Shown: one piece after another, positions 1 through 64,000 of the stretch
How the letters are laid out: each line of letters begins with the position of its first letter
Position numbering within the stretch: the first letter of the stretch is position 1
Assembly (NCBI RefSeq): GCF_038397775.1
Contig: NZ_CP151650.1
Location: forward strand, 3,410,001-3,474,000
Direction: 5' to 3'
From: Pseudomonas sp. RC10
GTDB lineage: Bacteria; Pseudomonadota; Gammaproteobacteria; Pseudomonadales; Pseudomonadaceae
Length of the DNA: 64,000 bases
Program-made: the position numbers and the translations under genes
Notes under the pieces: model-generated
Seen by the model: only the letters and a program-made list of their open reading frames with translations
Database searches by the model: none
Told to the model about the DNA's origin: nothing

Positions 1-703
1 GCGGAGACATCATCACCGTGATCGACACGCCATGAATATTGACCGGTCGGCTCAAATTGACGATTTTTGCCTTGGCCGCCACTGAATTTGGGATCACCAC
101 CATGGTGCCGACCCCGGTCATCAGGTGCGTGGCGCGCCAGTCGATGTCCATGACCTTGCCTTCCATCCCGTCGATGGAGATCGCGTCGTCCACCTGATAG
201 GGCTTGGTGGTGTTGAGGATGATTCCGGAAAACACGTCGCTCAGTGTGCTCTGCAACGCGAGGCCGACGATGATCGCCATCGCCCCGGAGGTCGCCAGAA
301 GCCCCTTCACGGGCAGCTGCAGCACGTAGCCGGCCGCCGCGACGATGGCGATCAGGAAGACCACCGCGCCTATGACCTCCTGCAACAGTCGCCCGCTGTG
401 GCCAACGCGGCCGGTTAACAGCAAGCCCAGCAGAACGGTGAGGGTGCGCGCCGCATACATCCACCAGACGATGGCCAGCGCGGTGGCGGCGAATTGCATG
501 GCGCTGTTGTCGGGCCAGGCAGGCGCTTCCAGTGGGCTCACGCCTGCGCTGGCGATCACCAGGCTGTAGGCCACGAAACCCATGAGGCGGATGCCGATCC
601 GGGTCAACCGGTTGCGGTCGGCCAGCAGGTGCCAGGCCGCGACATCTGCCAAAAGCAGAAGCAGGCTCCAGGCCAGCGAATAATGAGGAGCGTCTGAGGG
701 CAT
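1..703 (-). CDS. MscS-family mechanosensitive channel (3' end outside window)
   Basis: Reading the minus strand from an ATG at 703 gives an open frame to the left edge. It encodes an inner-membrane protein with hydrophobic helices in its first ~110 residues, then the MscS pore helix: a Gly/Ala-rich stretch with AIIVGLALQSTLSDVFSGI near residues 130-150. This is followed by the beta-domain with TTKPYQVDD, GKVMDIDWR and VVIPNSVAA. These are standard MscS features, so the protein probably gates ions or osmolytes during hypo-osmotic shock. The C-terminus is off the window, so a cyclic-nucleotide-binding extension, seen in some Pseudomonas relatives, cannot be excluded. The gene is divergent from the next one; about 200 bp separate them. 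Confidence 0.88.
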   Translation of the reverse strand, partial: MPSDAPHYSLAWSLLLLLADVAAWHLLADRNRLTRIGIRLMGFVAYSLVIASAGVSPLEAPAWPDNSAMQFAATALAIVWWMYAARTLTVLLGLLLTGRVGHSGRLLQEVIGAVVFLIAIVAAAGYVLQLPVKGLLATSGAMAIIVGLALQSTLSDVFSGIILNTTKPYQVDDAISIDGMEGKVMDIDWRATHLMTGVGTMVVIPNSVAAKAKIVNLSRPVNIHGVSITVMMSP

Positions 704-911
704 GAAGGGAATTCCACGGGAGAGGGCACGTCGCCACGACACGCGGGGATGTTAGGGACAGTGATGGCGGGATGTCTATAACCGATCGCTCCCGGAGTCT
801 GCCGTCATCGACCGCCGCAGCTCTGCTTCGAAACAAGCACAGCGCTTCAATCACTGGATCGGCAGGGATCGCACCATCGGCGCTTCTTCTAACCCTGCTT
901 TGAGGCGTCCC

Positions 912-1904
912 ATGCACTCATCCCTGTTTTCGCTCGCCCGTGCCGCTGGCCTGGGCCTTGCGCTGTGCTCGACCCTGGCCAGTGCCCAACCGCCCGCCCA
1001 GCAGAAAACCCAAGTGCCGGGCTATTTCCGGCTGGCGGTGGGGGATTACGAAGTCACGGCGCTGTTCGACGGTTACAACGACCTGTCGCCAAAACTGCTC
1101 AAAGGCCTGCCCCCTGAGCGGATTCGCGCGCTGCTGGCTCGGCGTGCCATCGAAACACCGGGGGTGCAAACCGCCTTCAATGCCTTTCTGATCAACACGG
1201 GAAAGAACCTGATTCTGGTGGACACCGGGGCGGGCCAGTGCATCGGTGAAACGGCGGGCATGCTGACGCGCAACCTCAAGGCGGCGGGCTATGAACCGGA
1301 GCAGGTCGACACGATTTTTCTGACCCACCTGCACCTGGATCACGTCTGTGGCCTGGTCGACGGCAACAAACAGCCGATCTTCGCCAACGCCACGGTGTAC
1401 GCCGCCAAGCCCGAGGCCGATTACTGGCTGGACCCGACGGCGCTGTCCCGCGTGCCGGAACAGGCCAGGGCATTCTTCAAAATCGCGCAGGAATCGACCG
1501 CTCCCTACGTCGCTGCCGGTCGGTTCAAGACGTTCACCCCCGGCGAGTCGCCCATTGCGGAAGTGCACACCACCCTCGAAGCGGGGCACACCCCCGGCAG
1601 CACCACGTACCAGTTCACGTCTCGCGGCCAATCCATTGTCTTCATCGGTGACTTGGTGCATAACCTCGCCGTGCAGTTCGAACACCCGGAAGTCAGCATC
1701 AGTTTTGACGAGAACAGCCAGAACGCGATCGCCAGCCGCGACGCGGTGTTCAGCGAAGCCGCCAGCAAGAAGCGCTGGGTCGCCGCCGCGCACCTGCCGT
1801 TCCCCGGCACCGGGCACATCGAAGCCCTGGGCAAACGCTTCCAGTGGGTGCCTGTGGAATACGGCCCGTATCAGCGCGCTGCCCATGTGCCGCTGATCGA
1901 CTAA
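912..1904 (+). CDS. Periplasmic metallo-beta-lactamase-fold hydrolase, methyl parathion hydrolase-like
   Basis: The protein has 330 residues from ATG 912; a TTG 12 bp upstream is less likely because GAGG lies just before 912. A signal peptide ends near TLASA (residue ~25). The MBL zinc motif THLHLDH is at residues 138-144. Further ligands are AGHTPGST, GDLVHN and a late H in AAHLPFPGTGH. The order, the opening PGYFRLAVGDYEVTALFDG and the spacing resemble methyl parathion hydrolase and its relatives, a family of dinuclear-metal esterases, lactonases and phosphotriesterases. The natural substrate is unknown. An AraC regulator starts 2 bp after the stop codon, which suggests a two-gene operon. 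Confidence 0.85.
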   Translation: MHSSLFSLARAAGLGLALCSTLASAQPPAQQKTQVPGYFRLAVGDYEVTALFDGYNDLSPKLLKGLPPERIRALLARRAIETPGVQTAFNAFLINTGKNLILVDTGAGQCIGETAGMLTRNLKAAGYEPEQVDTIFLTHLHLDHVCGLVDGNKQPIFANATVYAAKPEADYWLDPTALSRVPEQARAFFKIAQESTAPYVAAGRFKTFTPGESPIAEVHTTLEAGHTPGSTTYQFTSRGQSIVFIGDLVHNLAVQFEHPEVSISFDENSQNAIASRDAVFSEAASKKRWVAAAHLPFPGTGHIEALGKRFQWVPVEYGPYQRAAHVPLID

Positions 1905-1905
1905 G

Positions 1906-2865
1906 ATGAGCGCAGTCGCCTGGGCACAGGGAGTGGGCGACTGCACTGGCACCCCTTTACTGACACAGGACTGGCCCTTGAACACTCCCCGGATCATGCA
2001 GCTGAGCGGTGATGCCTTCACCGCTGTGCGCATTCAGCAGGCGACCCCCGACCCTGAAAAGATCATCGACATCCCGTGTGTCGATGCCTTCTCGATCATC
2101 GTTCAGTTGCAGGATTTTGCCGCCCATCGCCTTTGGCGTGGGCGCCGGTTGAGCTACGCCGGTGGCCATCTCCGGGGCTCTGTCGCGTTGCCGTTCATGG
2201 GCGATGAACTGCGCTGTCAGCATCGTTCGTCTTACGACAATCTGCGCGTGACGCTGCCCCGGCAGGCGCTGGACGCGTTGCAGGCCGAGCAGGGCGCCCA
2301 AAAGATCGGCGTGTTCCGCTACGAGCAGGGCGGCGCCGAAGACCCCGTGCTGTATCACCTGGCGCACGCCATGCTCCCGGCGCTGCAACGTCCCGACATG
2401 GCCAATCGTTTGTTTCTCGATCACGTGCTGATGGCGATGAGCAGCCACGCCATCGCCCGCTATGGGCGTGTCGCCCCGGCGTCCGGCAAGCTTCACGCGT
2501 CCCTCACGCCCACCCAATTGGCGATTGCCAAGGAGCTGATCGCTAGCCACCTTGACGGCGATCTGTCGGTCGAGCGCATTGCCCAGGAATGCTCGCTGAC
2601 GCGCAGCCATTTCTCCCGGGCATTCAAACAGGCCACTGGCGTCGCTCCCCACGCCTGGCTGTTGCAGATTCGTGTGGAGCGGGCGCGGGAATTGCTGCGC
2701 GCCATGCCGCCCATGCCGTTGGTTCAGATTGCGCAGCACTGTGGCTTCGCCGATCAGCCGCACTTGACGCGGGTGTTCACCCGATTGACCGGGGAAACAC
2801 CCAGTGCCTGGCGCAGTCGTCAGCGACAGGTGCTGTCAGTGCCGGTCACTGGCGAGCGACAGTGA
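1906..2865 (+). CDS. AraC-family transcriptional regulator
   Basis: The protein has up to 319 residues. Two C-terminal helix-turn-helices are clear: LSVERIAQECSLTRSHFSRAF and VQIAQHCGFADQPHLTRVF. The N-terminal ~200 residues form an AraC-type sensing domain of no recognisable ligand class. The start is uncertain: ATG 1906 directly follows the hydrolase stop, but the folded part appears to begin near ATG 1996 (MQLSGDAF). The gene probably controls the adjacent hydrolase or itself. Its DNA-binding half is strikingly similar to the short AraC protein at 8778. Confidence 0.85.
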   Translation: MSAVAWAQGVGDCTGTPLLTQDWPLNTPRIMQLSGDAFTAVRIQQATPDPEKIIDIPCVDAFSIIVQLQDFAAHRLWRGRRLSYAGGHLRGSVALPFMGDELRCQHRSSYDNLRVTLPRQALDALQAEQGAQKIGVFRYEQGGAEDPVLYHLAHAMLPALQRPDMANRLFLDHVLMAMSSHAIARYGRVAPASGKLHASLTPTQLAIAKELIASHLDGDLSVERIAQECSLTRSHFSRAFKQATGVAPHAWLLQIRVERARELLRAMPPMPLVQIAQHCGFADQPHLTRVFTRLTGETPSAWRSRQRQVLSVPVTGERQ

Positions 2866-2872
2866 CCAACTA

Positions 2873-2888
2873 ATCGTTATCTAACGAT
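2873..2888. promoter_or_regulatory. Short perfect inverted repeat between aracC-type gene and next regulator
   Basis: ATCGTTA and TAACGAT face each other with a 2-bp spacer. A related AACCGTTAG follows about 20 bp later. It sits in the 225-bp interval between the AraC gene and the winged-helix regulator, where the DNA turns AT-rich. It may be an operator or a small terminator stem without a T-tract. The assignment is weak. Confidence 0.3.
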
Positions 2889-3090
2889 CATTAAGCTCAC
2901 CGAGATTCAACAACCGTTAGACGGATGAATTACAAGTTCCTACCCCTACGGATAATATCGGTTAATGTTTTTTACTGATTAGATGTTCACTGACTAAAAA
3001 TGGATCGGCGACGTTGTTCGAGTACGGGAGCCCGATGGCCTCGTTCACGTTCGACGCATTCAGGGCGTGCGAATCCACTCTAAGGACTGC

Positions 3091-4653
3091 GTGAATAAGA
3101 TGATAAGTCTCGGTCAGGCTACTGTGTCCCTGGACCTCAGGGACGTTTTCAAAGACGGCGTTGCCCTGCGCATTGGCACCCGCGCGTTCGATATTCTGGA
3201 AATGCTGATTCGCCATCAGGGGCAACTGGTCAGCAAGGAACAGATACTTCAGCACGTGTGGCCCGACACGATCGTTGAGGAAAATAACTTGCAGGTGCAC
3301 ATTTCGGCGCTGCGCAAGGCGCTGGGCGCTGACCGCGACCTGATTCGCACGATCCCCGGTCGTGGCTACCTGTTATTGGGCGGCGAGGGTGCCTGGCCTG
3401 ACGCCACCTTGCAGGACCCGTTGCCCAAGGCGCGGGAAACAGCCTCGGGATGGGGACCATCAAGCGCCAGGCATCGGCTGCCCGCGAGCGTCGATCTGGT
3501 GGGGCGCGAGGCGTTGCTGGACGAGGTGGAGGCGGTTTTGAACGACGGCCACGCGTTGGTCACCCTGATCGGGCCGGGGGGCGTGGGCAAGACCAGTCTG
3601 GCGGTGGTGCTCGGCCAGCAGCGTATCGACCGCGAGGCAATGCCGGTGTGTTTCGTGCCGCTGGCCGAGTTGCAACGGGGCGATCGGCTGTGCGAAGTGC
3701 TGGCGGCCGCGTTGGGCGTTGAGCCCGTCGAGGGTGAGCCGCTGGCGGCGAGCATATGCCAACACGTTGTTCGCCATCCGGGCCTGATTATCCTCGACAA
3801 CTGTGAGCACCTCATCGACGAGATCGCCGGGCTGGTCGAGGCCGTGTTACGGGGCGCGCCGTGTGCACGGCTGCTGGCCACCAGTCGTGAGCCCCTGCGG
3901 ATTGCCGGCGAACGCAGCGTGCAAGTACCCCCGCTCACGGCGCCCGCACCGGACGCCAGCCGCGAAAACGTGTTGCAAAGCACCTCCGCTCAGCTGTTTC
4001 TGCGGCATTGGCGGGCACTGGACTGCCACATGGGCGGCAGCGGCGACACCGAACTGGACGATTACAGCGTCGAGCTGGTGGGTGAGGTCTGCCGGCGTCT
4101 GGACGGTATGCCATTGGCGCTGGAAATGGCGGCGGCACGGGCCACGGCACTGGGTCTTTATCAACTGGTCGCCAGTCTGGACGACAGCGTTCATCTGCTG
4201 ACCGCGAGCCTGCGTACCGCGCCGCCACGGCAACAAACGCTGCATGCGTCGCTGGCCTGGAGCTATCGTTTGCTGAGCCGGGACGAACGTGCGGTGCTCA
4301 GGCTGCTCGCCGATCTGGACGGCCCGTTCACGCTGGATCAGGCGTGCCATGCCTTGCAGTGCGCGACGCTCGCCCGGGCGTGCATCATGGATTGCATGGT
4401 GAGGCTGGCGACCAAGTCGTTGTTGGTGGTGTCGGCCCAAGGACCGTTCCGTTTTTATTGCATGCTGGCGGCAACGCGGGCCTGCCTGCGGGTGGTTCAG
4501 ACCCAGGAAATCGCTGGCGAAACCCTCAGGCTCGACCCGCGCTACCGTGTTCCCGCCGCTGCACAGGGCGATATCCAACCGCTCAGGGCTGTTCCGTTGG
4601 GTCCCGACGGGTATCATCCTCAGGCACACAGAGCACTGGCGTTGAGCCGCTGA
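3091..4653 (+). CDS. Winged-helix / NB-ARC-like ATPase transcriptional regulator, C-terminally short
   Basis: A GTG at 3091, preceded by AAGGA, gives ~520 residues; ATG 3100 is an alternative. Residues ~10-100 form an OmpR/PhoB-type winged helix with RAFDILEMLIRHQGQLVSKE and RTIPGRGYLL. A STAND-type ATPase follows, with Walker A GPGGVGKTS and Walker B LIILDNCEHL, then ATSREPL and GMPLALEMAAARA. Family members usually carry several hundred further residues of TPR-like sensor. Here the protein stops ~60 residues after the ATPase core with low-complexity sequence, so the sensor region is missing. The next gene, a response regulator, starts 14 bp downstream, suggesting co-transcription. Confidence 0.8.
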   Translation: MNKMISLGQATVSLDLRDVFKDGVALRIGTRAFDILEMLIRHQGQLVSKEQILQHVWPDTIVEENNLQVHISALRKALGADRDLIRTIPGRGYLLLGGEGAWPDATLQDPLPKARETASGWGPSSARHRLPASVDLVGREALLDEVEAVLNDGHALVTLIGPGGVGKTSLAVVLGQQRIDREAMPVCFVPLAELQRGDRLCEVLAAALGVEPVEGEPLAASICQHVVRHPGLIILDNCEHLIDEIAGLVEAVLRGAPCARLLATSREPLRIAGERSVQVPPLTAPAPDASRENVLQSTSAQLFLRHWRALDCHMGGSGDTELDDYSVELVGEVCRRLDGMPLALEMAAARATALGLYQLVASLDDSVHLLTASLRTAPPRQQTLHASLAWSYRLLSRDERAVLRLLADLDGPFTLDQACHALQCATLARACIMDCMVRLATKSLLVVSAQGPFRFYCMLAATRACLRVVQTQEIAGETLRLDPRYRVPAAAQGDIQPLRAVPLGPDGYHPQAHRALALSR

Positions 4654-4667
4654 AGACGGAAGAGTTT

Positions 4668-5285
4668 ATGAATGCGACACCCCGGGTCTATGTGGTCGAT
4701 GACGACGCCGCCATCCGTACCGCGCTGCAGCGCTTGTTGAATTCGGAGGACATCGCGTGCAGCGCCTTCGACAGCGCCGCCGCCTTTTTGGCGCACCCGC
4801 TCGATGAAGCCCCGACCTGTCTGTTGCTCGACGTCAATCTCGCCCACGGCACGGGTTTCGATTTGCAGGATGAATTGCAGGTGCGCGGCCTGCATTTTCC
4901 GATCATCTTCATGACCGGCTACGGCACCATCGCCATGTCGGTCAAGGCCATCAAAGCCGGGGCCCATGAGTTCCTGACCAAGCCATTCGAACCGGAGCAC
5001 CTCCTGGACCTGGTGCGCGAAGCGCTGTCCGCCGACGCACGCAACCTGTCGGAACGCCGCCTGACGTTTAACGTGCGCGACCGTTTCAATCACCTGACGC
5101 CCCGTGAACGACAAGTCATGGGTTTATTGATCACCGGCAAAATGAATAAACAGATCGCTGTCGAATTGGGCACCAGCGAAGTGACCGCCAAAGTTCACAA
5201 AAAACATGTCATGGCAAAAATGAACGCACGCAATGTCATCGAACTTTTGAAGATGCACGAGCGGCTCGGTGTCATGACGCAATGA
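4668..5285 (+). CDS. FixJ/NarL-type response regulator
   Basis: The protein has 205 residues; ATG 4668 has a good GGAAGAG site. The receiver domain has the acidic cluster VDDDAA, phospho-acceptor D55 (CLLLDVNLAHG), the switch threonine in FMTGYG and the conserved lysine in FLTKPFEP. After a short linker a LuxR-type helix-turn-helix follows (LTPRERQVMGLLITGKMNKQIA, with a VTAKVHKKHVMAKM recognition helix). The domain order is that of FixJ/TodT-like regulators. The partner is very likely the histidine kinase encoded at 5490, on the same strand after a 204-bp gap. That gap contains a quasi-palindrome around TTCAGTAGTTTGAA that could be regulatory. Confidence 0.93.
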   Translation: MNATPRVYVVDDDAAIRTALQRLLNSEDIACSAFDSAAAFLAHPLDEAPTCLLLDVNLAHGTGFDLQDELQVRGLHFPIIFMTGYGTIAMSVKAIKAGAHEFLTKPFEPEHLLDLVREALSADARNLSERRLTFNVRDRFNHLTPRERQVMGLLITGKMNKQIAVELGTSEVTAKVHKKHVMAKMNARNVIELLKMHERLGVMTQ

Positions 5286-5489
5286 CTAACCGCACATTTA
5301 TACATCTTCAGTAGTTTGAAGTTTATATGTCGTGTGACCTGCCAATCGCGTCAACTTTCCGCCCGACAAAGTTGTGCTTATGATTCGCAGGGCCGATGAG
5401 TTCCATGCGGTTGTTTACGCCTGTCGAACTCAGGCACGGTCCGCGGGGCACGATCTGGCCCCTGACGTTGAATCTCACCAAGGGCTTTC

Positions 5490-7781
5490 ATGAGCAGCGT
5501 TTTTGATGCGCCATCAGGCAGGGCTCCCCACGACGCGCTCTTCGGGCCGGAGTGGTGGGGGCAGCTCGTCTGGGAATGGCTGCTCGCCGACGGCGAACTG
5601 AGTCATTTCCGGGTGAGGCTCCCCGACGGCGGAGGTCAGCAGTGGCGCGTGATCAGTGCGGCCGCCGGCGCAAGTGACAATGCCACGCGGCGGCTGGAAC
5701 ATGAGTTTTCCCTCGCGGCCCGGTTGTCGCCCCGGTGGGCGCTGCAACCGCTGGCGCTGTTGTCCGACGCATTGCCCAGCGGCCATGGCCTGCTGCTGGT
5801 GTCGAGCGATCCGGGCGGGCAGCCGCTGCACGAACTGGCCAATCAACCCTTGTCGATCGAACGTTTTCTGCACCTGGCCATCGGCGCCTCGTCTGCTTTG
5901 GTGCATCTTCACGCAGAAGGGCTGCTGCACCGTGACATCAAGCCGTGCAATCTGGTGGAAGGAGCTGATGGCAGTGTGCGGCTGAGCGGATTTGGACTGA
6001 GCGTCGAGGCCCACCCTTCGGGCGCTCTGCCAGTGTCGGATTCAATTTGCGGCACGCTGGCGTACATGTCGCCGGAGCAATCGCGCAGGGTCGAGCGTCA
6101 CGCCGATCAGCGCAGCGACCTTTACTCTCTCGGCATGACGTTTTACGAGTGGTTGGCCGGCCACTTGCCGTTCGAGGCCCGCGACGCCGTCGAATGGGTG
6201 TACTGCCATGTGGCGCGACAGCCACCGGCGCTCAGCCTGTATCGCGGTGACATTCCTCCCGCGCTGTCGGAGCTGGTGCTCAAGTTGCTGGCCAAGAACC
6301 CGGACGACCGTTACCAAAGCACGGCTGATCTGCTGGCAGACCTGCGTTCGTGCAACTGCCAGTGGCAACGGCTTCAGGACATTCCCGCATTGGGCCACGA
6401 CCTGGCGCCGGCGCGCAGTGAAGCGTACCGGCACGCGCTGATCACGCAGGCGCGGCAGCGGGAGGCGATTCTGGCATCTCGCGTCAGTGTCACCATTGCC
6501 GGAGGGCAGGACACGCTCGACCTCGCGTCGGTGATGAAAGCGGCGCAGGCATTGAGTGACGAGACCGAGCAGGATCGCCTGATCGAAATCCTCATGCGCA
6601 CCACCATCTTGCATGCCGGTGCACAGCGAGCGCTGCTGATGCTCGTGAAGAACGAGGCGCCGCTGATCCACGCGATTGGCCGTGACGACGATGGCGGCCT
6701 GCGGATCGAATTGGTGAACCTGACCCCCAGCAAGGCGCACTTGCCCCTGTCGATCCTCTACCGGGTGATGCGTACCCAACAGCGTCTGGTGATCGAGGAT
6801 GTCTCCGCCGACGGCTACTTCGGCGACGATGAATACCTCGACGAGCATCGTGTGCGGTCCGCGTTGTGCCTGCCGTTGCTCAAGCAGCGCCAGGTGATCG
6901 GTGTGCTGTACCTGGAAAACAATCTGGCGCCGGGGGTGTTCACGGCCAACAGAGCCGGGGTGTTGGAGCTCTTGGCCGGGCAGGCGGCCATCTCGCTGGA
7001 GACCGCTCGACTGCATCAGGAACTGATGGCGGAAAACGCTCGCCGACACGACATTGAAACCGCGCTGCGAAACGCCAGGGCCAAACTGGCGAGGGTGTCG
7101 CAAGTCACGGTCATGGGTGAGCTGGCGGCGTCGATTGCCCACGAAATCAACCAGCCGTTGGCGTCGATGGTGTCCAATGCCGCAGCAAGCCTGCGCTGGT
7201 TGAACCGGGAGACCCCGAAGGTCGATGAAGCGCTGTCCGGGCTGCGGGACATCGTGCAGGACGGTCGGCGTGCCGGAGAAATCGTCAATGCCCTGCAGTC
7301 TCTCGCGCGACAAGGTGCGCAGCAGCGACGGCGGCTGTTGATCAACGACGTGATCCGTCACGTCGTGGCGCTGACCGTGGTCGAGGTGGAGCAACACAGA
7401 GTCCTGATGACCAGCCACCTGACCCGCTCACCGTTGCAGGTCTACGGTTGCGAAGTGCAATTGCAGCAGGTGGTGCTGAACTTGATCCTCAACGCGCTGG
7501 ACGCCCTGAGCGCGGGCGACCAGGTGCTCAGACGCCTGTCGATCACCAGCGAAGCGGTGCACGATGATTATCTGGTGGTGAGCGTGGAAGACACCGGCCC
7601 GGGCATCGCCCTTGAGGACATGGATAAGGTGTTCAACGCGTTCTACACCACCAAGGACAAAGGCATGGGCATGGGATTGGCGATCTGCCGCTCCATCGTC
7701 AACGCCCACGGCGGCCAGCTGTACGTCATGCCTGCGCGCTACGGCGGCGCCACGTTCGTCTTCACCCTCCCGGCGGTTTGA
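5490..7781 (+). CDS. Pseudokinase-GAF-histidine kinase hybrid sensor
   Basis: The protein has 763 residues. Residues ~30-290 resemble a Hanks-type Ser/Thr kinase: HRDIKPCN (147-154), GTLAYMSPEQ and SDLYSLGMTFYEWLAG are present. The Mg-binding DFG is GFG (167-169), and no VAIK-type lysine is evident, so catalysis is doubtful. A GAF domain spans ~365-505. Then come a HisKA helix with phosphorylatable H551 (SIAHEINQPLASM), an N box (NLILNALDAL), G1 (DTGPGIA) and G2 (KGMGMGLA), all intact. Full-length relatives carry a large AAA-ATPase/TPR segment between kinase and GAF; that segment is absent here. The protein is soluble, with no membrane helices. It probably phosphorylates the response regulator at 4668. 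Confidence 0.88.
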   Translation: MSSVFDAPSGRAPHDALFGPEWWGQLVWEWLLADGELSHFRVRLPDGGGQQWRVISAAAGASDNATRRLEHEFSLAARLSPRWALQPLALLSDALPSGHGLLLVSSDPGGQPLHELANQPLSIERFLHLAIGASSALVHLHAEGLLHRDIKPCNLVEGADGSVRLSGFGLSVEAHPSGALPVSDSICGTLAYMSPEQSRRVERHADQRSDLYSLGMTFYEWLAGHLPFEARDAVEWVYCHVARQPPALSLYRGDIPPALSELVLKLLAKNPDDRYQSTADLLADLRSCNCQWQRLQDIPALGHDLAPARSEAYRHALITQARQREAILASRVSVTIAGGQDTLDLASVMKAAQALSDETEQDRLIEILMRTTILHAGAQRALLMLVKNEAPLIHAIGRDDDGGLRIELVNLTPSKAHLPLSILYRVMRTQQRLVIEDVSADGYFGDDEYLDEHRVRSALCLPLLKQRQVIGVLYLENNLAPGVFTANRAGVLELLAGQAAISLETARLHQELMAENARRHDIETALRNARAKLARVSQVTVMGELAASIAHEINQPLASMVSNAAASLRWLNRETPKVDEALSGLRDIVQDGRRAGEIVNALQSLARQGAQQRRRLLINDVIRHVVALTVVEVEQHRVLMTSHLTRSPLQVYGCEVQLQQVVLNLILNALDALSAGDQVLRRLSITSEAVHDDYLVVSVEDTGPGIALEDMDKVFNAFYTTKDKGMGMGLAICRSIVNAHGGQLYVMPARYGGATFVFTLPAV

Positions 7782-7800
7782 GCGGCAGACGCAGGCTGCG

Positions 7801-7911
7801 AGCTACGAGCTACGAGCTACGAGCTGCAAGCTGCGAGCTAGAAGCGGCGAACGCTGAACCTGAGACCTCCGCGCACAGCTTGAAGCTTGAAGCTTGCCGC
7901 TTGAAGCTTCA
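7801..7911. repeat. Two heptad repeat arrays between convergent genes
   Basis: Seven tandem heptads of the form AGCTACG/AGCTGCA/AGCTGCG occupy 7801-7849. Five heptads of the form AGCTTGA occupy 7877-7911. The second array reads partly as the complement of the first and overlaps the last codons of the convergent HD-family gene. The transcript could fold into an extended stem and serve as a bidirectional terminator. Similar short AGCT-rich arrays are common between Pseudomonas genes. Confidence 0.7.
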
Positions 7912-8586
7912 ATACGGCCAAGTCGACGCCAGCAACCGTTCGCAGAACCCGCCCGCATTCAGATGGTGGTCATGAAACTCCAGCACGTCGGCGTTGATCG
8001 TGCCGTAGGTGCTTTGCCGTCGGTGCAGTTGTCCCTCGGCCAGCGTATGCAGGAACTTGATCTTGAATCCGGCTTCGCGGGGGAATGCGTTGAGTACGCA
8101 GGCGAGGACACCGGGGCAGAGCGCCTGGCAATGGGTGCCAAGCAAGTCGGTGTCGACGGCCGCCGCCAGCAGCGCTGTCAACGCCGGTTTGTGCGAGGGA
8201 ATGCCGGGGGTGGTGTGCAGGGCGATGGCGTCCCAGACGAGGGCGATGTCATCGCGGGAGCGGCCATAACCTCGCAGGAACTGGGCCGCTGCGTCGGCGC
8301 TGTCCACTTCGAAGCGCTGCTGGGAATGGCGATACAGCGTTGTGACACCGATGCGCAAAAACAGCGCGCTGATGTACAGCAGGTCGGGTTCATAGCGCAG
8401 TTCACGGCCTTGGCCGATCAGACTGGCGAAGACGAACGTGCGGCAGGCGGCGTCGAACATCAGTCCGGACTGGGTCGCCCGCATCAACTCGGTCGCCGCA
8501 CGGGCCATCGCGCTGTCGGGGATCGAGATTCCAGCAACATATCGGGTGGTCACGTGCGTCCCTCGCAACGAACCGGGCTTTGGCAT
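7909..8586 (-). CDS. HD-domain family protein with degenerate catalytic dyad
   Basis: The protein has 225 residues and aligns from memory with the cyanamide-hydratase-like HD phosphohydrolase family. Landmarks are RYVAGISIPDSAMARAATELM, WDAIALHTTPGIPSH, DLLG and FLHTLAEG. The signature HD pair, normally in the context ALFHDLG, reads ALFLRIG here, so both metal-binding residues are replaced. It is likely non-catalytic or altered in function. The gene converges on the histidine kinase gene and stands alone. Nothing in the neighbourhood identifies a pathway. Confidence 0.72.
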   Translation of the reverse strand: MPKPGSLRGTHVTTRYVAGISIPDSAMARAATELMRATQSGLMFDAACRTFVFASLIGQGRELRYEPDLLYISALFLRIGVTTLYRHSQQRFEVDSADAAAQFLRGYGRSRDDIALVWDAIALHTTPGIPSHKPALTALLAAAVDTDLLGTHCQALCPGVLACVLNAFPREAGFKIKFLHTLAEGQLHRRQSTYGTINADVLEFHDHHLNAGGFCERLLASTWPY

Positions 8587-8777
8587 GTTCAGACCTTAAA
8601 CCGCTCGGGCGACAGCGTCTTTGTGCGGCGCCTTAAACGTCCTGAAAGAGTCTGGGTCGGGCTACCTGGCAGGCGCGGATTATTAACCATTCAGAACATT
8701 TAATACCCGGAGAAGGACTTTAAGGCCTCTGCGGACCAGACTCCAGAGACCGCCCCCTGCGACCTGGAGAGCCCGGA

Positions 8778-9287
8778 ATGAATGCAATCAACTCGACTTT
8801 GTACAACGCGTTGCTGGCGTCTTTGCGTGCCTTGCCCGACGGCGAGCAACAACTGCTGGAACAGGTGGTGCGTGAGCTGTCGAATCGCGTGGCCTCGGAA
8901 GCGGAACGCCCTGAGACCGAGACCCCGGCCGAGCGCGTGGCGCTGTCTCCGTGGCAGGAGCGGCGGGCCAAGGAGCTGATGGCCAGCCAGATGGACAAGG
9001 GCCTGTCGATTGCCCGTATCGCCAGCGAATGCTCGTTGTCGCGCAGCCATTTCTCACGGGCGTTCAAGAAAAACACCGGCCTGTCCCCCCGCGACTGGTT
9101 CCTGCAAATGCGACTGGACCGCGCCCGTGGGCTGTTGAGCGAATCGGCGCTAACCATTTCCCAGATCAGCCTGGACTGCGGGTTCGCCGATCAATCGCAC
9201 TTCACCCGCGTGTTCACCCGAGTGGTCGGGATTACGCCGTTCAACTGGCGCCGGTCCAAGGCGCACGTGTTGGCGTGTGCGGGGTGA
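8778..9287 (+). CDS. Short AraC-family regulator
   Basis: The protein has 169 residues: a ~50-residue N-terminal tail rich in Glu/Arg, then an AraC double helix-turn-helix (LSIARIASECSLSRSHFSRAF and ISQISLDCGFADQSHFTRVF). There is no sensor domain. The DNA-binding half resembles that of the AraC protein at 1906 closely, roughly half identical by eye, with the motif SRSHFSRAFK shared almost fully. It may be a partial duplicate. A GC-rich leader with two CCTTAAAC direct repeats lies upstream (8592 and 8630 region). The gene converges with the porin gene, 11 bp away. Confidence 0.88.
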   Translation: MNAINSTLYNALLASLRALPDGEQQLLEQVVRELSNRVASEAERPETETPAERVALSPWQERRAKELMASQMDKGLSIARIASECSLSRSHFSRAFKKNTGLSPRDWFLQMRLDRARGLLSESALTISQISLDCGFADQSHFTRVFTRVVGITPFNWRRSKAHVLACAG

Positions 9288-9298
9288 TCAATGCAGCG

Positions 9299-10618
9299 CT
9301 ACAAGACATTCAACGGGTACTGAACCACCACATACCAGCGATCAATGTCATCGCCGCCTTGCGCGTCGTTGCCGCGATGGGACACATGGGACAGGTTGAA
9401 CAGCAGGTCTTTCGCCGGGCCTGACTGCACGACGTATTTGACGTCGATGTCGCGCTCCCAATGCCGTCCGCCCTTGCCCTGGACCGGCTGGAAACGTCCC
9501 GTCTCTTCGTCGAACGGCTGGTACACCGCGCCTTGAGGGGCGTGGGTGCCGTCGATCTGGCTGCCGCGCACGTAGCGGGTCATGAATTTCAGGCCTGGCA
9601 CGCCGAGCACGCTGGCGTCGAGGTCGTAGCGCAGTTGCCAGGACTGCTCGTGGGCGCCGTTGAAGTCGGCGTATTTGATCGAGTTGGCGAGGTAAATCGA
9701 ATCGCCCCCCACAAAGTCGAACGGCGTGTCGCCATCGATTTTCTGATAGGCGAGGGTGAGCGCCTGACCGCCCAGGCTGTATTTCGTGGACAGGCTCCAG
9801 GCCGTGTTGTCGATGGCTCCGGCCCGTGCGCTGCCTTGATCCAGCGTGCGATACACGTTGGCATCCGTCAGCAATGAGCTGTTGTCGGACGGCACGGCGA
9901 GGTAGTGCAGGTTGCCGTAATACTGCCGCCAGGTGTCAGTGAGTTGCGAGCCATAGACCGACCCGCCGAACGGCCCGTCGCCCGTGCTTTCCACGCCCGC
10001 CAGCGAGATCGCCCGACCACGGGTGCTGGCGCCATAGCCATCGAAATCGCCGTGGGCGGTGGAGGCGTTTTCGTTCTTGAACGCGTTGAAGTGCCCTGCG
10101 ACCAGTTTCAATCCGTCGACATCCCGGCTGTCGAGAAACAGGCCGGTGGCGTATTCCGGTTGCAGGCGTTTGTCCCCGGTGTCGAGGACCGGCGTCTCGA
10201 CTTCCATCTCGCCGATTTTCAGCGTGGTGTTCGAGAGCCGCAGCTTCAGTGCACCGCCGGCGCTGGCGTAATCGTCTTCGGCACGGCCGTCGCTGTCCAG
10301 CGGCAGCAATCCGGTCCCGGCGTGACCTCGGCCGCTGTCGAGCTTCAGGCCATAGAAACCGTGGGCATCGACACCAACGCCCAACATGCCTTGGGTAAAC
10401 CCGGATTGCATGTTGGCGATAAAACCCTGGGCCCATTCCTGTCGATAACTCTGATCGGGGTGCCCGGTGCGGTAGTCGTTCTGCAGGAAGAAATTGCGCG
10501 CCAGAATGTTCAATGAAGTGCCCGCGAGGAAGCCCTGATCATCGGGGGCGGTGGCGGCCATCAAGGTCGGGGAAGTGGTGAGTAACGCCAGGGACAGCAG
10601 GGACAATCGGCTTGCCAT
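9299..10618 (-). CDS. OprD-family outer-membrane porin
   Basis: The protein has 439 residues from ATG 10618, preceded by AGAAGG. A signal peptide ends at TLMAA. Typical OprD features follow: an opening GFLAGTSLNILARNFFLQNDYR, then SYRQEWAQGF, repeated amphipathic strands, and a C-terminal strand ending in an aromatic-rich WYVVVQYPLNVL. The family forms 18-stranded barrels that take up basic amino acids or small carboxylates. The specificity of this subtype cannot be read from the sequence. It is divergent from the LysR gene at 10897, a plausible regulator. Confidence 0.9.
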   Translation of the reverse strand: MASRLSLLSLALLTTSPTLMAATAPDDQGFLAGTSLNILARNFFLQNDYRTGHPDQSYRQEWAQGFIANMQSGFTQGMLGVGVDAHGFYGLKLDSGRGHAGTGLLPLDSDGRAEDDYASAGGALKLRLSNTTLKIGEMEVETPVLDTGDKRLQPEYATGLFLDSRDVDGLKLVAGHFNAFKNENASTAHGDFDGYGASTRGRAISLAGVESTGDGPFGGSVYGSQLTDTWRQYYGNLHYLAVPSDNSSLLTDANVYRTLDQGSARAGAIDNTAWSLSTKYSLGGQALTLAYQKIDGDTPFDFVGGDSIYLANSIKYADFNGAHEQSWQLRYDLDASVLGVPGLKFMTRYVRGSQIDGTHAPQGAVYQPFDEETGRFQPVQGKGGRHWERDIDVKYVVQSGPAKDLLFNLSHVSHRGNDAQGGDDIDRWYVVVQYPLNVL

Positions 10619-10896
10619 GAAACGGCCTTCTGAAGAGTGAACACGCAAGCCGTCAATGTGGCAGGCACGGACGCGCGGGGATTGATGCCCTGTGCGCGTT
10701 TTAGTCCGGGAGTGCTGCGTGATAAATGAAGGCGTCAACGTCACGAAGAGCACATTCATGCAAGCCGTACGGCAACCGACTGTGTATATCTGCCCGAGCC
10801 GTTTACAGTGCCTCGCTTGTTGTGCATTGTTGACGGGCTCGAACCGTGCGCCGCCCAGCGCGGGCCTTTCCCTCATGCTTACACCGGAACCGATCC

Positions 10897-11817
10897 ATGA
10901 ATCGCAACGACCTGCGCCGCGTCGACATGAACCTGTTAGTGATCTTCGAAGCGTTGATGTTCGAACGCAACCTGACGCGGGTCGCTGAGAAGCTGTTTAT
11001 GGGCCAGCCCGCGATCAGTGCCGCGCTGGCCCGTTTGCGCGATTTGTTCGACGACCCGTTGCTGCTGCGCAACGGCCGGGCCATGGAGCCGACGGCCCGT
11101 GCGCTGGACATTCTCAAGGAGCTGCAACCGGCGCTCGACACCATTTCCGGGGCCGTGAGTCGCGCCAAGGAATTCGACCCGGCCACCAGCTGCGACGTGT
11201 TTCGGATCGGGCTCTCCGACGATGCCGAGTTTGGATTGTTTCCGCCGCTGCTGACGCGCCTGCGGGAAGAGGCCCCGGGGATCATCGTCGTGGTGCGCCG
11301 AGCCAATTACCTGCTGATGCCGTCGCTGCTGGCGTCCGGGGAAATTTCGGTGGGCATCAGCTACACCACCGAACTGCCGGCCAACGCCAAGCGCAAGAAA
11401 CTGCGCGACATCGGCTGCAAGGTGCTGCGGGGCGACAAGCGTCCCGGCACGTTGACGCTGGACGATTACTGCGAGCGGCCGCACACCATGGTGTCGTTCT
11501 CGGGGGATCTGAGCGGCAACATCGACCTGGACCTGGCCAAGGTCGGGCGGGCGAGAAGGGTGGTGGTGGCGGTGCCTCAGTTCAGTGGTTTGCGCGCCTT
11601 GTTGGCCGGCACCGAGCTGATCGCGACCGTCCCGGATTACGCGGCCTGCGCGTTGGTAGAAGGCTGCGCGCTGCGGGCCGAAGACCCACCGTTCCCCATC
11701 GAGCCAGCCGAGTTGTCGATGGTCTGGAGCGGCGTCCACGACAACGACCCCGCCGAACGCTGGTTGCGCGCGCGGATTACCGAGTTCATGTCCCAGGAAA
11801 CGCGGCCGATGCCGTGA
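10897..11817 (+). CDS. LysR-family transcriptional regulator (NodD-like)
   Basis: The protein has 306 residues from ATG 10897; upstream in-frame codons lack a ribosome site. The N-terminal helix-turn-helix reads MNLLVIFEALMFERNLTRVAEKLFMGQPAISAALARLR, the NodD/SyrM-like subtype. An effector-binding domain follows. Its closest positional partner is the divergent OprD porin gene, 278 bp away, which it may regulate. It also marks the point where the type III secretion locus stops on the left. Confidence 0.88.
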   Translation: MNRNDLRRVDMNLLVIFEALMFERNLTRVAEKLFMGQPAISAALARLRDLFDDPLLLRNGRAMEPTARALDILKELQPALDTISGAVSRAKEFDPATSCDVFRIGLSDDAEFGLFPPLLTRLREEAPGIIVVVRRANYLLMPSLLASGEISVGISYTTELPANAKRKKLRDIGCKVLRGDKRPGTLTLDDYCERPHTMVSFSGDLSGNIDLDLAKVGRARRVVVAVPQFSGLRALLAGTELIATVPDYAACALVEGCALRAEDPPFPIEPAELSMVWSGVHDNDPAERWLRARITEFMSQETRPMP

Positions 11818-11857
11818 GCCGTGTGGAGCTTCGCGTCAGTGCTGAGTTGCCCGTACT

Positions 11858-12043
11858 GCCGCTTTCGCTGCCGTCGTAACCTCCGGCGTCTCCTACAGAA
11901 CCGTGGTTAGTCCCGATCCGAACGGTATCTGATCGGACGCCATCGCGGGCAAGCGCGCTCCTACGGTCTTTCGTCGAACACAAACACAGCGTTCGCCGCC
12001 TATCCTGTGGGAGACGCCGGAGGTTACGACGGCAGCGAAAGCG
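11858..12043. repeat. REP doublet (REPIN-like) at left edge of secretion locus
   Basis: The element GCTGCCGTCGTAACCTCCGG at ~11868 and its reverse complement at ~12015 face each other over ~145 bp. Each arm is about 40 bp. The interior holds a further REP-like GCGGGCAAGCGCGCTCCTAC. The same arm sequence recurs near 17266 and, in a variant form, near 63620-63815. It lies exactly between the LysR gene and the end of hrcU. Confidence 0.8.
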
Positions 12044-12080
12044 ATGTGCCTGTCACCCACGGCATCCCTGTCCAGACACC

Positions 12081-13157
12081 TTAATCCTCCTCTATCCGAA
12101 TGAGCTCGTCCGTCACTTCCTCCAGCTGCCGCACGACCTGATAAATGTGCGCCACGGCCAGCAGGGTCGGGCGGGGGATGTGTTTGCCGGGTTTGACCTT
12201 GTACAGCGTTCGCGCCAGCCAGATGCTTTGCACCACCGGAATCCCGGCTTTCTTCGCTCGGGCGATGAGGGCCAGGGCGTCGTCGTCTTCGCCTTTGCAA
12301 TGAATCAGCGGTAACGGCGTTTTTCCCGGCCGGTAGTACAGCGCGACGGCGTAGTGGGTCGGGTTGACCACGAGCATGTCGGCATCTTCCACGGGTTTCG
12401 GCGGCGCGGTCGGGGCCTGGTTCAGCAGCTCATGGGCCAGTTGCCGACGATGGCCTTTGACGTGGGGATCGCCCTCGGACTGTTTGTATTCCTTCTTGAT
12501 GTCCTCATGGCTCATGCGCAGCTTTTTCGCGTGGAAATACTTCTGCAACGCGAAGTCCACGACGCCGATCACCACCAGCAGCCCCAAGGTGGCCCGGAGG
12601 ATGTGGCGGAACAGCTGCAACAGCGAATGCCAGTAGGTCGTCAGGTCAGTGTTGGACAGCAAAATCAACGCCCCCAGCGACGGCTTGACCACCGCGTACA
12701 GCGTCGCGGCAATCGCCACCGCCTTGAGAATGCTGAGCAGCAGCGTCGTCAGGCTCTGGGCCGAGAACATCTGCTTGGCGTGGGCAAACGGGTTGAGCTT
12801 GTTGAGGTCGATCTTCAAGGCTTTGGGCGCGAACAGAAAGCCGATCTGCATCCAGCTCCCCACCAGCCGCATCAGCACCGCGATGCCGACGCTGCTGAGG
12901 ATGAATCCGACCAGCACCGAGGCGCCTTCGCTGGCCACCTGTTCGAGGGTGTGCAGGTAGGGTTTGCCGATCCCCTGAAACGACAGCGACAGCAAATGCA
13001 GCAGCCGCGCCACGCTTTCATCGGCCAACCCCAGCGTGACCTCGCTGACCACCAGCAGCACCAGGAGTTTGCTCAGGTCCTGACTCTGCCCGACCTGGCC
13101 TTTCTCCCGGGCGTCGCGCAGCTGTTTGGGCGTGGCTTTTTCGGTTTTTTCGCTCAT
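12081..13157 (-). CDS. hrcU: Type III secretion export-switch protein HrcU (SctU/FlhB family)
   Basis: The protein has 358 residues. N-terminal ~210 residues hold four membrane segments. The cytoplasmic domain carries the autocleavage site NPTH at 265-268. Opening motif EKTEKATPKQLRDAREKGQV is diagnostic. It helps switch the export apparatus from early to late substrates. It is the last gene of the minus-strand hrpJ-hrcU operon. In P. syringae hrpV, hrpT and hrcC follow it, but here a REP doublet and a LysR gene follow. Confidence 0.97.
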   Translation of the reverse strand: MSEKTEKATPKQLRDAREKGQVGQSQDLSKLLVLLVVSEVTLGLADESVARLLHLLSLSFQGIGKPYLHTLEQVASEGASVLVGFILSSVGIAVLMRLVGSWMQIGFLFAPKALKIDLNKLNPFAHAKQMFSAQSLTTLLLSILKAVAIAATLYAVVKPSLGALILLSNTDLTTYWHSLLQLFRHILRATLGLLVVIGVVDFALQKYFHAKKLRMSHEDIKKEYKQSEGDPHVKGHRRQLAHELLNQAPTAPPKPVEDADMLVVNPTHYAVALYYRPGKTPLPLIHCKGEDDDALALIARAKKAGIPVVQSIWLARTLYKVKPGKHIPRPTLLAVAHIYQVVRQLEEVTDELIRIEED

Positions 13158-13185
13158 CGACTGCCCCTGTTTATCCGGTGCGCGC

Positions 13186-13980
13186 TCACGGCACCGGCAC
13201 CAATTGCGTCAGCAAATGCTTGAGATCCGCCAGTTGCAGAATCTGGCCGTTGCCCAGTTCCAACAGGGTCGGCAGGTAGATCAGCAGAAACGCGATGCCC
13301 GCCATGCTCTTCGCCGGCATGGCCAGAATCGACACGTTGAGCTGCTGCGCGTACAGGCCGATGATCGCCAGCGCCGCTTCGATCAGCAGCAACAGGCCAA
13401 TGAACGGCGCGGCGTAGAGCATCATGTGCTGCAGGGTCTGGTTGAGCTGTTCGAGAAACACGTCCAGCCCTTCGACCGTCATGCCTGGCAGCCACGCGGT
13501 GGGCGGCCAGACCTGGTAGCTGTCCCAGATCACCTGGGTGATCAGCGACAAACCGCCCGACAGGATCACCAGCATGATCAGGGTTTCCTGAAACAGCTCG
13601 CCCAAGGGGGTTGCGTCAGGCCCGAGGGCCGGGTTCAACTGCCCGCCGCTCAAGGCGCCGCGTTGGCTGTCGAGCAGTGCGCCAACCGAGGCGAACATCC
13701 AGAAGGGCGCGTACAGCAGCAGGCCGAGCAGGGTGCCCAGCACCGCTTCCTTGAGCAGCAGCGCGCCGATGGAAAACCAGTCGTTTTCAAAGGATGACAG
13801 CGCGCGGCTGATGGCGGGGGCCGGAACCATCGACACCACCAGCACCACGGCATAGCGCAGCGGGCCCTTGAGGTATTTGAAGCAGAACGCCGGGACCAGA
13901 ATCATGCACGGCAACAGGCGCGCCGCTGCCAGGCCCATGCCCAGCATCAATTCAAACAGCCCCTGTGCGTCGAAGGGCAT
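13186..13980 (-). CDS. hrcT: Type III secretion export apparatus protein HrcT (SctT)
   Basis: The protein has 264 residues, with about six to eight hydrophobic segments and SctT landmarks such as KGPLRYAVVLVVS, DSQRGALSGGQLNP and AAPFIGLLLLIEAALAIIG. It forms part of the inner-membrane export gate with HrcR and HrcS. Its start abuts the hrcS stop codon, and hrcU follows after 28 bp. It appears intact. Confidence 0.96.
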   Translation of the reverse strand: MPFDAQGLFELMLGMGLAAARLLPCMILVPAFCFKYLKGPLRYAVVLVVSMVPAPAISRALSSFENDWFSIGALLLKEAVLGTLLGLLLYAPFWMFASVGALLDSQRGALSGGQLNPALGPDATPLGELFQETLIMLVILSGGLSLITQVIWDSYQVWPPTAWLPGMTVEGLDVFLEQLNQTLQHMMLYAAPFIGLLLLIEAALAIIGLYAQQLNVSILAMPAKSMAGIAFLLIYLPTLLELGNGQILQLADLKHLLTQLVPVP

Positions 13981-14247
13981 CTAGTGCATGCCCCCGGAAC
14001 GGGCGATCAGGTCGAATGACATGTTGATGAACTGAATCAGTTCGACACCGATCCAGCGCCCGGTCATGGCCAGGGTCAGGCCGACCGCCGCCAGTTTGAT
14101 GCCGAAGGGCAGGGTCTGGTCCTGAATCTGCATCAGGGCCTGCACCAGCGAAGTGATCACCCCTACCAGCACGGCAACCCCTAACGGGGGCGCCGTGAGG
14201 ATCACCACCAGAAACATGCCCTGCTTGAACAACGCCAACGCTTCCAT
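13981..14247 (-). CDS. hrcS: Type III secretion export apparatus protein HrcS (SctS)
   Basis: The protein has 88 residues, the usual size of HrcS. ATG 14247 is chosen because TGAGG precedes it; an upstream GTG at 14259 would add four residues. Two membrane helices surround ITSLVQALMQIQDQTLPFGIK, the conserved SctS/FliQ core. It is an export gate component. It lies between hrcR and hrcT with near-overlapping ends. Confidence 0.96.
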   Translation of the reverse strand: MEALALFKQGMFLVVILTAPPLGVAVLVGVITSLVQALMQIQDQTLPFGIKLAAVGLTLAMTGRWIGVELIQFINMSFDLIARSGGMH

Positions 14248-14255
14248 GGGCCGCC

Positions 14256-14909
14256 TCACATGTACGAATAAAAGAGACTGTCGAGCAGGCGTGTCCAGCC
14301 TTGCACCAGCACGAACAGCAACAGTTTCAGCGGCAGGGAAATGGTCATCGGCGAGACCATCTGCATGCCCAGCGCGAGCAGCAGGTTGGAGACGATCAGG
14401 TCGATGACGATGAACGGGATGTAGATCAGAAAGCCGATCTGAAACCCGGCCTGCAATTCCGACAGCACGAACGCCGGGACCGCCAGCAGCAGGTCGCTCT
14501 TGGTCGCCTGATCAGCCATTTCCTTGGGCCACATGCGTTGGGTGTTGTCCAGCAAGTGGGCGCTGACGTCGGGGTCGGTGTTTCGGGTCATGAAGCGTTG
14601 CAGCGGCTCGATCACCGTGCTGGCGCTGGCCTGGAGTTTGTCGGTGCTGCCCATTTCCAGCGGGTGTTCGTGAATCCGCTGCTGAATCTCGTGGGCCACC
14701 GGGGCCATGACGAACATGGTCGCCGCCAAGGCGATGCCGTACATCGCCATGTTCGGTGGCACCTGCTGCACGCCGATGGCGTTGCGGGTGATCAGCAAGG
14801 TCATGGCGATTTTCAGAAAGGCCGTGCAGACGATCAGCAGAAACGGAATCAGCGACAGGGCGCCGAGAAACAGCGCCAGCATGACCGGGTTCATCCCGTC
14901 CATGATCAT
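14256..14909 (-). CDS. hrcR: Type III secretion export apparatus protein HrcR (SctR)
   Basis: The protein has 217 residues from ATG 14909, which overlaps the hrcQb stop as ATGA; ATG 14903 is a possible alternative. SctR landmarks include [51 protein letters not shown] and the C-terminal [14 protein letters not shown]. Four membrane helices are visible. It forms the export gate core with HrcS and HrcT. Confidence 0.97.
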
Positions 14910-15343
14910 GCGGGCGACGCCATGCGGATGATGTGCAGGCCGAGGCGGCCTTCGACGTCCACCAGTTCGCCCTCGGCCACCACGCGGTCGCCGTGGCACA
15001 ACGTCGCGTAGCCGGGGGCGATGCCGCTGACTTCCAGCACCGTGCCCGCCGCGATCCGGCGCAGGTCGCCGAGGGTCAGGTCGAGGTGGCCGCAGCGCAG
15101 GGTCAAGGCCATGGGCAGGTGATCGAGCGGGTCGAGTGTGTGTTGCGGCTGGGATTCGGAGGTCGGCGTGTCGAGGGTGTCTTCGAACGGGGCGTCGGCG
15201 GGGTGTGCCCAATCCGTTTCAGCGGGGTCTTCGTGGAGCGGTTGCCCGTGGTCTTGGTAGGCGTCTTCGGCCACGGGGGAAACGTCCTGATCCTCGTCGG
15301 TCAGGGTGTCCAGCTCTTCGTCGTAGAGCGCTTCATTGGCCAT
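14906..15343 (-). CDS. hrcQb: Type III secretion C-ring protein HrcQb
   Basis: The protein has 145 residues from ATG 15343. The first ~75 residues are very acidic and disordered (Asp/Glu/Pro-rich). The last ~70 form a SpoA/FliN-type domain: [23 protein letters not shown], then [10 protein letters not shown]. In P. syringae the SctQ protein is split into HrcQa and HrcQb, and this locus keeps that split. It builds the cytoplasmic sorting platform. It overlaps hrcQa by 11 bp and hrcR by 4 bp. Confidence 0.94.
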
Positions 15344-16055
15344 GTTCCAGGGTTTCCTCGTGGCTGAGCCGTACATACAGCTGGCGTTCGTCGCTGTCGG
15401 TGTGCACTGCCCATTGCCGTCCGCCGAGGTTCAGGCGGCCTTGGCCATCGCTGTCGAAATGGCTCAGCGTGGGCAGCAGCACGTCACCAGGTTGCAGTGA
15501 CGTGAGTTGCGCCAGGCTCAGCGACAGTTCGCCCAGTTCCAGCGGCTGTCGGACGGGCCATTGCTCGTCGAGCGCTTGCCGATGCCGGTACCAGTCAGCG
15601 CCTTGCAGTACGCGGAGCAAGACGTCGGCAGTGGCGCGGATCACCCCGTGCAGGCATTGATCGCCCCATTGCAGCTGAATCCGACAGGTTACGGCGGCGG
15701 TTGGCAGTGCAGTGTCAGTGCTGAGTGGCACAAGGGGCGAAAGCAGTTCCGCGATGACCGGACTGAATCGCTGATTCAATACCTGCCAGTACCAGGGCTG
15801 AGGTTCGCCGGAGAGGGTGACGGGCAACTCGCCGAGCAGGGTGAGCAGGGCGTCGGCGTTGCTCAGGCCCAAGATGCCAAGGGCGCTGTCGAACCAGATC
15901 AGTGAGTGATGCTCGGTGAAATCGGACGTCATCGGGCGCAGGGTCAGTTCGCCCGGCAGGCCTTGCGCGCTGAAGGCCAGCGTGGCCCCGGCGCCGAGTT
16001 GGCGACTGAAGTGCGCGGCGTGAGGATCGATCTGGCGGAAAGTCAGGGCGTTCAT
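15333..16055 (-). CDS. hrcQa: Type III secretion C-ring protein HrcQa
   Basis: The protein has 240 residues. It corresponds to the N-terminal part of SctQ. The C-terminal half contains ELSLSLAQLTSLQPGDVLLP, typical of a SpoA-like domain, and a final RQLYVRLSHEE. It partners HrcQb in the cytoplasmic platform below the export gate. The start overlaps the hrpP stop by 4 bp and the end overlaps hrcQb, so translational coupling is likely. Confidence 0.93.
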   Translation of the reverse strand: MNALTFRQIDPHAAHFSRQLGAGATLAFSAQGLPGELTLRPMTSDFTEHHSLIWFDSALGILGLSNADALLTLLGELPVTLSGEPQPWYWQVLNQRFSPVIAELLSPLVPLSTDTALPTAAVTCRIQLQWGDQCLHGVIRATADVLLRVLQGADWYRHRQALDEQWPVRQPLELGELSLSLAQLTSLQPGDVLLPTLSHFDSDGQGRLNLGGRQWAVHTDSDERQLYVRLSHEETLEHGQ

Positions 16056-16600
16056 GCAGGCAGTTCCTCGTGAAAAGACAGGTCGACGTCATGACCCAGT
16101 GCGTCGGCCAGTGCAGTTTCACAGGCCCGTTGGTGGGGCTGGACGCGCTTGAGCACGCCTTTTCGGGCGAAGCCCAGTTCGACGTTCCATTGGTTGTCGC
16201 GTTTGTTGGCGTTGACCTGGACCTTGCCCAGCGTCGGCATCAGCAGGGTCACGCTGAACGGGCCGTCGGGTTGGGCGGGCAGGCGCTCGGCGAGTTCGTG
16301 AATCAGTTGGGTTGGCACGCCTTCGCTCGGGGGCAACAGGCTGAAACCGCTGCCACCGAAGCCCGAATGATCGGGTTCTTCGCTCACGGGCGGGACCAGC
16401 AGTTGCGAGAAAAACAGGCCGTCGGCGTTCAGCGCGTCGTTGGGGCTGGACTGAGGCGATGCCGTGGTGGGGCGACTGACATCGGATCGGCGGGCGCCAC
16501 TCAGCGTGAGGCGGTCGGCCAGCGTGGACGGTTCAGGTGATGCCGGACGCTGCGCAGGGTGTGCAGCTGGGCGAGGGGGCGCTTTGATCGGTGCGTTCAT
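16052..16600 (-). CDS. hrpP: Needle/pilus length and substrate-switch protein HrpP (SctP)
   Basis: The protein has 182 residues from ATG 16600, preceded by AAGG. The N-terminal ~90 residues are Pro/Ser/Thr-rich and low in predicted structure. The C-terminal ~85 residues form a T3S4-like domain (ELAERLPAQPDGPFSVTLLMP, VNANKRDNQWNVELGF). Identification rests on size, architecture and its position between hrpO and hrcQa, as in P. syringae. HrpP is a secreted regulator of export specificity. Confidence 0.88.
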   Translation of the reverse strand: MNAPIKAPPRPAAHPAQRPASPEPSTLADRLTLSGARRSDVSRPTTASPQSSPNDALNADGLFFSQLLVPPVSEEPDHSGFGGSGFSLLPPSEGVPTQLIHELAERLPAQPDGPFSVTLLMPTLGKVQVNANKRDNQWNVELGFARKGVLKRVQPHQRACETALADALGHDVDLSFHEELPA

Positions 16601-16624
16601 CGGGCTCAACCTTATCGTTGAAAA

Positions 16625-17071
16625 TCAGCTCTGTTCGTTGACGGCTTCGGCGAGGCAGGCCAGTTTCTCCACGGCCCGTTGGGCGGCCTTCGCGGCGGCC
16701 ATGGCCTCGGTGATCCGTTGGCGCTGGTCGTCGATGCCCAGCTTTTGCCGCTCCACGTCCTGACGGATATAGGCCAGGCGGTCGAGCATGCGGTGTTCCT
16801 TTTCGTGCCAGCGGTCGAGGTCATTCAAGGGCATGGTCTTGTTCAGGTTGACTTCGCTCAACACCTGACGCCGCTCCCGCTGATTGACCCGCTCCTGGCT
16901 CAACACCTCGCGGGTCTCCTGCAATTGCACCTGCATCGCCTCCAACGCCTGCTGCGCCAGACGCTGCGCCCGCTCGGCACTCGCCTGACGGTGCTGACGC
17001 AACGGCGTCAGCACACCGATCACCTGCTCCATGGCTAGGCGTTGCGGATCGGTTTCGAGTTCTTCTTCCAT
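16625..17071 (-). CDS. hrpO: Type III secretion stalk protein HrpO (SctO)
   Basis: The protein has 148 residues from ATG 17071, which has a strong GGAGGATT site; upstream in-frame sequence is REP DNA and not coding. It is almost entirely charged alpha-helix and should form a coiled-coil hairpin, like YscO/FliJ. Such proteins link the ATPase hexamer to the export gate. Its usual immediate upstream neighbour hrcN is separated here by 368 bp of repeats. Confidence 0.9.
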   Translation of the reverse strand: MEEELETDPQRLAMEQVIGVLTPLRQHRQASAERAQRLAQQALEAMQVQLQETREVLSQERVNQRERRQVLSEVNLNKTMPLNDLDRWHEKEHRMLDRLAYIRQDVERQKLGIDDQRQRITEAMAAAKAAQRAVEKLACLAEAVNEQS

Positions 17072-17124
17072 CCAACAATCCTCCAGCACTGAAACTCGGG
17101 CCGACGGGTTAAAACAGGGTCCCC

Positions 17125-17385
17125 CTGTGGGAGCGAATTCATTCGCGAAGCGGCGGGGTGGCCAACGGAGATGTGTCGGCTGTACCGGCCTCTCGCGAAT
17201 GAATTCGCTCCTACAGATTTCGTGCGTTGCAGCCAAGCCCGGGCCGACGGGTTGAAACGCGATCCCCTGTGGGAGCCGCCGGAGGTTACGACGGCAGCGA
17301 ACGCGGTGGGTCAGCTGTAGAGGGATTGCCTGACCCTCCGCATTCGCGGCTGTCGCACAGCTCCAGCAGCTCCCATAGGAATGGG
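17125..17385. repeat. Composite REPIN/REP cluster inside the hrp operon, between hrcN and hrpO
   Basis: A REPIN of the GAGCGAATTCATTCGCGAA type spans 17125-17216, with the complementary arm TTCGCGAATGAATTCGCTCC at its far end. A GCCGGAGGTTACGACGGCAG element follows at ~17272, and a third palindrome fragment (CTGTCGCACAGCTCCAGCAG) at ~17348. The whole 368-bp gap 17072-17439 holds no gene. In related hrp loci hrcN and hrpO are close together, so this is an insertion of repeats into an operon. Confidence 0.9.
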
Positions 17386-17439
17386 TTAGCTGGCTCAGAA
17401 CCCATCCGTAGCCGGGGTCTTGGTGCAGCCACCCCCATT

Positions 17440-18789
17440 TCACTCCGGCAACTGCGATGTCAACGCCATCAACGCTTCAAGCGTCTCCTGCAACGGCACC
17501 GGCTCGCGCAAATCCTGGCGCAGGAAGGCGTTGATCGGTTCGTTAAGCTGCACCGCGCAATCGGTCACGGGGTCGCCGCCAGGCTGGTATTCGCCGAGGC
17601 GCAGAAGCATTTCCACCTGTTTGTACGCCGCCATGAGCCGCCGCAGCCGGTTGTTCGCCTGCTGGTGTTCGCGGCCAGTCACGTTGCTGAGAATCCGGCT
17701 GATGCTGGCTTGCACGTCAATCGCGGGGTAGTGGCCGCGTTCGGCCAGCTTGCGCGACAGCACGATGTGACCGTCCAACAGCGACCGCACTTCGTCGGCC
17801 ACAGGATCGTTCATCGAATCCTGCTCGATCAGCACGGTGTACAGCGCGGTGATGGACCCCTTTTCGCTCATCCCGGCCCGTTCCACCAGACGCGGCAATA
17901 GCGTGTACACCGACGGCGGCAAGCCACCCCGGCCCAGCGGTTCGCCCGCCGCGATGCCGATTTCCCGTTGGGCCCGGGCGAAACGCGTCAGAGAGTCCAG
18001 CAGCAACAGCACCTTCATGCCGCGCTCGCGGTAGGCCTCGGCGATGGCGGTCGCGGTGAACGCCGCACGGGCCCGCTCCATGCTGGACCGGTCGGACGTG
18101 GCGCAGACCAGCACCGAGCGGCTGCGCAACGTGGCGTCCAGTTCGTGATCCAGAAATTCGCGCAATTCCCGACCCCGCTCACCGATCAGGCCGAAGACGA
18201 TCACGTCGCAGTCCATGTTGCGCGCCAGCTCGGCCATCAGCGTGGTCTTGCCGCAACCGGCCCCGGCGAACAGCCCGACGCGCTGACCTTCGCCCAGCAG
18301 AATCGCGCTGTCGATGGCCCGCACGCCGGTGGGCAACGCGTTGGTGATCCGTGGGCGCTGAGTGGGCGGCAGGGCGTCGGCGATCACCGGCAGCGTCACC
18401 CGACGATCACCGGGACCGGCAAAAGCGCCCAACGAGTCCTCCAGCAACGGCCGGCCGAACCCGTCCAGCACGCTGCCGAGCAGGCTGTCATCGACGCCGA
18501 TACGGTGGGCCATGCCGAGGGGGCGAATGTGCGCGCCGACCTGAATCCCGTCCGGCGTGCCCAAAGCGCTGAGCAGCGTGCAGTCGCGGGTGAAACCGAC
18601 GATTTCCGCCAGCATGGTGCTGCCGTCGGCCTTGCTGACTTCGCACAGGTCCCCGACCTTCGCCGCCGGAATCTGGCACTCCAGCAAAATCCCGCTCACC
18701 GCACTCACGCGGCCGCTGACCTGCACGGCAGAAAACCCGCTCAGCCGCCGGGCGTGGCCGGTTTTCCAGTGATCGAGGGCGGCGTTCAC
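17440..18789 (-). CDS. hrcN: Type III secretion ATPase HrcN (SctN)
   Basis: The protein has 449 residues. Walker A GAGCGKTT is at 176-183. Walker B VLLLLDSLTRFARAQREIG follows near 255-270, with the SctN marker GEPLGRGGLPPSVYTLLPRLVERAG. It is a hexameric F1-like ATPase that strips chaperones and helps drive export. Start overlaps the hrpQ stop by 4 bp. All catalytic motifs appear intact. Confidence 0.97.
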   Translation of the reverse strand: MNAALDHWKTGHARRLSGFSAVQVSGRVSAVSGILLECQIPAAKVGDLCEVSKADGSTMLAEIVGFTRDCTLLSALGTPDGIQVGAHIRPLGMAHRIGVDDSLLGSVLDGFGRPLLEDSLGAFAGPGDRRVTLPVIADALPPTQRPRITNALPTGVRAIDSAILLGEGQRVGLFAGAGCGKTTLMAELARNMDCDVIVFGLIGERGRELREFLDHELDATLRSRSVLVCATSDRSSMERARAAFTATAIAEAYRERGMKVLLLLDSLTRFARAQREIGIAAGEPLGRGGLPPSVYTLLPRLVERAGMSEKGSITALYTVLIEQDSMNDPVADEVRSLLDGHIVLSRKLAERGHYPAIDVQASISRILSNVTGREHQQANNRLRRLMAAYKQVEMLLRLGEYQPGGDPVTDCAVQLNEPINAFLRQDLREPVPLQETLEALMALTSQLPE

Positions 18790-19796
18790 CAGTTCACCTC
18801 GTAATGCCGTTCGCCGTCGAACTGAATGCGATTGTCGTCGATGCGGGTCAGGCGCAACCCGGCCAGTTCATCGCCGACGTACAGCCGATGCCCGTCCGCC
18901 GTGACCAGATGCGCGTGCGGCCCGGACATGATCTGCACGATGGTGAACGGCAGGCCGTTGCTGGACGTGGTGACGTTGTCGATCACGCCGACGGGCGTGT
19001 CATAACGGTCTTTGAAGCGTTGCAGCATGCGCTGATACACCACCTGCGACTCGGCTTTCAGGTTGCCGCTCAACACCAGACCTTCGGGCGTCTGCTGCAC
19101 ATCGACGCCACTGAGCAGGCGGTCGCTGAGCATGGTGGTGAGCTGGCGCCGGGTGTCGTCGACATTGGCCAGGTGAATACGTTTTGAAGCAGGTTCCGCG
19201 ACGGGTTTCAAGGCGGGTTTTGTGGTTGCTGCGGAAGGCTTCGACGGTTGGACCATGGCGACGGCGGCCACCGTGTCCGGACTGCCGCTGCTACGGGTCA
19301 GGCTCCAGGCGCTGCCAGCAACGCCCAACAACACGCCGACGATGACCCCGGTGGTGCGGTTCAACAGCCTTGAGCGCGACTCGACTTTTTCCAGCGGGGG
19401 TGCGCTGCTGCGGGCGTCTGGTGCAGGGTCGGGCGGCTCGGTCACAGGCGTTTCCTGCGCGGCTTCGACCCGAGGTTGCGGGATGACAACCGGCACCGAT
19501 GGCCACGCATCTTCGGCCGCCGACACGCACAGCCACACCGAACCCAGCACGAACGCGGTGTTGGGGATCAGTTCGGCGGTCGCGTGACGATGGCCTTCCT
19601 GATCGCCGATCTGACCCTCGGCCGCGTTCAGCACGAACCCTTCGCCTTGGCGCTGCAAGCGGCAATGCACCTGTTCGACACCCGGGTCGTGCAGCGCCAG
19701 GTCCTGCTCCTCGTCCGAGCCGATCACCCATTGTTCACCCACCAGGGGCAGGGCAGCGCCTTGATGCAGGCCGGTCAACACCCGTAATTCAAACAT
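18786..19796 (-). CDS. hrpQ: Type III secretion inner-membrane ring protein HrpQ (SctD)
   Basis: The protein has 336 residues from ATG 19796, preceded by GGAGAG. Residues 1-~95 form an FHA-like cytoplasmic domain (MFELRVLTGLHQGAALPL, WVIGSDEEQDL). A Pro-rich linker is followed by one membrane helix (GVIVGVLLGVAGSAWSL). The C-terminal periplasmic domains include LSGNLKAESQVVYQRM. This is the SctD architecture of Hrp1 systems. It forms the inner ring with HrcJ, whose gene is not in the window. Confidence 0.92.
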   Translation of the reverse strand: MFELRVLTGLHQGAALPLVGEQWVIGSDEEQDLALHDPGVEQVHCRLQRQGEGFVLNAAEGQIGDQEGHRHATAELIPNTAFVLGSVWLCVSAAEDAWPSVPVVIPQPRVEAAQETPVTEPPDPAPDARSSAPPLEKVESRSRLLNRTTGVIVGVLLGVAGSAWSLTRSSGSPDTVAAVAMVQPSKPSAATTKPALKPVAEPASKRIHLANVDDTRRQLTTMLSDRLLSGVDVQQTPEGLVLSGNLKAESQVVYQRMLQRFKDRYDTPVGVIDNVTTSSNGLPFTIVQIMSGPHAHLVTADGHRLYVGDELAGLRLTRIDDNRIQFDGERHYEVNW

Positions 19797-19814
19797 GCGA
19801 CGCTCTCCAGCCAC

Positions 19815-21908
19815 TCACGCGGCGTACTCGTTGTCCAGCGCTTCCAGGTCTTCTTCGAGGTCGAAGCGGCCCAGCACCTTGACCTGCGCAGCGTTGTTGA
19901 TTTCGGCGAACGACAGCACCGGCACGTGATAGAACTCTTCCTGCAACAGGGTCCGCAGCGGGCTGCGCAGGTCCTGAGCCACGAGCAGCACCGCGCGTTC
20001 GGCGGTGCGGAGCGGGAAGGCGATGTGCAGCTGCTGCACCAGCAACTGGCTGGTCTCGTTGTCCAGCGCGAAGAAGGTTTCGGTCTGGGTCTGGCGCAGG
20101 CCGTCGCGCAAGATGCCTTCGCTTTCCGGGGTCAGCACCCACACCAGCAACCCTTCGGCGCCGCAGTATTGGTGGTAGATCTGCGACTTCAGGGCGATGC
20201 GCACGTAGTCGGCCAGCACCGTCACTTCCCGTTCGTGCTGGCCGTGTTCGATGAGGGTTTCGGCGATCACCCGAATGGCCCGAAGCGGCACGCACTCCGA
20301 CGCCAGACGTTGCAACACCGCCGAGAACCGCGCCAGTGGCAGCACCCGTTGCATTTCCTGGGCGAGTTCCGGTTGTTCGCTTTCCAGCCAGCCGAGGATC
20401 GCCTTGGTTTCCTGCAAGCCGATGAATTGCGGGCCGCAGGACTGCAAGGCGCGCTCCATGCGCTCGATGATCAGGGTCATGGCGTCCACCCGCTCGACGT
20501 CATGGTTCTGCAATTGCGGGTCGTCATAAGGCAGCCACAGCCATTGGCCTTCCTGCCGCTCGACGCTGCCGTAGACCCCGGCGTCCGGCGATTCTTCAAC
20601 CATCCGCGCATCCACCGCCACGTGGCTTTGGGTGAACGTCGCTTTGAGCAGCGGCACCTCGTAGACGGAAAAGCGGAATTCATCCGGTGGCAGGTGTTCG
20701 GCCTGTTCGATGATGAAGGAGGGCAGGGTCAGGCCGTATTGCACCACCAGCCGGTTGCGACGCTGGCGAATCTCGCTGACCAGCGCCTCGACCTGCGCCG
20801 GGTTCTGGCTGGGGTGGAATTGCAGGACGAACTGACGACTCGGCGAAAAGGTCCGCAAGTCTTCGCGGCCGTTCATCTCCGGCGCCACGGCCACCGCCTG
20901 CACCTGTTCCGCCTGGGGTTTGGCGCGGTGCAGTTGCAGCAACCCGCCCGTGCCGCAGACGATCGAAATGACGATGAACACCGCAGTCGGCATGCCCGGC
21001 AGCGCGGCGAAGCCGAGCATGGCCACGGCGGCGATGATCCAGGCCTTGGGCTGGCTGGTGATCTGCTCGGCGATCTGCCGACCGATATTGGCCTCGGCGC
21101 GGTCCTCGTCCGGCACGCGGGTGATGATCATGCCGCAGGTGACCGAAATCAGCAGCGCTGGAATCTGCGCGATGAGGCCGTCGCCGATGGTCAGCACGGT
21201 GTAGACCTGCAAGGCATCGCCCGCCGTCATGTTGTGCTGGACCACGCCGATGGCGATGCCGCCGATCATGTTGATCGCGACGATGATCAGGCTGGCGATG
21301 GCGTCGCCGTTGACGAACTTCATCGCCCCGTCCATGGCGCCGAACAACTGGCTTTCCTTGCCCAGCTCAGAGCGACGACGGCGGGCTTCATGAACGCTGA
21401 TCAGGTTGGCGCGCAAATCGCTGTCGATGGACATCTGCTTGCCGGGCATGGCGTCCAGCGTGAACCGCGCGCCGACTTCCGCCACCCGCTCGGAACCCTT
21501 GGTGATCACCAGGAAATTGACCACGGTGAGGATCAGGAAGATCACCATGCCCACCGCCAGGTTGCCGCCGACCACGAACTGGCCGAAGGCTTCGACGATG
21601 TGCCCGGCGTCCTGATTGAGCAGAATCAGCCGGGTGGTGGAAATCGACAGCGCCAGACGGAACATCGTCGTCAGCAGCAGCACCGCCGGGAAAGTCGAGA
21701 ACGCCAGCGGGCGGGGCAGGTGCATCGCGAGCATGATCAGCAGGCAGGAAATACAGATGTTGATGGCAATCAGCACGTCCACCAGGCCCGTGGGCAGCGG
21801 CGTGATCATCATGAAGACGATGGCGATCACCACAAAAGCGCCGACGATTTCCGAGCGGCGCATGGCCGCCAAGGCGAGTTGGTTGAGCAGGTTGATGACA
21901 CGATCCAT
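19815..21908 (-). CDS. hrcV: Type III secretion export gate protein HrcV (SctV)
   Basis: The protein has 697 residues from ATG 21908. About seven N-terminal membrane helices are present, with the FHIPEP-family core: MITPLPTGLVDVLIAINI, LPRPLAFSTFPAVLLLTTMFRLALS, STTRLIL and LDAMPGKQMSIDSDL. A large cytoplasmic domain follows. It forms the nonameric export gate ring. The start overlaps the hrpJ stop (TGATG), and hrpQ follows after 18 bp. Confidence 0.97.
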   Translation of the reverse strand: MDRVINLLNQLALAAMRRSEIVGAFVVIAIVFMMITPLPTGLVDVLIAINICISCLLIMLAMHLPRPLAFSTFPAVLLLTTMFRLALSISTTRLILLNQDAGHIVEAFGQFVVGGNLAVGMVIFLILTVVNFLVITKGSERVAEVGARFTLDAMPGKQMSIDSDLRANLISVHEARRRRSELGKESQLFGAMDGAMKFVNGDAIASLIIVAINMIGGIAIGVVQHNMTAGDALQVYTVLTIGDGLIAQIPALLISVTCGMIITRVPDEDRAEANIGRQIAEQITSQPKAWIIAAVAMLGFAALPGMPTAVFIVISIVCGTGGLLQLHRAKPQAEQVQAVAVAPEMNGREDLRTFSPSRQFVLQFHPSQNPAQVEALVSEIRQRRNRLVVQYGLTLPSFIIEQAEHLPPDEFRFSVYEVPLLKATFTQSHVAVDARMVEESPDAGVYGSVERQEGQWLWLPYDDPQLQNHDVERVDAMTLIIERMERALQSCGPQFIGLQETKAILGWLESEQPELAQEMQRVLPLARFSAVLQRLASECVPLRAIRVIAETLIEHGQHEREVTVLADYVRIALKSQIYHQYCGAEGLLVWVLTPESEGILRDGLRQTQTETFFALDNETSQLLVQQLHIAFPLRTAERAVLLVAQDLRSPLRTLLQEEFYHVPVLSFAEINNAAQVKVLGRFDLEEDLEALDNEYAA

Positions 21909-23020
21909 CAGGCGAGGCCCCCTTGCTGCGGGTTCTGTTCCAGCCGAGTCAGCTCGGCCATGAGGATGAGCAGGTTGCCCAAGGCGTTCTGGCGGCTTTT
22001 CATGTCGCGCCACAGGAGAATCGGCAATTGCTGCAACATCGGCCGCAGACCGTTGAGGAACGCGAGCTGATGCTTGAGCTGTTTGCCGCCGATGTGCTGG
22101 GTCAGTTGCAGGGTTTCATTGAGGCTCATGCCTTTGGCGGACAGCGCGAGCAGGTGTTTGAGGAATGCGGCGGAATCCACCTGGACGCCGGGGTTTTTGT
22201 TGCGCATCCGCCCCAGCAGGTGTTCGCAGCTTTGCAGCAGGGTCGCGACGTGGCGCGCCGTGTTGAGGCCGTGCATCAGCGTGCGCAATTGCTGGGGCGA
22301 TGTGGAAGGGGTGAGGGCGGAGAGGTCGTCGGCGAGGGCGCTGCGCATGTCCCGCAGGTTGAGTTCGAACTCGCCGGCCTGCTCCTGTTCATTGAGGAGG
22401 GCATCGATCAGGCCGGTGATGTTGGGTTGACCGGACACGGCCACGCCGTACAGGTTGCGCAGGGCGCCCCGCCGTTTGTTGTCGATGCCCGAGCGGGCGA
22501 AGGCCTTGGCGCTGTTGATTCCCGCGCGCGCCCGCTGGCCGTATTGGCGGCGCAGCAGCTTCAATTGTTGGGTCAGGACCACGTGTTCGCCGGTGGCGCC
22601 GTCCGCTTGCGCCTGCTTTCTCGCGGCCTGAAGCACCACGTGCGCCTTCGCGGGATCGCCTTCGGAAAAATCGAGAATCTGCTCAAGGCTGGCGGCCCGT
22701 TCCTTTTGCAACTGTTTGCGCATCTTGCGGGCCGCGTCGTCGAGCCCGGAATCCTGACTGCCCATCAACAGTTGATACAACTCCCCCAGCTTCGCCGCGC
22801 GAGACTGCAAGGCATTGCCGCTCGCCACCAGTTCGCGCTGACCCAGGCTGCGGCTCTGTTGCACCAGCGCCGACGCGAAACGGGCCACCTGTTGCGGCGA
22901 GGTGCCGCCCAGGTTCGGCAGGTTGGTGCGCGGGGGCGTCGTGACCGTCGCCGCGTTCTTCGCGAGGGCGGGCTCAGGGGTGTGCAACGCTTGAGGAGCA
23001 GCGGGAGCGGAGATCTTCAT
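21908..23020 (-). CDS. hrpJ: Type III secretion gatekeeper HrpJ (SctW)
   Basis: The protein has 370 residues, with a Pro/Ala-rich N-terminal secretion-signal-like region. The rest is alpha-helical, with the HrpJ/YopN-like segment around LGELYQLLMGSQDSGLDDAA. In P. syringae HrpJ is a secreted regulator of translocator and effector export. It is the first gene of the minus-strand operon, and a perfect hrp box ends 30 bp upstream. No strong Shine-Dalgarno site is visible before ATG 23020. Confidence 0.93.
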   Translation of the reverse strand: MKISAPAAPQALHTPEPALAKNAATVTTPPRTNLPNLGGTSPQQVARFASALVQQSRSLGQRELVASGNALQSRAAKLGELYQLLMGSQDSGLDDAARKMRKQLQKERAASLEQILDFSEGDPAKAHVVLQAARKQAQADGATGEHVVLTQQLKLLRRQYGQRARAGINSAKAFARSGIDNKRRGALRNLYGVAVSGQPNITGLIDALLNEQEQAGEFELNLRDMRSALADDLSALTPSTSPQQLRTLMHGLNTARHVATLLQSCEHLLGRMRNKNPGVQVDSAAFLKHLLALSAKGMSLNETLQLTQHIGGKQLKHQLAFLNGLRPMLQQLPILLWRDMKSRQNALGNLLILMAELTRLEQNPQQGGLA

Positions 23021-23049
23021 AGGACGATTCTGAGCGTGGTCATGGGCTC

Positions 23050-23078
23050 TGAGTGGGGCGTCCGGGGATTACGGTTCC
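23050..23078 (-). promoter_or_regulatory. hrp box (HrpL-dependent promoter) for the hrpJ-hrcU operon
   Basis: On the minus strand GGAACC is followed by a 16-bp spacer and CCACTCA. This matches the known HrpL consensus GGAACC-N15/16-CCACNNA at every fixed position. The leader would be short, about 20-25 nt before the hrpJ ATG. Confidence 0.95.
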
Positions 23079-23212
23079 ATCGATTCCGCACAATCGGCAT
23101 CTGTGCCAAAAACCGTTCGGGATTCAGTGCCTTCGCGCAAGTTTTTGCACGGAAGGATTTGGTGCATAAATTATTATTGATACAAATCAGTGGGATAGAG
23201 GGTTTTAGAGGC

Positions 23213-23228
23213 TGGCACGGCTATCGCT
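23213..23228 (+). promoter_or_regulatory. Sigma-54 (-24/-12) promoter of hrpL
   Basis: TGGCACGGCTATCGCT has the GG-N10-GC spacing of an RpoN promoter. It lies 37 bp before the hrpL start codon. In P. syringae hrpL is transcribed by sigma-54 with the enhancer-binding pair HrpR/HrpS. Neither gene is in this window, so the activator must be encoded elsewhere or be different. Confidence 0.9.
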
Positions 23229-23264
23229 ATAGGGCTAACACACTTCAAACAAGGAAGAGCCCTG

Positions 23265-23819
23265 ATGTTCCCAAGCCTCGCACTGCTCGACATCGAACCT
23301 AAAAAGCGCCACCAGCCGATCTCCGGCATCCGCCAATTGACGAGCGATCAGATCAAGATGATTCGTGCATTCATTCAGAAGCGCGTGATGAATCCGGACG
23401 ACGTTGACGACATCCTGCAATGCACTTTTCTAGAGGCGCTGCGCAGCGAACACAAGTTCCAGAACGCGAGCAAACCGCAGACGTGGTTGTGCGGGATCGC
23501 GCTGAACCTGATCCGCAATCACTTTCGCAAAATGTATCGTCAGCCCTATCAGGAGAGCTGGGAGGACCAGACCCACACCGAACTCGACAGCCAGGGTGAC
23601 ATCGGGCATCAGGTGGACGGCCACCGCCAACTGGATCGCGTGGTCAAGGCCATCGGGACCTTGCCATCGAACATGCAGCGGGTGATCGAAGTGTCACTGG
23701 AAATGGACGGCAACTATCAGGAAACCGCGAGTTCGCTGGGGGTGCCGATTGGCACGGTGCGTTCGCGCCTGTCCCGTGCCAGGGAACAGTTGAAACGTCA
23801 GATGGACCCGTTCAGTTGA
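23265..23819 (+). CDS. hrpL: ECF sigma factor HrpL
   Basis: The protein has 184 residues; ATG 23265 is preceded by AAGGAAG. Sigma region 2 (DDVDDILQCTFLEALRS, TWLCGIALNLIRNHFRK) and region 4 (NYQETASSLGVPIGTVRSRL) are both clear. HrpL directs transcription from hrp boxes, and two such boxes flank this gene. It is divergent from hrpJ with a 244-bp shared control region. Confidence 0.96.
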   Translation: MFPSLALLDIEPKKRHQPISGIRQLTSDQIKMIRAFIQKRVMNPDDVDDILQCTFLEALRSEHKFQNASKPQTWLCGIALNLIRNHFRKMYRQPYQESWEDQTHTELDSQGDIGHQVDGHRQLDRVVKAIGTLPSNMQRVIEVSLEMDGNYQETASSLGVPIGTVRSRLSRAREQLKRQMDPFS

Positions 23820-23880
23820 GGCCGGTCTTCTTCAGCCAGGTTCAGCGTTGGCCGAGCGCAGCCGAAACGGCCAGACCGTT

Positions 23881-23997
23881 TCAGATGTGCTCGGAAACGG
23901 TGGCAGCGTTGACCAGGTCGTACAGGGCGAAGGCGCGGTTAACCAGGAAAACGGTAACAGCGGTGAGGGCAATGGCATTGATCAGGTGGATAGTCAT
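23881..23997 (-). CDS. Possible small membrane peptide, 38 residues
   Basis: ATG 23997 has AGGACT eight bases upstream. The peptide opens with a hydrophobic segment MTIHLINAIALTAVTVFLV and ends with a polar tail. It lies convergent with hrpL in an otherwise gene-poor 545-bp interval. I do not recognise it. The start site and single helix make it plausible, but chance cannot be excluded. Confidence 0.4.
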   Translation of the reverse strand: MTIHLINAIALTAVTVFLVNRAFALYDLVNAATVSEHI

Positions 23998-24162
23998 GGT
24001 CGTGAGTCCTGTAGGGAAGATCGTAAGGGAGGTAAGCGATGGAGGCGATGTTACGCGAGGCCCGAAAAACCTGAAGACAATCGCTTTCATGGTGGACATC
24101 AACAGGATTGATAAGGGCGGCGGGAGGCTCTAGTGCAAGTCTGTCAGCTCTGCGCAGAACCT

Positions 24163-24254
24163 CTGTAGGAGCGAATTCATTCGCGATTGGCCAGTACATC
24201 CGACTCTTGTCTGTCGACTGTACGGGCGCCTCGCGAATGAATTCGCTCCTACAG
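24163..24254. repeat. REPIN, GAATTCATTCGCGA family
   Basis: TGTAGGAGCGAATTCATTCG at the left end is mirrored by CGAATGAATTCGCTCCTACA at the right end, with about 50 bp between the arms. It sits ~50 bp upstream of the hrpK hrp box. The same element occurs at 17125-17216 and 34798-34888. Confidence 0.92.
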
Positions 24255-24303
24255 TCTTGGCCATCGCAGGCCTGAAAAAACGACACAACCTGAAACATTT
24301 CCC

Positions 24304-24331
24304 GGAACCGACCTGCATGCGGGACCACACA
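24304..24331 (+). promoter_or_regulatory. hrp box upstream of hrpK
   Basis: GGAACC, a 15-bp spacer and CCACACA match the HrpL promoter consensus at all fixed positions. It would drive hrpK and probably the two following genes, because no hrp box is visible between them. Confidence 0.95.
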
Positions 24332-24364
24332 GTTGCCATCCTTCATTCCCGGATGGCGACTCCC

Positions 24365-26719
24365 ATGCGTATTTCGAACAGCCCCTACAGCGGTATCGCA
24401 CCTCAGTCCGACAGCGGCGAGTCGGCTCAATCCCTGCCACTGGCAAAATCAGCCAGCACGTTGCTGAGTCAGGGCGCGAACCCCAATGTCCAGTTCGGCG
24501 CGGCGACGGCTCAGCCTTCCGGGGACGTCGCCGCGACTGAAAAGCAATTGCTGTCTCTGCTGTTGCAACTGTTCAAAGGCAATGCGCAAGCCCCGCAGAC
24601 ACCGCAAACCCCGCCCCAAGGCACGCCGGCCAACACGTCATCGTCGGCCACATCCTCGGCCAACACGCCCACACAAGCCCCGGCCAGCGCCAGCAAACCC
24701 AACGCTGTCAGCGACGTCAGCGCCTCGACACCCACCGATGCCAGCCAACCCACCGACCAGCCCAAATCCACCGAAGCCAGCTTCCTCGACGACTCGAAAT
24801 ACTCATCGCCCAAAGAGCTGGAACGTTGGGCGCCGATGGTCGCCAACTTGCCGCCGGACCAGCGCGAGCAGGCCGCCAAGGAGCTGAACCGGCCCATCGC
24901 CGCCGCGCGCATGGCCGCTGAAAAAGGCCCGGACGCCGCCAAGGCCATGGACTTCATCAACGCCAACCCGGCGCTGAAAACCGCCGTGGACACCGGCAAA
25001 CACGGCGGCAAGGCTGACGGCAAGATCACCGACGGTGACCTCAAGGCCTTCGCCAAAAACATGCAAAAGGCCGCCGACAGCGCCGACAAAGACATCTCGA
25101 ATTACCAGAAAGACCACCCGGACGCCGATCCGCAGTCAATGGAACTGGTGCGCAGCGCCGCCCTGATGCGCGCCAACGAACCGCTGACCAAGGCCGCCGA
25201 CCCCAAGCACGCGGCGGGCACGGACGGCGAAACCAAAGTCGACGGGCTGACCAGCGCCGACGGTTTGAAAGCCCTGCAGAGCGACAACCCCGGACTGGCC
25301 GGACCGCTCAAACAGGCGGCCAAGACCTGGTCGCAGCCGGGTCTCCTGACCCAGATCGACCAGGGCGGTCTGGAAGGGCGGTCACTGGCGGCCCACAGCC
25401 CCGATAAACTGTTCAGCGCCAGCAACATCAGCGACTGGATCAAGAAACAGGCGCCCACCAACGGCGGTGAATTCGCCAGCGTGTTGAGCGACGCCGCGAC
25501 CCTCAATTCGGTCGCCAACACCGACATCAGCAAGCTGGGCAAGGACGTCTTCGACAACCCTACGGCCTACACCGGCGAGCAAAAGGCTGCGGTGATGGTC
25601 AAGTTGCAACAGACCCAGCAAAGCGTCGTGGCCGGGGAAGACCTGCGCAAGACCGGCAAGACCGAAGACGCACTCAACGAGAAAATCGGCCAGTTGCAGG
25701 CCGACCCGGATGTGCAAGCCTTCCTCGATCAGCAGATCCCGCAGCAGTCGCGCAACCTGGTCAACAGCACGCCGAGCCTGCAAAAGGCCGTCAACGAGCA
25801 GATGCAGAAGGTCAACAGCGGTGAGGCCTTGCAGACTGATTTGAACACCGCCGACAAGGCCACCAGCAAGGACAAACCCAACGCCGATTACAGCAGTGCC
25901 CTCGGCGGATTGTCCGCGCAACTGCAAATGCAACAGGACCTGCTGGGGCCGAACGCCAACGTGCCCACCGCGCAACAGGTGCTGGGCCAACGCCCGGACC
26001 TGCAAGGCAAGGTTCAGGACTCGTACGTCAGTAATTTCAGCGAAGGCGGCGCGGTCAAGCAGCTGCTGAACCAGAAGAAAGCCGACGGCGAGCAAGCCTT
26101 GAATAGCGCCGACGCGCAAAAGGCGGCCTACGACAGTGTGTTGCCGCAGGATTTCGTGCAGGGCCAACAACAGAACTACGTGCAGTCCACCTTCGCCCAG
26201 CTTCAGGACTCCAAACCCGGCCGCAAGATGCTCGACGAAGCGAGCAAGGGCGACAAGGACCACGCGCCGTCCCAGGTCGCGAAAATGGCCTCCCACATGG
26301 GCCCGGCAGCGTTCCAGTCCATCGCAGGCTTCGCCTCTGTCTCGGACATGCTGGCCCGCGGCGACAAGACCGACGCCGCCAAGACGATTTACGACAGCAC
26401 CAAATCCGGCCTGTCAGCCGCCAAGCAAGGCTACGACGCGGTGGCGAAATCCGCCGGGCGCGCCGGGTTGGGTGAAGTGGCCGCGAAAGTCGGCGGGCGC
26501 GTCGCGGGCATGGTCGTCGGTGAAGCCGCCGGGATGGCAGCCGGGGCCGCCATCGGCGCCTCGATTCCGGTGGTCGGCTGGATCGCCGACGCCGCCATGA
26601 GCCTGGGTTTCGGGATCTCCGCGATCATCGAAGCCGTGAAGAAGCACAAGGCGCAGAAAGCCTTCGACCACAACGTCGACCCGGTCCTGGACCAATTCGG
26701 CATTCCGAAGGCCCATTGA
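24365..26719 (+). CDS. hrpK: Type III translocator HrpK
   Basis: The protein has 784 residues. The start is placed at ATG 24365 (MRISNSPYSG), because the open frame extends upstream across the hrp box, which cannot be coding. The N-terminal ~160 residues are Ser/Thr/Pro/Gln-rich, as in secreted type III proteins. The middle is long, helical and lacks cysteine in what I read. The C-terminal ~100 residues hold Gly/Ala-rich hydrophobic stretches (VAGMVVGEAAGMAAGAAIG, IPVVGWIADAAMSLGFGI), expected for membrane insertion. HrpK is a putative P. syringae translocator, and its place beside hrpL agrees. Confidence 0.9.
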   Translation: MRISNSPYSGIAPQSDSGESAQSLPLAKSASTLLSQGANPNVQFGAATAQPSGDVAATEKQLLSLLLQLFKGNAQAPQTPQTPPQGTPANTSSSATSSANTPTQAPASASKPNAVSDVSASTPTDASQPTDQPKSTEASFLDDSKYSSPKELERWAPMVANLPPDQREQAAKELNRPIAAARMAAEKGPDAAKAMDFINANPALKTAVDTGKHGGKADGKITDGDLKAFAKNMQKAADSADKDISNYQKDHPDADPQSMELVRSAALMRANEPLTKAADPKHAAGTDGETKVDGLTSADGLKALQSDNPGLAGPLKQAAKTWSQPGLLTQIDQGGLEGRSLAAHSPDKLFSASNISDWIKKQAPTNGGEFASVLSDAATLNSVANTDISKLGKDVFDNPTAYTGEQKAAVMVKLQQTQQSVVAGEDLRKTGKTEDALNEKIGQLQADPDVQAFLDQQIPQQSRNLVNSTPSLQKAVNEQMQKVNSGEALQTDLNTADKATSKDKPNADYSSALGGLSAQLQMQQDLLGPNANVPTAQQVLGQRPDLQGKVQDSYVSNFSEGGAVKQLLNQKKADGEQALNSADAQKAAYDSVLPQDFVQGQQQNYVQSTFAQLQDSKPGRKMLDEASKGDKDHAPSQVAKMASHMGPAAFQSIAGFASVSDMLARGDKTDAAKTIYDSTKSGLSAAKQGYDAVAKSAGRAGLGEVAAKVGGRVAGMVVGEAAGMAAGAAIGASIPVVGWIADAAMSLGFGISAIIEAVKKHKAQKAFDHNVDPVLDQFGIPKAH

Positions 26720-26751
26720 TTCTTCCCTGACCTGAAACGAGGTAAACGATC

Positions 26752-27732
26752 ATGAACATGAGTGTTTCGTCGCATCGCCCCCTGCAGGACCTGAACACGC
26801 CCACGGATTTTTCCTCACTGAGCGGCAAATCCGGCCAGCACAACGGCCTCGGCAGCAGTGGCAGCGGCAACCAGGCCATCGACCCCAGCGCATTGCTGTT
26901 CGCCAGCCCGACGCAGTCCCAGGTCAATTTCGCGCCGCCCAACAGCCAGGACCCGCAGGTGGACGCCAGCAACCCGGCCTCCAGCACTGATCAACAAGCG
27001 GGCGTGGTGCAGCAGATCATGAGCCTGCTGATGCAATTGATCCAGATGCTCATGCAGAACAACCCCAACAGCCCGTCCAACGCGCAAAACCTCGCGACGC
27101 AGAACCCGGCCACTGGCAGCGGAAGCGGTGCCGGCAGCGGCGCAGTGGACGGGGCGGGTTCCGGCGCAGGTTCGGGCGAGGGCGCGTCGGGTGCAGAGGG
27201 CGCTGGGGCTCCAACGAGCAACGCCGCCAGCGCGGTGCCGGGCGATACGTCGCTCACCGGTTCAGGCGATCTGCACCTGCCCAAGCAGCTCGAACCGTAC
27301 CGCAACGACATCATGGACGCCTCGAACGCCACGGGCGTTCCGCCGAGCGTGCTGGCCGGGCAGATCTGGGCCGAGTCCCGTGGCCAGTTGGGCCAGGACA
27401 CCACCAACGTCAACGGCAAGACCGATGCGGGCCTGATGCAGGTCAACGCCGATACCTTCGCCGGTCTGAAAAAGGAAAACCCCGATCTGCTGGGCAACGC
27501 CGACGTGAACAACGCCCACGACAACATCATGGCGGGCGCGCTGTACATGCGCGATCAGAAAGAGGCGTTCGGCGACTGGGGTTCCGCGCTGCGGGCCTAC
27601 AACTCCGGCCCGGACAAGGTCAGCAAGGGTGACCTGGCCAACGCAGGCGGCGTGGGCGATCCCGACTACGTCAACAACGTCATGAACTTCGCGAAGATCA
27701 TCGAAAGCGGTCAGGGGCAATTGCCCGGCTGA
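26752..27732 (+). CDS. Harpin-like helper with lytic transglycosylase domain (HopP1/HrpH type)
   Basis: The protein has 326 residues and no cysteine. The N-terminal ~110 residues are Ser/Gln/Asn-rich with an amphipathic repeat (IMSLLMQLIQMLMQNN). A Gly/Ser/Ala linker follows. The last ~150 residues are an SLT lytic transglycosylase: catalytic Glu in IWAESRGQLG, GLMQVN and RAYNSGP. The combination of harpin-like tail and muramidase occurs in HopP1- and HrpH-type helpers of P. syringae, which open peptidoglycan during secretion. It follows hrpK after 32 bp with a good GAGG site, and is probably HrpL-controlled. I cannot tell HopP1 from HrpH by eye. Confidence 0.85.
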   Translation: MNMSVSSHRPLQDLNTPTDFSSLSGKSGQHNGLGSSGSGNQAIDPSALLFASPTQSQVNFAPPNSQDPQVDASNPASSTDQQAGVVQQIMSLLMQLIQMLMQNNPNSPSNAQNLATQNPATGSGSGAGSGAVDGAGSGAGSGEGASGAEGAGAPTSNAASAVPGDTSLTGSGDLHLPKQLEPYRNDIMDASNATGVPPSVLAGQIWAESRGQLGQDTTNVNGKTDAGLMQVNADTFAGLKKENPDLLGNADVNNAHDNIMAGALYMRDQKEAFGDWGSALRAYNSGPDKVSKGDLANAGGVGDPDYVNNVMNFAKIIESGQGQLPG

Positions 27733-27817
27733 TCGGTGACTCGCTCAAGGACCGGGTGACGGGCGGGTGTGTGCCCGTCGCGCGGTCTGGCTCGTACATC
27801 AACAAGAGGTGTTAACC

Positions 27818-29293
27818 ATGAATGGAATCCAGAGAACCCCCCAAGGCGCTCAGCCGGTCGCCAGCACGTCGGCGAACACCGTCAACGACACCGACGCAGG
27901 GCATGGCGCGGGGCGGGTTGCCGCGTTGTCTCCGGCGCTGGTGCAAGCGGAAGTCACGCTGATCGCCGATTACCTGAAACAGCACGTTTTTTCTGCCCAT
28001 TACCAGAATTTGAAAACGGCTCCTCCCGGCGCCAGCCAAGCGGCGCTGGATGACATCAACCAACATAACGAAGGCGTGACCCGGCATAACGCGCAGCTCA
28101 ACGACATCGCCACCAGCCGTGCCCGCGTGTTGCAGCGGGAGGGCGAAACCCTGAGCGACATCGCCGACACCCTGGCCAAGGGCGAGAAGTTCGACCGGCT
28201 GGCAACTCACACGTCCAGCGCGTTCCGTGCGATTCCGTTCGCCGCCGCGACGGCGTTGCAGTACGCCCGCCCCCAGATCAACAAGGGCGACTGGCTGCCG
28301 ACGCCACTCAAACCTCTGACGCCGCTGATTTCTGGGGCGCTGTCGGGTGTCATGGATCAGGTGGGCACCGGGGTGATGAACCGGGTGACCGGCGATAATC
28401 AATTCCTCAAGACCACGCCTGACAAGCTGCATGATGCAATGGCGACCTCCCAGCGGCTGCACGCACCGGGGCTGGTCAGGCAGAGCGTCGACATGGGCGT
28501 GGCGATTCAGGGCTACACCGCCCGTAACGCAGCGCGTACGGTCATGGCCACCGCGCTGGCGGGGCATCCCAAGGCACAGGGCGCGATGGACACCGCAATC
28601 TCGACGGTCGGCGGACTCGGGGCGAATGCCGTATTCGGCAACCGGTTGCAAGCCACGGAACACCGTGACCATCAGCGCGGTGGGGCCTATGTGTTCGGCC
28701 GTAAAGACGCCGAGGCCAAGCCGCTGGACGAAGAAACGGAATGGCTCGACGCCTATAAGGGCATCAAGAACGCCAGCTATTCGGGGGCGGCGGTCAATGC
28801 GGGCAAACGCCTCGCGGGCATGCCTATCGACATCCTGACCGACAGCAGCAAAGCCGTGCGCAGCCTGGTCTCGGCCACCAGCCTGACCCAGAACGGGCTG
28901 GCGTTGGCGGGTGGGTTCGCGGGCGTGGGCAAGTTGCAGGAATTGGCGACCAAAAACCTCAGTAATCCTTATGCGAAGACCGTTGTCAGCCAGTTGACCA
29001 ACACTGCTGCATCGGCCGCCGTGTTTGCTGGCTGGACCACCGCAGGCGTGATGACCGATCCGGCCACCAAAGGCGCCGAGGCCTTCCTGCAAAACACCGT
29101 CAAGGGTGCGGCGTCCACCTCGGCGTCGTTTGTGGGCGACAAGAGCGTGGCGGGCGCCAAAGCCGTCGGCCGTGGTGCTTCCGAAACCGTGTCCACAACC
29201 GGCGCGGCCTTGCGGGCGCAGTACGAGAATCATGTGCGCCGTCGTGAACGGGAGCGGGATGTTGAGGGGGAAGGGGGGATGGAGATGGCCTGA
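27818..29293 (+). CDS. hopAA1: Type III effector HopAA1
   Basis: The protein has 491 residues from ATG 27818 with AAGAGG upstream. The core matches remembered HopAA1 closely: KGDWLPTPLKPLTPLISGAL, RDHQRGGAYVFG, and NGLALAGGFAGVGKLQE. In P. syringae HopAA1 is an effector of the conserved effector locus. It has been linked to a GTPase-activating-protein-like GALRA motif; here the equivalent residues 134-138 read SAFRA. No hrp box is visible in the 85 bp upstream, so transcription probably comes from the hrpK promoter. This is the last recognisable gene of the secretion locus. Confidence 0.88.
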   Translation: MNGIQRTPQGAQPVASTSANTVNDTDAGHGAGRVAALSPALVQAEVTLIADYLKQHVFSAHYQNLKTAPPGASQAALDDINQHNEGVTRHNAQLNDIATSRARVLQREGETLSDIADTLAKGEKFDRLATHTSSAFRAIPFAAATALQYARPQINKGDWLPTPLKPLTPLISGALSGVMDQVGTGVMNRVTGDNQFLKTTPDKLHDAMATSQRLHAPGLVRQSVDMGVAIQGYTARNAARTVMATALAGHPKAQGAMDTAISTVGGLGANAVFGNRLQATEHRDHQRGGAYVFGRKDAEAKPLDEETEWLDAYKGIKNASYSGAAVNAGKRLAGMPIDILTDSSKAVRSLVSATSLTQNGLALAGGFAGVGKLQELATKNLSNPYAKTVVSQLTNTAASAAVFAGWTTAGVMTDPATKGAEAFLQNTVKGAASTSASFVGDKSVAGAKAVGRGASETVSTTGAALRAQYENHVRRRERERDVEGEGGMEMA

Positions 29294-29365
29294 GGTGGCT
29301 TGAAGTTTTGAGCCGCGAGTTTTGAGCTGCAAGCTGCAAGAAAGAGCAGAATTCGCGCGCTTCAG

Positions 29366-29541
29366 ACGCTTTTGATTCTGCCCGGAGGGCGTAGGAGTTG
29401 GCTTGCCTACGATCGGCTGCGAAGCAGTCGCAAATTCAGAGCATGCGATCTGTCTGACAGGGTGGAGGTGTTTGGTTCTACTGCCGCTACGCAGCAGATT
29501 GTAGGCAAGCCAACTCCCACGGCCCGTAATCAAAAGCGTTG
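29366..29541. repeat. Long inverted-repeat element (REPIN family C)
   Basis: GTAGGAGTTGGCTTGCCTAC near 29391 is answered by GTAGGCAAGCCAACTCCCAC near 29501. The pairing extends outward: CGCTTTTGATT near 29368 and AATCAAAAGCG near 29528. It marks the right edge of the secretion locus, just after hopAA1. Confidence 0.85.
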
Positions 29542-30032
29542 TGCAGCGCTTGTTAGAGTACGCGACGCGTTCAGTGACTATGCGAGCTGATGCGTTAGCG
29601 TATAGCGTTAGCCTTTATGGCCTTAGTTCTTTTCCGTCTGCACTTATTTGGCGCATACACATTAGCTATCCATAACTCGAAAGTCTGTTAATACCCCTCA
29701 AAACTTGCACAATCGTGCTTTTATTTAAGCCCACAGAACTAATAGCACACGACCCACTCGAAGCGTTTAATGGCAGATAGTTTGCCATCGGGCGGATGAA
29801 GCTTCGTGGTTGAGGCGCACGCCCGAAATCAGGACTAACCTGAGCAGACGCGGGCGTTCGCCGTTGATACCGACTGTCCAGTCAAACGCCGCTCGCTGGC
29901 TGCACAGGCCATCCATGCAAGTCAGGAAATGTAGACCGTCCTTATTTGGGGACACCGTTTTTATTGTCGACGACATTCACTGGCCGGGCACTTCGCCCGC
30001 CTCGACAGACATGACACTTGGAGCAATCGGCG
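29542..30032. other. Gene-free, AT-richer interval
   Basis: No convincing coding frame is visible on either strand. From ~29590 to 29770 the DNA is clearly more AT-rich than its surroundings, with stretches such as CTTTTATTTAAG. It ends in the leader of the repeat protein at 30033. It could be a horizontally acquired remnant or an extended control region. Nothing in it is recognisable. Confidence 0.5.
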
Positions 30033-30908
30033 ATGAATAAGCAATGGGTTTGGGGCCTGACGGTTTCCGTGCTGGCTTTGGGTGTGTCCACCGCGTACGC
30101 GGCGTCCGATGTAACCACTGGCAAGGCCGTGGCGGAATACGGCTCCGAGAAAGTCGGCCCGAACCGAACGGCGTCCGATGGCAGCGACCATGTCGGAGCG
30201 AATGCGACCGCGTCCGATGGCGCGGATCATGTCGGCGCCAACGCTACGGCCTCCGATGGTTCGGATCGTGTGGGTGCCAATCGTGTAGCGGCTGACGGTG
30301 CTGATCGTGTCGGGGCCAATCGCGTAGCGGCTGACGGTGCTGATCATGTGGGCGCAAATTCCGTTGCTGCTGATGGTGCTGATCGTGTGGGTGCCAACCG
30401 CGTAGCCGCTGATGGCGCTGATCATGTGGGCGCAAATTCCGTTGCTGCTGATGGCGCTGATCGTGTGGGTGCCAACCGCGTAGCCGCTGATGGCGCGGAT
30501 CGTGTAGGTGCCAATCGCGTAGCGGCTGACGGTGCGGATCGTGTAGGTGCGAATCGCGTAGCGGCTGACGGCGCTGACCGTGTCGGTGCAAATCGAGTGG
30601 CCGCCGACGGTGCAGATCATGTGGGTGCGAACTCCGTAGCCGCCGACGGCGCCGATCGCGTGGGTGCGAATCGTGTCGCTGCTGATGGCGCGGACCGTGT
30701 AGGCGCTAATCGTGTCGCTGCTGACGGCGCAGATCACGTCGGCGCCAACGCTGTCGCTGCGAACGGCCAGCCTGAACGCGGTCTGGCTTCTGATGGCGCG
30801 GACAAAGTGGGCGCGTCCCGCGTCGCCGCTCAGGGCGAGAAAAAACTCGATTACATGAACTTCCGCGAAGTGGCCGGTGAGATGGATTACGACAAACTCA
30901 CCCGGTAA
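30033..30908 (+). CDS. Secreted 13-residue-repeat protein of unknown function
   Basis: ATG 30033 (MNKQWVWGLTVSVLALG) starts a signal peptide that should be cut after AYA. The mature protein begins with an ASDVTTGKAVAEYGSEKVG region. Residues 46-240 then hold fifteen tandem 13-residue units, consensus VAADGADRVGANR. A degenerate unit and a short unique tail (KLDYMNFREVAGEMDYDKL) close the chain. There are no cysteines or other recognised domains. Regular Gly/Asn spacing could support a beta-solenoid or amyloid-like fibre, but this is a guess. A Rho-independent terminator follows at once, so it is probably monocistronic. Confidence 0.8.
   Translation: MNKQWVWGLTVSVLALGVSTAYAASDVTTGKAVAEYGSEKVGPNRTASDGSDHVGANATASDGADHVGANATASDGSDRVGANRVAADGADRVGANRVAADGADHVGANSVAADGADRVGANRVAADGADHVGANSVAADGADRVGANRVAADGADRVGANRVAADGADRVGANRVAADGADRVGANRVAADGADHVGANSVAADGADRVGANRVAADGADRVGANRVAADGADHVGANAVAANGQPERGLASDGADKVGASRVAAQGEKKLDYMNFREVAGEMDYDKLTR
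30168..30752 (+). repeat. Fifteen 39-bp in-frame repeats encoding the 13-residue unit
   Basis: Units are exactly 39 bp and show no indels. Two protein variants occur: DRVGANR units and DHVGANS/A units. Synonymous codons vary from unit to unit, yet the encoded residues stay fixed. Units 5-6 and 7-8 form a near-identical 78-bp pair, evidence of a recent higher-order duplication. Confidence 0.95.
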
Positions 30909-30927
30909 CGGTCACGTGAAAGGAAAG

Positions 30928-30960
30928 ACCGCCCCGCCTCGCCGGTGGCGGTTTTTTTTT
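30928..30960 (+). terminator. Rho-independent terminator
   Basis: ACCGCC pairs with GGCGGT across a 13-nt GC-rich loop, followed by nine T residues. It ends transcription of the repeat protein gene. Confidence 0.92.
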
Positions 30961-31027
30961 GCCTGCGCCGCACGCGCGCTCTTACACGACGGCATAATCG
31001 CGCCTTCTTTCAACAGGAGACCGCCCG

Positions 31028-31426
31028 ATGACTGACCGTACGCTGATTGTTCCCGACACCATGACATCCCTCGTTGAACGCGCCGGTTACGCCCCTGCTG
31101 TGAGCGTCGGCGACACGTTGTACTGCGCCGGACAAGTCGGCAGAACCGCCGACCTCAAGGTGATCGACGACCCGGAACAACAGTTCATCGCGGCCTGGGA
31201 CAACCTGCGTCAGGTGCTCGAAGCGGGAGGCTGCACGTTCGAAGACATCGTCGACATGACCACCTACCACGTGAACATGTCGCAGCACATGCCGGTGTTT
31301 CGTGACGTAAAAAACCGGCTGTTCCCCCGAGGCCTGTGCGCCTGGACCTGCATCGGCGTGAGCGAACTGGCGCACCCCGGCATCCTGGTGGAAATCAAAT
31401 GCGTGGCGGTGCGGCGTCGGGCTTGA
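31028..31426 (+). CDS. RidA/YjgF-family enamine deaminase-like protein
   Basis: The protein has 132 residues, the family's usual size. RidA landmarks are present: SVGDTLYCAGQVG, a central EQFIAAWDNLRQVLEAGG-like helix with the family NL pair, and VDMTTYHVNM. The usual C-terminal catalytic Arg region reads PRGLCAWTCIGVSELAHPGILVEI, a variation on the canonical R-x-A-V-G-V. Members hydrolyse reactive enamine/imine intermediates or act in specific pathways. Its neighbour is a RibD-like reductase gene, about 100 bp downstream. Confidence 0.88.
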   Translation: MTDRTLIVPDTMTSLVERAGYAPAVSVGDTLYCAGQVGRTADLKVIDDPEQQFIAAWDNLRQVLEAGGCTFEDIVDMTTYHVNMSQHMPVFRDVKNRLFPRGLCAWTCIGVSELAHPGILVEIKCVAVRRRA

Positions 31427-31529
31427 TCCATGGGCGGTATGACAGCCGGCCGCTCGTGGAGGATGGGCTGAACTAACGCTGCGCCATCCGGGTCGGTTTT
31501 ACATCGCTCATCCATTGCTGGAGTCTGTC

Positions 31530-32216
31530 ATGCAGCCTTATGTCATTTGCCACATGATGTCGTCCCTCGACGGCCACGCGCTCACCGACGGCTGGGACCG
31601 CGCCTTCAAGAAATCCGCGGGCGACCTCTACGAAACGCTGGCCCAGACCTTCGAATTCGATGCCTGGATCTGCGGTCGCGTGACCATGCAGGAAATCGCC
31701 CACGATGACGGTTATCCGAAAGGCTTGGCGAAGGGCACGATTCCCCGCACGGATCACTTCGTCGAACGCAATGCCAACAGCTACGCGATCTCCATCGACC
31801 CCCACGGCAAGGTGGGCTGGAAGAAAAATGAAGCGCTGGGTTCCCACGTGGTTGAAGTGCTCACTGAAGGCGTCTCGGACGATTACCTCGCGCACCTGCA
31901 ATCCGTGGGCGTTTCGTACCTGTTTGCGGGAAAAACGGAAATCGACCTCCAGCACGTGGTGGACGTGTTAAGCAGACAACTGGGCTGCAAACGGCTGATC
32001 GTCGAGGGTGGGCCCCATGTCAGCGGCTCGTTCGTCAACGCCGGTCTGGTGGACGAAGTGAGTGTGTTGATCTTGCCGCTGGTGGACGGTCGTGGCGAAC
32101 ACCCCGCGTCATTCGAGGTGTCGCCCGACGCCTGGAAACAGCCCGCGCACCTAAAGTTGTCGTCTGCCGAGGTCCAGGAGGGCGGCGCGGTTTGGCTGCG
32201 TTACACCAGGGCCTGA
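31530..32216 (+). CDS. RibD C-terminal / dihydrofolate reductase-fold NADPH reductase
   Basis: The protein has 228 residues from ATG 31530 with GGAG upstream. It opens with YVICHMMSSLDGHALTDGWD, the substrate and NADPH-binding start of the RibD_C fold. Other landmarks are DAWICGRVTMQEI, VSYLFAGKTEIDL and CKRLIVEGGPHVSGSFVNAGLVDEV. The family includes pyrimidine reductases, but stand-alone members have unknown substrates. Confidence 0.88.
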   Translation: MQPYVICHMMSSLDGHALTDGWDRAFKKSAGDLYETLAQTFEFDAWICGRVTMQEIAHDDGYPKGLAKGTIPRTDHFVERNANSYAISIDPHGKVGWKKNEALGSHVVEVLTEGVSDDYLAHLQSVGVSYLFAGKTEIDLQHVVDVLSRQLGCKRLIVEGGPHVSGSFVNAGLVDEVSVLILPLVDGRGEHPASFEVSPDAWKQPAHLKLSSAEVQEGGAVWLRYTRA

Positions 32217-32221
32217 TGGAA

Positions 32222-33112
32222 TCAACCGGCGAGGCGTGTCTCGTCGGCATGCTGGACGGCGCTCTGCACCAGGTCGATGAAAGCGTTGAGCGCAGGCGAG
32301 CGCACGCCCCGTCGCCAGATCAGCCAGATATTCAAGTAGCGGAATTCTTCGCTCAGCGGATAGGCCCGGACGCTGGGGCTGCCTGGCATGCTTTCGAGCA
32401 TGCTGCGCGGCACCATCGCCACGCCCGCGCCTGCGGTTACACAGGCCAGCATGCCGTGGTAGGACTCCATTTCGAGGATCTTGCCGGGGGTGGCCATGTC
32501 GGCCTTGAACCAGGCTTCGAAGTGGCGGCGGTAGGAGCAGTTCTGGCGAAAGCCATAGACCGTCTTCCCATTCACATCCAGCGCACGGGTCACGGGATCA
32601 TGGCTGGCAGCGGTGATCAGCAGCATTTCCTCTTCGAACAACTCGACGCCTTCCAGCTCGGGGTGACGCAGTGGCCCATCGACGAACGCAGCACTCAGCC
32701 GTCCTGACAAGACACCGTCGATCATGTCTCCAGAAGGCCCGGTAGAGAGGTCCAGCTCGACCTTGGGGTAGCGCTGGTGAAACGCTGCCAGCAGGGAAGG
32801 GATGCGCACGGCCGCCGTGCTTTCCATGGAGCCCAGGGAAAACGCGCCCTGAGGCTCGGACCCCGAGGTGGCCTGACGCGCCTCCTCAACCAGATCGAGA
32901 ATGCGCCGGGTGTAGTCGAGAAACGTCCAGCCGGTGGGGGACAGACGCAGGCGCAGTTTTTCGCGAATGAACAGATCGACGCCCAGTTCCTGTTCCAGTT
33001 GCTTGATGCGAGTGGTCAGGTTGGACGGCACACGGTGCAGGCGCTGGGCCGCCGCGGTGATGCTGCCTTCTTCGGCAATGGCCTTGAACAGTTCGAGTTG
33101 GGTCAGGTCCAT
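32222..33112 (-). CDS. ptrR: LysR-family regulator, PtrR-like
   Basis: The protein has 296 residues from ATG 33112 ([40 protein letters not shown] opening). The helix-turn-helix and effector domain are complete. It is divergent from a sad-type aldehyde dehydrogenase gene, the arrangement of ptrR (yneJ) and sad (yneI) in enteric bacteria and pseudomonads. The assignment rests mainly on that context. A GATAAT-N5-ATTATC palindrome lies between the two genes. Confidence 0.78.
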
Positions 33113-33151
33113 GTGGGCGGTCAATCTTTCACGTTTTGAGAATGTATTTTT

Positions 33152-33168
33152 GATAATTATTCATTATC
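33152..33168. promoter_or_regulatory. LysR-type operator in ptrR-sad intergenic region
   Basis: GATAAT and ATTATC form a perfect 6-bp inverted repeat around TATTC. This fits the LysR T-N11-A pattern. It is centred 48 bp from the ptrR start and 113 bp from the sad start, in the only AT-rich part of the intergenic DNA. Confidence 0.65.
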
Positions 33169-33272
33169 GGAAATGGTTCGGAGAGCCTATCGTGGTCCCA
33201 GGACTTCAGCAATGGGTGGCCGTCGGACGGCATTCAGTGTGAAGGTCACACCACCACAGGAGGCATTTACTC

Positions 33273-34664
33273 ATGTCGCAACACGCATCTTCGTCTCACG
33301 CCATTTCGTTGAACCCTGCCACTGGCAAGGTGTTTGCCGAGTATCCGTTCGAACAGGCTGCCGAGCTTGAGCAGTCCCTGAGCCGCGCTGCCGCTGGCTT
33401 CAAAGCCTGGCGCAAGGAGCCGATCAGCGTGCGCGCCGAGCAGTTGCGCAAAATCGCCAAGGTCTTGCGCAAGAACGCCGAGGCACTGGCGCAGATGATG
33501 ACCGCCGAAATGGGCAAGCCCATCGCCCAGTCCCGTGGCGAGGTGGAAAAAACCGCTGCCACCTGCGAGTGGTACGCCGAAAACGGCCCGGCCATGCTGG
33601 CCCCGGAAAAGACCCCGGTCGAGAACGACAAGGCGTACATCGATTACCTGCCGCTGGGCCCGATCCTGGCGGTGATGCCGTGGAACTTCCCGATCTGGCA
33701 GGTGATGCGCGGCGCGATCCCGATGATTCTTTCGGGCAATACCTACGTCCTCAAACACGCCCCCAACGTCATGGGTAGCGCGTACCTGTTGCGTGATGCT
33801 TGGGCCGAAGCCGGTCTGCCGGAAGGTGTGTTCGAAGTGATCAACGTCGGCAACGAAGGCGTTTCGAAAGCCATTGCCGATCCACGCATTGCCGCGGTTG
33901 CCGTCACTGGCAGCGTACGCGCCGGTGCTGCCATTGCCGCTCAGGCCGGTGCAGCGTTGAAGAAGTGCGTGCTGGAGCTGGGCGGTTCGGACCCGTTCAT
34001 CGTGCTGGCGGACGCGGACCTGGACGAGGCCGTGAAGGCCGCGACCATCGGCCGTTATCAGAACAGTGGCCAGATTTGCGTGGCGGCCAAGCGCATCATC
34101 GTCGAAGAAAGCGTGCTGCCCGCGTTTACCGAAAAGTTTGTGGCGGCGGTCAAAGCGCTGAAAGTCGGTGATCCGCTGGATGAGGCGAATTACGTCGGTC
34201 CAATGGCCCGTTACGATCTGCGCGACGAGCTGCATGCCCAAGTGCAGAAAACCCTGAGCGAAGGCGCGACGCTGTTGTTCGGCGGTGAAAAGGTCGCGGG
34301 CGAGGGCAATTACTATGCGCCGACGATCCTGTCGAATGTGCGGCCAGGCATGACATCGTTTACGGAAGAGCTGTTCGGCCCCGTGGCGTCCTTGATCGTC
34401 GCCCGTGATGCCGAGCATGCCGTCGAGCTGGCCAACGACAGCGAGTTCGGTCTGGCGGGCAGCGTCTGGACGGCGGACGTCGAAAAGGCCCGCGACATCG
34501 CGGCGCGACTGGAAACCGGCGGCGTGTTCATCAATGGCTACACCGCCTCTGACGCCCGGGTGCCCATTGGCGGCGTGAAGAAAAGCGGATTCGGCCGGGA
34601 GCTGTCGCACTTCGGCATCCGCGAATTCTGCAACGCGCAAACCGTCTGGCTGGATCGTCGTTGA
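33273..34664 (+). CDS. sad: NAD-dependent succinate-semialdehyde dehydrogenase (Sad type)
   Basis: The protein has 463 residues. Aldehyde dehydrogenase motifs are complete: PWNFPIWQ, VAVTGSVRAGAAIAAQAG, catalytic Glu in LELGGSDPF and catalytic Cys269 in NSGQICVAAKR. The C-terminal SGFGRELSHFGIREF is typical of the Sad/YneI subgroup. It would oxidise succinate semialdehyde, for example from putrescine or GABA breakdown, to succinate. Divergent PtrR-like regulator and own terminator indicate a single-gene unit. Confidence 0.9.
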   Translation: MSQHASSSHAISLNPATGKVFAEYPFEQAAELEQSLSRAAAGFKAWRKEPISVRAEQLRKIAKVLRKNAEALAQMMTAEMGKPIAQSRGEVEKTAATCEWYAENGPAMLAPEKTPVENDKAYIDYLPLGPILAVMPWNFPIWQVMRGAIPMILSGNTYVLKHAPNVMGSAYLLRDAWAEAGLPEGVFEVINVGNEGVSKAIADPRIAAVAVTGSVRAGAAIAAQAGAALKKCVLELGGSDPFIVLADADLDEAVKAATIGRYQNSGQICVAAKRIIVEESVLPAFTEKFVAAVKALKVGDPLDEANYVGPMARYDLRDELHAQVQKTLSEGATLLFGGEKVAGEGNYYAPTILSNVRPGMTSFTEELFGPVASLIVARDAEHAVELANDSEFGLAGSVWTADVEKARDIAARLETGGVFINGYTASDARVPIGGVKKSGFGRELSHFGIREFCNAQTVWLDRR

Positions 34665-34686
34665 TCGGCGTCAGCCGGTAGCACCG

Positions 34687-34722
34687 AACCCCGCGCAATC
34701 GATGACTGCGCGGGGTTTTTCT
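34687..34722 (+). terminator. Rho-independent terminator after sad
   Basis: AACCCCGCGCA pairs perfectly with TGCGCGGGGTT across nine bases, followed by a T-rich tail. Confidence 0.95.
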
Positions 34723-34797
34723 TTCTCTGTGATGGGCACGTCCTGTTGCTACAAACACTCAGGTGCGTTGCAGCCCTTCGGGTCGACGCGGTTTGAA

Positions 34798-34888
34798 CTG
34801 TAGGAGCGAATTCATTCGCGAAAAGGCGTTCGGGCGATGGAGATGTATCAGCTGTACCGCCGTCTCGCGAATGAATTCGCTCCTACAG
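34798..34888. repeat. REPIN, GAATTCATTCGCGA family
   Basis: Inverted arms CTGTAGGAGCGAATTCATTC and GAATGAATTCGCTCCTACAG enclose ~50 bp. It is the third copy of this family in the window, located between sad and the convergent CGNR gene. Confidence 0.92.
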
Positions 34889-34987
34889 GAGATCGCGGTA
34901 GCTCTGAGAGACGCGGCCGTCCCCCTCGGTGTCAGGCGCGACGGGTGTGTCGTTCGCAAGGTCCTGGGCTGCTCCCATTGCAGACCG

Positions 34988-35614
34988 CTAAATCGCCTTT
35001 TTCTGCCGTTCCCGATGCGCCGCTGCTTTGGCGCGGTTGCCGCAGGCGGCCATGCTGCACCAGCGGCGTTTCTTGCCTCGGGTGTGGTCAACGAACATCA
35101 GGGTGCAGGTCGGTCCTTCGCAGCTTTTGACGTCTGAAAAATCCTCGGTGCACAGGAACTCGGCAATCGCCTCTCCTACGGGCAACAACAAAGATTCCGG
35201 CGTACGCCAGCGCCGTTTCAGGCCAAGGGACAGTTTTCCGTCGAGACCATCACCGGCCGTGATTTCCGCGTACTTCTCATCCCGTTCCAGCAAACGATTC
35301 AGCGATCCGAGTTCCGAAGCGGCCGACGGATCAAGGGGCTGCCCTCGGTGTTTGAGCACGAACGCCCGAAACCACTCGCGGAGCGATCTTGCTTGCGCGG
35401 CGGCGTTGTCCAGCTCGCCCGGCAGCGCGTTTTCACGCAAGGTGCTGAGAACGGATTCGTCGACCCAGCCCGATTGGCGCAACCAGTCCAGCCAGCCGTC
35501 ACCGTCATCGATCCAGTCGAAAGGTTCGGTCATCGGTGTGGCGATGGAGTTCAGAAAGTCCAGTGCAGGGGCGTCTGCGACGAAAATGGCGGGGCCGCGA
35601 AGCTTGGAGGTCAT
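34988..35614 (-). CDS. CGNR zinc-finger protein
   Basis: The protein has 208 residues from ATG 35614 with GGGGAA upstream. The N-terminal ~150 residues form the ABATE-type domain (DFLNSIATP..., SLREWFRAFV). The C-terminal zinc finger carries CEGPTC and CSMAACGNRAKAAAHRERQ, the source of the CGNR name. Members are probable stress or repressor-type transcription regulators. It is single and flanked by a REPIN. Confidence 0.9.
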   Translation of the reverse strand: MTSKLRGPAIFVADAPALDFLNSIATPMTEPFDWIDDGDGWLDWLRQSGWVDESVLSTLRENALPGELDNAAAQARSLREWFRAFVLKHRGQPLDPSAASELGSLNRLLERDEKYAEITAGDGLDGKLSLGLKRRWRTPESLLLPVGEAIAEFLCTEDFSDVKSCEGPTCTLMFVDHTRGKKRRWCSMAACGNRAKAAAHRERQKKAI

Positions 35615-35719
35615 GAAGGTTCCCCAACGAAGAATCGGCCAATGGTAACCCCTGAAATGCACTTGGCCAAGTTACGGTTTCGTGGGTGACACTGCGCACT
35701 GACGAATGACCGGCCCCGC

Positions 35720-36631
35720 TCATTGCGAGGACAGGGGCGCCAGCGCATCGCGCAGGCGCGGACTGGCAAAATCCAGAAAACGGCGAATTTTCAACGGCAT
35801 GTGACGGTGAGGCGCGTGCAGGATATGAATGGGGAAGGGCGGCAATTCGTATTCTTCGAGGACGATGCGCAGGGTTCCGGCCTGGATGGCTTCATGGGCC
35901 TGGTAATGCAGCAGTCGGGCGAACCCCACACCTTGCACGGCGGCGTCCACCAGCGCGTTGGCCCCCGTGAGCAGGCGCGGAGCAAAGGCCACCTCAATGG
36001 ACGCGCCGGTGTCCGGAGCCTGAAAGCGCCAGCCGGCGGTCAACGTCGGACCGTCTGTGGCGATACACGGCATGTGCTTCAAGTCGAGGGGCGTCTGCGG
36101 CACGCCATGTTCGGCGAGCAACTTGGGACTGGCGCAAATCACTCCCCGCACCGCGCCGACACGGGTCGCGGTCATGCCGCTGTCGGGCAGATGACCGATG
36201 CGCACGGCCATATCGATCTGATCGTCGAGCAAATCGACATTCCGGTCCCGAAGGTCAAGTTTGACGTTGATTTCGGGAAACAGTCCGAGGAAATCCGCCA
36301 CCACCGGCAGCACGTGAAGGCGGCCAAACAGCAGCGGGGCGGAGATGACCAGTTCACCTCGCGGCGCCACGAATTCCCCCGCAGCGGTGCGTTCGGCTTC
36401 GGCGATCTGTTCGAGAATCTTCTTCGCGGCAGCCGCGTAAATCACCCCCGCATCGGTCAGGCCGAGTTTGCGCGTCGTGCGCGTCAGTAACTGCGTTCCC
36501 AAGTGCTTTTCGAGGTCCCCGATGTTGCGGCTGACCGTCTGGACCGGGATTCGCAAGGCACGAGCGGCAGCGGAAAAACTCCCGGTTTCGATGGTGCTCA
36601 GCAACAGGTTCATCGCTTCGATACGGTCCAC
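35720..36631 (-). CDS. LysR-family transcriptional regulator
   Basis: The protein has 303 residues. The opening DRIEAMNLLLSTIETGSFSA with RALRIPVQTVSRNI is the usual LysR helix-turn-helix. The effector domain carries the DLDLRDRNVDL-like subgroup features of CrgA/DsdC-like regulators. It is divergent from the VOC/tautomerase/hydrolase genes that begin at 36887 and may control them; 255 bp separate the starts. Confidence 0.88.
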   Translation of the reverse strand: MDRIEAMNLLLSTIETGSFSAAARALRIPVQTVSRNIGDLEKHLGTQLLTRTTRKLGLTDAGVIYAAAAKKILEQIAEAERTAAGEFVAPRGELVISAPLLFGRLHVLPVVADFLGLFPEINVKLDLRDRNVDLLDDQIDMAVRIGHLPDSGMTATRVGAVRGVICASPKLLAEHGVPQTPLDLKHMPCIATDGPTLTAGWRFQAPDTGASIEVAFAPRLLTGANALVDAAVQGVGFARLLHYQAHEAIQAGTLRIVLEEYELPPFPIHILHAPHRHMPLKIRRFLDFASPRLRDALAPLSSQ

Positions 36632-36886
36632 TTCATCTTCCCGAAAACAGTGAAGGTCTTTCCCGAAAACGTTGGATTATCAAGGTTCCGCGGAGGGTTC
36701 ATAGTCTGGTCCAGCCCTTTGTGCAGCGCAAGAACCGTCTGTGTGGCGCCACGCAGCGGAGTTTTGTCGCGCGCGAACCCGGCGCCGACGCCAAGGCTGG
36801 GCTATGACTGTACACGCGACCCAGGGTGATGCCGCAGCCTGGGACTGTCCCTTCAAAAATCAACACGGCATCCAAGAGGATTTGTC

Positions 36887-37303
36887 ATGAGTGAAGCACT
36901 GACCCAAGGTGTTCACCACGTAGGGCTGGCCGTGGAAAACCTCGACCAGACCGTCGATTTTTTCTGCACATGCCTGGGCTGGAAAGAAGTCGGGCGCAAC
37001 CCGGCCTATCCTTCGGCATTCGTCAACGACGGCACCGTGACCGTCACGCTCTGGCAGGTGGCAGACCCGCAGACAGCCACACGCTTCGACCGCCGAAAAA
37101 ACATTGGCCTGCACCACCTTGCCCTGGCCGTTACCAACTTGCCGGGCGTGTTCGAGAAAGTCCGGGCGTACCCCGGCGTGGTCGTGGAGTTTGCACCTCA
37201 GCCAACTGGCCCCGACTCTCCACGCTCCCATTTCATTTGCGCAATCCCAGGCGGGATTCGTGTCGAGTTCGCCACTCGCGCCCCGGCCGCCACGGCCAAG
37301 TGA
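36887..37303 (+). CDS. VOC-family (glyoxalase/dioxygenase-like) protein
   Basis: The protein has 138 residues with two VOC beta-alpha-beta units: GVHHVGLAVENLDQTVDFF and LHHLALAVTNLPGVFEKV, plus a final metal-ligand strand GGIRVEF. This single-domain size fits glyoxalase-like lyases and isomerases acting on aromatic or carbonyl compounds. The substrate is unknown. A tautomerase gene follows 24 bp downstream. Confidence 0.87.
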   Translation: MSEALTQGVHHVGLAVENLDQTVDFFCTCLGWKEVGRNPAYPSAFVNDGTVTVTLWQVADPQTATRFDRRKNIGLHHLALAVTNLPGVFEKVRAYPGVVVEFAPQPTGPDSPRSHFICAIPGGIRVEFATRAPAATAK

Positions 37304-37327
37304 CTTCCAGCAGCAGGAGATGAGTCG

Positions 37328-37561
37328 ATGCCTTACGTCAATATCAAAATCACCCGGGAAGGCACCTCGCCCGGTGCCAGCGCCACCACGCCGGAACAGA
37401 AAAAAGCCCTGATTCAGGGGGTGAGCCAGTTGCTGCTCGACGTGTTGGGCAAACCACTCGATTCCACGTTCGTCGTCATTGACGAGGTTGACCTCGACAG
37501 TTGGGGCGTGGGAGGTGTGACCGTTACTGAGTACCGGAACGGCCTTAAGAACAAGTCCTGA
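37328..37561 (+). CDS. 4-oxalocrotonate tautomerase-family protein
   Basis: The protein has 77 residues. Removal of Met exposes the catalytic Pro1 (MPYVNIKITREG). Standard 4-OT enzymes are ~62 residues; this belongs to the slightly longer group with an extended segment (TSPGASATTPEQKKALIQGV). It is a probable ketonising tautomerase. Co-transcription with the VOC gene and a nearby hydrolase suggests a small degradative unit. Confidence 0.88.
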   Translation: MPYVNIKITREGTSPGASATTPEQKKALIQGVSQLLLDVLGKPLDSTFVVIDEVDLDSWGVGGVTVTEYRNGLKNKS

Positions 37562-37817
37562 CTGCGCTGCATGCCGGCAAAACACGGATGTTTTGCCACA
37601 GCACTTCAATCTTCTCCCGATGCCCCCATGCCCATCTGTCTACGCCCCGCAGTCGTGTCTGCTGTTGCCTGAGTTTTCTGTGATGCTCATAAAAGTAACC
37701 TTATAGAATGCGTTTGACAGGTTACTTATTGCGTGCAAGGATAAATCCACCTTAGCCAAGGGTCGCATGGGAACGCCCGTGCTCATCACGTTGATCACCC
37801 ACGAAGGATCGCAACAA

Positions 37818-38804
37818 ATGACTCTCAACAAATTGCTGGCGGCCATGTGCGCATGCGCTGCGATCGCTGTCGGTTCAGGCATCACACCCGCCCAGGCGGC
37901 CACGGAGAAAACCATGACGTCCAGTGTTCAACCTTTCCAGCAAGTGCATTACCGCTATGCGCAAGTCAATGACGTGAAAGTGTTCTACCGTGAGGCAGGC
38001 AACCCGGCCAACCCCACTGTTTTGCTGCTGCACGGTTTCCCGACTTCGTCGTTCATGTACCGCAATCTGATTCCGATTCTGTCCAAGCGTTATCACGTGG
38101 TTGCGCCGGATTTCCCGGGCTTCGGCCTGACCGAAAGTCCAGCCCGTGACAAATACGAGTATTCGTTCGAGAACATTGCCAACACCATCGACCAGTTCAC
38201 CGAGCAGCTCGGCCTGAAACAGTACGCAATGGAAGTATTCGACTACGGTGCACCGGTGGGCTGGCGTTTGGCGAAAGCACACCCTGAGCGCATCACTGCG
38301 ATCATCACCCAGAACGGCAACGCCTACGTCGAGGGTTTGAGCGATGGTTGGGCACCGATTCAGAAATACTGGAAAGACGCGTCACAACAGAACCGCGACG
38401 CACTGCGTCCGTTCTTTGAAGTCGGCGCAATCAAGGACCAATACACCTACGGCACGAAAGACCCGAGTGTTGTCGCGCCAGAAACTTACTTGATGGATGC
38501 GGCGCATATCGCCCGCGGTGATAACGCTGAAATTCAACTGGACCTGTTTCGCGATTACCGTAATAACGTCGAGATGTACCCCGAGTTCCAGAAGTATTTC
38601 CGTGACCACCAGCCACCCCTGTTGGCTGTATGGGGCAAGAACGATCCGTTCTTTCTGCCACCCGGTGCAGAAGCCTTCAAGCGGGATTTGAAACATGCAG
38701 ATGTTCGTTTCTACGATACCGGTCACTTCGCACTGGAAACTCACGTCGATGAAATAGGCGCGGCGATCGTTCAGTTCCTGGACCATAACGTCAAGCGCAA
38801 GTAA
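37818..38804 (+). CDS. Exported alpha/beta hydrolase with Asp nucleophile (dehalogenase/epoxide hydrolase-like)
   Basis: The protein has 328 residues from ATG 37818, with AAGGA upstream. A signal peptide ends near PAQAA (residue ~28). The oxyanion motif HGFP is at 72-75. The nucleophile elbow reads VFDYGAPVG with D142, as in haloalkane dehalogenases and epoxide hydrolases rather than esterases. The catalytic His is in DTGHFALETH. Which reaction it performs is open. It lies 256 bp after the tautomerase gene and ends at a terminator. Confidence 0.85.
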   Translation: MTLNKLLAAMCACAAIAVGSGITPAQAATEKTMTSSVQPFQQVHYRYAQVNDVKVFYREAGNPANPTVLLLHGFPTSSFMYRNLIPILSKRYHVVAPDFPGFGLTESPARDKYEYSFENIANTIDQFTEQLGLKQYAMEVFDYGAPVGWRLAKAHPERITAIITQNGNAYVEGLSDGWAPIQKYWKDASQQNRDALRPFFEVGAIKDQYTYGTKDPSVVAPETYLMDAAHIARGDNAEIQLDLFRDYRNNVEMYPEFQKYFRDHQPPLLAVWGKNDPFFLPPGAEAFKRDLKHADVRFYDTGHFALETHVDEIGAAIVQFLDHNVKRK

Positions 38805-38854
38805 GGCGGCAGCTTCGAGGGTCAAGCGACAGGTTTAAGCTAAAGCAGAACGTG

Positions 38855-38887
38855 AAAATGGCGGCCATTGTGGTCGCCATTTTTTAT
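38855..38887 (+). terminator. Rho-independent terminator after hydrolase gene
   Basis: AAAATGGCG pairs with CGCCATTTT across 11 bases, followed by T residues. It is placed 50 bp after the stop codon. Confidence 0.9.
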
Positions 38888-39026
38888 GGGTATCGGTCAG
38901 GTTTCTTCAAATAAACCATAACCGCTCCGAAGGTTTTAATGAGGTTCTTCAGGCCGCTTCCACAGTCCTGTGTCAGCCCCGAGCCTTCATGGCGACGCGG
39001 CCATACGCGGCAAGAAGCCGCCGTGC

Positions 39027-39914
39027 CTAGTCCAGAAACAACCCCTGTTCCTGCTCGAAGGTCTCCATCAGGTAATCCGCGACCGCCCGAATGGGCACGT
39101 CTTTGCGATCCTGCGGGCGCATCAACAGCCATGCCTCCCTGGGCGGCGGGACGCTCTTCAACTGGCAAAGCCGCAGCGTCGGTTCCTGTCGACCCACGTA
39201 ATGAGGCACAAGCGCCAGCCCCGATCCGAACCGGGCCGCCGTGGCCTGGGCAATGTGGTTGTTGGCGCGAAACGGCACCCGTGCGGACGGGAAGTGGCGG
39301 GCGAGCCACAACGCTTCCGGCATGTCCGAATTTTCTTCATCGAAGCTGATGAACTTGGGATTGCCGCCATCTTCTACGGCACGGCAGACCTCTTCCGTGC
39401 CGTAATACCCGAAGGCCAGTCGACCCAGGGGTTTGGCGATGAAATTACCATCCAGTGGCTTGCCGATGCGCACGGCGATGTCCGCCTGATGTCGCTCCAG
39501 GCTGACCGAGCGCAGGTCGGTGGCCAGATCAATGTCCAGGCCCGGGTACATCACCGGCAGCCTGGCCAGCCGCTCGATGAGAAAACCGTGGGACAGGGCA
39601 GGGGGCGCGTTGATGCGCACCAGCCCTCGCGGCAAATCATCGGCATCGCCGCGCCCGAGGGTCTGTACCGACGCCTCCATGGCGCTGGCGACGTCCATCG
39701 TGCGCATGCCCGCAGGCGTGAGCACGTAGCCTTCGGGGCGACGCTCCACCAGCTTCTCGTTCAAGGTCAGTTCCAGCGACTGAATGCGCCGGGAAATGGT
39801 CGCGTGGTTCACCGACAGCGCCCGGGCCGCCGCAGACAAGCTGCCGTGACGACCCAGCGCAAGGAAAACCCGAACGTCCTGCCAATCGATTTCTGTGCGT
39901 TTTTTATCAGGCAT
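39027..39914 (-). CDS. LysR-family transcriptional regulator
   Basis: The protein has 295 residues from ATG 39914. The helix-turn-helix opens with DWQDVRVFLALGRHGSLSAAARALSVNHATISRRIQ. The effector domain is complete. It lies 59 bp downstream of the nitronate monooxygenase gene on the same strand, so it could be co-transcribed with it and provide feedback. It has no other obvious target. Confidence 0.88.
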   Translation of the reverse strand: MPDKKRTEIDWQDVRVFLALGRHGSLSAAARALSVNHATISRRIQSLELTLNEKLVERRPEGYVLTPAGMRTMDVASAMEASVQTLGRGDADDLPRGLVRINAPPALSHGFLIERLARLPVMYPGLDIDLATDLRSVSLERHQADIAVRIGKPLDGNFIAKPLGRLAFGYYGTEEVCRAVEDGGNPKFISFDEENSDMPEALWLARHFPSARVPFRANNHIAQATAARFGSGLALVPHYVGRQEPTLRLCQLKSVPPPREAWLLMRPQDRKDVPIRAVADYLMETFEQEQGLFLD

Positions 39915-39972
39915 CGCGAGAGGGTAGCGGATTTGTAACAAGGGTTGAATCCCCGCGCCCTTGATCCACCGC

Positions 39973-41034
39973 TTAGGCTCCGGACAGGTTCAACACCACG
40001 CCGCCCAAATGACGGGTCAGCTCAGCGGTGGTCATCAGTGGTGACAGCCTGAACGACTGGCCCGCCCACATGTTGGTGAAGTCCGACACACCGGCCTTGT
40101 CCGTCACCGCGCGCAACGGCATCAGCGCGCCGCCTGCGGTGGGGAAGGCCGGGGCGTGTTCGGACAGCGGGCCGATTTCGCGCATCAGGCGGTTGAGAAT
40201 GCCCCGCGCCGGACGGCCCGTGAACAGGTTGGTCAGCACCGTGCTGTCGTCGTCGGCATTCAACAGTGCCTGACGGTGGAAATCGCTGATCTTCGCTTCC
40301 GGCGTCAACAGGTACGCGGTGCCCACCTGAATGGCTTCGGCCCCCAACGCGAAGGCCGCCCGCGCACCCCGCGCCTCGGCAATGCCCCCCGCTGCGATCA
40401 CCGGGATCGACACAGCGTCAACGATCTGCGGCACCAGCGAGAACAGCCCGACCTGGGCGGCCATGTCGTGGGTCAGGAAGTTGCCCCGATGCCCGCCCGC
40501 TTCGTAGCCCATGGCAATCACCGCGTCGACACCGCGCTCGGCCAGCCATTGCGCTTCTTTGACCGTGGTGGCCGACGCGATGATTTTCGCCCCGGTGGCG
40601 CGCACGCGCTTCAATAGGGCCTCGTCCGGCAGACCGAAATGGAAACTCACCACCTCGGGCCGGTACTGCTCGACTACGCGGCAATAGGCGTCATCGAACG
40701 GTGCCCGCGCCGAGGAGGGAATCGGCTCGGCGGGGTCCAGCCCCAGCTCGACATAATAGGGCGCCAGTTTGGATCGCCAGGCCATTTGCTTGACGGGATC
40801 AGCGGCGGGCGCGACGTGGGAGAAAAAATTCAGGTTGATCGGCTTGCGGGTCTGCCCACGAATCTCGTCCAGCGCGGCGGTCATTTGCTCGATGGAGAGC
40901 ATCGCCCCCGGCAGGGAACCCAGGCCACCTGCATTGCTGGCTTCGATGACCATTTTCGCGGTGGTCGCGCCTGCCATGGGGGCTTGGATGATGGGCAGAT
41001 CAATACCGAAAAGGTCGAGGATGCGGTGACTCAT
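39973..41034 (-). CDS. Nitronate monooxygenase
   Basis: The protein has 353 residues in an FMN-binding TIM barrel. Characteristic motifs are PIIQAPMAGATT, SNAGGLGSLPGA, AMGYEAGGHRGNFL (with the catalytic His) and IPVIAAGGIAEARG. The C-terminal NMWAGQSF is typical of class I enzymes. It oxidises alkyl nitronates such as propionate-3-nitronate to aldehydes and nitrite, a detoxification step. A LysR gene follows on the same strand. Confidence 0.9.
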   Translation of the reverse strand: MSHRILDLFGIDLPIIQAPMAGATTAKMVIEASNAGGLGSLPGAMLSIEQMTAALDEIRGQTRKPINLNFFSHVAPAADPVKQMAWRSKLAPYYVELGLDPAEPIPSSARAPFDDAYCRVVEQYRPEVVSFHFGLPDEALLKRVRATGAKIIASATTVKEAQWLAERGVDAVIAMGYEAGGHRGNFLTHDMAAQVGLFSLVPQIVDAVSIPVIAAGGIAEARGARAAFALGAEAIQVGTAYLLTPEAKISDFHRQALLNADDDSTVLTNLFTGRPARGILNRLMREIGPLSEHAPAFPTAGGALMPLRAVTDKAGVSDFTNMWAGQSFRLSPLMTTAELTRHLGGVVLNLSGA

Positions 41035-41169
41035 GGGTGACTCCTGGTGGTTCGAATCAAGGGTTCAGACGTCCAGGCCTGAAACAGGGGCCCGGACACG
41101 TGTCGTCGGTGCGCAGCGGGTGTGCAGAAAAGCACGGCGGGTCGCGCGTTGCAGAGGTCTTCTCGCCCG

Positions 41170-42093
41170 CTATTTCAGCTCCCTCGTGACCTGGGAGATG
41201 AAGCTGCGAATCCACTCATGCTGGGGTTTGTCCTGCTTGGCGATGTCCCAGACCATGAAGCAGCGAAACGACGGCACGGCCAGCGGCACCGGGCAGGTCG
41301 TCAGCGGCATGTATTGGGCGAAACTGCGCGCCGCAAAGGTCGGAATCGTCGCCACCACGTCGGTGCTCAACAGCGTCGTCAGCGCCCCGGCGAAGTGAGT
41401 GAATGACGCCGTCACCTTGCGCGTGTGACCCGCCGCCTCGAACAGGTCATCGATGAACCCCCGTCGTCCGTCGAAGCAGATTCGCACGTGTTCCGCGGCA
41501 AAATAATCGTCGAGTTCCAGCGGCTCCGATTCACCTGCTCCCGGCCGGTACAGGCAGGAATAGGACGACGAAAACAGCACCTGTGACGAGTATTGCGTAC
41601 TGAAATCCTTCGGCTCGCTGCAGATCACCAGGTCCATCGCCGGATCATGCAGCGCGTTCTTCCACAGCGAACTGTTGGTCTGGTGAAAGGCGAAGCGAAT
41701 GCCGAGCCGTTCCTGAGACACGGCGCCCACGAGCCGGGGTGCGAGAAACGCTTCGAGGTCGTCCGACATCGCGAGGTTGAAGACGTAATGGGATTCCTCG
41801 GGTGAAAACGAGGTGTCCGACCCCAGCAGCGCAGACACGGTGGACAGCGCCTCGGTGATCATCGGCGCGATCTCCAGTGCCTTGCGTGTGGGCTGCATCC
41901 CGGCACTGGTGCGCACGAACAGCTCATCGCCGAAGTGTTCGCGCAGACGTCGCAGCGCCGAACTCACCGCGCCCTGAGTCACGTGCAAGACGGCGGACGC
42001 CCGCGTGGCGCTGCGTTCCGTCATCAGACAGTGAAACGTCAGCAGCAGGTTCAGGTCCATGCGCGCGATATTACGTACGTTAATCCGGCTCAT
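41170..42093 (-). CDS. LysR-family regulator (NodD/SyrM-like), likely controlling nitrilase genes
   Basis: The protein has 307 residues from ATG 42093 (MSRINVRNIARMDLNLLLTF). The same frame stays open far upstream across the neighbouring genes, but that part is antisense. The helix-turn-helix is SATRASAVLHVTQGAVSSALRRL. It is divergent from the MHS transporter and nitrilase genes, 93 bp away. This is a classical LysR-controlled arrangement. Confidence 0.9.
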   Translation of the reverse strand: MSRINVRNIARMDLNLLLTFHCLMTERSATRASAVLHVTQGAVSSALRRLREHFGDELFVRTSAGMQPTRKALEIAPMITEALSTVSALLGSDTSFSPEESHYVFNLAMSDDLEAFLAPRLVGAVSQERLGIRFAFHQTNSSLWKNALHDPAMDLVICSEPKDFSTQYSSQVLFSSSYSCLYRPGAGESEPLELDDYFAAEHVRICFDGRRGFIDDLFEAAGHTRKVTASFTHFAGALTTLLSTDVVATIPTFAARSFAQYMPLTTCPVPLAVPSFRCFMVWDIAKQDKPQHEWIRSFISQVTRELK

Positions 42094-42186
42094 ATTTCCT
42101 AATCGTTTGTCACCGCTCCCTGGCCATTTCACGATGCCCCCGCACGACACACATAACCAGAAATGACCAACCAAAGGGGCAGTCCA

Positions 42187-43509
42187 ATGAGCGTGGCACA
42201 ACATTCGGCACAAAGGGAAGCGTCGACGTCCGACACGGAACGGGTCGACATCAACAAGCGGGCGATCGCCGTCGGCATCGGCAATTTCATGGAATGGTTC
42301 GACTTTGCGATCTACGGGTACTTCGCCGGGATCATCGGCGCGCTGTTCTTTCCCTCTACCGCAGCGGGTGTTTCGCTGCTGTCGTCCCTGGCCGTGTTCG
42401 CCGTCGGCTTTCTGTCCCGCCCGCTGGGCGCACTGGTGCTGGGGCCGTTGGGTGACCGGCTGGGTCGTCGCGCCGTGTTGATTGTGACGGTGTTCGGCAT
42501 GGGCATTTGCACCACGATCATCGGCCTGTTGCCCTCGTATGAGGCCATAGGCATCGCCGCGCCGATCCTGTTGATCGCGTTGCGCTTCATTCAAGGGATG
42601 ATGGTCGGCGGCGAGTGGTCGAGCGCCGGGATCTACATCGTCGAAAGCGCGCCAAGCCACCGCAGGGCCACGGCCGCCAGCGTGATCACCGGGACCGCCG
42701 GGCTGGCGTTTCTGGTCGGCACGTTCACGGCAGCGATGCTGTCTTCGAACCTGACGGACGCGCAACTGGCCGCCTGGGGCTGGCGCGTTCCATTCGTGGT
42801 GTCGATCGTCATGACCGGCATCGCCGTGTTCATCCGCCGCAAACTCGGCGACACCCCGGTCTACGAAGAACTGGTCAAGCAACGTCAGTCTGCCCATGTG
42901 TCGCTGCCGTCCCGCGCCGCCAAGCGTAAGGCGTTCATCACCACGTACGCGTTTTCGGCGCTGTTCGGGGTGTCGCTGTATTACTTCATCACCTACGCCA
43001 ACAACCACCTGGTCACCGCCGTCGGCCTGCCGAAGAGCACCGCGCTGTGGCTGTGCAGCATTGCGCTGGTGGTGTATTGCATCCTCAACCCGATCATTGG
43101 GCGCATCAGCGACGCCATTGGCCGCCGCAAACTGGTGCTGTTTTCCGCAGCGGGCCTGACCCTCATGGCGTACCCGATCTTCTGGATGCTCAACAGCGGC
43201 AGCACCGCGCTGATCATCACAGCCTTGCTGGTGTTCGCGATTCTGGTGGCGATCACGGCGGTCATGGACGTGGTGTTGCTGGTGGAAGTCTTTCCGGCCT
43301 CCATTCGTTCCACCGGCGCCGCATTGGGCCACAACCTGGCGTTGGCGACGCTGGCAGGCCCCGGACCTTTCATTGCTGCCGCGCTGATCAAGGCCACCGG
43401 CGACGTCAACATGCCCGCGCTTTACCTCACCGCAGTGTCGGCCCTGTGTTTTGCCGTGCTGCTGGTAACCCTTCCAGAAACCAAAGACAACAACATTTCT
43501 GCGTACTAG
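42187..43509 (+). CDS. MHS-family metabolite:proton symporter (MFS)
   Basis: The protein has 440 residues from ATG 42187 with AGGGG upstream. Twelve membrane helices are visible. The family motifs are GNFMEWFDFAIYG at the first helix and RPLGALVLGPLGDRLGRRAVL after helix 2. MHS carriers take up organic acids, osmolytes or aromatic acids with protons. Its partner gene, a nitrilase, begins 9 bp after the stop, so the transporter probably imports a nitrile or exports the resulting acid. Confidence 0.9.
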   Translation: MSVAQHSAQREASTSDTERVDINKRAIAVGIGNFMEWFDFAIYGYFAGIIGALFFPSTAAGVSLLSSLAVFAVGFLSRPLGALVLGPLGDRLGRRAVLIVTVFGMGICTTIIGLLPSYEAIGIAAPILLIALRFIQGMMVGGEWSSAGIYIVESAPSHRRATAASVITGTAGLAFLVGTFTAAMLSSNLTDAQLAAWGWRVPFVVSIVMTGIAVFIRRKLGDTPVYEELVKQRQSAHVSLPSRAAKRKAFITTYAFSALFGVSLYYFITYANNHLVTAVGLPKSTALWLCSIALVVYCILNPIIGRISDAIGRRKLVLFSAAGLTLMAYPIFWMLNSGSTALIITALLVFAILVAITAVMDVVLLVEVFPASIRSTGAALGHNLALATLAGPGPFIAAALIKATGDVNMPALYLTAVSALCFAVLLVTLPETKDNNISAY

Positions 43510-43518
43510 GAGAACAGC

Positions 43519-44445
43519 ATGACCCGTATCGCCGTTGTACAAGCGTCTTCCGTTCCGTTCGCCCCCGTGGCCAGCGCCGAAAAGGCCTGTGAGATTTTGC
43601 ACCGCGTCGCCAGCCAGGGCGCGCGGCTGGCGGTCTTCCCGGAAGCCTTTATCGGGGGATATCCCAAAGGTCAGAGTTTCGGCAGCGTCGTCGGTAACCG
43701 CACCATCGATGGCCGGGACCTCTACAACGAATACGTCGAAGGCGCCGTCGCGCTGGACGGGCCCGAGCTGGCAATCATCGCCGAGTGCGCGACCGAGGTG
43801 AACGTGATCGTCGTCATGGGCATCATCGAGCGTTTCGGGCGGACCCTGTACTGCACCGCCGTGACGTTCGTGCCCGGCAAAGGCATTGCCAGCTATCACC
43901 GCAAATTGATGCCCACTGGCCAGGAACGCATCATCTGGGGGTTTGGTGACGGCTCGACGATCGAGGCGGTGCCCACCGAGATTGGCATCATTGGCAACGT
44001 GATTTGCTGGGAAAACTACATGCCGGCGCTGCGTCAGGCGATGTACGCCCAGGGCACTCAGTTCTATTGCGCACCGACCGCCGATGACCGTAAGGGCTGG
44101 AGCAGTTCGATGGTGCACATCGCGCTGGAAGGGCGGGCGTTCGTGCTGTCGGCCTGCCAGGCGATCAAGCTGAACGAGTACCCGCACAGCTATCAGGAGG
44201 CGTTCGGTCTGGAATTCAACGCCGACGACTACATCATGCGCGGTGGCAGCATGATCGTCAGCCCCATGGGTGAAGTGCTCGCGGGCCCGGTGTTCGACAC
44301 CGAAACCGAGCTGTACGCCGACGTCGACCTGGCGATGCTGAACAAATCCAACCTGGACTTCGATGTCTGCGGCCATTACTCGCGGCCCGACGTGTTCGAG
44401 TTGCAGGTCAACATCAAGGCGATGCGTCCGGTGAGCTTTAAATAA
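43519..44445 (+). CDS. Nitrilase
   Basis: The protein has 308 residues. The catalytic triad of the nitrilase superfamily is complete: E42 (FPEAFIGGYPKG), K129 (HRKLMPTG) and C163 (VICWENYMP). The CWEN context and the early GGYPKG motif mark a true nitrilase, hydrolysing a nitrile to a carboxylate and ammonia, rather than an amidase. It is in operon with the MHS transporter under a divergent LysR regulator. The natural nitrile is unknown. Confidence 0.92.
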   Translation: MTRIAVVQASSVPFAPVASAEKACEILHRVASQGARLAVFPEAFIGGYPKGQSFGSVVGNRTIDGRDLYNEYVEGAVALDGPELAIIAECATEVNVIVVMGIIERFGRTLYCTAVTFVPGKGIASYHRKLMPTGQERIIWGFGDGSTIEAVPTEIGIIGNVICWENYMPALRQAMYAQGTQFYCAPTADDRKGWSSSMVHIALEGRAFVLSACQAIKLNEYPHSYQEAFGLEFNADDYIMRGGSMIVSPMGEVLAGPVFDTETELYADVDLAMLNKSNLDFDVCGHYSRPDVFELQVNIKAMRPVSFK

Positions 44446-44741
44446 GCCGTCATGACGCGACAGGGGAAGGCGCTTGAGATGAGGATTGCACATCGTTGTC
44501 AGGCGCCTTCTGATGTCAAGGAAACCCCGTCAAGCTACGCGATACGGGCCGGGAGGCCGTAACGAAATAGCGCGATGAGGGTTATCTCCTGAGCAGATGG
44601 CTCACCGGATGCCAGGCTGTTTATCGTTAACGGTGATAGTCAGCATCAAGGATTACAAGTTCAGTTATGACGGCCGATCTGGAAAATGGCCTGCATTAGA
44701 AAAGCTGCCCGCCGGGGCAGCACGAATGACAGGAATCTCCC
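44446..44741. other. Gene-free interval after nitrilase
   Basis: No supported coding frame is visible. GAAGGCGC at ~44465 and GCGCCTTC at ~44503 could pair as a stem, but no T-tract follows, so a terminator is only possible. A further CTGCCCGCCGGGGCAG stem lies near 44705, just before the lipoprotein gene. Confidence 0.45.
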
Positions 44742-45068
44742 ATGCGTCTGACCCTTGCTCCGATTGCCCTGACGGCTTTCGCCTTGTTGACCGGTTGTGC
44801 TTCTGCGCCCAATGAACCCACCTTGACCCTGCAAACCAGCAAGTCGCCGGAGCAGTTCGCGGCCTGTGTGGTGCCCAAGCTGCAAAGTCATTCGCTGAGC
44901 CCGTTGCTGTCCCAGACCCAGCGCCACTACCGGATCACCATGTCCAGCTCGCTGGCGGCGGACAACGTGATCGAAGCCTACAAGGCAGGCAACGGCGGCA
45001 AGGTGTTCATCTACGAACGTAGCCTGTTGTCGTCAGGCGTGGGCCAAGCCGCAAAAGACTGCGTGTGA
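44742..45068 (+). CDS. Small lipoprotein of unknown function
   Basis: The protein has 108 residues. A signal peptide ends in the lipobox LLTGC, giving a mature lipidated Cys at residue 19. The remainder has no domain I recognise; it holds two further cysteines (AACVVPKL and the C-terminal KDCV) that could form a disulfide. It is single and convergent with the efflux operon, 16 bp away. Confidence 0.8.
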   Translation: MRLTLAPIALTAFALLTGCASAPNEPTLTLQTSKSPEQFAACVVPKLQSHSLSPLLSQTQRHYRITMSSSLAADNVIEAYKAGNGGKVFIYERSLLSSGVGQAAKDCV

Positions 45069-45084
45069 TTCAACCCGCTACGGT

Positions 45085-46512
45085 CTACAGCACCCAACCG
45101 AGCCCCAGCGATTTGTGCAGCGCGGCGAAATCCTTGAGCAGCGCTGCATCACCGGAAATACGGCTTTCCTGCGCCTGATAGCGGGTCCGTTCAGCGTCGA
45201 GCCAATCCAATGTGCTGGCGGTGCCGGCGCGATAGCGTTGCTGGGTGAGGTCGGCGGCGCGTACGGCGGAGGCCTCGACGTTGCGCAACAGCACGACGTT
45301 TTCCCGCTGGTGGCCGTAGCGCGCCAGTGACACGTCCGCATCCCGCAAGGCACTCAACACCACACTTTTATACTGCGCGAGCGCTTCGTCGTGCCCGGCT
45401 TCGGCGCCTTCGACGCTGGCGGCCACGCGCCCGAAATCCAGAATGTTCCAGGTCAGGCGCGGCAATAACAGCCACGTGCCGTTGTCCTTGCGCGCGAGGT
45501 GGCCAGGGTCGGCGGCGGAGAACGACAGGTCGCCGGTCAGGCTGAGCTTCGGGAACCAGTCGGCTTTCTTTTCGCCGATCTGTGCGTTGCTGGAAGCGAG
45601 GGCGCGTTCGGCCACGCGGATGTCAGGGCGCGCCTTGAGAATCGCCGCCGGTTCGGCAAACGGCACTTGGCTGGGGATCGACGGCATGGGTTGCGCGGTG
45701 TTCAGCTTGTCGTCGAGTTCGCCGGGCTCCAGCCCGCACAACAGACCCAACTGGTCCACCGATTCAACAATCGAGGCTTGCAGCGGCAGACGCTGGGCGC
45801 GGGTGTTGTCGGCCTGGGTCAACACTTGCTCCAGTTGCAATTGCGACGCCACGCCCCGGCTGCGGCGTTGCCGCGTGAGGTCCAGTGCCTGATCTTCGAT
45901 GGCCACGCTGGCCTCGACCAGCGCCAGACGCGCCTGTTGGTCGCGAAGGTCGGCATAGGTTTGCACGATCTCTGCCGCCAGTTGCACCTGTGCATCCGCC
46001 AGCCGGGCCTGTGACGATTCGGCTTCGGCCTGGGCGGCTTCGATGGCGCGACGTGAGCCGCCGAACAGGTCGGCCTCCCAACTGGCGTCGAACCCGGCGA
46101 GGTACAGCGTCAGCGGCCCACGACCACCGCCGCCATTGTCCCCACCCAACACAGAGGTGTCGGGAGAGCGCAGTTTCAGCATCGCGGCATCACCACTGAC
46201 TTTGGGCAGCAACTCGGCGTCGGCGCCTTTGAGGCTGGCGCGAGATTGCCGCAGCCGTGCCTGAGCCGTGGCGATGTCGGGGCTGTTTTGCATCGCCTGA
46301 CTGATCAGCGCATTGAGCTGCGTATCCCCGAGCGACTGCCACCACTGGGCGACAGCGGGCTCCCGGGCGGCGTGGGTGTCCGCGTGGGGGAGTTGACCGG
46401 CCGCCAGGGTTTTCGGCGCCACGTTCGGTGCGCCGTGATAATCCGGGCCGACGGTGCAGGCCGACAACAGCGCGGCGGACAGCAGCAGGAGGGGGAATGA
46501 ACGGGGAATCAT
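45085..46512 (-). CDS. Outer-membrane efflux lipoprotein (NodT/OprM family)
   Basis: The protein has 475 residues from ATG 46512. The lipobox LLSAC and the NodT opening TVGPDYHGAPNV are clear. Two TolC-like helical repeats follow, with ARLRQSRASLKGADAELLPKVSG and AERALASSNAQIGEKKADWFPKLSLTG. It forms the outer-membrane channel of the tripartite pump whose other parts are encoded just upstream. The start overlaps the emrB-like stop (TAATG). Confidence 0.92.
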   Translation of the reverse strand: MIPRSFPLLLLSAALLSACTVGPDYHGAPNVAPKTLAAGQLPHADTHAAREPAVAQWWQSLGDTQLNALISQAMQNSPDIATAQARLRQSRASLKGADAELLPKVSGDAAMLKLRSPDTSVLGGDNGGGGRGPLTLYLAGFDASWEADLFGGSRRAIEAAQAEAESSQARLADAQVQLAAEIVQTYADLRDQQARLALVEASVAIEDQALDLTRQRRSRGVASQLQLEQVLTQADNTRAQRLPLQASIVESVDQLGLLCGLEPGELDDKLNTAQPMPSIPSQVPFAEPAAILKARPDIRVAERALASSNAQIGEKKADWFPKLSLTGDLSFSAADPGHLARKDNGTWLLLPRLTWNILDFGRVAASVEGAEAGHDEALAQYKSVVLSALRDADVSLARYGHQRENVVLLRNVEASAVRAADLTQQRYRAGTASTLDWLDAERTRYQAQESRISGDAALLKDFAALHKSLGLGWVL

Positions 46513-48089
46513 TATCGTGGACCTGCCTGCGCGGCGCGCTTTTTCAGGATGAAGATCAGGGGGAAGCACGCCAGCATGGCCATCCCCAGCACATAAAAAG
46601 CATCGTTGTAGGCCAGCACCGACGCCTGCTGCGCAATGTCGCTGCCCAGTTGCGCGAAGGCCTGGAGTTGGGCGGTGGACGGGTCGCCGGTCTGGGCCAG
46701 AAAGCGGGCGGTGTCACTGGCCATGTGGTCCTGCGCCAGTTGGCTGTTGGCAAGAATGCCTTCGCGCAGCACGTCGTCGTGGTAGTGACTGCGTCGGTCC
46801 ATCAACACACCGAGCAGCGCCAGTCCGAGGGTGCCGCCGAGGTTGCGTGACATGTTGTAGAGCCCGGCGGCGTCGCCCGCGTCTTTGGCCTCGACCGAAC
46901 GCATCGACAGTTGGCTCAACGGCAGCATCACCAGAATCTGGCCGAACCCTCGGAGCAACTGCGACAGGGTGAAGTCGTGGCCCACGCTCTGAACCGTCAG
47001 TTCGGTGTCGAGAAAACAGCTGGCCCAATACAGCAGCAGCCCGGCGCCGACCATCAGCCGCAGGTCGTAGCGCCCCAGCATCTTCGGCAGGATCGGCATC
47101 AGGAAGAACGCCGGAATGCCTGACAGCAGCATGATCGAACCCGACTGCTCGGCGTTGTAGCCCGAGAGGATGCCGAGGAATTGCGGCACCAGATACGCCG
47201 TGCCGTACAGTCCGGCGCCCACCGCCGTGGCGATCAGCAAGACACTGCCGAAGCTGCTGTTGAGCACCAGTTGCAGACGCAGGATCGGCGTACTGGAGCG
47301 GACCTGGCCCACCGCGATCAAAAAGAAACCCAGCAGCGTGGCAAGGCTCAGCCAGACGATCAGCAGCGAGTCGAACCAGTGCTCACGCTGGCCTTCCTCC
47401 AGCACCACGGTCAGCGAACTCAGCCCCATCGCCAGGCCGATGATGCCCAGCCAGTCGGCCTTGATGAAGCGTTCCAGGTTCATGCGCTCGCTGGGCAGAC
47501 CGGTCAGCAGCAGGGTGATCAGTGCGATGCTGATGGGCAGGTTGAGAAAGAAGCACCAACGCCAATTGATGTTTTCCGTGAGCCAGCCGCCCACCACCGG
47601 CCCCATCAACGGACCGAGAATCGCGGTCATGCCGAACAACGTGGTGCCAATCGCCAATTGATGCGGCGGCAGGCGGGTACGGACGATGGTCTGCGCCGTG
47701 GGAATCATCGCGCCCCCGGCGAAACCCTGGCCGATGCGTCCGGCGATCATCGCGCCAAGGCTCGATGACAGGCCGCAGAACAGCGAGAAAAAGGTGAACA
47801 TCAGCGCCGTGCCGATCAGAAAACGCCGCAGGCCGAACACGCGGGTCAGCCAGGCGGCGAGGGGGATCATGACGATTTCCGACATCAGGTAACCGGTGGC
47901 GATCCAGGTGCCTTCCGTACCGGTGGCGCCGATCTGCCCCTGAATCTGCGGCAGCGCCGAATTGGTGATCGAGATGTCCAGCGTTGCCAGCAACGCCCCC
48001 AACGAACCGGCCGCCACGGCGATCCAGTCGGTCAGCGAGGCGTTGCGGGGTGTCTCGACGTTGCCCGGGAGGGATGCGGCATCAGCCAT
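46512..48089 (-). CDS. EmrB-type MFS drug efflux permease (DHA2, 14 helices)
   Basis: The protein has 525 residues from ATG 48089, which lies inside the end of the emrA-like gene. About 14 membrane helices are visible. DHA2 landmarks are ATLDISITNSALPQIQGQIG, GTWIATGYLMSEIVMIPLA and the motif C-like GPLMGPVVGGWLTE. It exports hydrophobic compounds with proton exchange, working with EmrA- and NodT-type partners. Confidence 0.93.
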   Translation of the reverse strand: MADAASLPGNVETPRNASLTDWIAVAAGSLGALLATLDISITNSALPQIQGQIGATGTEGTWIATGYLMSEIVMIPLAAWLTRVFGLRRFLIGTALMFTFFSLFCGLSSSLGAMIAGRIGQGFAGGAMIPTAQTIVRTRLPPHQLAIGTTLFGMTAILGPLMGPVVGGWLTENINWRWCFFLNLPISIALITLLLTGLPSERMNLERFIKADWLGIIGLAMGLSSLTVVLEEGQREHWFDSLLIVWLSLATLLGFFLIAVGQVRSSTPILRLQLVLNSSFGSVLLIATAVGAGLYGTAYLVPQFLGILSGYNAEQSGSIMLLSGIPAFFLMPILPKMLGRYDLRLMVGAGLLLYWASCFLDTELTVQSVGHDFTLSQLLRGFGQILVMLPLSQLSMRSVEAKDAGDAAGLYNMSRNLGGTLGLALLGVLMDRRSHYHDDVLREGILANSQLAQDHMASDTARFLAQTGDPSTAQLQAFAQLGSDIAQQASVLAYNDAFYVLGMAMLACFPLIFILKKRAAQAGPR

Positions 48090-49191
48090 GATGGGCGTCT
48101 GCCTTGGCGGTGCGAATGTCCACGTCCACCGTCGCGGACAGGCCGGGCACGAGGGCAGGGCGCACGTCATCGGTCACGTCCAGCGCGATCCGCACCGGCA
48201 CCCGTTGCACGATCTTGGTGAAATTGCCGGTGGCGTTGGACGGCGGCAATAGCGCGAACTGGGCGCCGGTGCCGGGGGCGAGGCTGTCAATGTGGCCTTG
48301 CAGGTCGCGACCTGGCAGGGCGTCGACGTGCACGACCACGTTCTGACCGGCGCGCATCTCGCCAATCTGGGTTTCCTTGTAATTGGCGGTCAGGTAAATC
48401 GCATTCACAGGGACCACGGTCAGCAACCGCGTGCCGGGCTGGACGTACTGACCGACCCGCACGCCCCGGTCGGCGACGCGGCCGTCCAGCGGGCTGCGGA
48501 TCACTGCGTCTTCCACGTCCAGCTGACTTTGCGCCTCGCTGGCCTTGGCCACGTCCAATTGCGCCTGGGCCTGTTTGAGTTGAGCTTGCAGCGTGCCGTA
48601 GCGGGTCTGGCTGGAGCGCAAGGCGGCCTGCTTGGCGGCGACGTTGCTGCGGGCCTGAGCGAGTTCATTGTTCAGTTGTGCGAGGCGTTCTTCCGGCTCG
48701 GCCCCGGATCGGGCCAGCGGCGCATAACGGGCGGCCTCGGTTTGTGCGTGTCTGGCATCGGCTTGCGCGCCTTGCAATTGGGCCTGGGCCTCGGCGATGG
48801 TCGAGTCCTGTTGCACCAGATCGGCTTCGGCCTTGGCCAGGTCTGCTGTGCGCGCCGCGATAGTGGCCGAGGCTTCGTCGCTCACCGCCTGGTATTTGCG
48901 CGCGTCGAGCCGAACCAGAATGTCGCCGCGCTTGACGGGCTGATTGTCGGCCACCAGCACTTCGCCGACGTAGCCGCTGATCTTCGGCGCGACGCTGATG
49001 CTGTCGGCCTGCAAATAAGCGTCGTCAGTGGTTTCGATGAAGCGTCCATGCAGCCACCACCACACGCCCCAGCCCACGGCGAGCAGCAGGGCGACGGTGC
49101 CCAGGGTCAGGAGAATGCGTCGGGCTTTGCCACGCTGGCCATTGGCGGTTTCTTCAGGGGCGACCTGAGGGGTAGGTTGTGCAGCGGACAT
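48082..49191 (-). CDS. EmrA-type membrane-fusion (periplasmic adaptor) protein
   Basis: The protein has 369 residues. One N-terminal membrane helix (~25-47) is followed by a lipoyl half-motif (ISVAPKISGYVGEVLVADNQPVKRGDILVRLDARK), a long coiled-coil hairpin, and a beta-barrel with RSPLDGRVADRGVRVGQYVQPG. It bridges the inner-membrane pump and the outer-membrane channel. It is the first gene of the operon and is divergent from a TetR gene with a palindromic operator between them. Confidence 0.93.
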   Translation of the reverse strand: MSAAQPTPQVAPEETANGQRGKARRILLTLGTVALLLAVGWGVWWWLHGRFIETTDDAYLQADSISVAPKISGYVGEVLVADNQPVKRGDILVRLDARKYQAVSDEASATIAARTADLAKAEADLVQQDSTIAEAQAQLQGAQADARHAQTEAARYAPLARSGAEPEERLAQLNNELAQARSNVAAKQAALRSSQTRYGTLQAQLKQAQAQLDVAKASEAQSQLDVEDAVIRSPLDGRVADRGVRVGQYVQPGTRLLTVVPVNAIYLTANYKETQIGEMRAGQNVVVHVDALPGRDLQGHIDSLAPGTGAQFALLPPSNATGNFTKIVQRVPVRIALDVTDDVRPALVPGLSATVDVDIRTAKADAHHG

Positions 49192-49202
49192 CAGGTCAAC
49201 TC

Positions 49203-49230
49203 CGAATTTGTATCAGGTGATATAAATTCG
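49203..49230. promoter_or_regulatory. TetR-type palindromic operator between efflux operon and its regulator
   Basis: A 28-bp near-perfect palindrome, CGAATTTGTATCAGGTGATA and its continuation, has only two mismatched pairs. It starts 12 bp before the emrA-like ATG, on the promoter side, and is 60 bp from the TetR start. Binding there would block both directions. Confidence 0.85.
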
Positions 49231-49289
49231 TTTCTTCGCCATTTTTTGTCAATCGGTATATTTTGGCGGTCACTGAAAAGGAGCAGCAC

Positions 49290-49991
49290 ATGGCACGACA
49301 CAAACCTGCCGCCGAAGGGGGCTATCAACGGGGTGAAGAGACCCGCGCCCGCCTGATCGAAGCCGCCGTCGCGGTGTTTGGCGAGCGTGGTTACGACGGC
49401 GCCTCGACCCGTGACATCGCCACCGCAGCAGGCCTGAATTCCCCGGCCTTGCAGTATTACTTCGATGGCAAGGAGGGCGTTTATCTCGCCTGCGTCGAGC
49501 ATTTGATCACGCTGCTGTGGGGCAAGATGGGCGCTCCGGTCGAGGCGGCCGAAACGGTGCTGGCCGACGAAACGTCGGGTGACCCGGCGCTGATCGAGGT
49601 GTCGCTGGGGATTCTGAGTGCGGTGGTTTCGACGATCCAAGACAGCCCGCAAACCACGGCCTGGCGTGCGTTTCTCGACCGGCATCAGGCCGGGCTGTGC
49701 CCCGAGGTCGCGACAAATGCGTTCGAGGACCGCTTCAAGAAACGCATCGGCGTGGTCATCCGGCAACTGATCGCCCGCCTGTCCGGGCTGGCCGTTGATG
49801 ATGAGCGCACGATCATTCATTCCATGGCGCTGTTCACCCAGGGGCTGGCGTTCCGGGTGCAGAAACCCAAGTTGCTGGAAGCGCTGAACTGGACCGCCAT
49901 CGATCAGCAAGAAATGGAGTTGGTGCGAGACGTGGTGCTGACTCAGGCCCGTTTTACCCTTGAAGGACTCGTCAGGCAGCGGGGCGCGTAG
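49290..49991 (+). CDS. TetR/CerR-family repressor of the efflux operon
   Basis: The protein has 233 residues from ATG 49290, with AAAGGAG upstream. The N-terminal helix-turn-helix is ASTRDIATAAGLNSPALQYYF. The C-terminal domain resembles the CerR-like type (TAWRAFLDRHQAGL). Divergent placement and the palindrome make it the likely local repressor of the EmrAB-OMF genes. Confidence 0.9.
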   Translation: MARHKPAAEGGYQRGEETRARLIEAAVAVFGERGYDGASTRDIATAAGLNSPALQYYFDGKEGVYLACVEHLITLLWGKMGAPVEAAETVLADETSGDPALIEVSLGILSAVVSTIQDSPQTTAWRAFLDRHQAGLCPEVATNAFEDRFKKRIGVVIRQLIARLSGLAVDDERTIIHSMALFTQGLAFRVQKPKLLEALNWTAIDQQEMELVRDVVLTQARFTLEGLVRQRGA

Positions 49992-50035
49992 CGGCCTTGA
50001 AACCTCGAACGTTCATCGGACAGTTTCGGCACGAT

Positions 50036-50078
50036 TTGCATCTGTAGACGCAATAGGTATAAATTGGCGTCTACAGAT
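50036..50078 (+). promoter_or_regulatory. Promoter with perfect palindromic operator of the toxin-antitoxin pair
   Basis: ATCTGTAGACGC (50040-50051) and GCGTCTACAGAT (50067-50078) are perfect 12-bp inverted repeats. They bracket a -10 box TATAAA (50058), with a -35 TTGCAT (50036) at 16-bp spacing. The site is ideal for antitoxin autorepression. Confidence 0.9.
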
Positions 50079-50093
50079 CAAGAGGGCACTGTG

Positions 50094-50498
50094 ATGACTG
50101 TGGCGCTGCAACAACCGCAACTTTCCCGATCTCAAGGCGTGGTGGGCCTGCGCACGGCTTTGCGGATTCTCGACAAATGGAAGGCCTCCGGCGATCAGGC
50201 CTGTCGCATGCTGCGCATTTCCCGCAGCACCTACACCCGAGCCCGGCAGGACGACGCTGATTGGTCGGTGGCGCTGGACCTCGACCAGATGCAGCGCATC
50301 AGTTTCGTGCTGAACATTCACGCCGCGCTGCGCACCCTCTTCGACAACCCGGACAACGTCTACGGCTTTCCGTCCATGGACAACGATAACGCGTTCTTCA
50401 ACGGCCGCAAGCCACTGGACGTGATGGCTCAGGGCGACATGATTTCCCTCTACGAAACCTTCCGCCGGATCGACGCCCTGCGGGGCGCCCAATGGTGA
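50094..50498 (+). CDS. Antitoxin, Xre/MbcA/ParS (DUF2384) family
   Basis: The protein has 134 residues from ATG 50094 with AGAGGG upstream. An N-terminal helix-turn-helix is built around LRILDKWKASGDQACRMLRISRSTYTRAR. The C-terminal DUF2384 domain carries RISFVLNIHAALRTLFDNP, KPLDVMAQGDMISL and DALRG. It neutralises the RES toxin encoded next and represses the shared promoter. The toxin gene overlaps it by 7 bp. Confidence 0.93.
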   Translation: MTVALQQPQLSRSQGVVGLRTALRILDKWKASGDQACRMLRISRSTYTRARQDDADWSVALDLDQMQRISFVLNIHAALRTLFDNPDNVYGFPSMDNDNAFFNGRKPLDVMAQGDMISLYETFRRIDALRGAQW

Positions 50499-51184
50499 AT
50501 CCGGACGACTTGCCTGTTCTGCCGGATGAAAAACGGCTCGCCCACCGACTGGTCAACTCTAAATACCCGCCCATCGACCTGTTCAACGACGTGGCCGATG
50601 CGGAGGAGTTCGATACCCTGTTTCAGTTCCAGGCCATGACCAATCCCCGGCTGTTGAATGAGGTCGGCAGACTGGAGCTGATTCCCCGTCAGGACATCCC
50701 CTTCGGCATTCCCGGCTGCTCCTACGCCACCGCGCCGTTCACCCACGTCAATGCCGACGGTTCGCGCTTCAGCGCGGGTGAGTTTGGGGTGTTGTATCTG
50801 GCAGACACTGTCGAAACCGCCGTCGCAGAAGTGCGGCATCACCAGCAGCAGTATTGGTCCCGAGTCAGCCAGCTCAACTACGAGCGTTTCGTATTCCGCA
50901 GCCTGTCCTGCCGTTTTCGGGAAGTCGGCAGCGTCGATGCCACCGTGCTTGCGTCGTCACATCCCATTTACGCCCCCGACGATTACAGCGCGTCTCGTGC
51001 CTTGGGTGCGGCCCTCAAACACAAGGGCGTGGCAGGGCTGCGTTATCACTCGGTGCGCTCGCCGGGCAATGTGTGTTGGGGGCTGCTCACGCCTCGGCAT
51101 GTGGCCTCGATCCACCAAAGCGCGCATTACGAAATGATCTGGAACGGTCGGATTACCAGCGTGAGTCGCTTGTCCGGGGCGTGA
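50492..51184 (+). CDS. RES-domain toxin (NAD-depleting)
   Basis: The protein has 230 residues. The RES domain is evident: R/E-rich pocket with PFTHVNADGSRFSAGEFGVLYLADTVETAVAEVRHH and a distal SVRSPGNVCWGLL (the serine of the R-E-S triad). RES toxins such as MbcT, Xre-RES and Res-type enzymes degrade NAD+. It is translationally coupled to the antitoxin gene. Confidence 0.93.
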   Translation: MVNPDDLPVLPDEKRLAHRLVNSKYPPIDLFNDVADAEEFDTLFQFQAMTNPRLLNEVGRLELIPRQDIPFGIPGCSYATAPFTHVNADGSRFSAGEFGVLYLADTVETAVAEVRHHQQQYWSRVSQLNYERFVFRSLSCRFREVGSVDATVLASSHPIYAPDDYSASRALGAALKHKGVAGLRYHSVRSPGNVCWGLLTPRHVASIHQSAHYEMIWNGRITSVSRLSGA

Positions 51185-51212
51185 ACGAGCCACTGGCATG
51201 ATCGCTGCTAGG

Positions 51213-51237
51213 AATTAAAGAGCTAATCAATTAATTT
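51213..51237. promoter_or_regulatory. AT-rich operator-like element upstream of TetR gene (site 1)
   Basis: Its reverse complement contains TTAATTGATTAGCT, which resembles the elements at 52169 and 54273. It lies ~75 bp before the TetR start, in an otherwise GC-rich area. Confidence 0.55.
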
Positions 51238-51312
51238 GTGGGCTCAGGTTTTCAGAGGCTTCAATGGGCCTCTCCCGACATCAAATTCGGCCGCTCAAGG
51301 TAACCCGCACCC

Positions 51313-52014
51313 ATGCAGACAATCATTGGCCGTCGTGGCAAGGCCGCTTCTCCCGAAGGGAAGGTCAAGACCAGCAGAAAAGGGCCAGGACGCCCCGAAG
51401 GCGCTAGCAATCTGCGCGATGTGATTCTGGACGCCGCCGAGGAGCTGTTCGCCAACCTGGGCTACGCCGGCACCACCATGCGCGAAGTGTCCCAACACGC
51501 CAACGTCACCCAGGCGTTGATCAGCTATTACTTCGGTTCCAAATACGGCCTGTTCGAAGAAGTGTTCCTGCGACGCGGCAGCGCGATCTCCGATGAGCGC
51601 CTGAAAAACCTCGACACGCTACAAGCCCAGGGCCAGGTACCGGGGGCGCGGGCGATTGTCGAGGCGTTCCTGTTGCCGACCGTAGTGTTGAGGACTTCCG
51701 TCCAGGGGCGCCATTTCCTTCGTTTACAGGCGCGCCTTCACACTGAGCCGCCTAATATTTCCTACGCGTTGCGGGACAAAGCCTATGGCACGTCCACGCA
51801 ACGTTACGTTGATGCCTTGAAAGACGCCGTGCCGGGGTTGAGCGATCTGGACGCCAACTGGCGCATCACCTTGATGGTGGGCACCTACTTATATGCGTTC
51901 TCCGACAGCCATCGCATGGAAGAGCGGCTGCCGGACGGGCAATACAACCCCGAAGACTGGCAATCGCTGATTCAGCAGGTCACCAGTTTCGTGGTGGGCG
52001 GGATGTCGGCGTAA
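51313..52014 (+). CDS. TetR-family regulator of the pyridine-type catabolic island
   Basis: The protein has 233 residues. A basic, Pro/Gly-rich N-terminal tail (KTSRKGPGRPEGASN) precedes the helix-turn-helix (TTMREVSQHANVTQALISYYF). The C-terminal ligand domain is of unknown specificity. Position, orientation and the repeated operator elements suggest it controls its own gene and the three transcription units downstream. Confidence 0.88.
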   Translation: MQTIIGRRGKAASPEGKVKTSRKGPGRPEGASNLRDVILDAAEELFANLGYAGTTMREVSQHANVTQALISYYFGSKYGLFEEVFLRRGSAISDERLKNLDTLQAQGQVPGARAIVEAFLLPTVVLRTSVQGRHFLRLQARLHTEPPNISYALRDKAYGTSTQRYVDALKDAVPGLSDLDANWRITLMVGTYLYAFSDSHRMEERLPDGQYNPEDWQSLIQQVTSFVVGGMSA

Positions 52015-52168
52015 CGGGTAACACGTGGGTAAAACGGCACCAGATTGGGGAGCGGCTCCCCAAACGGGTGCGAGACGTAACGGCGACGAATCGACGGCTT
52101 AAATAGAAAATCCATAAAAATCAGTTGGTTGTCGCATTTTTTTGCAATTGGCACAGCTTCTGCTATCT

Positions 52169-52197
52169 ATTAATTAAAAGGTTGATTAATTAATTAC
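52169..52197. promoter_or_regulatory. Operator-like element upstream of Rieske gene (site 2)
   Basis: TTAATTAAAAGGTTGATTAA with a further AATTA follows the pattern TTAATTAA-NN-GGTTGAT-N-AATTA shared with site 3. It lies 42 bp before the start codon of the oxygenase gene. Confidence 0.75.
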
Positions 52198-52238
52198 AGC
52201 TTTTGAGTGGTTACACCCAGAAAAGCAAAGGAGTCGTG

Positions 52239-53297
52239 ATGAACCTGATTGCCGTTTCCTCTCATCAACCGGTCACCGCCGCAGACGGGTGCCAGGACCC
52301 GGTCCTGCTCAATGACTGGCACGTCGTGGGCTACAGCACCGATTTTGTCGAAGGCACGATCTATCCCGTGCGCTTGCTGGAGCGCGAGCTGATTGTCTGG
52401 CGCAGCGCCGACAACCAGATTCACGTCTGGGAAGACCTGTGCATCCACCGTGGCGCGCGTCTGTCCAAAGGCTGGATCAAGAACGACTCCGTGGTATGCC
52501 CGTACCACGGCTGGGAATACAACGGCAGCGGCGCCTGCACCTTGATGCCTGCCGCGCCGGACGAAAAACCGATGAAGAAAGCCCGCGCCTTTCCGTACCC
52601 GGCGGTGGAGCGTTACGGTTTTGTCTGGACCTGTCTGGGCGAACCCGCTTCGGACATTCCGGTGTTCCCGGAGTGGGACAACGACGTGTTCATGAAGGTG
52701 CACAGCGGCCCGTACCCTTACGCCGCCAACGGTTTCCGTGCGGTAGAGAACTTCATCGACGCGTCGCACTTTCCGTTCGTGCACGCCGGCCTCAATGGCG
52801 TGATGGACAAACCCGATCGTCTGGAGCCGTACACCGTGGAGGAGGTCGACACCGGCCTGCGTTCTTCCGAAGTGCGTGTGTTCCAGCCATGGGGCGATGC
52901 GCGGGGCAAGCCGCTGGTGGCGTTCTACACCTACCACGCGTTCCGTCCGCTGGTGGGTTACTTCTCCAAACGCACCCAGGACTCCGACGCCGAAGGCAAT
53001 GTCATCAGCGATAAGTCCGACACCTTCGCGACACTGTTCACCGTGCAGCCGCTGGATGCGGTGAATTGCATCGTGCGGGTGTGCGCCGCCATGGACGTCA
53101 ACCCGCGACCGGATGCCGACGCCGTGCGCGCCCGCGCCGACGTGGTGTTTGGCCAGGACCGCGACATCGTCGAAACCCAGCGTCCGGAGCGCATCCCCAC
53201 CGAGCTGCGTTACGAACTGCACCACCGCACCGACCTCATGGGCCAGCGCTACCGCACCTGGTTGCGCAACAAGGGCATCCAATATGGCGTTATCTGA
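52239..53297 (+). CDS. Rieske non-haem iron oxygenase, VanA-like (terminal oxygenase)
   Basis: The protein has 352 residues from ATG 52239, with AAAGGAG upstream. The Rieske [2Fe-2S] site is C68-x-H70 ... C87-x2-H90. The mononuclear iron site is D174-x2-H177-x4-H182 (ENFIDASHFPFVHAG), with a C-terminal FGQDRDIVETQRPERIP typical of VanA-type oxygenases. Family members perform O- or N-demethylation and hydroxylation of aromatic acids. Here it would act on a pyridine compound. The reductase gene starts 14 bp before its stop codon. Confidence 0.93.
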   Translation: MNLIAVSSHQPVTAADGCQDPVLLNDWHVVGYSTDFVEGTIYPVRLLERELIVWRSADNQIHVWEDLCIHRGARLSKGWIKNDSVVCPYHGWEYNGSGACTLMPAAPDEKPMKKARAFPYPAVERYGFVWTCLGEPASDIPVFPEWDNDVFMKVHSGPYPYAANGFRAVENFIDASHFPFVHAGLNGVMDKPDRLEPYTVEEVDTGLRSSEVRVFQPWGDARGKPLVAFYTYHAFRPLVGYFSKRTQDSDAEGNVISDKSDTFATLFTVQPLDAVNCIVRVCAAMDVNPRPDADAVRARADVVFGQDRDIVETQRPERIPTELRYELHHRTDLMGQRYRTWLRNKGIQYGVI

Positions 53298-54243
53298 CGG
53301 CTTGTTGAGCGTGCGTCTGCGCGCCATCGAATACGGCGCGCCGGGCATCAACCTTTACACCTTCGAATCCCTCGACGGGCAACCGCTGCCGCCGTACGAG
53401 CCGGGTGCTCACGTGGACGTGGCGATGGCCCCGGACCTGCTGCGCCAGTATTCCTTGCTGTGGCCGGCAACCGAGCCAAGCCAGTACCGGATCGCGGTGC
53501 AACTGGCTGAGGTGGGGAAGGGCGGTTCGCGCAAGCTGCATTTCGAATCGGTGGTGGGCGCGACGTACGAGGTGTCGGCGCCGCGCAATCACTTCCCGCT
53601 GATGCCCAGCGACGAAGCGTTTCACCTGTTTGCGGGCGGCATCGGCATCACGCCGATCATCTCGATGTACCGGCAGTTAAAGGCCAGCGGGCGCACGGTG
53701 TTTCTGTATTACTGGGCGGCCAGCGCGCAGCACATGCTGTTCCATGAAGCGTTGTGTCACGAGAGGGACGGCGTGCAGCTGTTTCACACCCGTTGCGGCG
53801 GGGCTGCGCCACCTCGGCTGAAGGACGTGATCGCGACCTTGCCCCAGAGCGCCCAGCTGTATTGCTGCGGGCCGCAGGGCATGGTCGACGAGTTTGACCA
53901 ACTGACGCTGGACCGACCGGAAGCCAACACCCATCGCGAGCGTTTCAGCGCGACGACGGATGCGCTGCAACCCGGCGACAGTTTCCGGGTACGCCTGCAA
54001 CGCTCGGGGCTGACGCTGACCGTACCCGCCGAGCTGAGCCTGTTGCAGGTTTGCGAAGCGGCCGGGGTGGATGTGGCGTACTCCTGCGAAGAAGGGGTGT
54101 GCGGCGCCTGTGAAGTCAAGGTGCTTGGCGGACACGTTGAACACCGCGACACGGTGCTGACCCCCAAGCAGCGGGAGCGCAGCGCAAGCATGATGATTTG
54201 CTGCTCGCGCGGCGTTGGCGACAGCCTGGTACTTGACCTGTAG
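53284..54243 (+). CDS. Phthalate-dioxygenase-reductase-type electron transfer protein (VanB-like)
   Basis: The protein has 319 residues. Order: flavin domain (RQYSLL near residue 54), NADH domain (GGIGITPIISMYRQL, CCGPQGM), and a C-terminal plant-type [2Fe-2S] domain with four Cys (CEEGVCGAC and a distal ICC). It passes electrons from NADH to the Rieske oxygenase, whose gene it overlaps. Confidence 0.94.
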   Translation: MALSDGLLSVRLRAIEYGAPGINLYTFESLDGQPLPPYEPGAHVDVAMAPDLLRQYSLLWPATEPSQYRIAVQLAEVGKGGSRKLHFESVVGATYEVSAPRNHFPLMPSDEAFHLFAGGIGITPIISMYRQLKASGRTVFLYYWAASAQHMLFHEALCHERDGVQLFHTRCGGAAPPRLKDVIATLPQSAQLYCCGPQGMVDEFDQLTLDRPEANTHRERFSATTDALQPGDSFRVRLQRSGLTLTVPAELSLLQVCEAAGVDVAYSCEEGVCGACEVKVLGGHVEHRDTVLTPKQRERSASMMICCSRGVGDSLVLDL

Positions 54244-54272
54244 CGCTGGAATGCCCGGCGATTTTTTCGCCG

Positions 54273-54299
54273 GTTAATTAATTGGTTGATCAATTATTA
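54273..54299. promoter_or_regulatory. Operator-like element upstream of the flavin monooxygenase operon (site 3)
   Basis: TTAATTAATTGGTTGATCAA with ATTATTA following matches site 2 at most positions. AATTG and CAATT form an inverted repeat. It lies 46 bp before the GTG start of the next gene. Confidence 0.78.
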
Positions 54300-54344
54300 C
54301 AAGAGGCCAGCGCGAAACACCCTCGCGCTGCAGGAGGAACACCC

Positions 54345-55580
54345 GTGGACAGAGCATTGCGAGTCGGCATCATCGGCGCCGGTATCGGCGGCGTCACCTT
54401 GGCCCGAGCCCTCGAACAGCGTGGCATCGAAGCGCGGATTTTCGAGCGCGCGCCGATGTTTGGCGAAGTCGGCGCGGGCGTGCAGATGACCCCCAACGCG
54501 GTCAAGGTGCTGAGTGAACTGGGGCTGGACAATCAACTGAAAACGATCGGTTTTCTGCCCGACGCGATGGTCGGCCGCAACTGGAAAACCGCCCGCGAAC
54601 TGTTTCGCACGCCGCTTAAAGAATCCTGCCCGGCGCTGTACGGCGCGCCGTTCTATCACGTGCACCGGGCCGATCTTCATGCCGCGCTGGCGAGCGACAT
54701 CAAGCCGGGGCAAGCCACCTTCGGCGCCCACTGTGTCGGTTTGCAGCAACTGGGTAACACCGCTGTGGCGAAATTCGCCGACGGGTTGGAGTTCGAGGCG
54801 GACTTGATCGTCGGCGCCGATGGCGTGCGTTCGGTGATTCGCGAGCAGTTGTGGGGCGAAGAGGCCGCGAACTACACCGGCCACATGTGCTGGCGCGCGC
54901 TGGTCAACGTCGATAAACACCCGCTGCCGTTTGTCAGCCCGGATTCCAGCTTCTGGATGGGGCCCAAAGGCCACGTCGTGACGTACTACGTGAAAGGCGG
55001 GTCGATGGTGAACATCGTCGCCGTGAACGAAAACCCGTCGTGGGTCGAGGAATCGTGGAACGCCAAGAGCACGCAGCAGGAATTGCTCGCCGGGTTCGAA
55101 GGCTGGCACCCGAACTTGATCGAGCTGTTCAAGCGCACCGACCCCGACGCGATCTTCAAATGGGGCCTGTTCGACCGCGATCCGATAAAGACCTGGTCCA
55201 AGGGCAACGCCACGCTGTTGGGCGACGCCGCGCACCCGATGCTGCCGTTTCTGTCCCAAGGCGCGGCGATGGCCATCGAAGACGGTTACGTGCTGGCCCA
55301 GTCCCTGGCGTATCACGGCCCGCGCCAATTGCAGCAGGCCCTGCGCGCCTACGAACTGGAACGCCTGCCGCGCACCAGTCGGGTTCAACTGGAAGCACGG
55401 GAGCGCGGGCGCACCTATCACTTGCCGTCGGCGTGGTCGCAGCTCAAGCGCGACATGGCCTACCGCTGGCGTCAGTTGCTTAACCCGAATGCCGTGGGGA
55501 TTCAGGCCAACTGGGTCTACGAATACGACGCCCGGGACTGCGAAACCCGTTTCCCACTGGCGCAGAAAATCCCCGCCTGA
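54345..55580 (+). CDS. FAD-dependent aromatic monooxygenase (NicC/HpaM-like)
   Basis: The protein has 411 residues from GTG 54345, chosen for the CAGGAGGAAC site directly before it. Flavin motifs: GxGxxG in IIGAGIGG, DG in IVGADGVRSV, and GD in LLGDAAHPMLPFLSQGAAMA. The last motif marks the salicylate-hydroxylase / 6-hydroxynicotinate 3-monooxygenase group. Such enzymes perform decarboxylative hydroxylation of pyridine carboxylates to 2,5-dihydroxypyridine. The downstream genes encode exactly the enzymes that use this product, so a NicC-type (6-hydroxynicotinate) or HpaM-type (5-hydroxypicolinate) reaction is likely. The choice cannot be made by eye. Confidence 0.9.
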   Translation: MDRALRVGIIGAGIGGVTLARALEQRGIEARIFERAPMFGEVGAGVQMTPNAVKVLSELGLDNQLKTIGFLPDAMVGRNWKTARELFRTPLKESCPALYGAPFYHVHRADLHAALASDIKPGQATFGAHCVGLQQLGNTAVAKFADGLEFEADLIVGADGVRSVIREQLWGEEAANYTGHMCWRALVNVDKHPLPFVSPDSSFWMGPKGHVVTYYVKGGSMVNIVAVNENPSWVEESWNAKSTQQELLAGFEGWHPNLIELFKRTDPDAIFKWGLFDRDPIKTWSKGNATLLGDAAHPMLPFLSQGAAMAIEDGYVLAQSLAYHGPRQLQQALRAYELERLPRTSRVQLEARERGRTYHLPSAWSQLKRDMAYRWRQLLNPNAVGIQANWVYEYDARDCETRFPLAQKIPA

Positions 55581-55640
55581 TTGCAGTCGCGCAGCCAACG
55601 ATTGCAGATCGGACAGAACGATAACGGAAGGGGTCATGCC

Positions 55641-56492
55641 ATGAGTCATCTTCGCTACGGCGGCCACGTGCACGCCAACGGGATTCGCCAGCATTATTTG
55701 CGTTACGGGCCGCCGGAGGGTGCAGCCGAGGGGCTGGACCCGGTGATCATCGTGCCGGGCATCACCAGCCCGGCGGTCACCTGGGGCTTTGTCGCCGAAC
55801 GCTTCGCCAGCCGCTTCGACACGTATGTGCTGGACGTGCGTGGGCGCGGGCTTTCGGAATCCGGTGACGCGCTGGATTACAGCCTCGACGCCCAAGCGGC
55901 GGATCTGGTCGCGTTCGCCGACGCGCTGGGCTTCAAGCGTTACAGCGTGGTCGGTCACTCGATGGGTGCGCGAATCGCCTTGAGGGCCAAGGCGTCCGGC
56001 GCCGATGGCATGACCCGGATGGTGCTGGTGGACCCGCCTGTTTCCGGGCCGGGGCGTCGGCCTTATCCGGCACAGCTGCCGTGGTACATCGATTCAATTC
56101 GCCAGGCCAAGGTCGGCATGAGCGCCGCCGACATGCGCGCCTTTTGCCCCACCTGGACCGAGGCTCAATTGGCCTTGCGTGCTCAGTGGCTGCACACCTG
56201 TGACGAGCGGGCGATCCTCGCCAGTTTCAATGGCTTTCACAAAGACGCGGTGGTGGAAAATATCGCCGCCATTGATTGCCCGGCGTTGCTGGTCACGGCG
56301 GCGCGGGGTGAGGTGGTCAAGGACGAGGACGTCGCCGAATGCCAGGCGCTGTTGCCAACGCTGGCCCATGTGCGCGTCGCCGATGCCGGTCACATGATTC
56401 CCTGGGACAACGAGGAAGGTTTCTACGCCGCGCTGGGGGATTTTCTTGGCGCGGCATTGAGCGAGGAGGGCGCACGTCATGGCCGTCAGTGA
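55641..56492 (+). CDS. nicD: N-formylmaleamate deformylase, NicD-like alpha/beta hydrolase
   Basis: The protein has 283 residues from ATG 55641 with GGAAGGGG upstream. The nucleophile elbow is GHSMGAR with S107. The oxyanion part IVPGITSPAVTWGF and late catalytic His in DAGHMIPWDN are present. Its position directly before nicX, with a 14-bp overlap, and the NicD-like VPGITSP motif point to hydrolysis of N-formylmaleamate to maleamate and formate. Function is inferred mainly from context. Confidence 0.85.
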   Translation: MSHLRYGGHVHANGIRQHYLRYGPPEGAAEGLDPVIIVPGITSPAVTWGFVAERFASRFDTYVLDVRGRGLSESGDALDYSLDAQAADLVAFADALGFKRYSVVGHSMGARIALRAKASGADGMTRMVLVDPPVSGPGRRPYPAQLPWYIDSIRQAKVGMSAADMRAFCPTWTEAQLALRAQWLHTCDERAILASFNGFHKDAVVENIAAIDCPALLVTAARGEVVKDEDVAECQALLPTLAHVRVADAGHMIPWDNEEGFYAALGDFLGAALSEEGARHGRQ

Positions 56493-57522
56493 TTTCACCA
56501 TGATCGAGGCCTGGACCCAGGTGTTGCGCCTCTCGAAGTTGCAAGCGGGCCAGGCCGTGACGATCCTCACGGGCGCCGACACCCACCCGCAAACCTTGCG
56601 CACCGCACAGATCGCCTGCCAGTCGCTGGGCGCGGTGATCAGCCGTCTCGACCTGGCCCCGGTCAATGGCGAACGCTCCCTAAGCCGCGACCCGCTGGCC
56701 TATCTCGGCACCACGCCGTTGACCGGCAACAAGCCAGCGATGGCCGCCCTGAAAGCCAGCGACCTGGTGCTGGACCTGATGACGTTGCTGTTCTCTCCCG
56801 AGCAGCACGACATTCTCGCTGGCGGCACGAAGATCCTGCTGGCGGTCGAGCCGCCGGAAATTCTTGCGCGCATGGTGCCGACCGAAGCGGATCGCACGCG
56901 GGTCATGGCCGCTGCGGCAAAGATCAAGCAGGCCAGCCGGATGACCGTCACGTCGCCTGCCGGAACGTCACTGTCCTGTCCGCTGGGCGAGTTTCCGGCG
57001 ATCAGCGAATACGGCTTCGTCGATGCACCGGGGCGCTGGGATCACTGGCCGAGCGGCTTCGTGCTGACCTGGCCCAATGAATTGCAGGCCAGCGGCACCA
57101 TCGTCATCGACCGGGGCGACATCCTCTTGCCGCACAAAAGTTATGTGCAGAACCCCATCGTGCTGACCGTCGAGGCTGGCTACGCCACGGGCATCGAAGG
57201 CGGCGTCGACGCGGCATTGCTGCGCGATTACATGGAAAGCTTCGCCGACCCGGAGGCCTACGCCATTTCTCACATCGGCTGGGGGCTGCAACCCCGGGCG
57301 CGCTGGTCAACGCTGGGGCTGCTGGATCGCGAGGCGCACATCGGCATGGACGCGCGGGCGTATGAAGGCAATTTCCTGTTTTCACTCGGGCCGAACAACG
57401 AAGCGGGCGGGTCGCGGACGACGGCGTGTCACATCGACATTCCCCTGCGCGGCTGCACGGTTTCACTGGATGACCGGGTGGTGGTCGAGGCAGGCAAGGT
57501 GATCAACGAGGAGCCGCTGTGA
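56479..57522 (+). CDS. nicX: 2,5-dihydroxypyridine 5,6-dioxygenase, NicX family
   Basis: The protein has 347 residues. The iron-binding H-x52-H-x-D motif that defines this family is intact: H265 (AISHIGWG), H318 and D320 (ACHID). These numbers agree with the ligands I recall for P. putida NicX. It opens 2,5-dihydroxypyridine to N-formylmaleamate. The gene overlaps nicD upstream and nicF downstream (TGATG), so translation is coupled. Confidence 0.93.
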   Translation: MAVSDFTMIEAWTQVLRLSKLQAGQAVTILTGADTHPQTLRTAQIACQSLGAVISRLDLAPVNGERSLSRDPLAYLGTTPLTGNKPAMAALKASDLVLDLMTLLFSPEQHDILAGGTKILLAVEPPEILARMVPTEADRTRVMAAAAKIKQASRMTVTSPAGTSLSCPLGEFPAISEYGFVDAPGRWDHWPSGFVLTWPNELQASGTIVIDRGDILLPHKSYVQNPIVLTVEAGYATGIEGGVDAALLRDYMESFADPEAYAISHIGWGLQPRARWSTLGLLDREAHIGMDARAYEGNFLFSLGPNNEAGGSRTTACHIDIPLRGCTVSLDDRVVVEAGKVINEEPL

Positions 57523-58145
57523 TGAGCAACGATCTAGAAAGCTACCAACGTCAGGGCTTCGGTGCCGATATGGCATTGCCCGCGCCTTACGCGTTGCTGA
57601 TCGTCGATCTGGTGGAAGGCTTTGCCGACCCCGAGATTTTTGGCGGCGGCAACATCCCCCAGGCCATCGCGCAGACCGAACAGTTGCTGGCCCACGCACG
57701 GGCACAGGACTGGCCGGTTGCCCATTCGCGGATCGTCTTCGCCGACGACGGGGCGGACGCCAACGTGTTCTCGCTCAAAGTGCCGTCGATGCTGACGCTG
57801 ACCGAACACGCACCCCGCAGCGCCATTGTGGCGCAGCTGACCCCCGTGGCAGGCGAGTTGGTGGTGCGCAAAACCCTGCCGTCGGCATTCTTCGGCACCG
57901 ATCTCGCCGCATGGCTGACGTTCAGGGGCGTGCGCACGCTGTTGGTGGCCGGCGCGGTCACCAGTGGGTGCGTGCGGGCGAGTGTGCTCGACGCGCTGAA
58001 CCACGGATTCCGGCCCCTGGTGGTCAGTGATTGCGTGGGCGATCGGGCCATCGGGCCCCATGACGCCAACCTGTTCGACCTGGCGCAGAAGTACGCCGTG
58101 GTCAAGCCGATGACCGAAGCGCTGGCGCTGCTGGACGACGCCTGA
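57522..58145 (+). CDS. nicF: Maleamate amidohydrolase, NicF-like (isochorismatase fold)
   Basis: The protein has 207 residues from ATG 57522. The cysteine-hydrolase triad is D29 (IVDLVEGF), K117 (VRKTLPSAFFGT) and C150 (AVTSGCVRAS), the same numbering as I recall for characterised NicF. It converts maleamate to maleate and ammonia. A maleate isomerase gene (nicE), needed to reach fumarate, is not found in the window. Confidence 0.92.
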   Translation: MSNDLESYQRQGFGADMALPAPYALLIVDLVEGFADPEIFGGGNIPQAIAQTEQLLAHARAQDWPVAHSRIVFADDGADANVFSLKVPSMLTLTEHAPRSAIVAQLTPVAGELVVRKTLPSAFFGTDLAAWLTFRGVRTLLVAGAVTSGCVRASVLDALNHGFRPLVVSDCVGDRAIGPHDANLFDLAQKYAVVKPMTEALALLDDA

Positions 58146-58179
58146 CCCTACAACAAGCCAATCTGGCACACGCGTTGCT

Positions 58180-58204
58180 ATTTAATTAACTGCCCGTTTA
58201 ATAA
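58180..58204. promoter_or_regulatory. AT-rich operator-like element upstream of ABC transporter (site 4)
   Basis: TTTAATTAACTGCCCGTTTA with AATAAC is a weaker relative of sites 1-3, sharing the TTAATTAA core. It lies 67 bp before the binding-protein start. Confidence 0.5.
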
Positions 58205-58271
58205 CGGTGGTCCGAGCCTGGAACGCCCTAATGCTGTGCAAGCCTTTCACCTGATCAGCTTGGAGAACACC

Positions 58272-59492
58272 ATGAACATGCGTGCACGTTTCACAAAATC
58301 GAACCTGTTGGCGGGCGTGATCGCCTTGATCGTCAGCGGCGCCGCCTGGTCGGCGGACACCATCAAGATCGGCGACATCAACAGCTACAAATCCCAGCCA
58401 GTGTTCACCGATGGCTACAAGAAGGGCATGGAACTGGCCGTTGAACAGATCAACGCGGCAGGGGGTGTCAACGGCAAGAAACTGGAGCTGATCACCCGCG
58501 ACGACAATGCCAACCCTGGCGACGCGATCCGTCAGGCCGAAGACCTGATCAACCGCGAGCATGTCGATGTGCTGGCCGGTGCGTTCTACGCCCACATCGG
58601 CACCGCGCTGTCGGACTACGCCAAGCAGAAAAAACGTTTCGTGCTGATCACCGAAGCCCTCAGCGACAACATCGTCTGGAGCGCGGGCAACCGCTACACG
58701 TATCGCCTCGACGCCTCGACTTACATGCTGACCTCGGCGCTGGTGGACGAAGCCGTCAAGCTGCACAAGAAACGCTGGGCGCTGGTGTACCCCAACTACG
58801 AGTTCGGCACTGCGGCCGCCAGCGCGTTCAAGACCTTGCTCAAGGCGCGTCAACCCGATGTGGAATTCGTGACCGAGCAGGCCCCGCCGTTCGGTAAAGT
58901 CGATGCGGGCAGCGTGGTGCAGGCGCTGGTGGACTCGAAACCGGATGCGCTGTTCAACGCATTGTTCGGGGCTGACCTGGCGAAGTTCATTCGCGAAGGC
59001 ACCACCCGCAGCTTCTTTGGCGAGCAACTGCCGGTGCTGAGCATCATCACCGGTCAGCCGGAATACCTGGAACCGTTGAAGGACGAGATTCCGCCGAACT
59101 GGACCGTCACGGGTTACCCCTGGTACAGCATCGACACCCCGGCGCACAAAGCCTTCGTTGCGGCGTATCACGCCAAATACGGCACCGAGAACCTGCGCTT
59201 CGGCTCGGACATCGGCTATTCGGCGATCCAGTCCATCGCGGCCGGGATCAAGGCGGCGGGCGGCAAGACGGACTCCGAGTCGTTGGTCGATGCGTTCAGC
59301 GGCCTGAAGGTCAACACCCCGGACGGCCCGCTGGAATACCGCAAGATCGACCACCAGGCGACCTGGGGTCTGTACGTCGGCAAGCTGGCGGTGAAGGACG
59401 GTGCGGGCGTGATGGTGGATTACACCTTCAAGCCGGGCGACACCCTGCTGCCTTCCGATGATGACGTGCGTAAGTTGCGTCCGGCCGAGTGA
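58272..59492 (+). CDS. ABC transporter substrate-binding protein (branched-chain/aromatic type)
   Basis: The protein has 406 residues. A signal peptide ends at AWSA. The Peripla_BP_6 fold is clear: IKIGDINSYKSQPVFTDGYKKGMELAVEQINAAGGVNGK, DAIRQAEDLI and VLAGAFYAHIGTALSDYA. Such proteins capture amino acids, urea, or aromatic acids in the periplasm. Being placed directly after the catabolic genes, it probably binds the pathway's starting compound. Confidence 0.9.
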   Translation: MNMRARFTKSNLLAGVIALIVSGAAWSADTIKIGDINSYKSQPVFTDGYKKGMELAVEQINAAGGVNGKKLELITRDDNANPGDAIRQAEDLINREHVDVLAGAFYAHIGTALSDYAKQKKRFVLITEALSDNIVWSAGNRYTYRLDASTYMLTSALVDEAVKLHKKRWALVYPNYEFGTAAASAFKTLLKARQPDVEFVTEQAPPFGKVDAGSVVQALVDSKPDALFNALFGADLAKFIREGTTRSFFGEQLPVLSIITGQPEYLEPLKDEIPPNWTVTGYPWYSIDTPAHKAFVAAYHAKYGTENLRFGSDIGYSAIQSIAAGIKAAGGKTDSESLVDAFSGLKVNTPDGPLEYRKIDHQATWGLYVGKLAVKDGAGVMVDYTFKPGDTLLPSDDDVRKLRPAE

Positions 59493-59540
59493 TGTGCAGC
59501 GGTAGTGAATACACCGTGTAGTGCTATTTGAAATGCGATT

Positions 59541-59632
59541 TTGTGAGAGTCGGCTTGCTGGCGAAAACGTTGGGTCAGTGAAAAGTGAAATAACTGACCC
59601 ACCGCATTCGCCAGCAAGCCGGCTCCCACAGG
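59541..59632. repeat. REPIN (family D) between binding protein and permease genes
   Basis: GAGTCGGCTTGCTGGCGAA near 59547 and TTCGCCAGCAAGCCGGCTC near 59607 face each other with ~40 bp between the arms. It lies inside the transporter operon and may set differential expression of the binding protein. Confidence 0.88.
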
Positions 59633-59704
59633 TCCTGTGCTGGCAGCGGGAACCTACGCCTGATCGCGGATGAGGTGACCGCGCTGCCCCAGATCGAGGG
59701 CGTC

Positions 59705-61651
59705 ATGGACTTTTCAGCGTTATTTTCACAGTTACTCAACGGCCTGGCCGAAGCGTCGTCGCTGTTTCTGGTGGCGGCGGGGCTGTCACTGATTTTTGGC
59801 GTGACCCGCATCGTCAACTTCGCCCACGGCTCGTTCTACATGCTCGGGTTGTACATCGCCTATTCCATCGTCGAATACCTCATGGGGTCGATGGGTGCGG
59901 CCGGGTTCTGGCTTGGTTTGGCGCTGGCGGCGATTTCCGTGGGCCTGATTGGCGCCGTGGTGGAAATCGTTCTGCTGCGCCGCATCTACAAGGCGCCGGA
60001 ACTGTTCCAGTTATTGGCCACATTCGCCCTGGTGCTGGTCATCAACGACGCGGTGCTCGGCTATTGGGGCGCGGAAGAACTGCTCGGTCGTCGTGCACCG
60101 GGGTTGTCCGGCTCCATCGACATTCTGGGGCGTCAGTTCCCCACCTATAACTTTTTCCTGATCGCCATCGGGCCGATTGTGCTGGGTCTGGTGTGGCTGT
60201 TGCTGGTGCGCACGCGGTGGGGCGTGCTGGTTCGCGCGGCGACTCAGGACCGGGAAATGCTCGGCGCCCTCGGCGTCAATCAGGCGTGGCTGTTCACGAG
60301 TGTCTTCGCCTTGGGCGCGATGCTGGCGGGGCTCGGCGGCGCGGTGCAGTTGCCCCGGGAACCGGCCAGCCTTTCCCTCGATTTGCGCACCATCGGCGAG
60401 GCCTTCGTCATCGTGGTGGTGGGCGGCATGGGGTCGTTGCCGGGGGCTTATGTCGCGGCCCTGCTCATCGCCGAAATCAAGGCGCTGTGCATCGGCTTGG
60501 GGTCGGTCACCCTGTTCGGCATCAGCGTGTCGTTTTCCAAGCTCACGTTGGTGATCGAGTTTCTTGTCATGGCCGTGGTGCTGGTGATCCGGCCGTGGGG
60601 CCTGATGGGCAAACCACAAGCCACCAGCCGCAATTCGGCGCCGGTGGAAGCCCCGATGCGACCGGGTTCGACCTCGTTCAAATGGCTGGTCGGTGTGGGG
60701 TTGCTGGTATTGGCCGTGCTACCGCTGCTTTCGACCTGGCTGCCCTATGCCAGCGTGCTGACTCAAGACGTGTTGGTGACCGTGCTGTTCGCCGTCAGCC
60801 TGCACTTCATCATGGGCCCCGGTGGCATGCACTCGTTCGGCCATGCCGCGTACTTCGGGCTGGGAGCGTACGGCGCCGCGATTCTGTTCAAGGTGCTGAC
60901 GATGCCCATGCCGATGGCCTTTGCTTTCGCGCCGCTGGTGGCGGGGTTGGGCGCGTTCGTCTTCGGCTGGTTCTGCGTGCGCTTGTCGGGGGTGTACCTG
61001 GCGATGCTGACGCTGGCGTTCTCGCAGATCGTCTGGTCGGTGGTGTTCCAGTGGGAGGACGTCACCGGCGGCTCCAACGGCATCACCGGCATCTGGCCGT
61101 CGGCTTGGCTCGACGGCACGCGCTATTACTACCTGACGCTGATTCTGGTGGCAGTGAGTATTTTTCTGGTCAGACGCATCCTGTTCGCGCCGTTCGGCTA
61201 CAGCCTGCGGGCGGCGCGGGATTCAGCCTTGCGCGCCGACGCCATCGGCATCGACGTCAAACGCGTGCAATGGCTGGCGTTCGTCATCGCCGGGGTGTTC
61301 GCCGGGCTGGCGGGCACGCTGTACATCTTTTCCAAGGGCAGCATCTCGCCGGACGCCATGGCGGTCGGCAAGTCCGTGGACGGGCTGGTGATGGTCCTGC
61401 TCGGCGGCATTCAGAACCTGCTGGGGCCGGTGGTCGGCGCCAGTGTTTTCAGTGTCTTGCAGGACTCGATCATGCGCGCCACCGACTACTGGCGGGCGGT
61501 GTTCGGCGGCGTGATCCTGCTGCTGGTACTGGTCTTTCCGCAGGGCATCGCCGGGTTCTTTCAACAAGTGGGCGGGTGGTGGCACGCGTGGCGATCTCGG
61601 TCGCCTGCGCATGAGGCAAGCGTTACCACGGTGATGGAGAAACAGGCATGA
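59705..61651 (+). CDS. Fused ABC permease (LivH-LivM type)
   Basis: The protein has 648 residues from ATG 59705. The first ~290 residues are a LivH-type permease (GLSLIFGVTRIVNFAHGSFYMLGLY, EAFVIVVVGGMGSLPGAY). After a linker, residues ~330-640 are a LivM type (HSFGHAAYFGLGAYGAA, LRAARDSALRADAIGIDVKRVQWLAFVI). Two separate genes are more common; the fusion is known in some aromatic-compound importers. It probably moves the captured pyridine substrate across the inner membrane. Confidence 0.93.
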   Translation: MDFSALFSQLLNGLAEASSLFLVAAGLSLIFGVTRIVNFAHGSFYMLGLYIAYSIVEYLMGSMGAAGFWLGLALAAISVGLIGAVVEIVLLRRIYKAPELFQLLATFALVLVINDAVLGYWGAEELLGRRAPGLSGSIDILGRQFPTYNFFLIAIGPIVLGLVWLLLVRTRWGVLVRAATQDREMLGALGVNQAWLFTSVFALGAMLAGLGGAVQLPREPASLSLDLRTIGEAFVIVVVGGMGSLPGAYVAALLIAEIKALCIGLGSVTLFGISVSFSKLTLVIEFLVMAVVLVIRPWGLMGKPQATSRNSAPVEAPMRPGSTSFKWLVGVGLLVLAVLPLLSTWLPYASVLTQDVLVTVLFAVSLHFIMGPGGMHSFGHAAYFGLGAYGAAILFKVLTMPMPMAFAFAPLVAGLGAFVFGWFCVRLSGVYLAMLTLAFSQIVWSVVFQWEDVTGGSNGITGIWPSAWLDGTRYYYLTLILVAVSIFLVRRILFAPFGYSLRAARDSALRADAIGIDVKRVQWLAFVIAGVFAGLAGTLYIFSKGSISPDAMAVGKSVDGLVMVLLGGIQNLLGPVVGASVFSVLQDSIMRATDYWRAVFGGVILLLVLVFPQGIAGFFQQVGGWWHAWRSRSPAHEASVTTVMEKQA

Positions 61652-62430
61652 CCCTTCTGCAAGTACGTGACTTGAACAAGTCCTTCGGCGGCGTCCGTGC
61701 CGTCGACGGCATCAACTTCGACCTGCACGAAGGCGAGCTGCTGGCGCTGATCGGCCCCAACGGCGCAGGCAAATCCACCACCTTCAACATGGTCGGCGGC
61801 CAGCTCAAGGCCTCGGGCGGTTCGATCCGTCTGCTGGGGCAGGAACTGGTAGGCAAACGCCCGCGCGACATCTGCCGCATGCAGGTGGGCCGCACCTTCC
61901 AGATCGCCGAAACCTTCGCCTCGCTGACCGTGGTGGAGAACGTGCAGATGGCGTTGCTTTCCCATCACGGCAAAGGCTTTTCGCTGTTCACCTCGGCGCG
62001 CAAACAGTACCGCGAAGAGGCCATGGACTTGCTCGCCCAAGTCGGCATGCAACGCCACGCCGAGCGCCCGTGCAGCGAACTCGCGTACGGCGACGTCAAG
62101 CGGGTGGAACTGGCAATGGGGCTGGCGAACGACCCGAAACTGTTGCTGATGGACGAGCCCACGGCGGGCATGGGGCCGGAAGAACGCAACGACCTGATGG
62201 CGCTGACCAAGCGGCTGGTGGTGGAGCGCAAGATGGCCGTGCTCTTCACTGAGCACAGCATGGACGTGGTCTTCGCCTACGCCGACCGGATGATCGTCCT
62301 GGCCCGTGGGCGTTTGATTGCCGAAGGCGACGCGCAGTACATCCGCAATCACCCGAAGGTGCAGGAAGTGTATTTCGGCACCGGCAAGACGTTCGAAAAC
62401 GAAATCGCTCAGTCGCAGGTGCAGGTATGA
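61648..62430 (+). CDS. ABC transporter ATP-binding protein (LivG type)
   Basis: The protein has 260 residues. Walker A is GPNGAGKSTT, and Walker B is LLLMDEPTAGMGPEE. The signature reads CSELAYGDVKRVELAM, the usual LivG variant. Gene starts overlap neighbours by 4 bp on both sides. It powers the importer with LivF. Confidence 0.95.
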   Translation: MTLLQVRDLNKSFGGVRAVDGINFDLHEGELLALIGPNGAGKSTTFNMVGGQLKASGGSIRLLGQELVGKRPRDICRMQVGRTFQIAETFASLTVVENVQMALLSHHGKGFSLFTSARKQYREEAMDLLAQVGMQRHAERPCSELAYGDVKRVELAMGLANDPKLLLMDEPTAGMGPEERNDLMALTKRLVVERKMAVLFTEHSMDVVFAYADRMIVLARGRLIAEGDAQYIRNHPKVQEVYFGTGKTFENEIAQSQVQV

Positions 62431-63197
62431 ACGCAGTGCTGTCCACGCAACGCCCGGAGGCCGCTTCGGTGGGTGAATCGCTTCTGGAAGTCACCGGCCT
62501 CAACGCTTGGTATGGGGCCGCTCAGGTGCTGTACGACCTGAATCTCAACGTCAAACGCGGCGAAGTCGTGACCTTGATGGGCCGCAATGGCGCAGGCAAG
62601 TCCACCACGTTCAAGGCGTTGATGGGCATGCTGGCGCGGCGTCAGGGTGGCATTCACTTCATGGGGCAGGACATCTCGGCCCTGGCGCCGTTTGAGCGGG
62701 CGCGACTGGGGCTTGGGTTCGTCCCTGAAGACCGGCGCGTGTTCACTCACCTGACCGTGACCGAGAACCTGGAAGTGGGGCGTCAGGCCAACCGGCATTG
62801 GCCAGACGGCACCGAGGCGCTGAACTGGACGCCGCAACAACTGTTCGAGTTCTTCCCCAACCTTGGCGCCATGCAAGACCGGCCGGGCGGGCAGATGAGT
62901 GGCGGCGAACAGCAGATGCTGACCGTGGCGCGCACGCTGATGGGCAATCCGTTCCTGATCTTGCTGGATGAGCCGTCAGAAGGGGTCGCGCCGGTGATTG
63001 TCGAGCAGATGGCACACATGATCCTGGCGTTGAAAGCCAAGGGCGCGAGCATTCTGTTGTCCGAGCAAAATTTGCACTTTGCCGGACTCGTATCAGACCG
63101 CGCCTACGTGCTGGAAAAGGGGCTGGTGCGCTATGAGGGCAGCATGTCGGAACTGGCGGCGAACGAGGCGGTGCGCAAGGCCTACCTGACGATGTAG
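62427..63197 (+). CDS. ABC transporter ATP-binding protein (LivF type)
   Basis: The protein has 256 residues. Walker A is GRNGAGKSTT, the signature MSGGEQQML and Walker B ILLDEPSEGVAP. It is the last gene of the transporter operon. No clear terminator is visible in the 63 bp that follow. Confidence 0.95.
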   Translation: MNAVLSTQRPEAASVGESLLEVTGLNAWYGAAQVLYDLNLNVKRGEVVTLMGRNGAGKSTTFKALMGMLARRQGGIHFMGQDISALAPFERARLGLGFVPEDRRVFTHLTVTENLEVGRQANRHWPDGTEALNWTPQQLFEFFPNLGAMQDRPGGQMSGGEQQMLTVARTLMGNPFLILLDEPSEGVAPVIVEQMAHMILALKAKGASILLSEQNLHFAGLVSDRAYVLEKGLVRYEGSMSELAANEAVRKAYLTM

Positions 63198-63260
63198 CCG
63201 GGGAGCGGGGCAGGCGGCCGTGATATTCTCGCGGCTTGTCTGTCCTGTCTGTGGTTTCCC

Positions 63261-63566
63261 ATGAAATACATCCATCAGCGCGAGCACCTCAATGAAGGTG
63301 ACATCGTGGTCATCGAGTCGTCGGGCGTGTGCAACATCCGCCTCATGAGCGACGCCAACTTTCGCAGCTTCAAGAACGGCGGTCGGCACACCTACCACGG
63401 CGGCGCGTTCGACCGCTTTCCGGCGAAAATCATCGTGCCGAGCAGCGGGTTCTGGAACATCACACTGGACACCGTGACCAAACGGGCAATCAGCGTCACG
63501 CGCAAGCCCAACATCAAGCATTCGATCAAGATCGTCAGGCGGTCCGGGGGCGGGTTGCCTCGGTAA
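63261..63566 (+). CDS. DUF1883-family protein
   Basis: The protein has 101 residues. It carries the DUF1883 signature KYIHQREHLNEGDIVVIESS, VCNIRLMSDANF and GRHTYHGGAF. Members are small beta-rich proteins of unknown function. They are often found in Pseudomonas genomes as single genes. No functional link to the transporter genes is evident. Confidence 0.9.
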   Translation: MKYIHQREHLNEGDIVVIESSGVCNIRLMSDANFRSFKNGGRHTYHGGAFDRFPAKIIVPSSGFWNITLDTVTKRAISVTRKPNIKHSIKIVRRSGGGLPR

Positions 63567-63576
63567 GCGTTGTCTT

Positions 63577-63814
63577 CCACAAGGGTGGTGGCGCGGCAAT
63601 GTCTACGGTCCGACGCTGTCCCTGTGGGAGCTGCCGGAGCTGTGCGACGGCCGCGAAAGCGGTGTATCAGGCAACACATCTTCCACTGACCCACCGCTGT
63701 CGCTGCCGTCGTACCTCCGGCGTCTCCCACAAGGGTGGTGGCGCGGCAATGTCTACGGTCCGACGCTGTCCTTGTGGGAGCTGCCGGAGCTGTGCGACGG
63801 CCGCGAAAGCGGTG
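63577..63814. repeat. Tandemly duplicated REP element
   Basis: An 88-bp segment (63577-63664) recurs 150 bp later (63727-63814) with one visible mismatch. Each copy contains CTGCCGGAGCTGTGCGACGG, and an inverted REP arm lies between them near 63695-63730. The 281-bp interval between the DUF1883 gene and the next gene is filled by this array. Confidence 0.92.
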
Positions 63815-63847
63815 GGTCAGACGCAGATGTGTTGTTTGACACACCCA

Positions 63848-64000
63848 CTATTTGGCAATGAACTGCTCACTCACATACGCCGAATAATCCGGCAGCACGC
63901 TTTCAATCTTCCCCTGATCCTTCAAAAACTCCGCCGTCTTGGCAATCGCGGTCACCGTGCCGCCACCCAGCAATTCCGGCGATTTCTGTTCTGCCGCCGT
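63848..64000 (-). CDS. TauA-like sulfonate ABC substrate-binding protein, C-terminus only
   Basis: Minus-strand translation from the right edge gives ~50 residues ending in a TAG at 63848. The tail includes KSPELLGGGTVTAI, AKTAEFLKDQGKI and VLPDYSAYVSEQFIAK. This resembles the C-terminus of taurine or aliphatic-sulfonate binding proteins. Only the end is visible, so the assignment is tentative. Confidence 0.65.
   Translation of the reverse strand, partial: TAAEQKSPELLGGGTVTAIAKTAEFLKDQGKIESVLPDYSAYVSEQFIAK

Follow-up and report, generated by a model that had tools for sequence, protein, structure and literature searches.

Which compound a Rieske oxygenase might supply to enzymes resembling NicX, NicD and NicF is the question raised by an island of Pseudomonas sp. 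RC10 at 51313-63197 of the window (the whole stretch of 64,000 nt that was analysed), which encodes a TetR-family regulator, a Rieske oxygenase, a VanB-type reductase, a group A flavin monooxygenase (FMO), NicD-, NicX- and NicF-like enzymes, and a Liv-type ABC importer (Table 1). The answer that we consider probable is a TetR-controlled regulon for import of a pyridine compound, its conversion by the Rieske oxygenase, formation of 2,5-dihydroxypyridine by the FMO, and degradation to maleate by NicX, NicD and NicF. Gene positions and identities proposed earlier in a sequence-only reading were borne out, and the same set of genes is seen again in bacteria of other classes, more than chance would give. 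Recent import of the island, judged by base composition, was rejected (GC 62.6% in the island versus 62.4% in the window). No Rfam element reached its gathering score in 50000-64000, and scans for sigma-70 promoters and terminators gave signals not above those of shuffled sequences.

Table 1. Features of the island, in window coordinates
Feature	Position	Strand	Basis
Operator-like site 1, upstream of tetR	51215..51233	+	TTAAWNRGYTRATYAATTA, exact
TetR-family regulator, NicR the nearest solved structure	51313..52014	+	Pfam TetR_N and TetR_C_30
Operator-like site 2, upstream of Rieske gene	52174..52192	+	site pattern, genome scan
Rieske oxygenase, VanA_C type	52239..53297	+	Pfam, solved relatives, motifs, orthologues
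VanB-type reductase (FAD/NAD and plant-type 2Fe-2S)	53284..54243	+	domains, Cys motif, orthologous loci
Operator-like site 3, upstream of FMO gene	54278..54296	+	site pattern, genome scan
Group A flavin monooxygenase (FAD_binding_3), not NicC	54345..55580	+	Pfam, solved relatives, alignment, tree
NicD-like alpha/beta hydrolase (putative N-formylmaleamate deformylase)	55641..56492	+	Pfam, GHSMG, host paralogue
NicX-like 2,5-dihydroxypyridine 5,6-dioxygenase	56479..57522	+	7cn3, 408 bits; ligand residues
NicF-like maleamate amidohydrolase (isochorismatase fold)	57519..58145	+	Pfam, 3ot4, triad residues
Weak fourth operator-like site, before SBP gene	58183..58201	-	3 mismatches
Liv-type substrate-binding protein (SBP)	58269..59492	+	3i45, 407 bits
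Fused LivH-LivM-type permease	59705..61651	+	two BPD_transp_2 stretches
LivG-like ATPase	61648..62430	+	sequence
LivF-like ATPase	62427..63197	+	sequence

The NicX-like protein, which matches the solved 2,5-dihydroxypyridine dioxygenase 7cn3, has all four Fe ligands (H265, S302, H318 and D320, the first and last two of which had already been recognized) and, by comparison with the functional residues given in PMC7910607, the substrate residues E177 and H189 as well as R293. Residue 105 is Phe, not the His of the studied enzyme, but F105 is compatible with activity because the H105F variant of that enzyme stayed active, H105A being inactive (PMC7910607). F105 copies of NicX also occur in NicC clusters (L088, L090-L093), and on these two grounds F105 was rejected as a sign of a different ring-cleavage substrate. 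The NicF-like protein scores 306 bits against 3ot4, which bears the database name 'putative isochorismatase' and which we take to be a maleamate amidohydrolase; its triad, previously noted as D29/K117/C150, is present when counted from the second Met, each number being one higher in the 208-aa ORF. The genes of the NicD-like hydrolase and the FMO do lie upstream of those for NicX and NicF, as had been read. NicX would open the ring of 2,5-dihydroxypyridine to N-formylmaleamate, from which the NicD-like enzyme would release formate and the NicF-like enzyme ammonia, and the resulting maleate may be converted to fumarate by a maleate-isomerase-like protein encoded outside the island (G000:C1:816708).

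The FMO had been described as a 'NicC/HpaM-like' flavin enzyme, of which the NicC part does not hold. In aligned NicC-type proteins, an active-site pair shared with the island FMO is preceded by KWW and followed by PMKPHMAQ (both in 11/11), and GAGIH is found in 9/11; the island FMO has GAGVQ, SSFWMG and PMLPFLSQ at the signature positions and does not group with NicC in the tree, so that on alignment and phylogeny it is clearly distinct from NicC. It branches instead with the FMOs of clusters that consist of FMO, isomerase, NicD, NicX and NicF genes without a Rieske gene. A single clade (support 0.98) holds the Rieske-linked FMOs together with one Rieske-free member, and the order of branching between this clade and the Rieske-free groups is weakly supported (0.23). 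At E<=1e-60, 5919 of 8000 scored candidates belong to this large family, which includes members with no NicX in their vicinity: those of L100 (56%), L107 (49% and 44%, adjoining AMP-binding and CoA-transferase genes) and L141 (50%).

Among 299 genomes of the Paraburkholderia family (at most six first-look candidates scored per genome), 14 are FMO-positive, and in 11 of these the FMO lies beside NicD, NicX, NicF and an Asp/Glu-racemase-like (maleate isomerase) gene with no Rieske gene; two others also have the Rieske gene, and one has none of these genes. One locus of this sample (L138) is a Caballeronia plasmid stretch (L098) with identical proteins, and the family of a genome reached through a Paraburkholderia record (G405) is presumably Burkholderiaceae. 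Similar Rieske-free clusters occur in Caballeronia, Azospirillum and Pseudomonas G161. Judging by these clusters, the FMO probably yields 2,5-dihydroxypyridine, and the Rieske pair would be an addition upstream of it. The FMO would hydroxylate a carboxylated carbon para to the hydroxyl group with loss of CO2; by exclusion, 5-hydroxypicolinate is its substrate with somewhat better than an even chance, another hydroxypyridine being a less probable substrate and 6-hydroxynicotinate an unlikely one.

Alternatively, given the same clusters, an imported hydroxypyridine carboxylate could be the immediate substrate of the FMO, with the Rieske pair serving an unrelated side substrate. This reading is improbable: the same operator-like site precedes both genes, all but one member of the Rieske-linked FMO clade have the Rieske gene, and the FMO adjoins the Rieske gene in 16/16 loci with a Rieske protein at least 74% identical. 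Rieske orthologues, at 74-100%, were found in Pseudomonas, Bradyrhizobium, Acetobacter, Arboricoccus and Burkholderiaceae (L049, at 55%, and L051 are not orthologues and are excluded from the 16 loci). The reductase gene accompanies them in 15/16 loci (L040 is without it) and NicX lies within the stretch examined in 11/16; the importer is absent from 4/16 and TetR from 2/16, L043 and L048 having neither importer nor NicX in the stretch, and L047 and L050 neither an island-type TetR nor an island-type importer. More distant Rieske relatives at 55-64% (L025-L027, L049, L102, L103) occur in other contexts, with neither FMO nor NicX in the stretches examined.

The 19-bp site TTAAWNRGYTRATYAATTA has three copies in the 6.71-Mb genome, allowing up to one mismatch, and these precede only tetR, the Rieske gene and the FMO gene. 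Since the pattern was derived from these three sites, they match by construction, and its evidential value lies only in its absence elsewhere in the genome and its conservation in relatives. All three sites are retained in 6/8 Pseudomonas orthologous loci (L034-L039, one with a mismatch; L020 and L022 are the genomes of L035 and L039), L040 has the Rieske site only, L041 has one site with 1 mismatch and one with 3, and L042 has versions with 2 and 3 mismatches. The Arboricoccus locus L048 has site 2 with one mismatch, and no site within 3 mismatches was found in L043-L047, L049 or L050. The weak fourth site is the same in L034-L036, L038 and L039 and was not found in L037, L040 or L041. Because the same site precedes both oxygenase genes, the Rieske oxygenase and the FMO probably belong to one regulon, which would be repressed by the TetR-family regulator (best E 1.5e-29 against the NicR structures 5fgl/5fhp). 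The common sites and the conserved linkage thus uphold the proposal that the Rieske pair stands upstream of a 2,5-dihydroxypyridine pathway, and we infer that it acts before the FMO, although the two could act in parallel.

The name 'salicylate hydroxylase' given to the FMO in some sources, and four Pseudomonas cores (Rieske plus FMO) with no NicD-X-F in the cluster, would fit degradation of a benzenoid compound beside NicD-X-F genes that are chance neighbours. This explanation is very improbable, as NicX was found in all 17 core genomes searched (E<=0.001; best match per genome 35-100% identity), thirteen of the fourteen FMO-positive Paraburkholderia-family genomes carry the FMO with NicD-X-F, and the same combination occurs on Azospirillum and Paracoccus plasmids; chance neighbourhood was rejected. 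In a sample of the genus, NicX is present in 82/398 genomes versus 6/6 core genomes (Fisher 6.6e-5, kinship not corrected) and in only 3/9 genomes with a more distant Rieske protein (45-57%); the genomes of L035, L037, L039 and L041 are also members of this sample. In each of the four Pseudomonas genomes whose core lacks NicD-X-F, a nic cluster carries NicC, D, X and F; in two of them it is near the core (L085; L040 with L087). The NicX proteins of the four Bradyrhizobium-type loci are less alike (41-49%), and their stretches yielded no homologue of NicD or NicF.

The host genome contains another nic cluster, of the ordinary type, at about 2.40 Mb (1 Mb from the island), with NicC and with NicA- and NicB-like genes (2Fe-2S; molybdopterin and cytochrome c domains), and the island as the sole pyridine pathway of the host was therefore rejected. 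The absence of NicAB noted earlier is true of the island but not of the genome, where nicB is interrupted, an in-frame stop dividing it into two ORFs; four relatives have a single ORF of 1193-1279 aa. The stretch of this cluster contains no isomerase gene, and its NicX, NicD and NicF are 53%, 60% and 40% identical to those of the island. The odds given here to the various readings rest on NicC, not NicB, and are unchanged by the interrupted nicB.

The island might be a second nicotinate-type route in which the Rieske oxygenase makes 6-hydroxynicotinate for the FMO: among the solved relatives of the FMO, NicC ranks second, two Pseudomonas have the core near a nic cluster, a host with an interrupted nicB might have some use for another supply of 6-hydroxynicotinate, and the NicC and island FMO groups both keep the active-site His and Tyr described for NicC, TrlE and 3HB6H (PMC11110157). 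The missing NicC signature speaks against this route, as does a separate NicC in 10/10 core genomes outside the Bradyrhizobium-type group whose other NicX loci were examined (three further core genomes are outside this count), and we regard it as unlikely.

In the probable pathway, the Rieske oxygenase and reductase would convert the imported compound to a hydroxypyridine carboxylate. The oxygenase carries Pfam Rieske and VanA_C domains and the motifs C68-x-H70-x16-C87-x2-H90 and D174-x2-H177-x4-H182, and the reductase has a Fer2 domain with its 2Fe-2S Cys motif at the C-terminus. The top solved relatives are SxtT and SxtDIOX, which we take to be hydroxylases, followed by the N-demethylases NdmA/NdmB and, lower, dicamba O-demethylase. 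Ring hydroxylation (for example, of picolinate at C5) and O- or N-demethylation are about equally likely, and family sequences do not separate demethylases from hydroxylases. The demethylation put forward in the sequence-only reading would turn a methoxy- or N-methyl-pyridine(one) carboxylate into the FMO substrate, its O- or N-methyl group leaving as formaldehyde. This agrees with the VanA_C domain, the VanB-type reductase and the rank of the N-demethylases; it is a possible but doubtful account of the island, whose genes include none for formaldehyde handling and whose best-matching solved relatives are on the hydroxylase side. Only tentatively can the pair be called a picolinate 5-hydroxylase, by which picolinate would become 5-hydroxypicolinate and then 2,5-dihydroxypyridine without a molybdenum enzyme; if true, this would be a new kind of entry to the maleamate pathway, common to several classes of Proteobacteria.

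A dedicated ABC importer, as predicted, is present (SBP, fused permease and two ATPases) and would take up a pyridine compound. The ligand of 3i45, the solved match of the SBP, is presumably nicotinate, to which no weight was given in our confidence. Pseudomonas and the four Bradyrhizobium-type loci have binding proteins and permeases that are 72-79% alike, against 27-33% for the Liv-type importers found in two FMO clusters lacking a Rieske gene (L099, L128). Should a pyridine compound be able to release TetR or occupy the binding protein, it is probably the island's substrate.

Routes of pyridine catabolism converge on 2,5-dihydroxypyridine, and those described so far, to our knowledge, reach it via molybdenum hydroxylases, diiron enzymes or FMOs. 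An entry by way of a Rieske enzyme, in loci that mostly include a TetR and an importer of their own, suggests a pyridine nutrient valuable enough for separate machinery alongside the ordinary nicotinate genes. In full-text literature, a coverage outside which most subscription papers fall, no Rieske route to this compound was found described, nor a known pathway of this layout with which the island groups tightly; the sequence-only reading, too, knew of no described pathway with this gene set. The same literature offered nothing helpful on the FMO substrate, Rieske N-demethylation of pyridinium compounds, homarine or 3i45. The island resembles the canonical nic pathway of Pseudomonas nicotinate degradation (NicAB-C-X-D-F) in its lower enzymes, but starts with a Rieske pair instead of the molybdenum enzyme NicAB, has an FMO not of the NicC type, is under putative TetR control, and has an ABC importer rather than an MFS transporter. 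The 5-hydroxypicolinate (hpa) pathway of Pusillimonas and Alcaligenes, with HpaM, is like the Rieske-free clusters in using one FMO followed by cleavage of 2,5-dihydroxypyridine; compared by description with this pathway, the island has a Rieske pair and a dedicated importer in addition and is without an isomerase gene. A degrader of 5-hydroxypicolinic acid is mentioned in PMC6460240. VanAB (VanA compared by description), NdmA, dicamba demethylase and SxtT share the Rieske and VanA_C domains and the adjacent FAD/NAD/2Fe-2S reductase, whereas the island pair is linked to an FMO and pyridine ring cleavage. HpoBCDF of Rhodococcus, a Rieske-type 2-hydroxypyridine dioxygenase set beside the island by description only, likewise acts on a pyridine ring, but is a multi-component enzyme with a different ring-cleavage intermediate.

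The host genome is one contig of 6.71 Mb, of which the window is G000:C1:3410001-3474000, and carries an island whose genes overlap in three groups: Rieske oxygenase with reductase, NicD with NicX and NicF, and permease with the two ATPases (table). The island NicX (2,5-dihydroxypyridine dioxygenase) matches, over residues 1-345 of 347, the solved enzyme 7cn3, no other PDB entry being related to it at E<=0.001, and retains each of the four iron-ligating residues given in PMC7910607; its residue 105 is Phe, and in the NicX described there the H105F variant is active and H105A inactive. NicF scores 306 bits against 3ot4, and the importer binding protein 407 bits against 3i45, a close relative. 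In the Rieske protein the two metal-site motifs are present along with the Pfam domains Rieske and VanA_C; its closest solved structures are SxtT/SxtDIOX and next NdmA, all remote. The reactions attributed here to the Rieske oxygenase, FMO, NicD, NicX and NicF are predicted from such resemblances.

Features of the island, its flanks and the stretches compared with it
Feature	Position	Strand	Content
Island	window 51313-63197	+	in order: TetR, Rieske oxygenase, VanB-type reductase, FMO (group A flavin monooxygenase), NicD-like hydrolase, NicX, NicF, Liv-type importer (binding protein, fused permease, two ATPases)
TTAAWNRGYTRATYAATTA before tetR	window 51215
TTAAWNRGYTRATYAATTA before Rieske gene	window 52174
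TTAAWNRGYTRATYAATTA before FMO gene	window 54278
Weaker copy of TTAAWNRGYTRATYAATTA before binding-protein gene	window 58183
Adjoining the left end	window 50064-51184		toxin-antitoxin-like pair: Xre-like-HTH and RES-domain genes (Pfam)
Immediately right	window 63572-63820		pair of 99-nt direct repeats (96% alike) 150 apart; 54-nt inverted repeat
Second nic cluster of the host, L082	G000:C1, about 2.40 Mb		MFS transporter; NicF-, NicD-, NicC- and NicX-like proteins; MarR regulator; 2Fe-2S protein (NicA-like); molybdopterin/cytochrome c protein (NicB-like)
NicB-like gene of L082	L082 12276-15869 (G000:C1, about 2.41 Mb)		two ORFs, in-frame stop after ~210 residues
Core of Pseudomonas sp. dw_358	L040 9995-12296		no reductase gene; FMO gene starts at the reductase's usual position
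Acetobacter conturbans cluster	L089 780-12097		FMO 59% like the island's, NicX-NicF-NicD; three-gene molybdenum hydroxylase set nearby (Pfam)
Rhodococcus ruber plasmid pmega_2	L103 344-15483		two Rieske/VanB pairs, one of which is 61% like the island's

When GTDB genomes were scanned with the Rieske protein as query, 18 loci came up. Sixteen, at 74-100%, lie in Pseudomonas (8 loci), Bradyrhizobium and its relatives (4), Acetobacter conturbans, Paraburkholderia, Burkholderia and Arboricoccus pini. The FMO gene is adjacent in 16/16, accompanied by the reductase (15/16), a TetR of the island's family (14/16), the binding protein (12/16) and NicX inside the fetched stretch (11/16); NicX (E<=0.001) is encoded in all 17 core genomes searched. 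In the genus sample, NicX occurs in 82 of 398 genomes and in all six with a Rieske protein at >=85% (Fisher 6.6e-5, kinship not corrected); where the Rieske protein is at 45-57%, just three of nine genomes have NicX. If the product of the Rieske oxygenase and FMO is 2,5-dihydroxypyridine, cores lacking their own NicD-X-F should be found in genomes with a nic cluster, and this is so for all four such Pseudomonas cores (P. bohemica L037, dw_358 L040, P. typographi L041 and G023), whose genomes have a cluster encoding NicC, NicD, NicX and NicF. In G023 (L085) this cluster immediately precedes the core, and in dw_358 (L040, L087) it lies some kilobases from it on the same contig.

Apart from the three sites tabulated, the sequence TTAAWNRGYTRATYAATTA is absent from the host genome, even with one mismatch allowed. 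All three sites are conserved in six of the eight Pseudomonas loci, and the Rieske-gene site is present with one mismatch in the alphaproteobacterium Arboricoccus. The solved structure most like the island TetR is NicR, and the TetR would act as a repressor. The Xre-like-HTH/RES pair is kept at the same place in four of the eight Pseudomonas loci (L034, L035, L037, L039).

The FMO is also found apart from the Rieske pair. Among 299 genomes from the family to which Paraburkholderia sp. C35 belongs, 14 encode the FMO (E<=1e-120), 13 of these with an isomerase-like gene, NicD, NicX and NicF alongside, and only two of the 13 have the Rieske pair. Plasmids of Caballeronia and Azospirillum carry FMO-isomerase-hydrolase-NicX-NicF in the same order without Rieske genes, and Paracoccus yeei has a similar order with a TetR gene following the FMO gene. 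FMO-NicD-X-F, occurring as it does without the Rieske pair, would thus constitute a self-contained pathway, which the Rieske pair probably extends back to an earlier compound. An Asp/Glu-racemase-like gene between FMO and NicD in three Paraburkholderia-family loci (L047, L050, L130) is read as a maleate isomerase; in Caballeronia the related gene carries the annotation "Asp/Glu racemase" and the Pfam domain Amdase.

The importer, in the 12 of 16 loci that have one, appears to be tied to the Rieske step, since Pseudomonas and the four Bradyrhizobium-type loci have binding proteins and permeases that are 72-79% alike, whereas for the Liv-type importers belonging to two FMO clusters without Rieske genes (L099, L128) the figure is 27-33%. 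Rieske relatives at 55-64% lie in other N-heterocycle-like contexts, such as the amidohydrolase, amidase and AllG/AtzH-like proteins of Pseudomonas L026, and these contexts would fit either demethylation or hydroxylation as the Rieske step. In another such context, that of the Rhodococcus ruber plasmid (L103), the Rieske/VanB pairs have as neighbours a cupin, two carbon-nitrogen hydrolases, a cyclase, a CMD and an AllG-domain gene, in what looks like another heterocycle catabolic cluster.

The solved structures closest to the FMO are tropone 2-monooxygenase TrlE, which performs ipso-hydroxylation with decarboxylation (PMC11110157), and NicC (6-hydroxynicotinate 3-monooxygenase), followed by an FAD-binding domain-containing protein and by hydroxylases that decarboxylate vanillate and 4-hydroxybenzoate; most of these relatives hydroxylate at the carboxylated carbon. 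In an alignment of 37 proteins, the 11 NicC-type proteins, each adjoined by NicX, NicD-like and NicF-like genes, share KWW upstream of a common H..Y pair and PMKPHMAQ downstream (11/11) and mostly GAGIH (9/11), motifs found in 0/26 of the others. FW(M/L/F)G and PMLPFLSQ occur in 24 of these 26, the exceptions being two remote proteins (L107). In a FastTree tree, the NicC group is distant from the FMO, and the Rieske-linked FMOs fall into one clade (support 0.98), in which the only protein without a Rieske partner is L128 (placement support 0.49); next to it are the FMOs that lack Rieske genes in Caballeronia, Azospirillum and the Paraburkholderia family, in an order weakly supported (0.23). 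Judged by its sequence, the island FMO is not NicC.

The second nic cluster of the host encodes a NicC-like protein of its own. Its NicB-like gene is interrupted (the counterparts in G068, G085, G023 and G400 are single ORFs of 1193-1279 aa), which makes nicotinate use through the molybdenum hydroxylase NicAB doubtful in the host, unless the stop is a sequencing error. Other NicX clusters include those of two Pseudomonas genomes (L125 of G331 and L127 of G208), with an isomerase-like gene, NicD, NicX (82%), NicF and molybdenum-hydroxylase genes but no FMO or Rieske match within the stretch; these may represent a further way into 2,5-dihydroxypyridine. The Acetobacter conturbans genome, besides the cluster tabulated, has a Rieske core and two NicC-type clusters.

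Either 6-hydroxynicotinate or 5-hydroxypicolinate can yield 2,5-dihydroxypyridine by one decarboxylating hydroxylation, the carboxyl being para to the hydroxyl. Among core genomes not of the Bradyrhizobium-type group, other NicX loci were fetched for ten, and all ten encode a separate NicC (four Bradyrhizobium-type genomes showed none there, and three further genomes, their loci not fetched, are outside the count), and 5-hydroxypicolinate is for this reason favoured as the probable FMO substrate, a compound for which a pathway with the enzyme HpaM exists.
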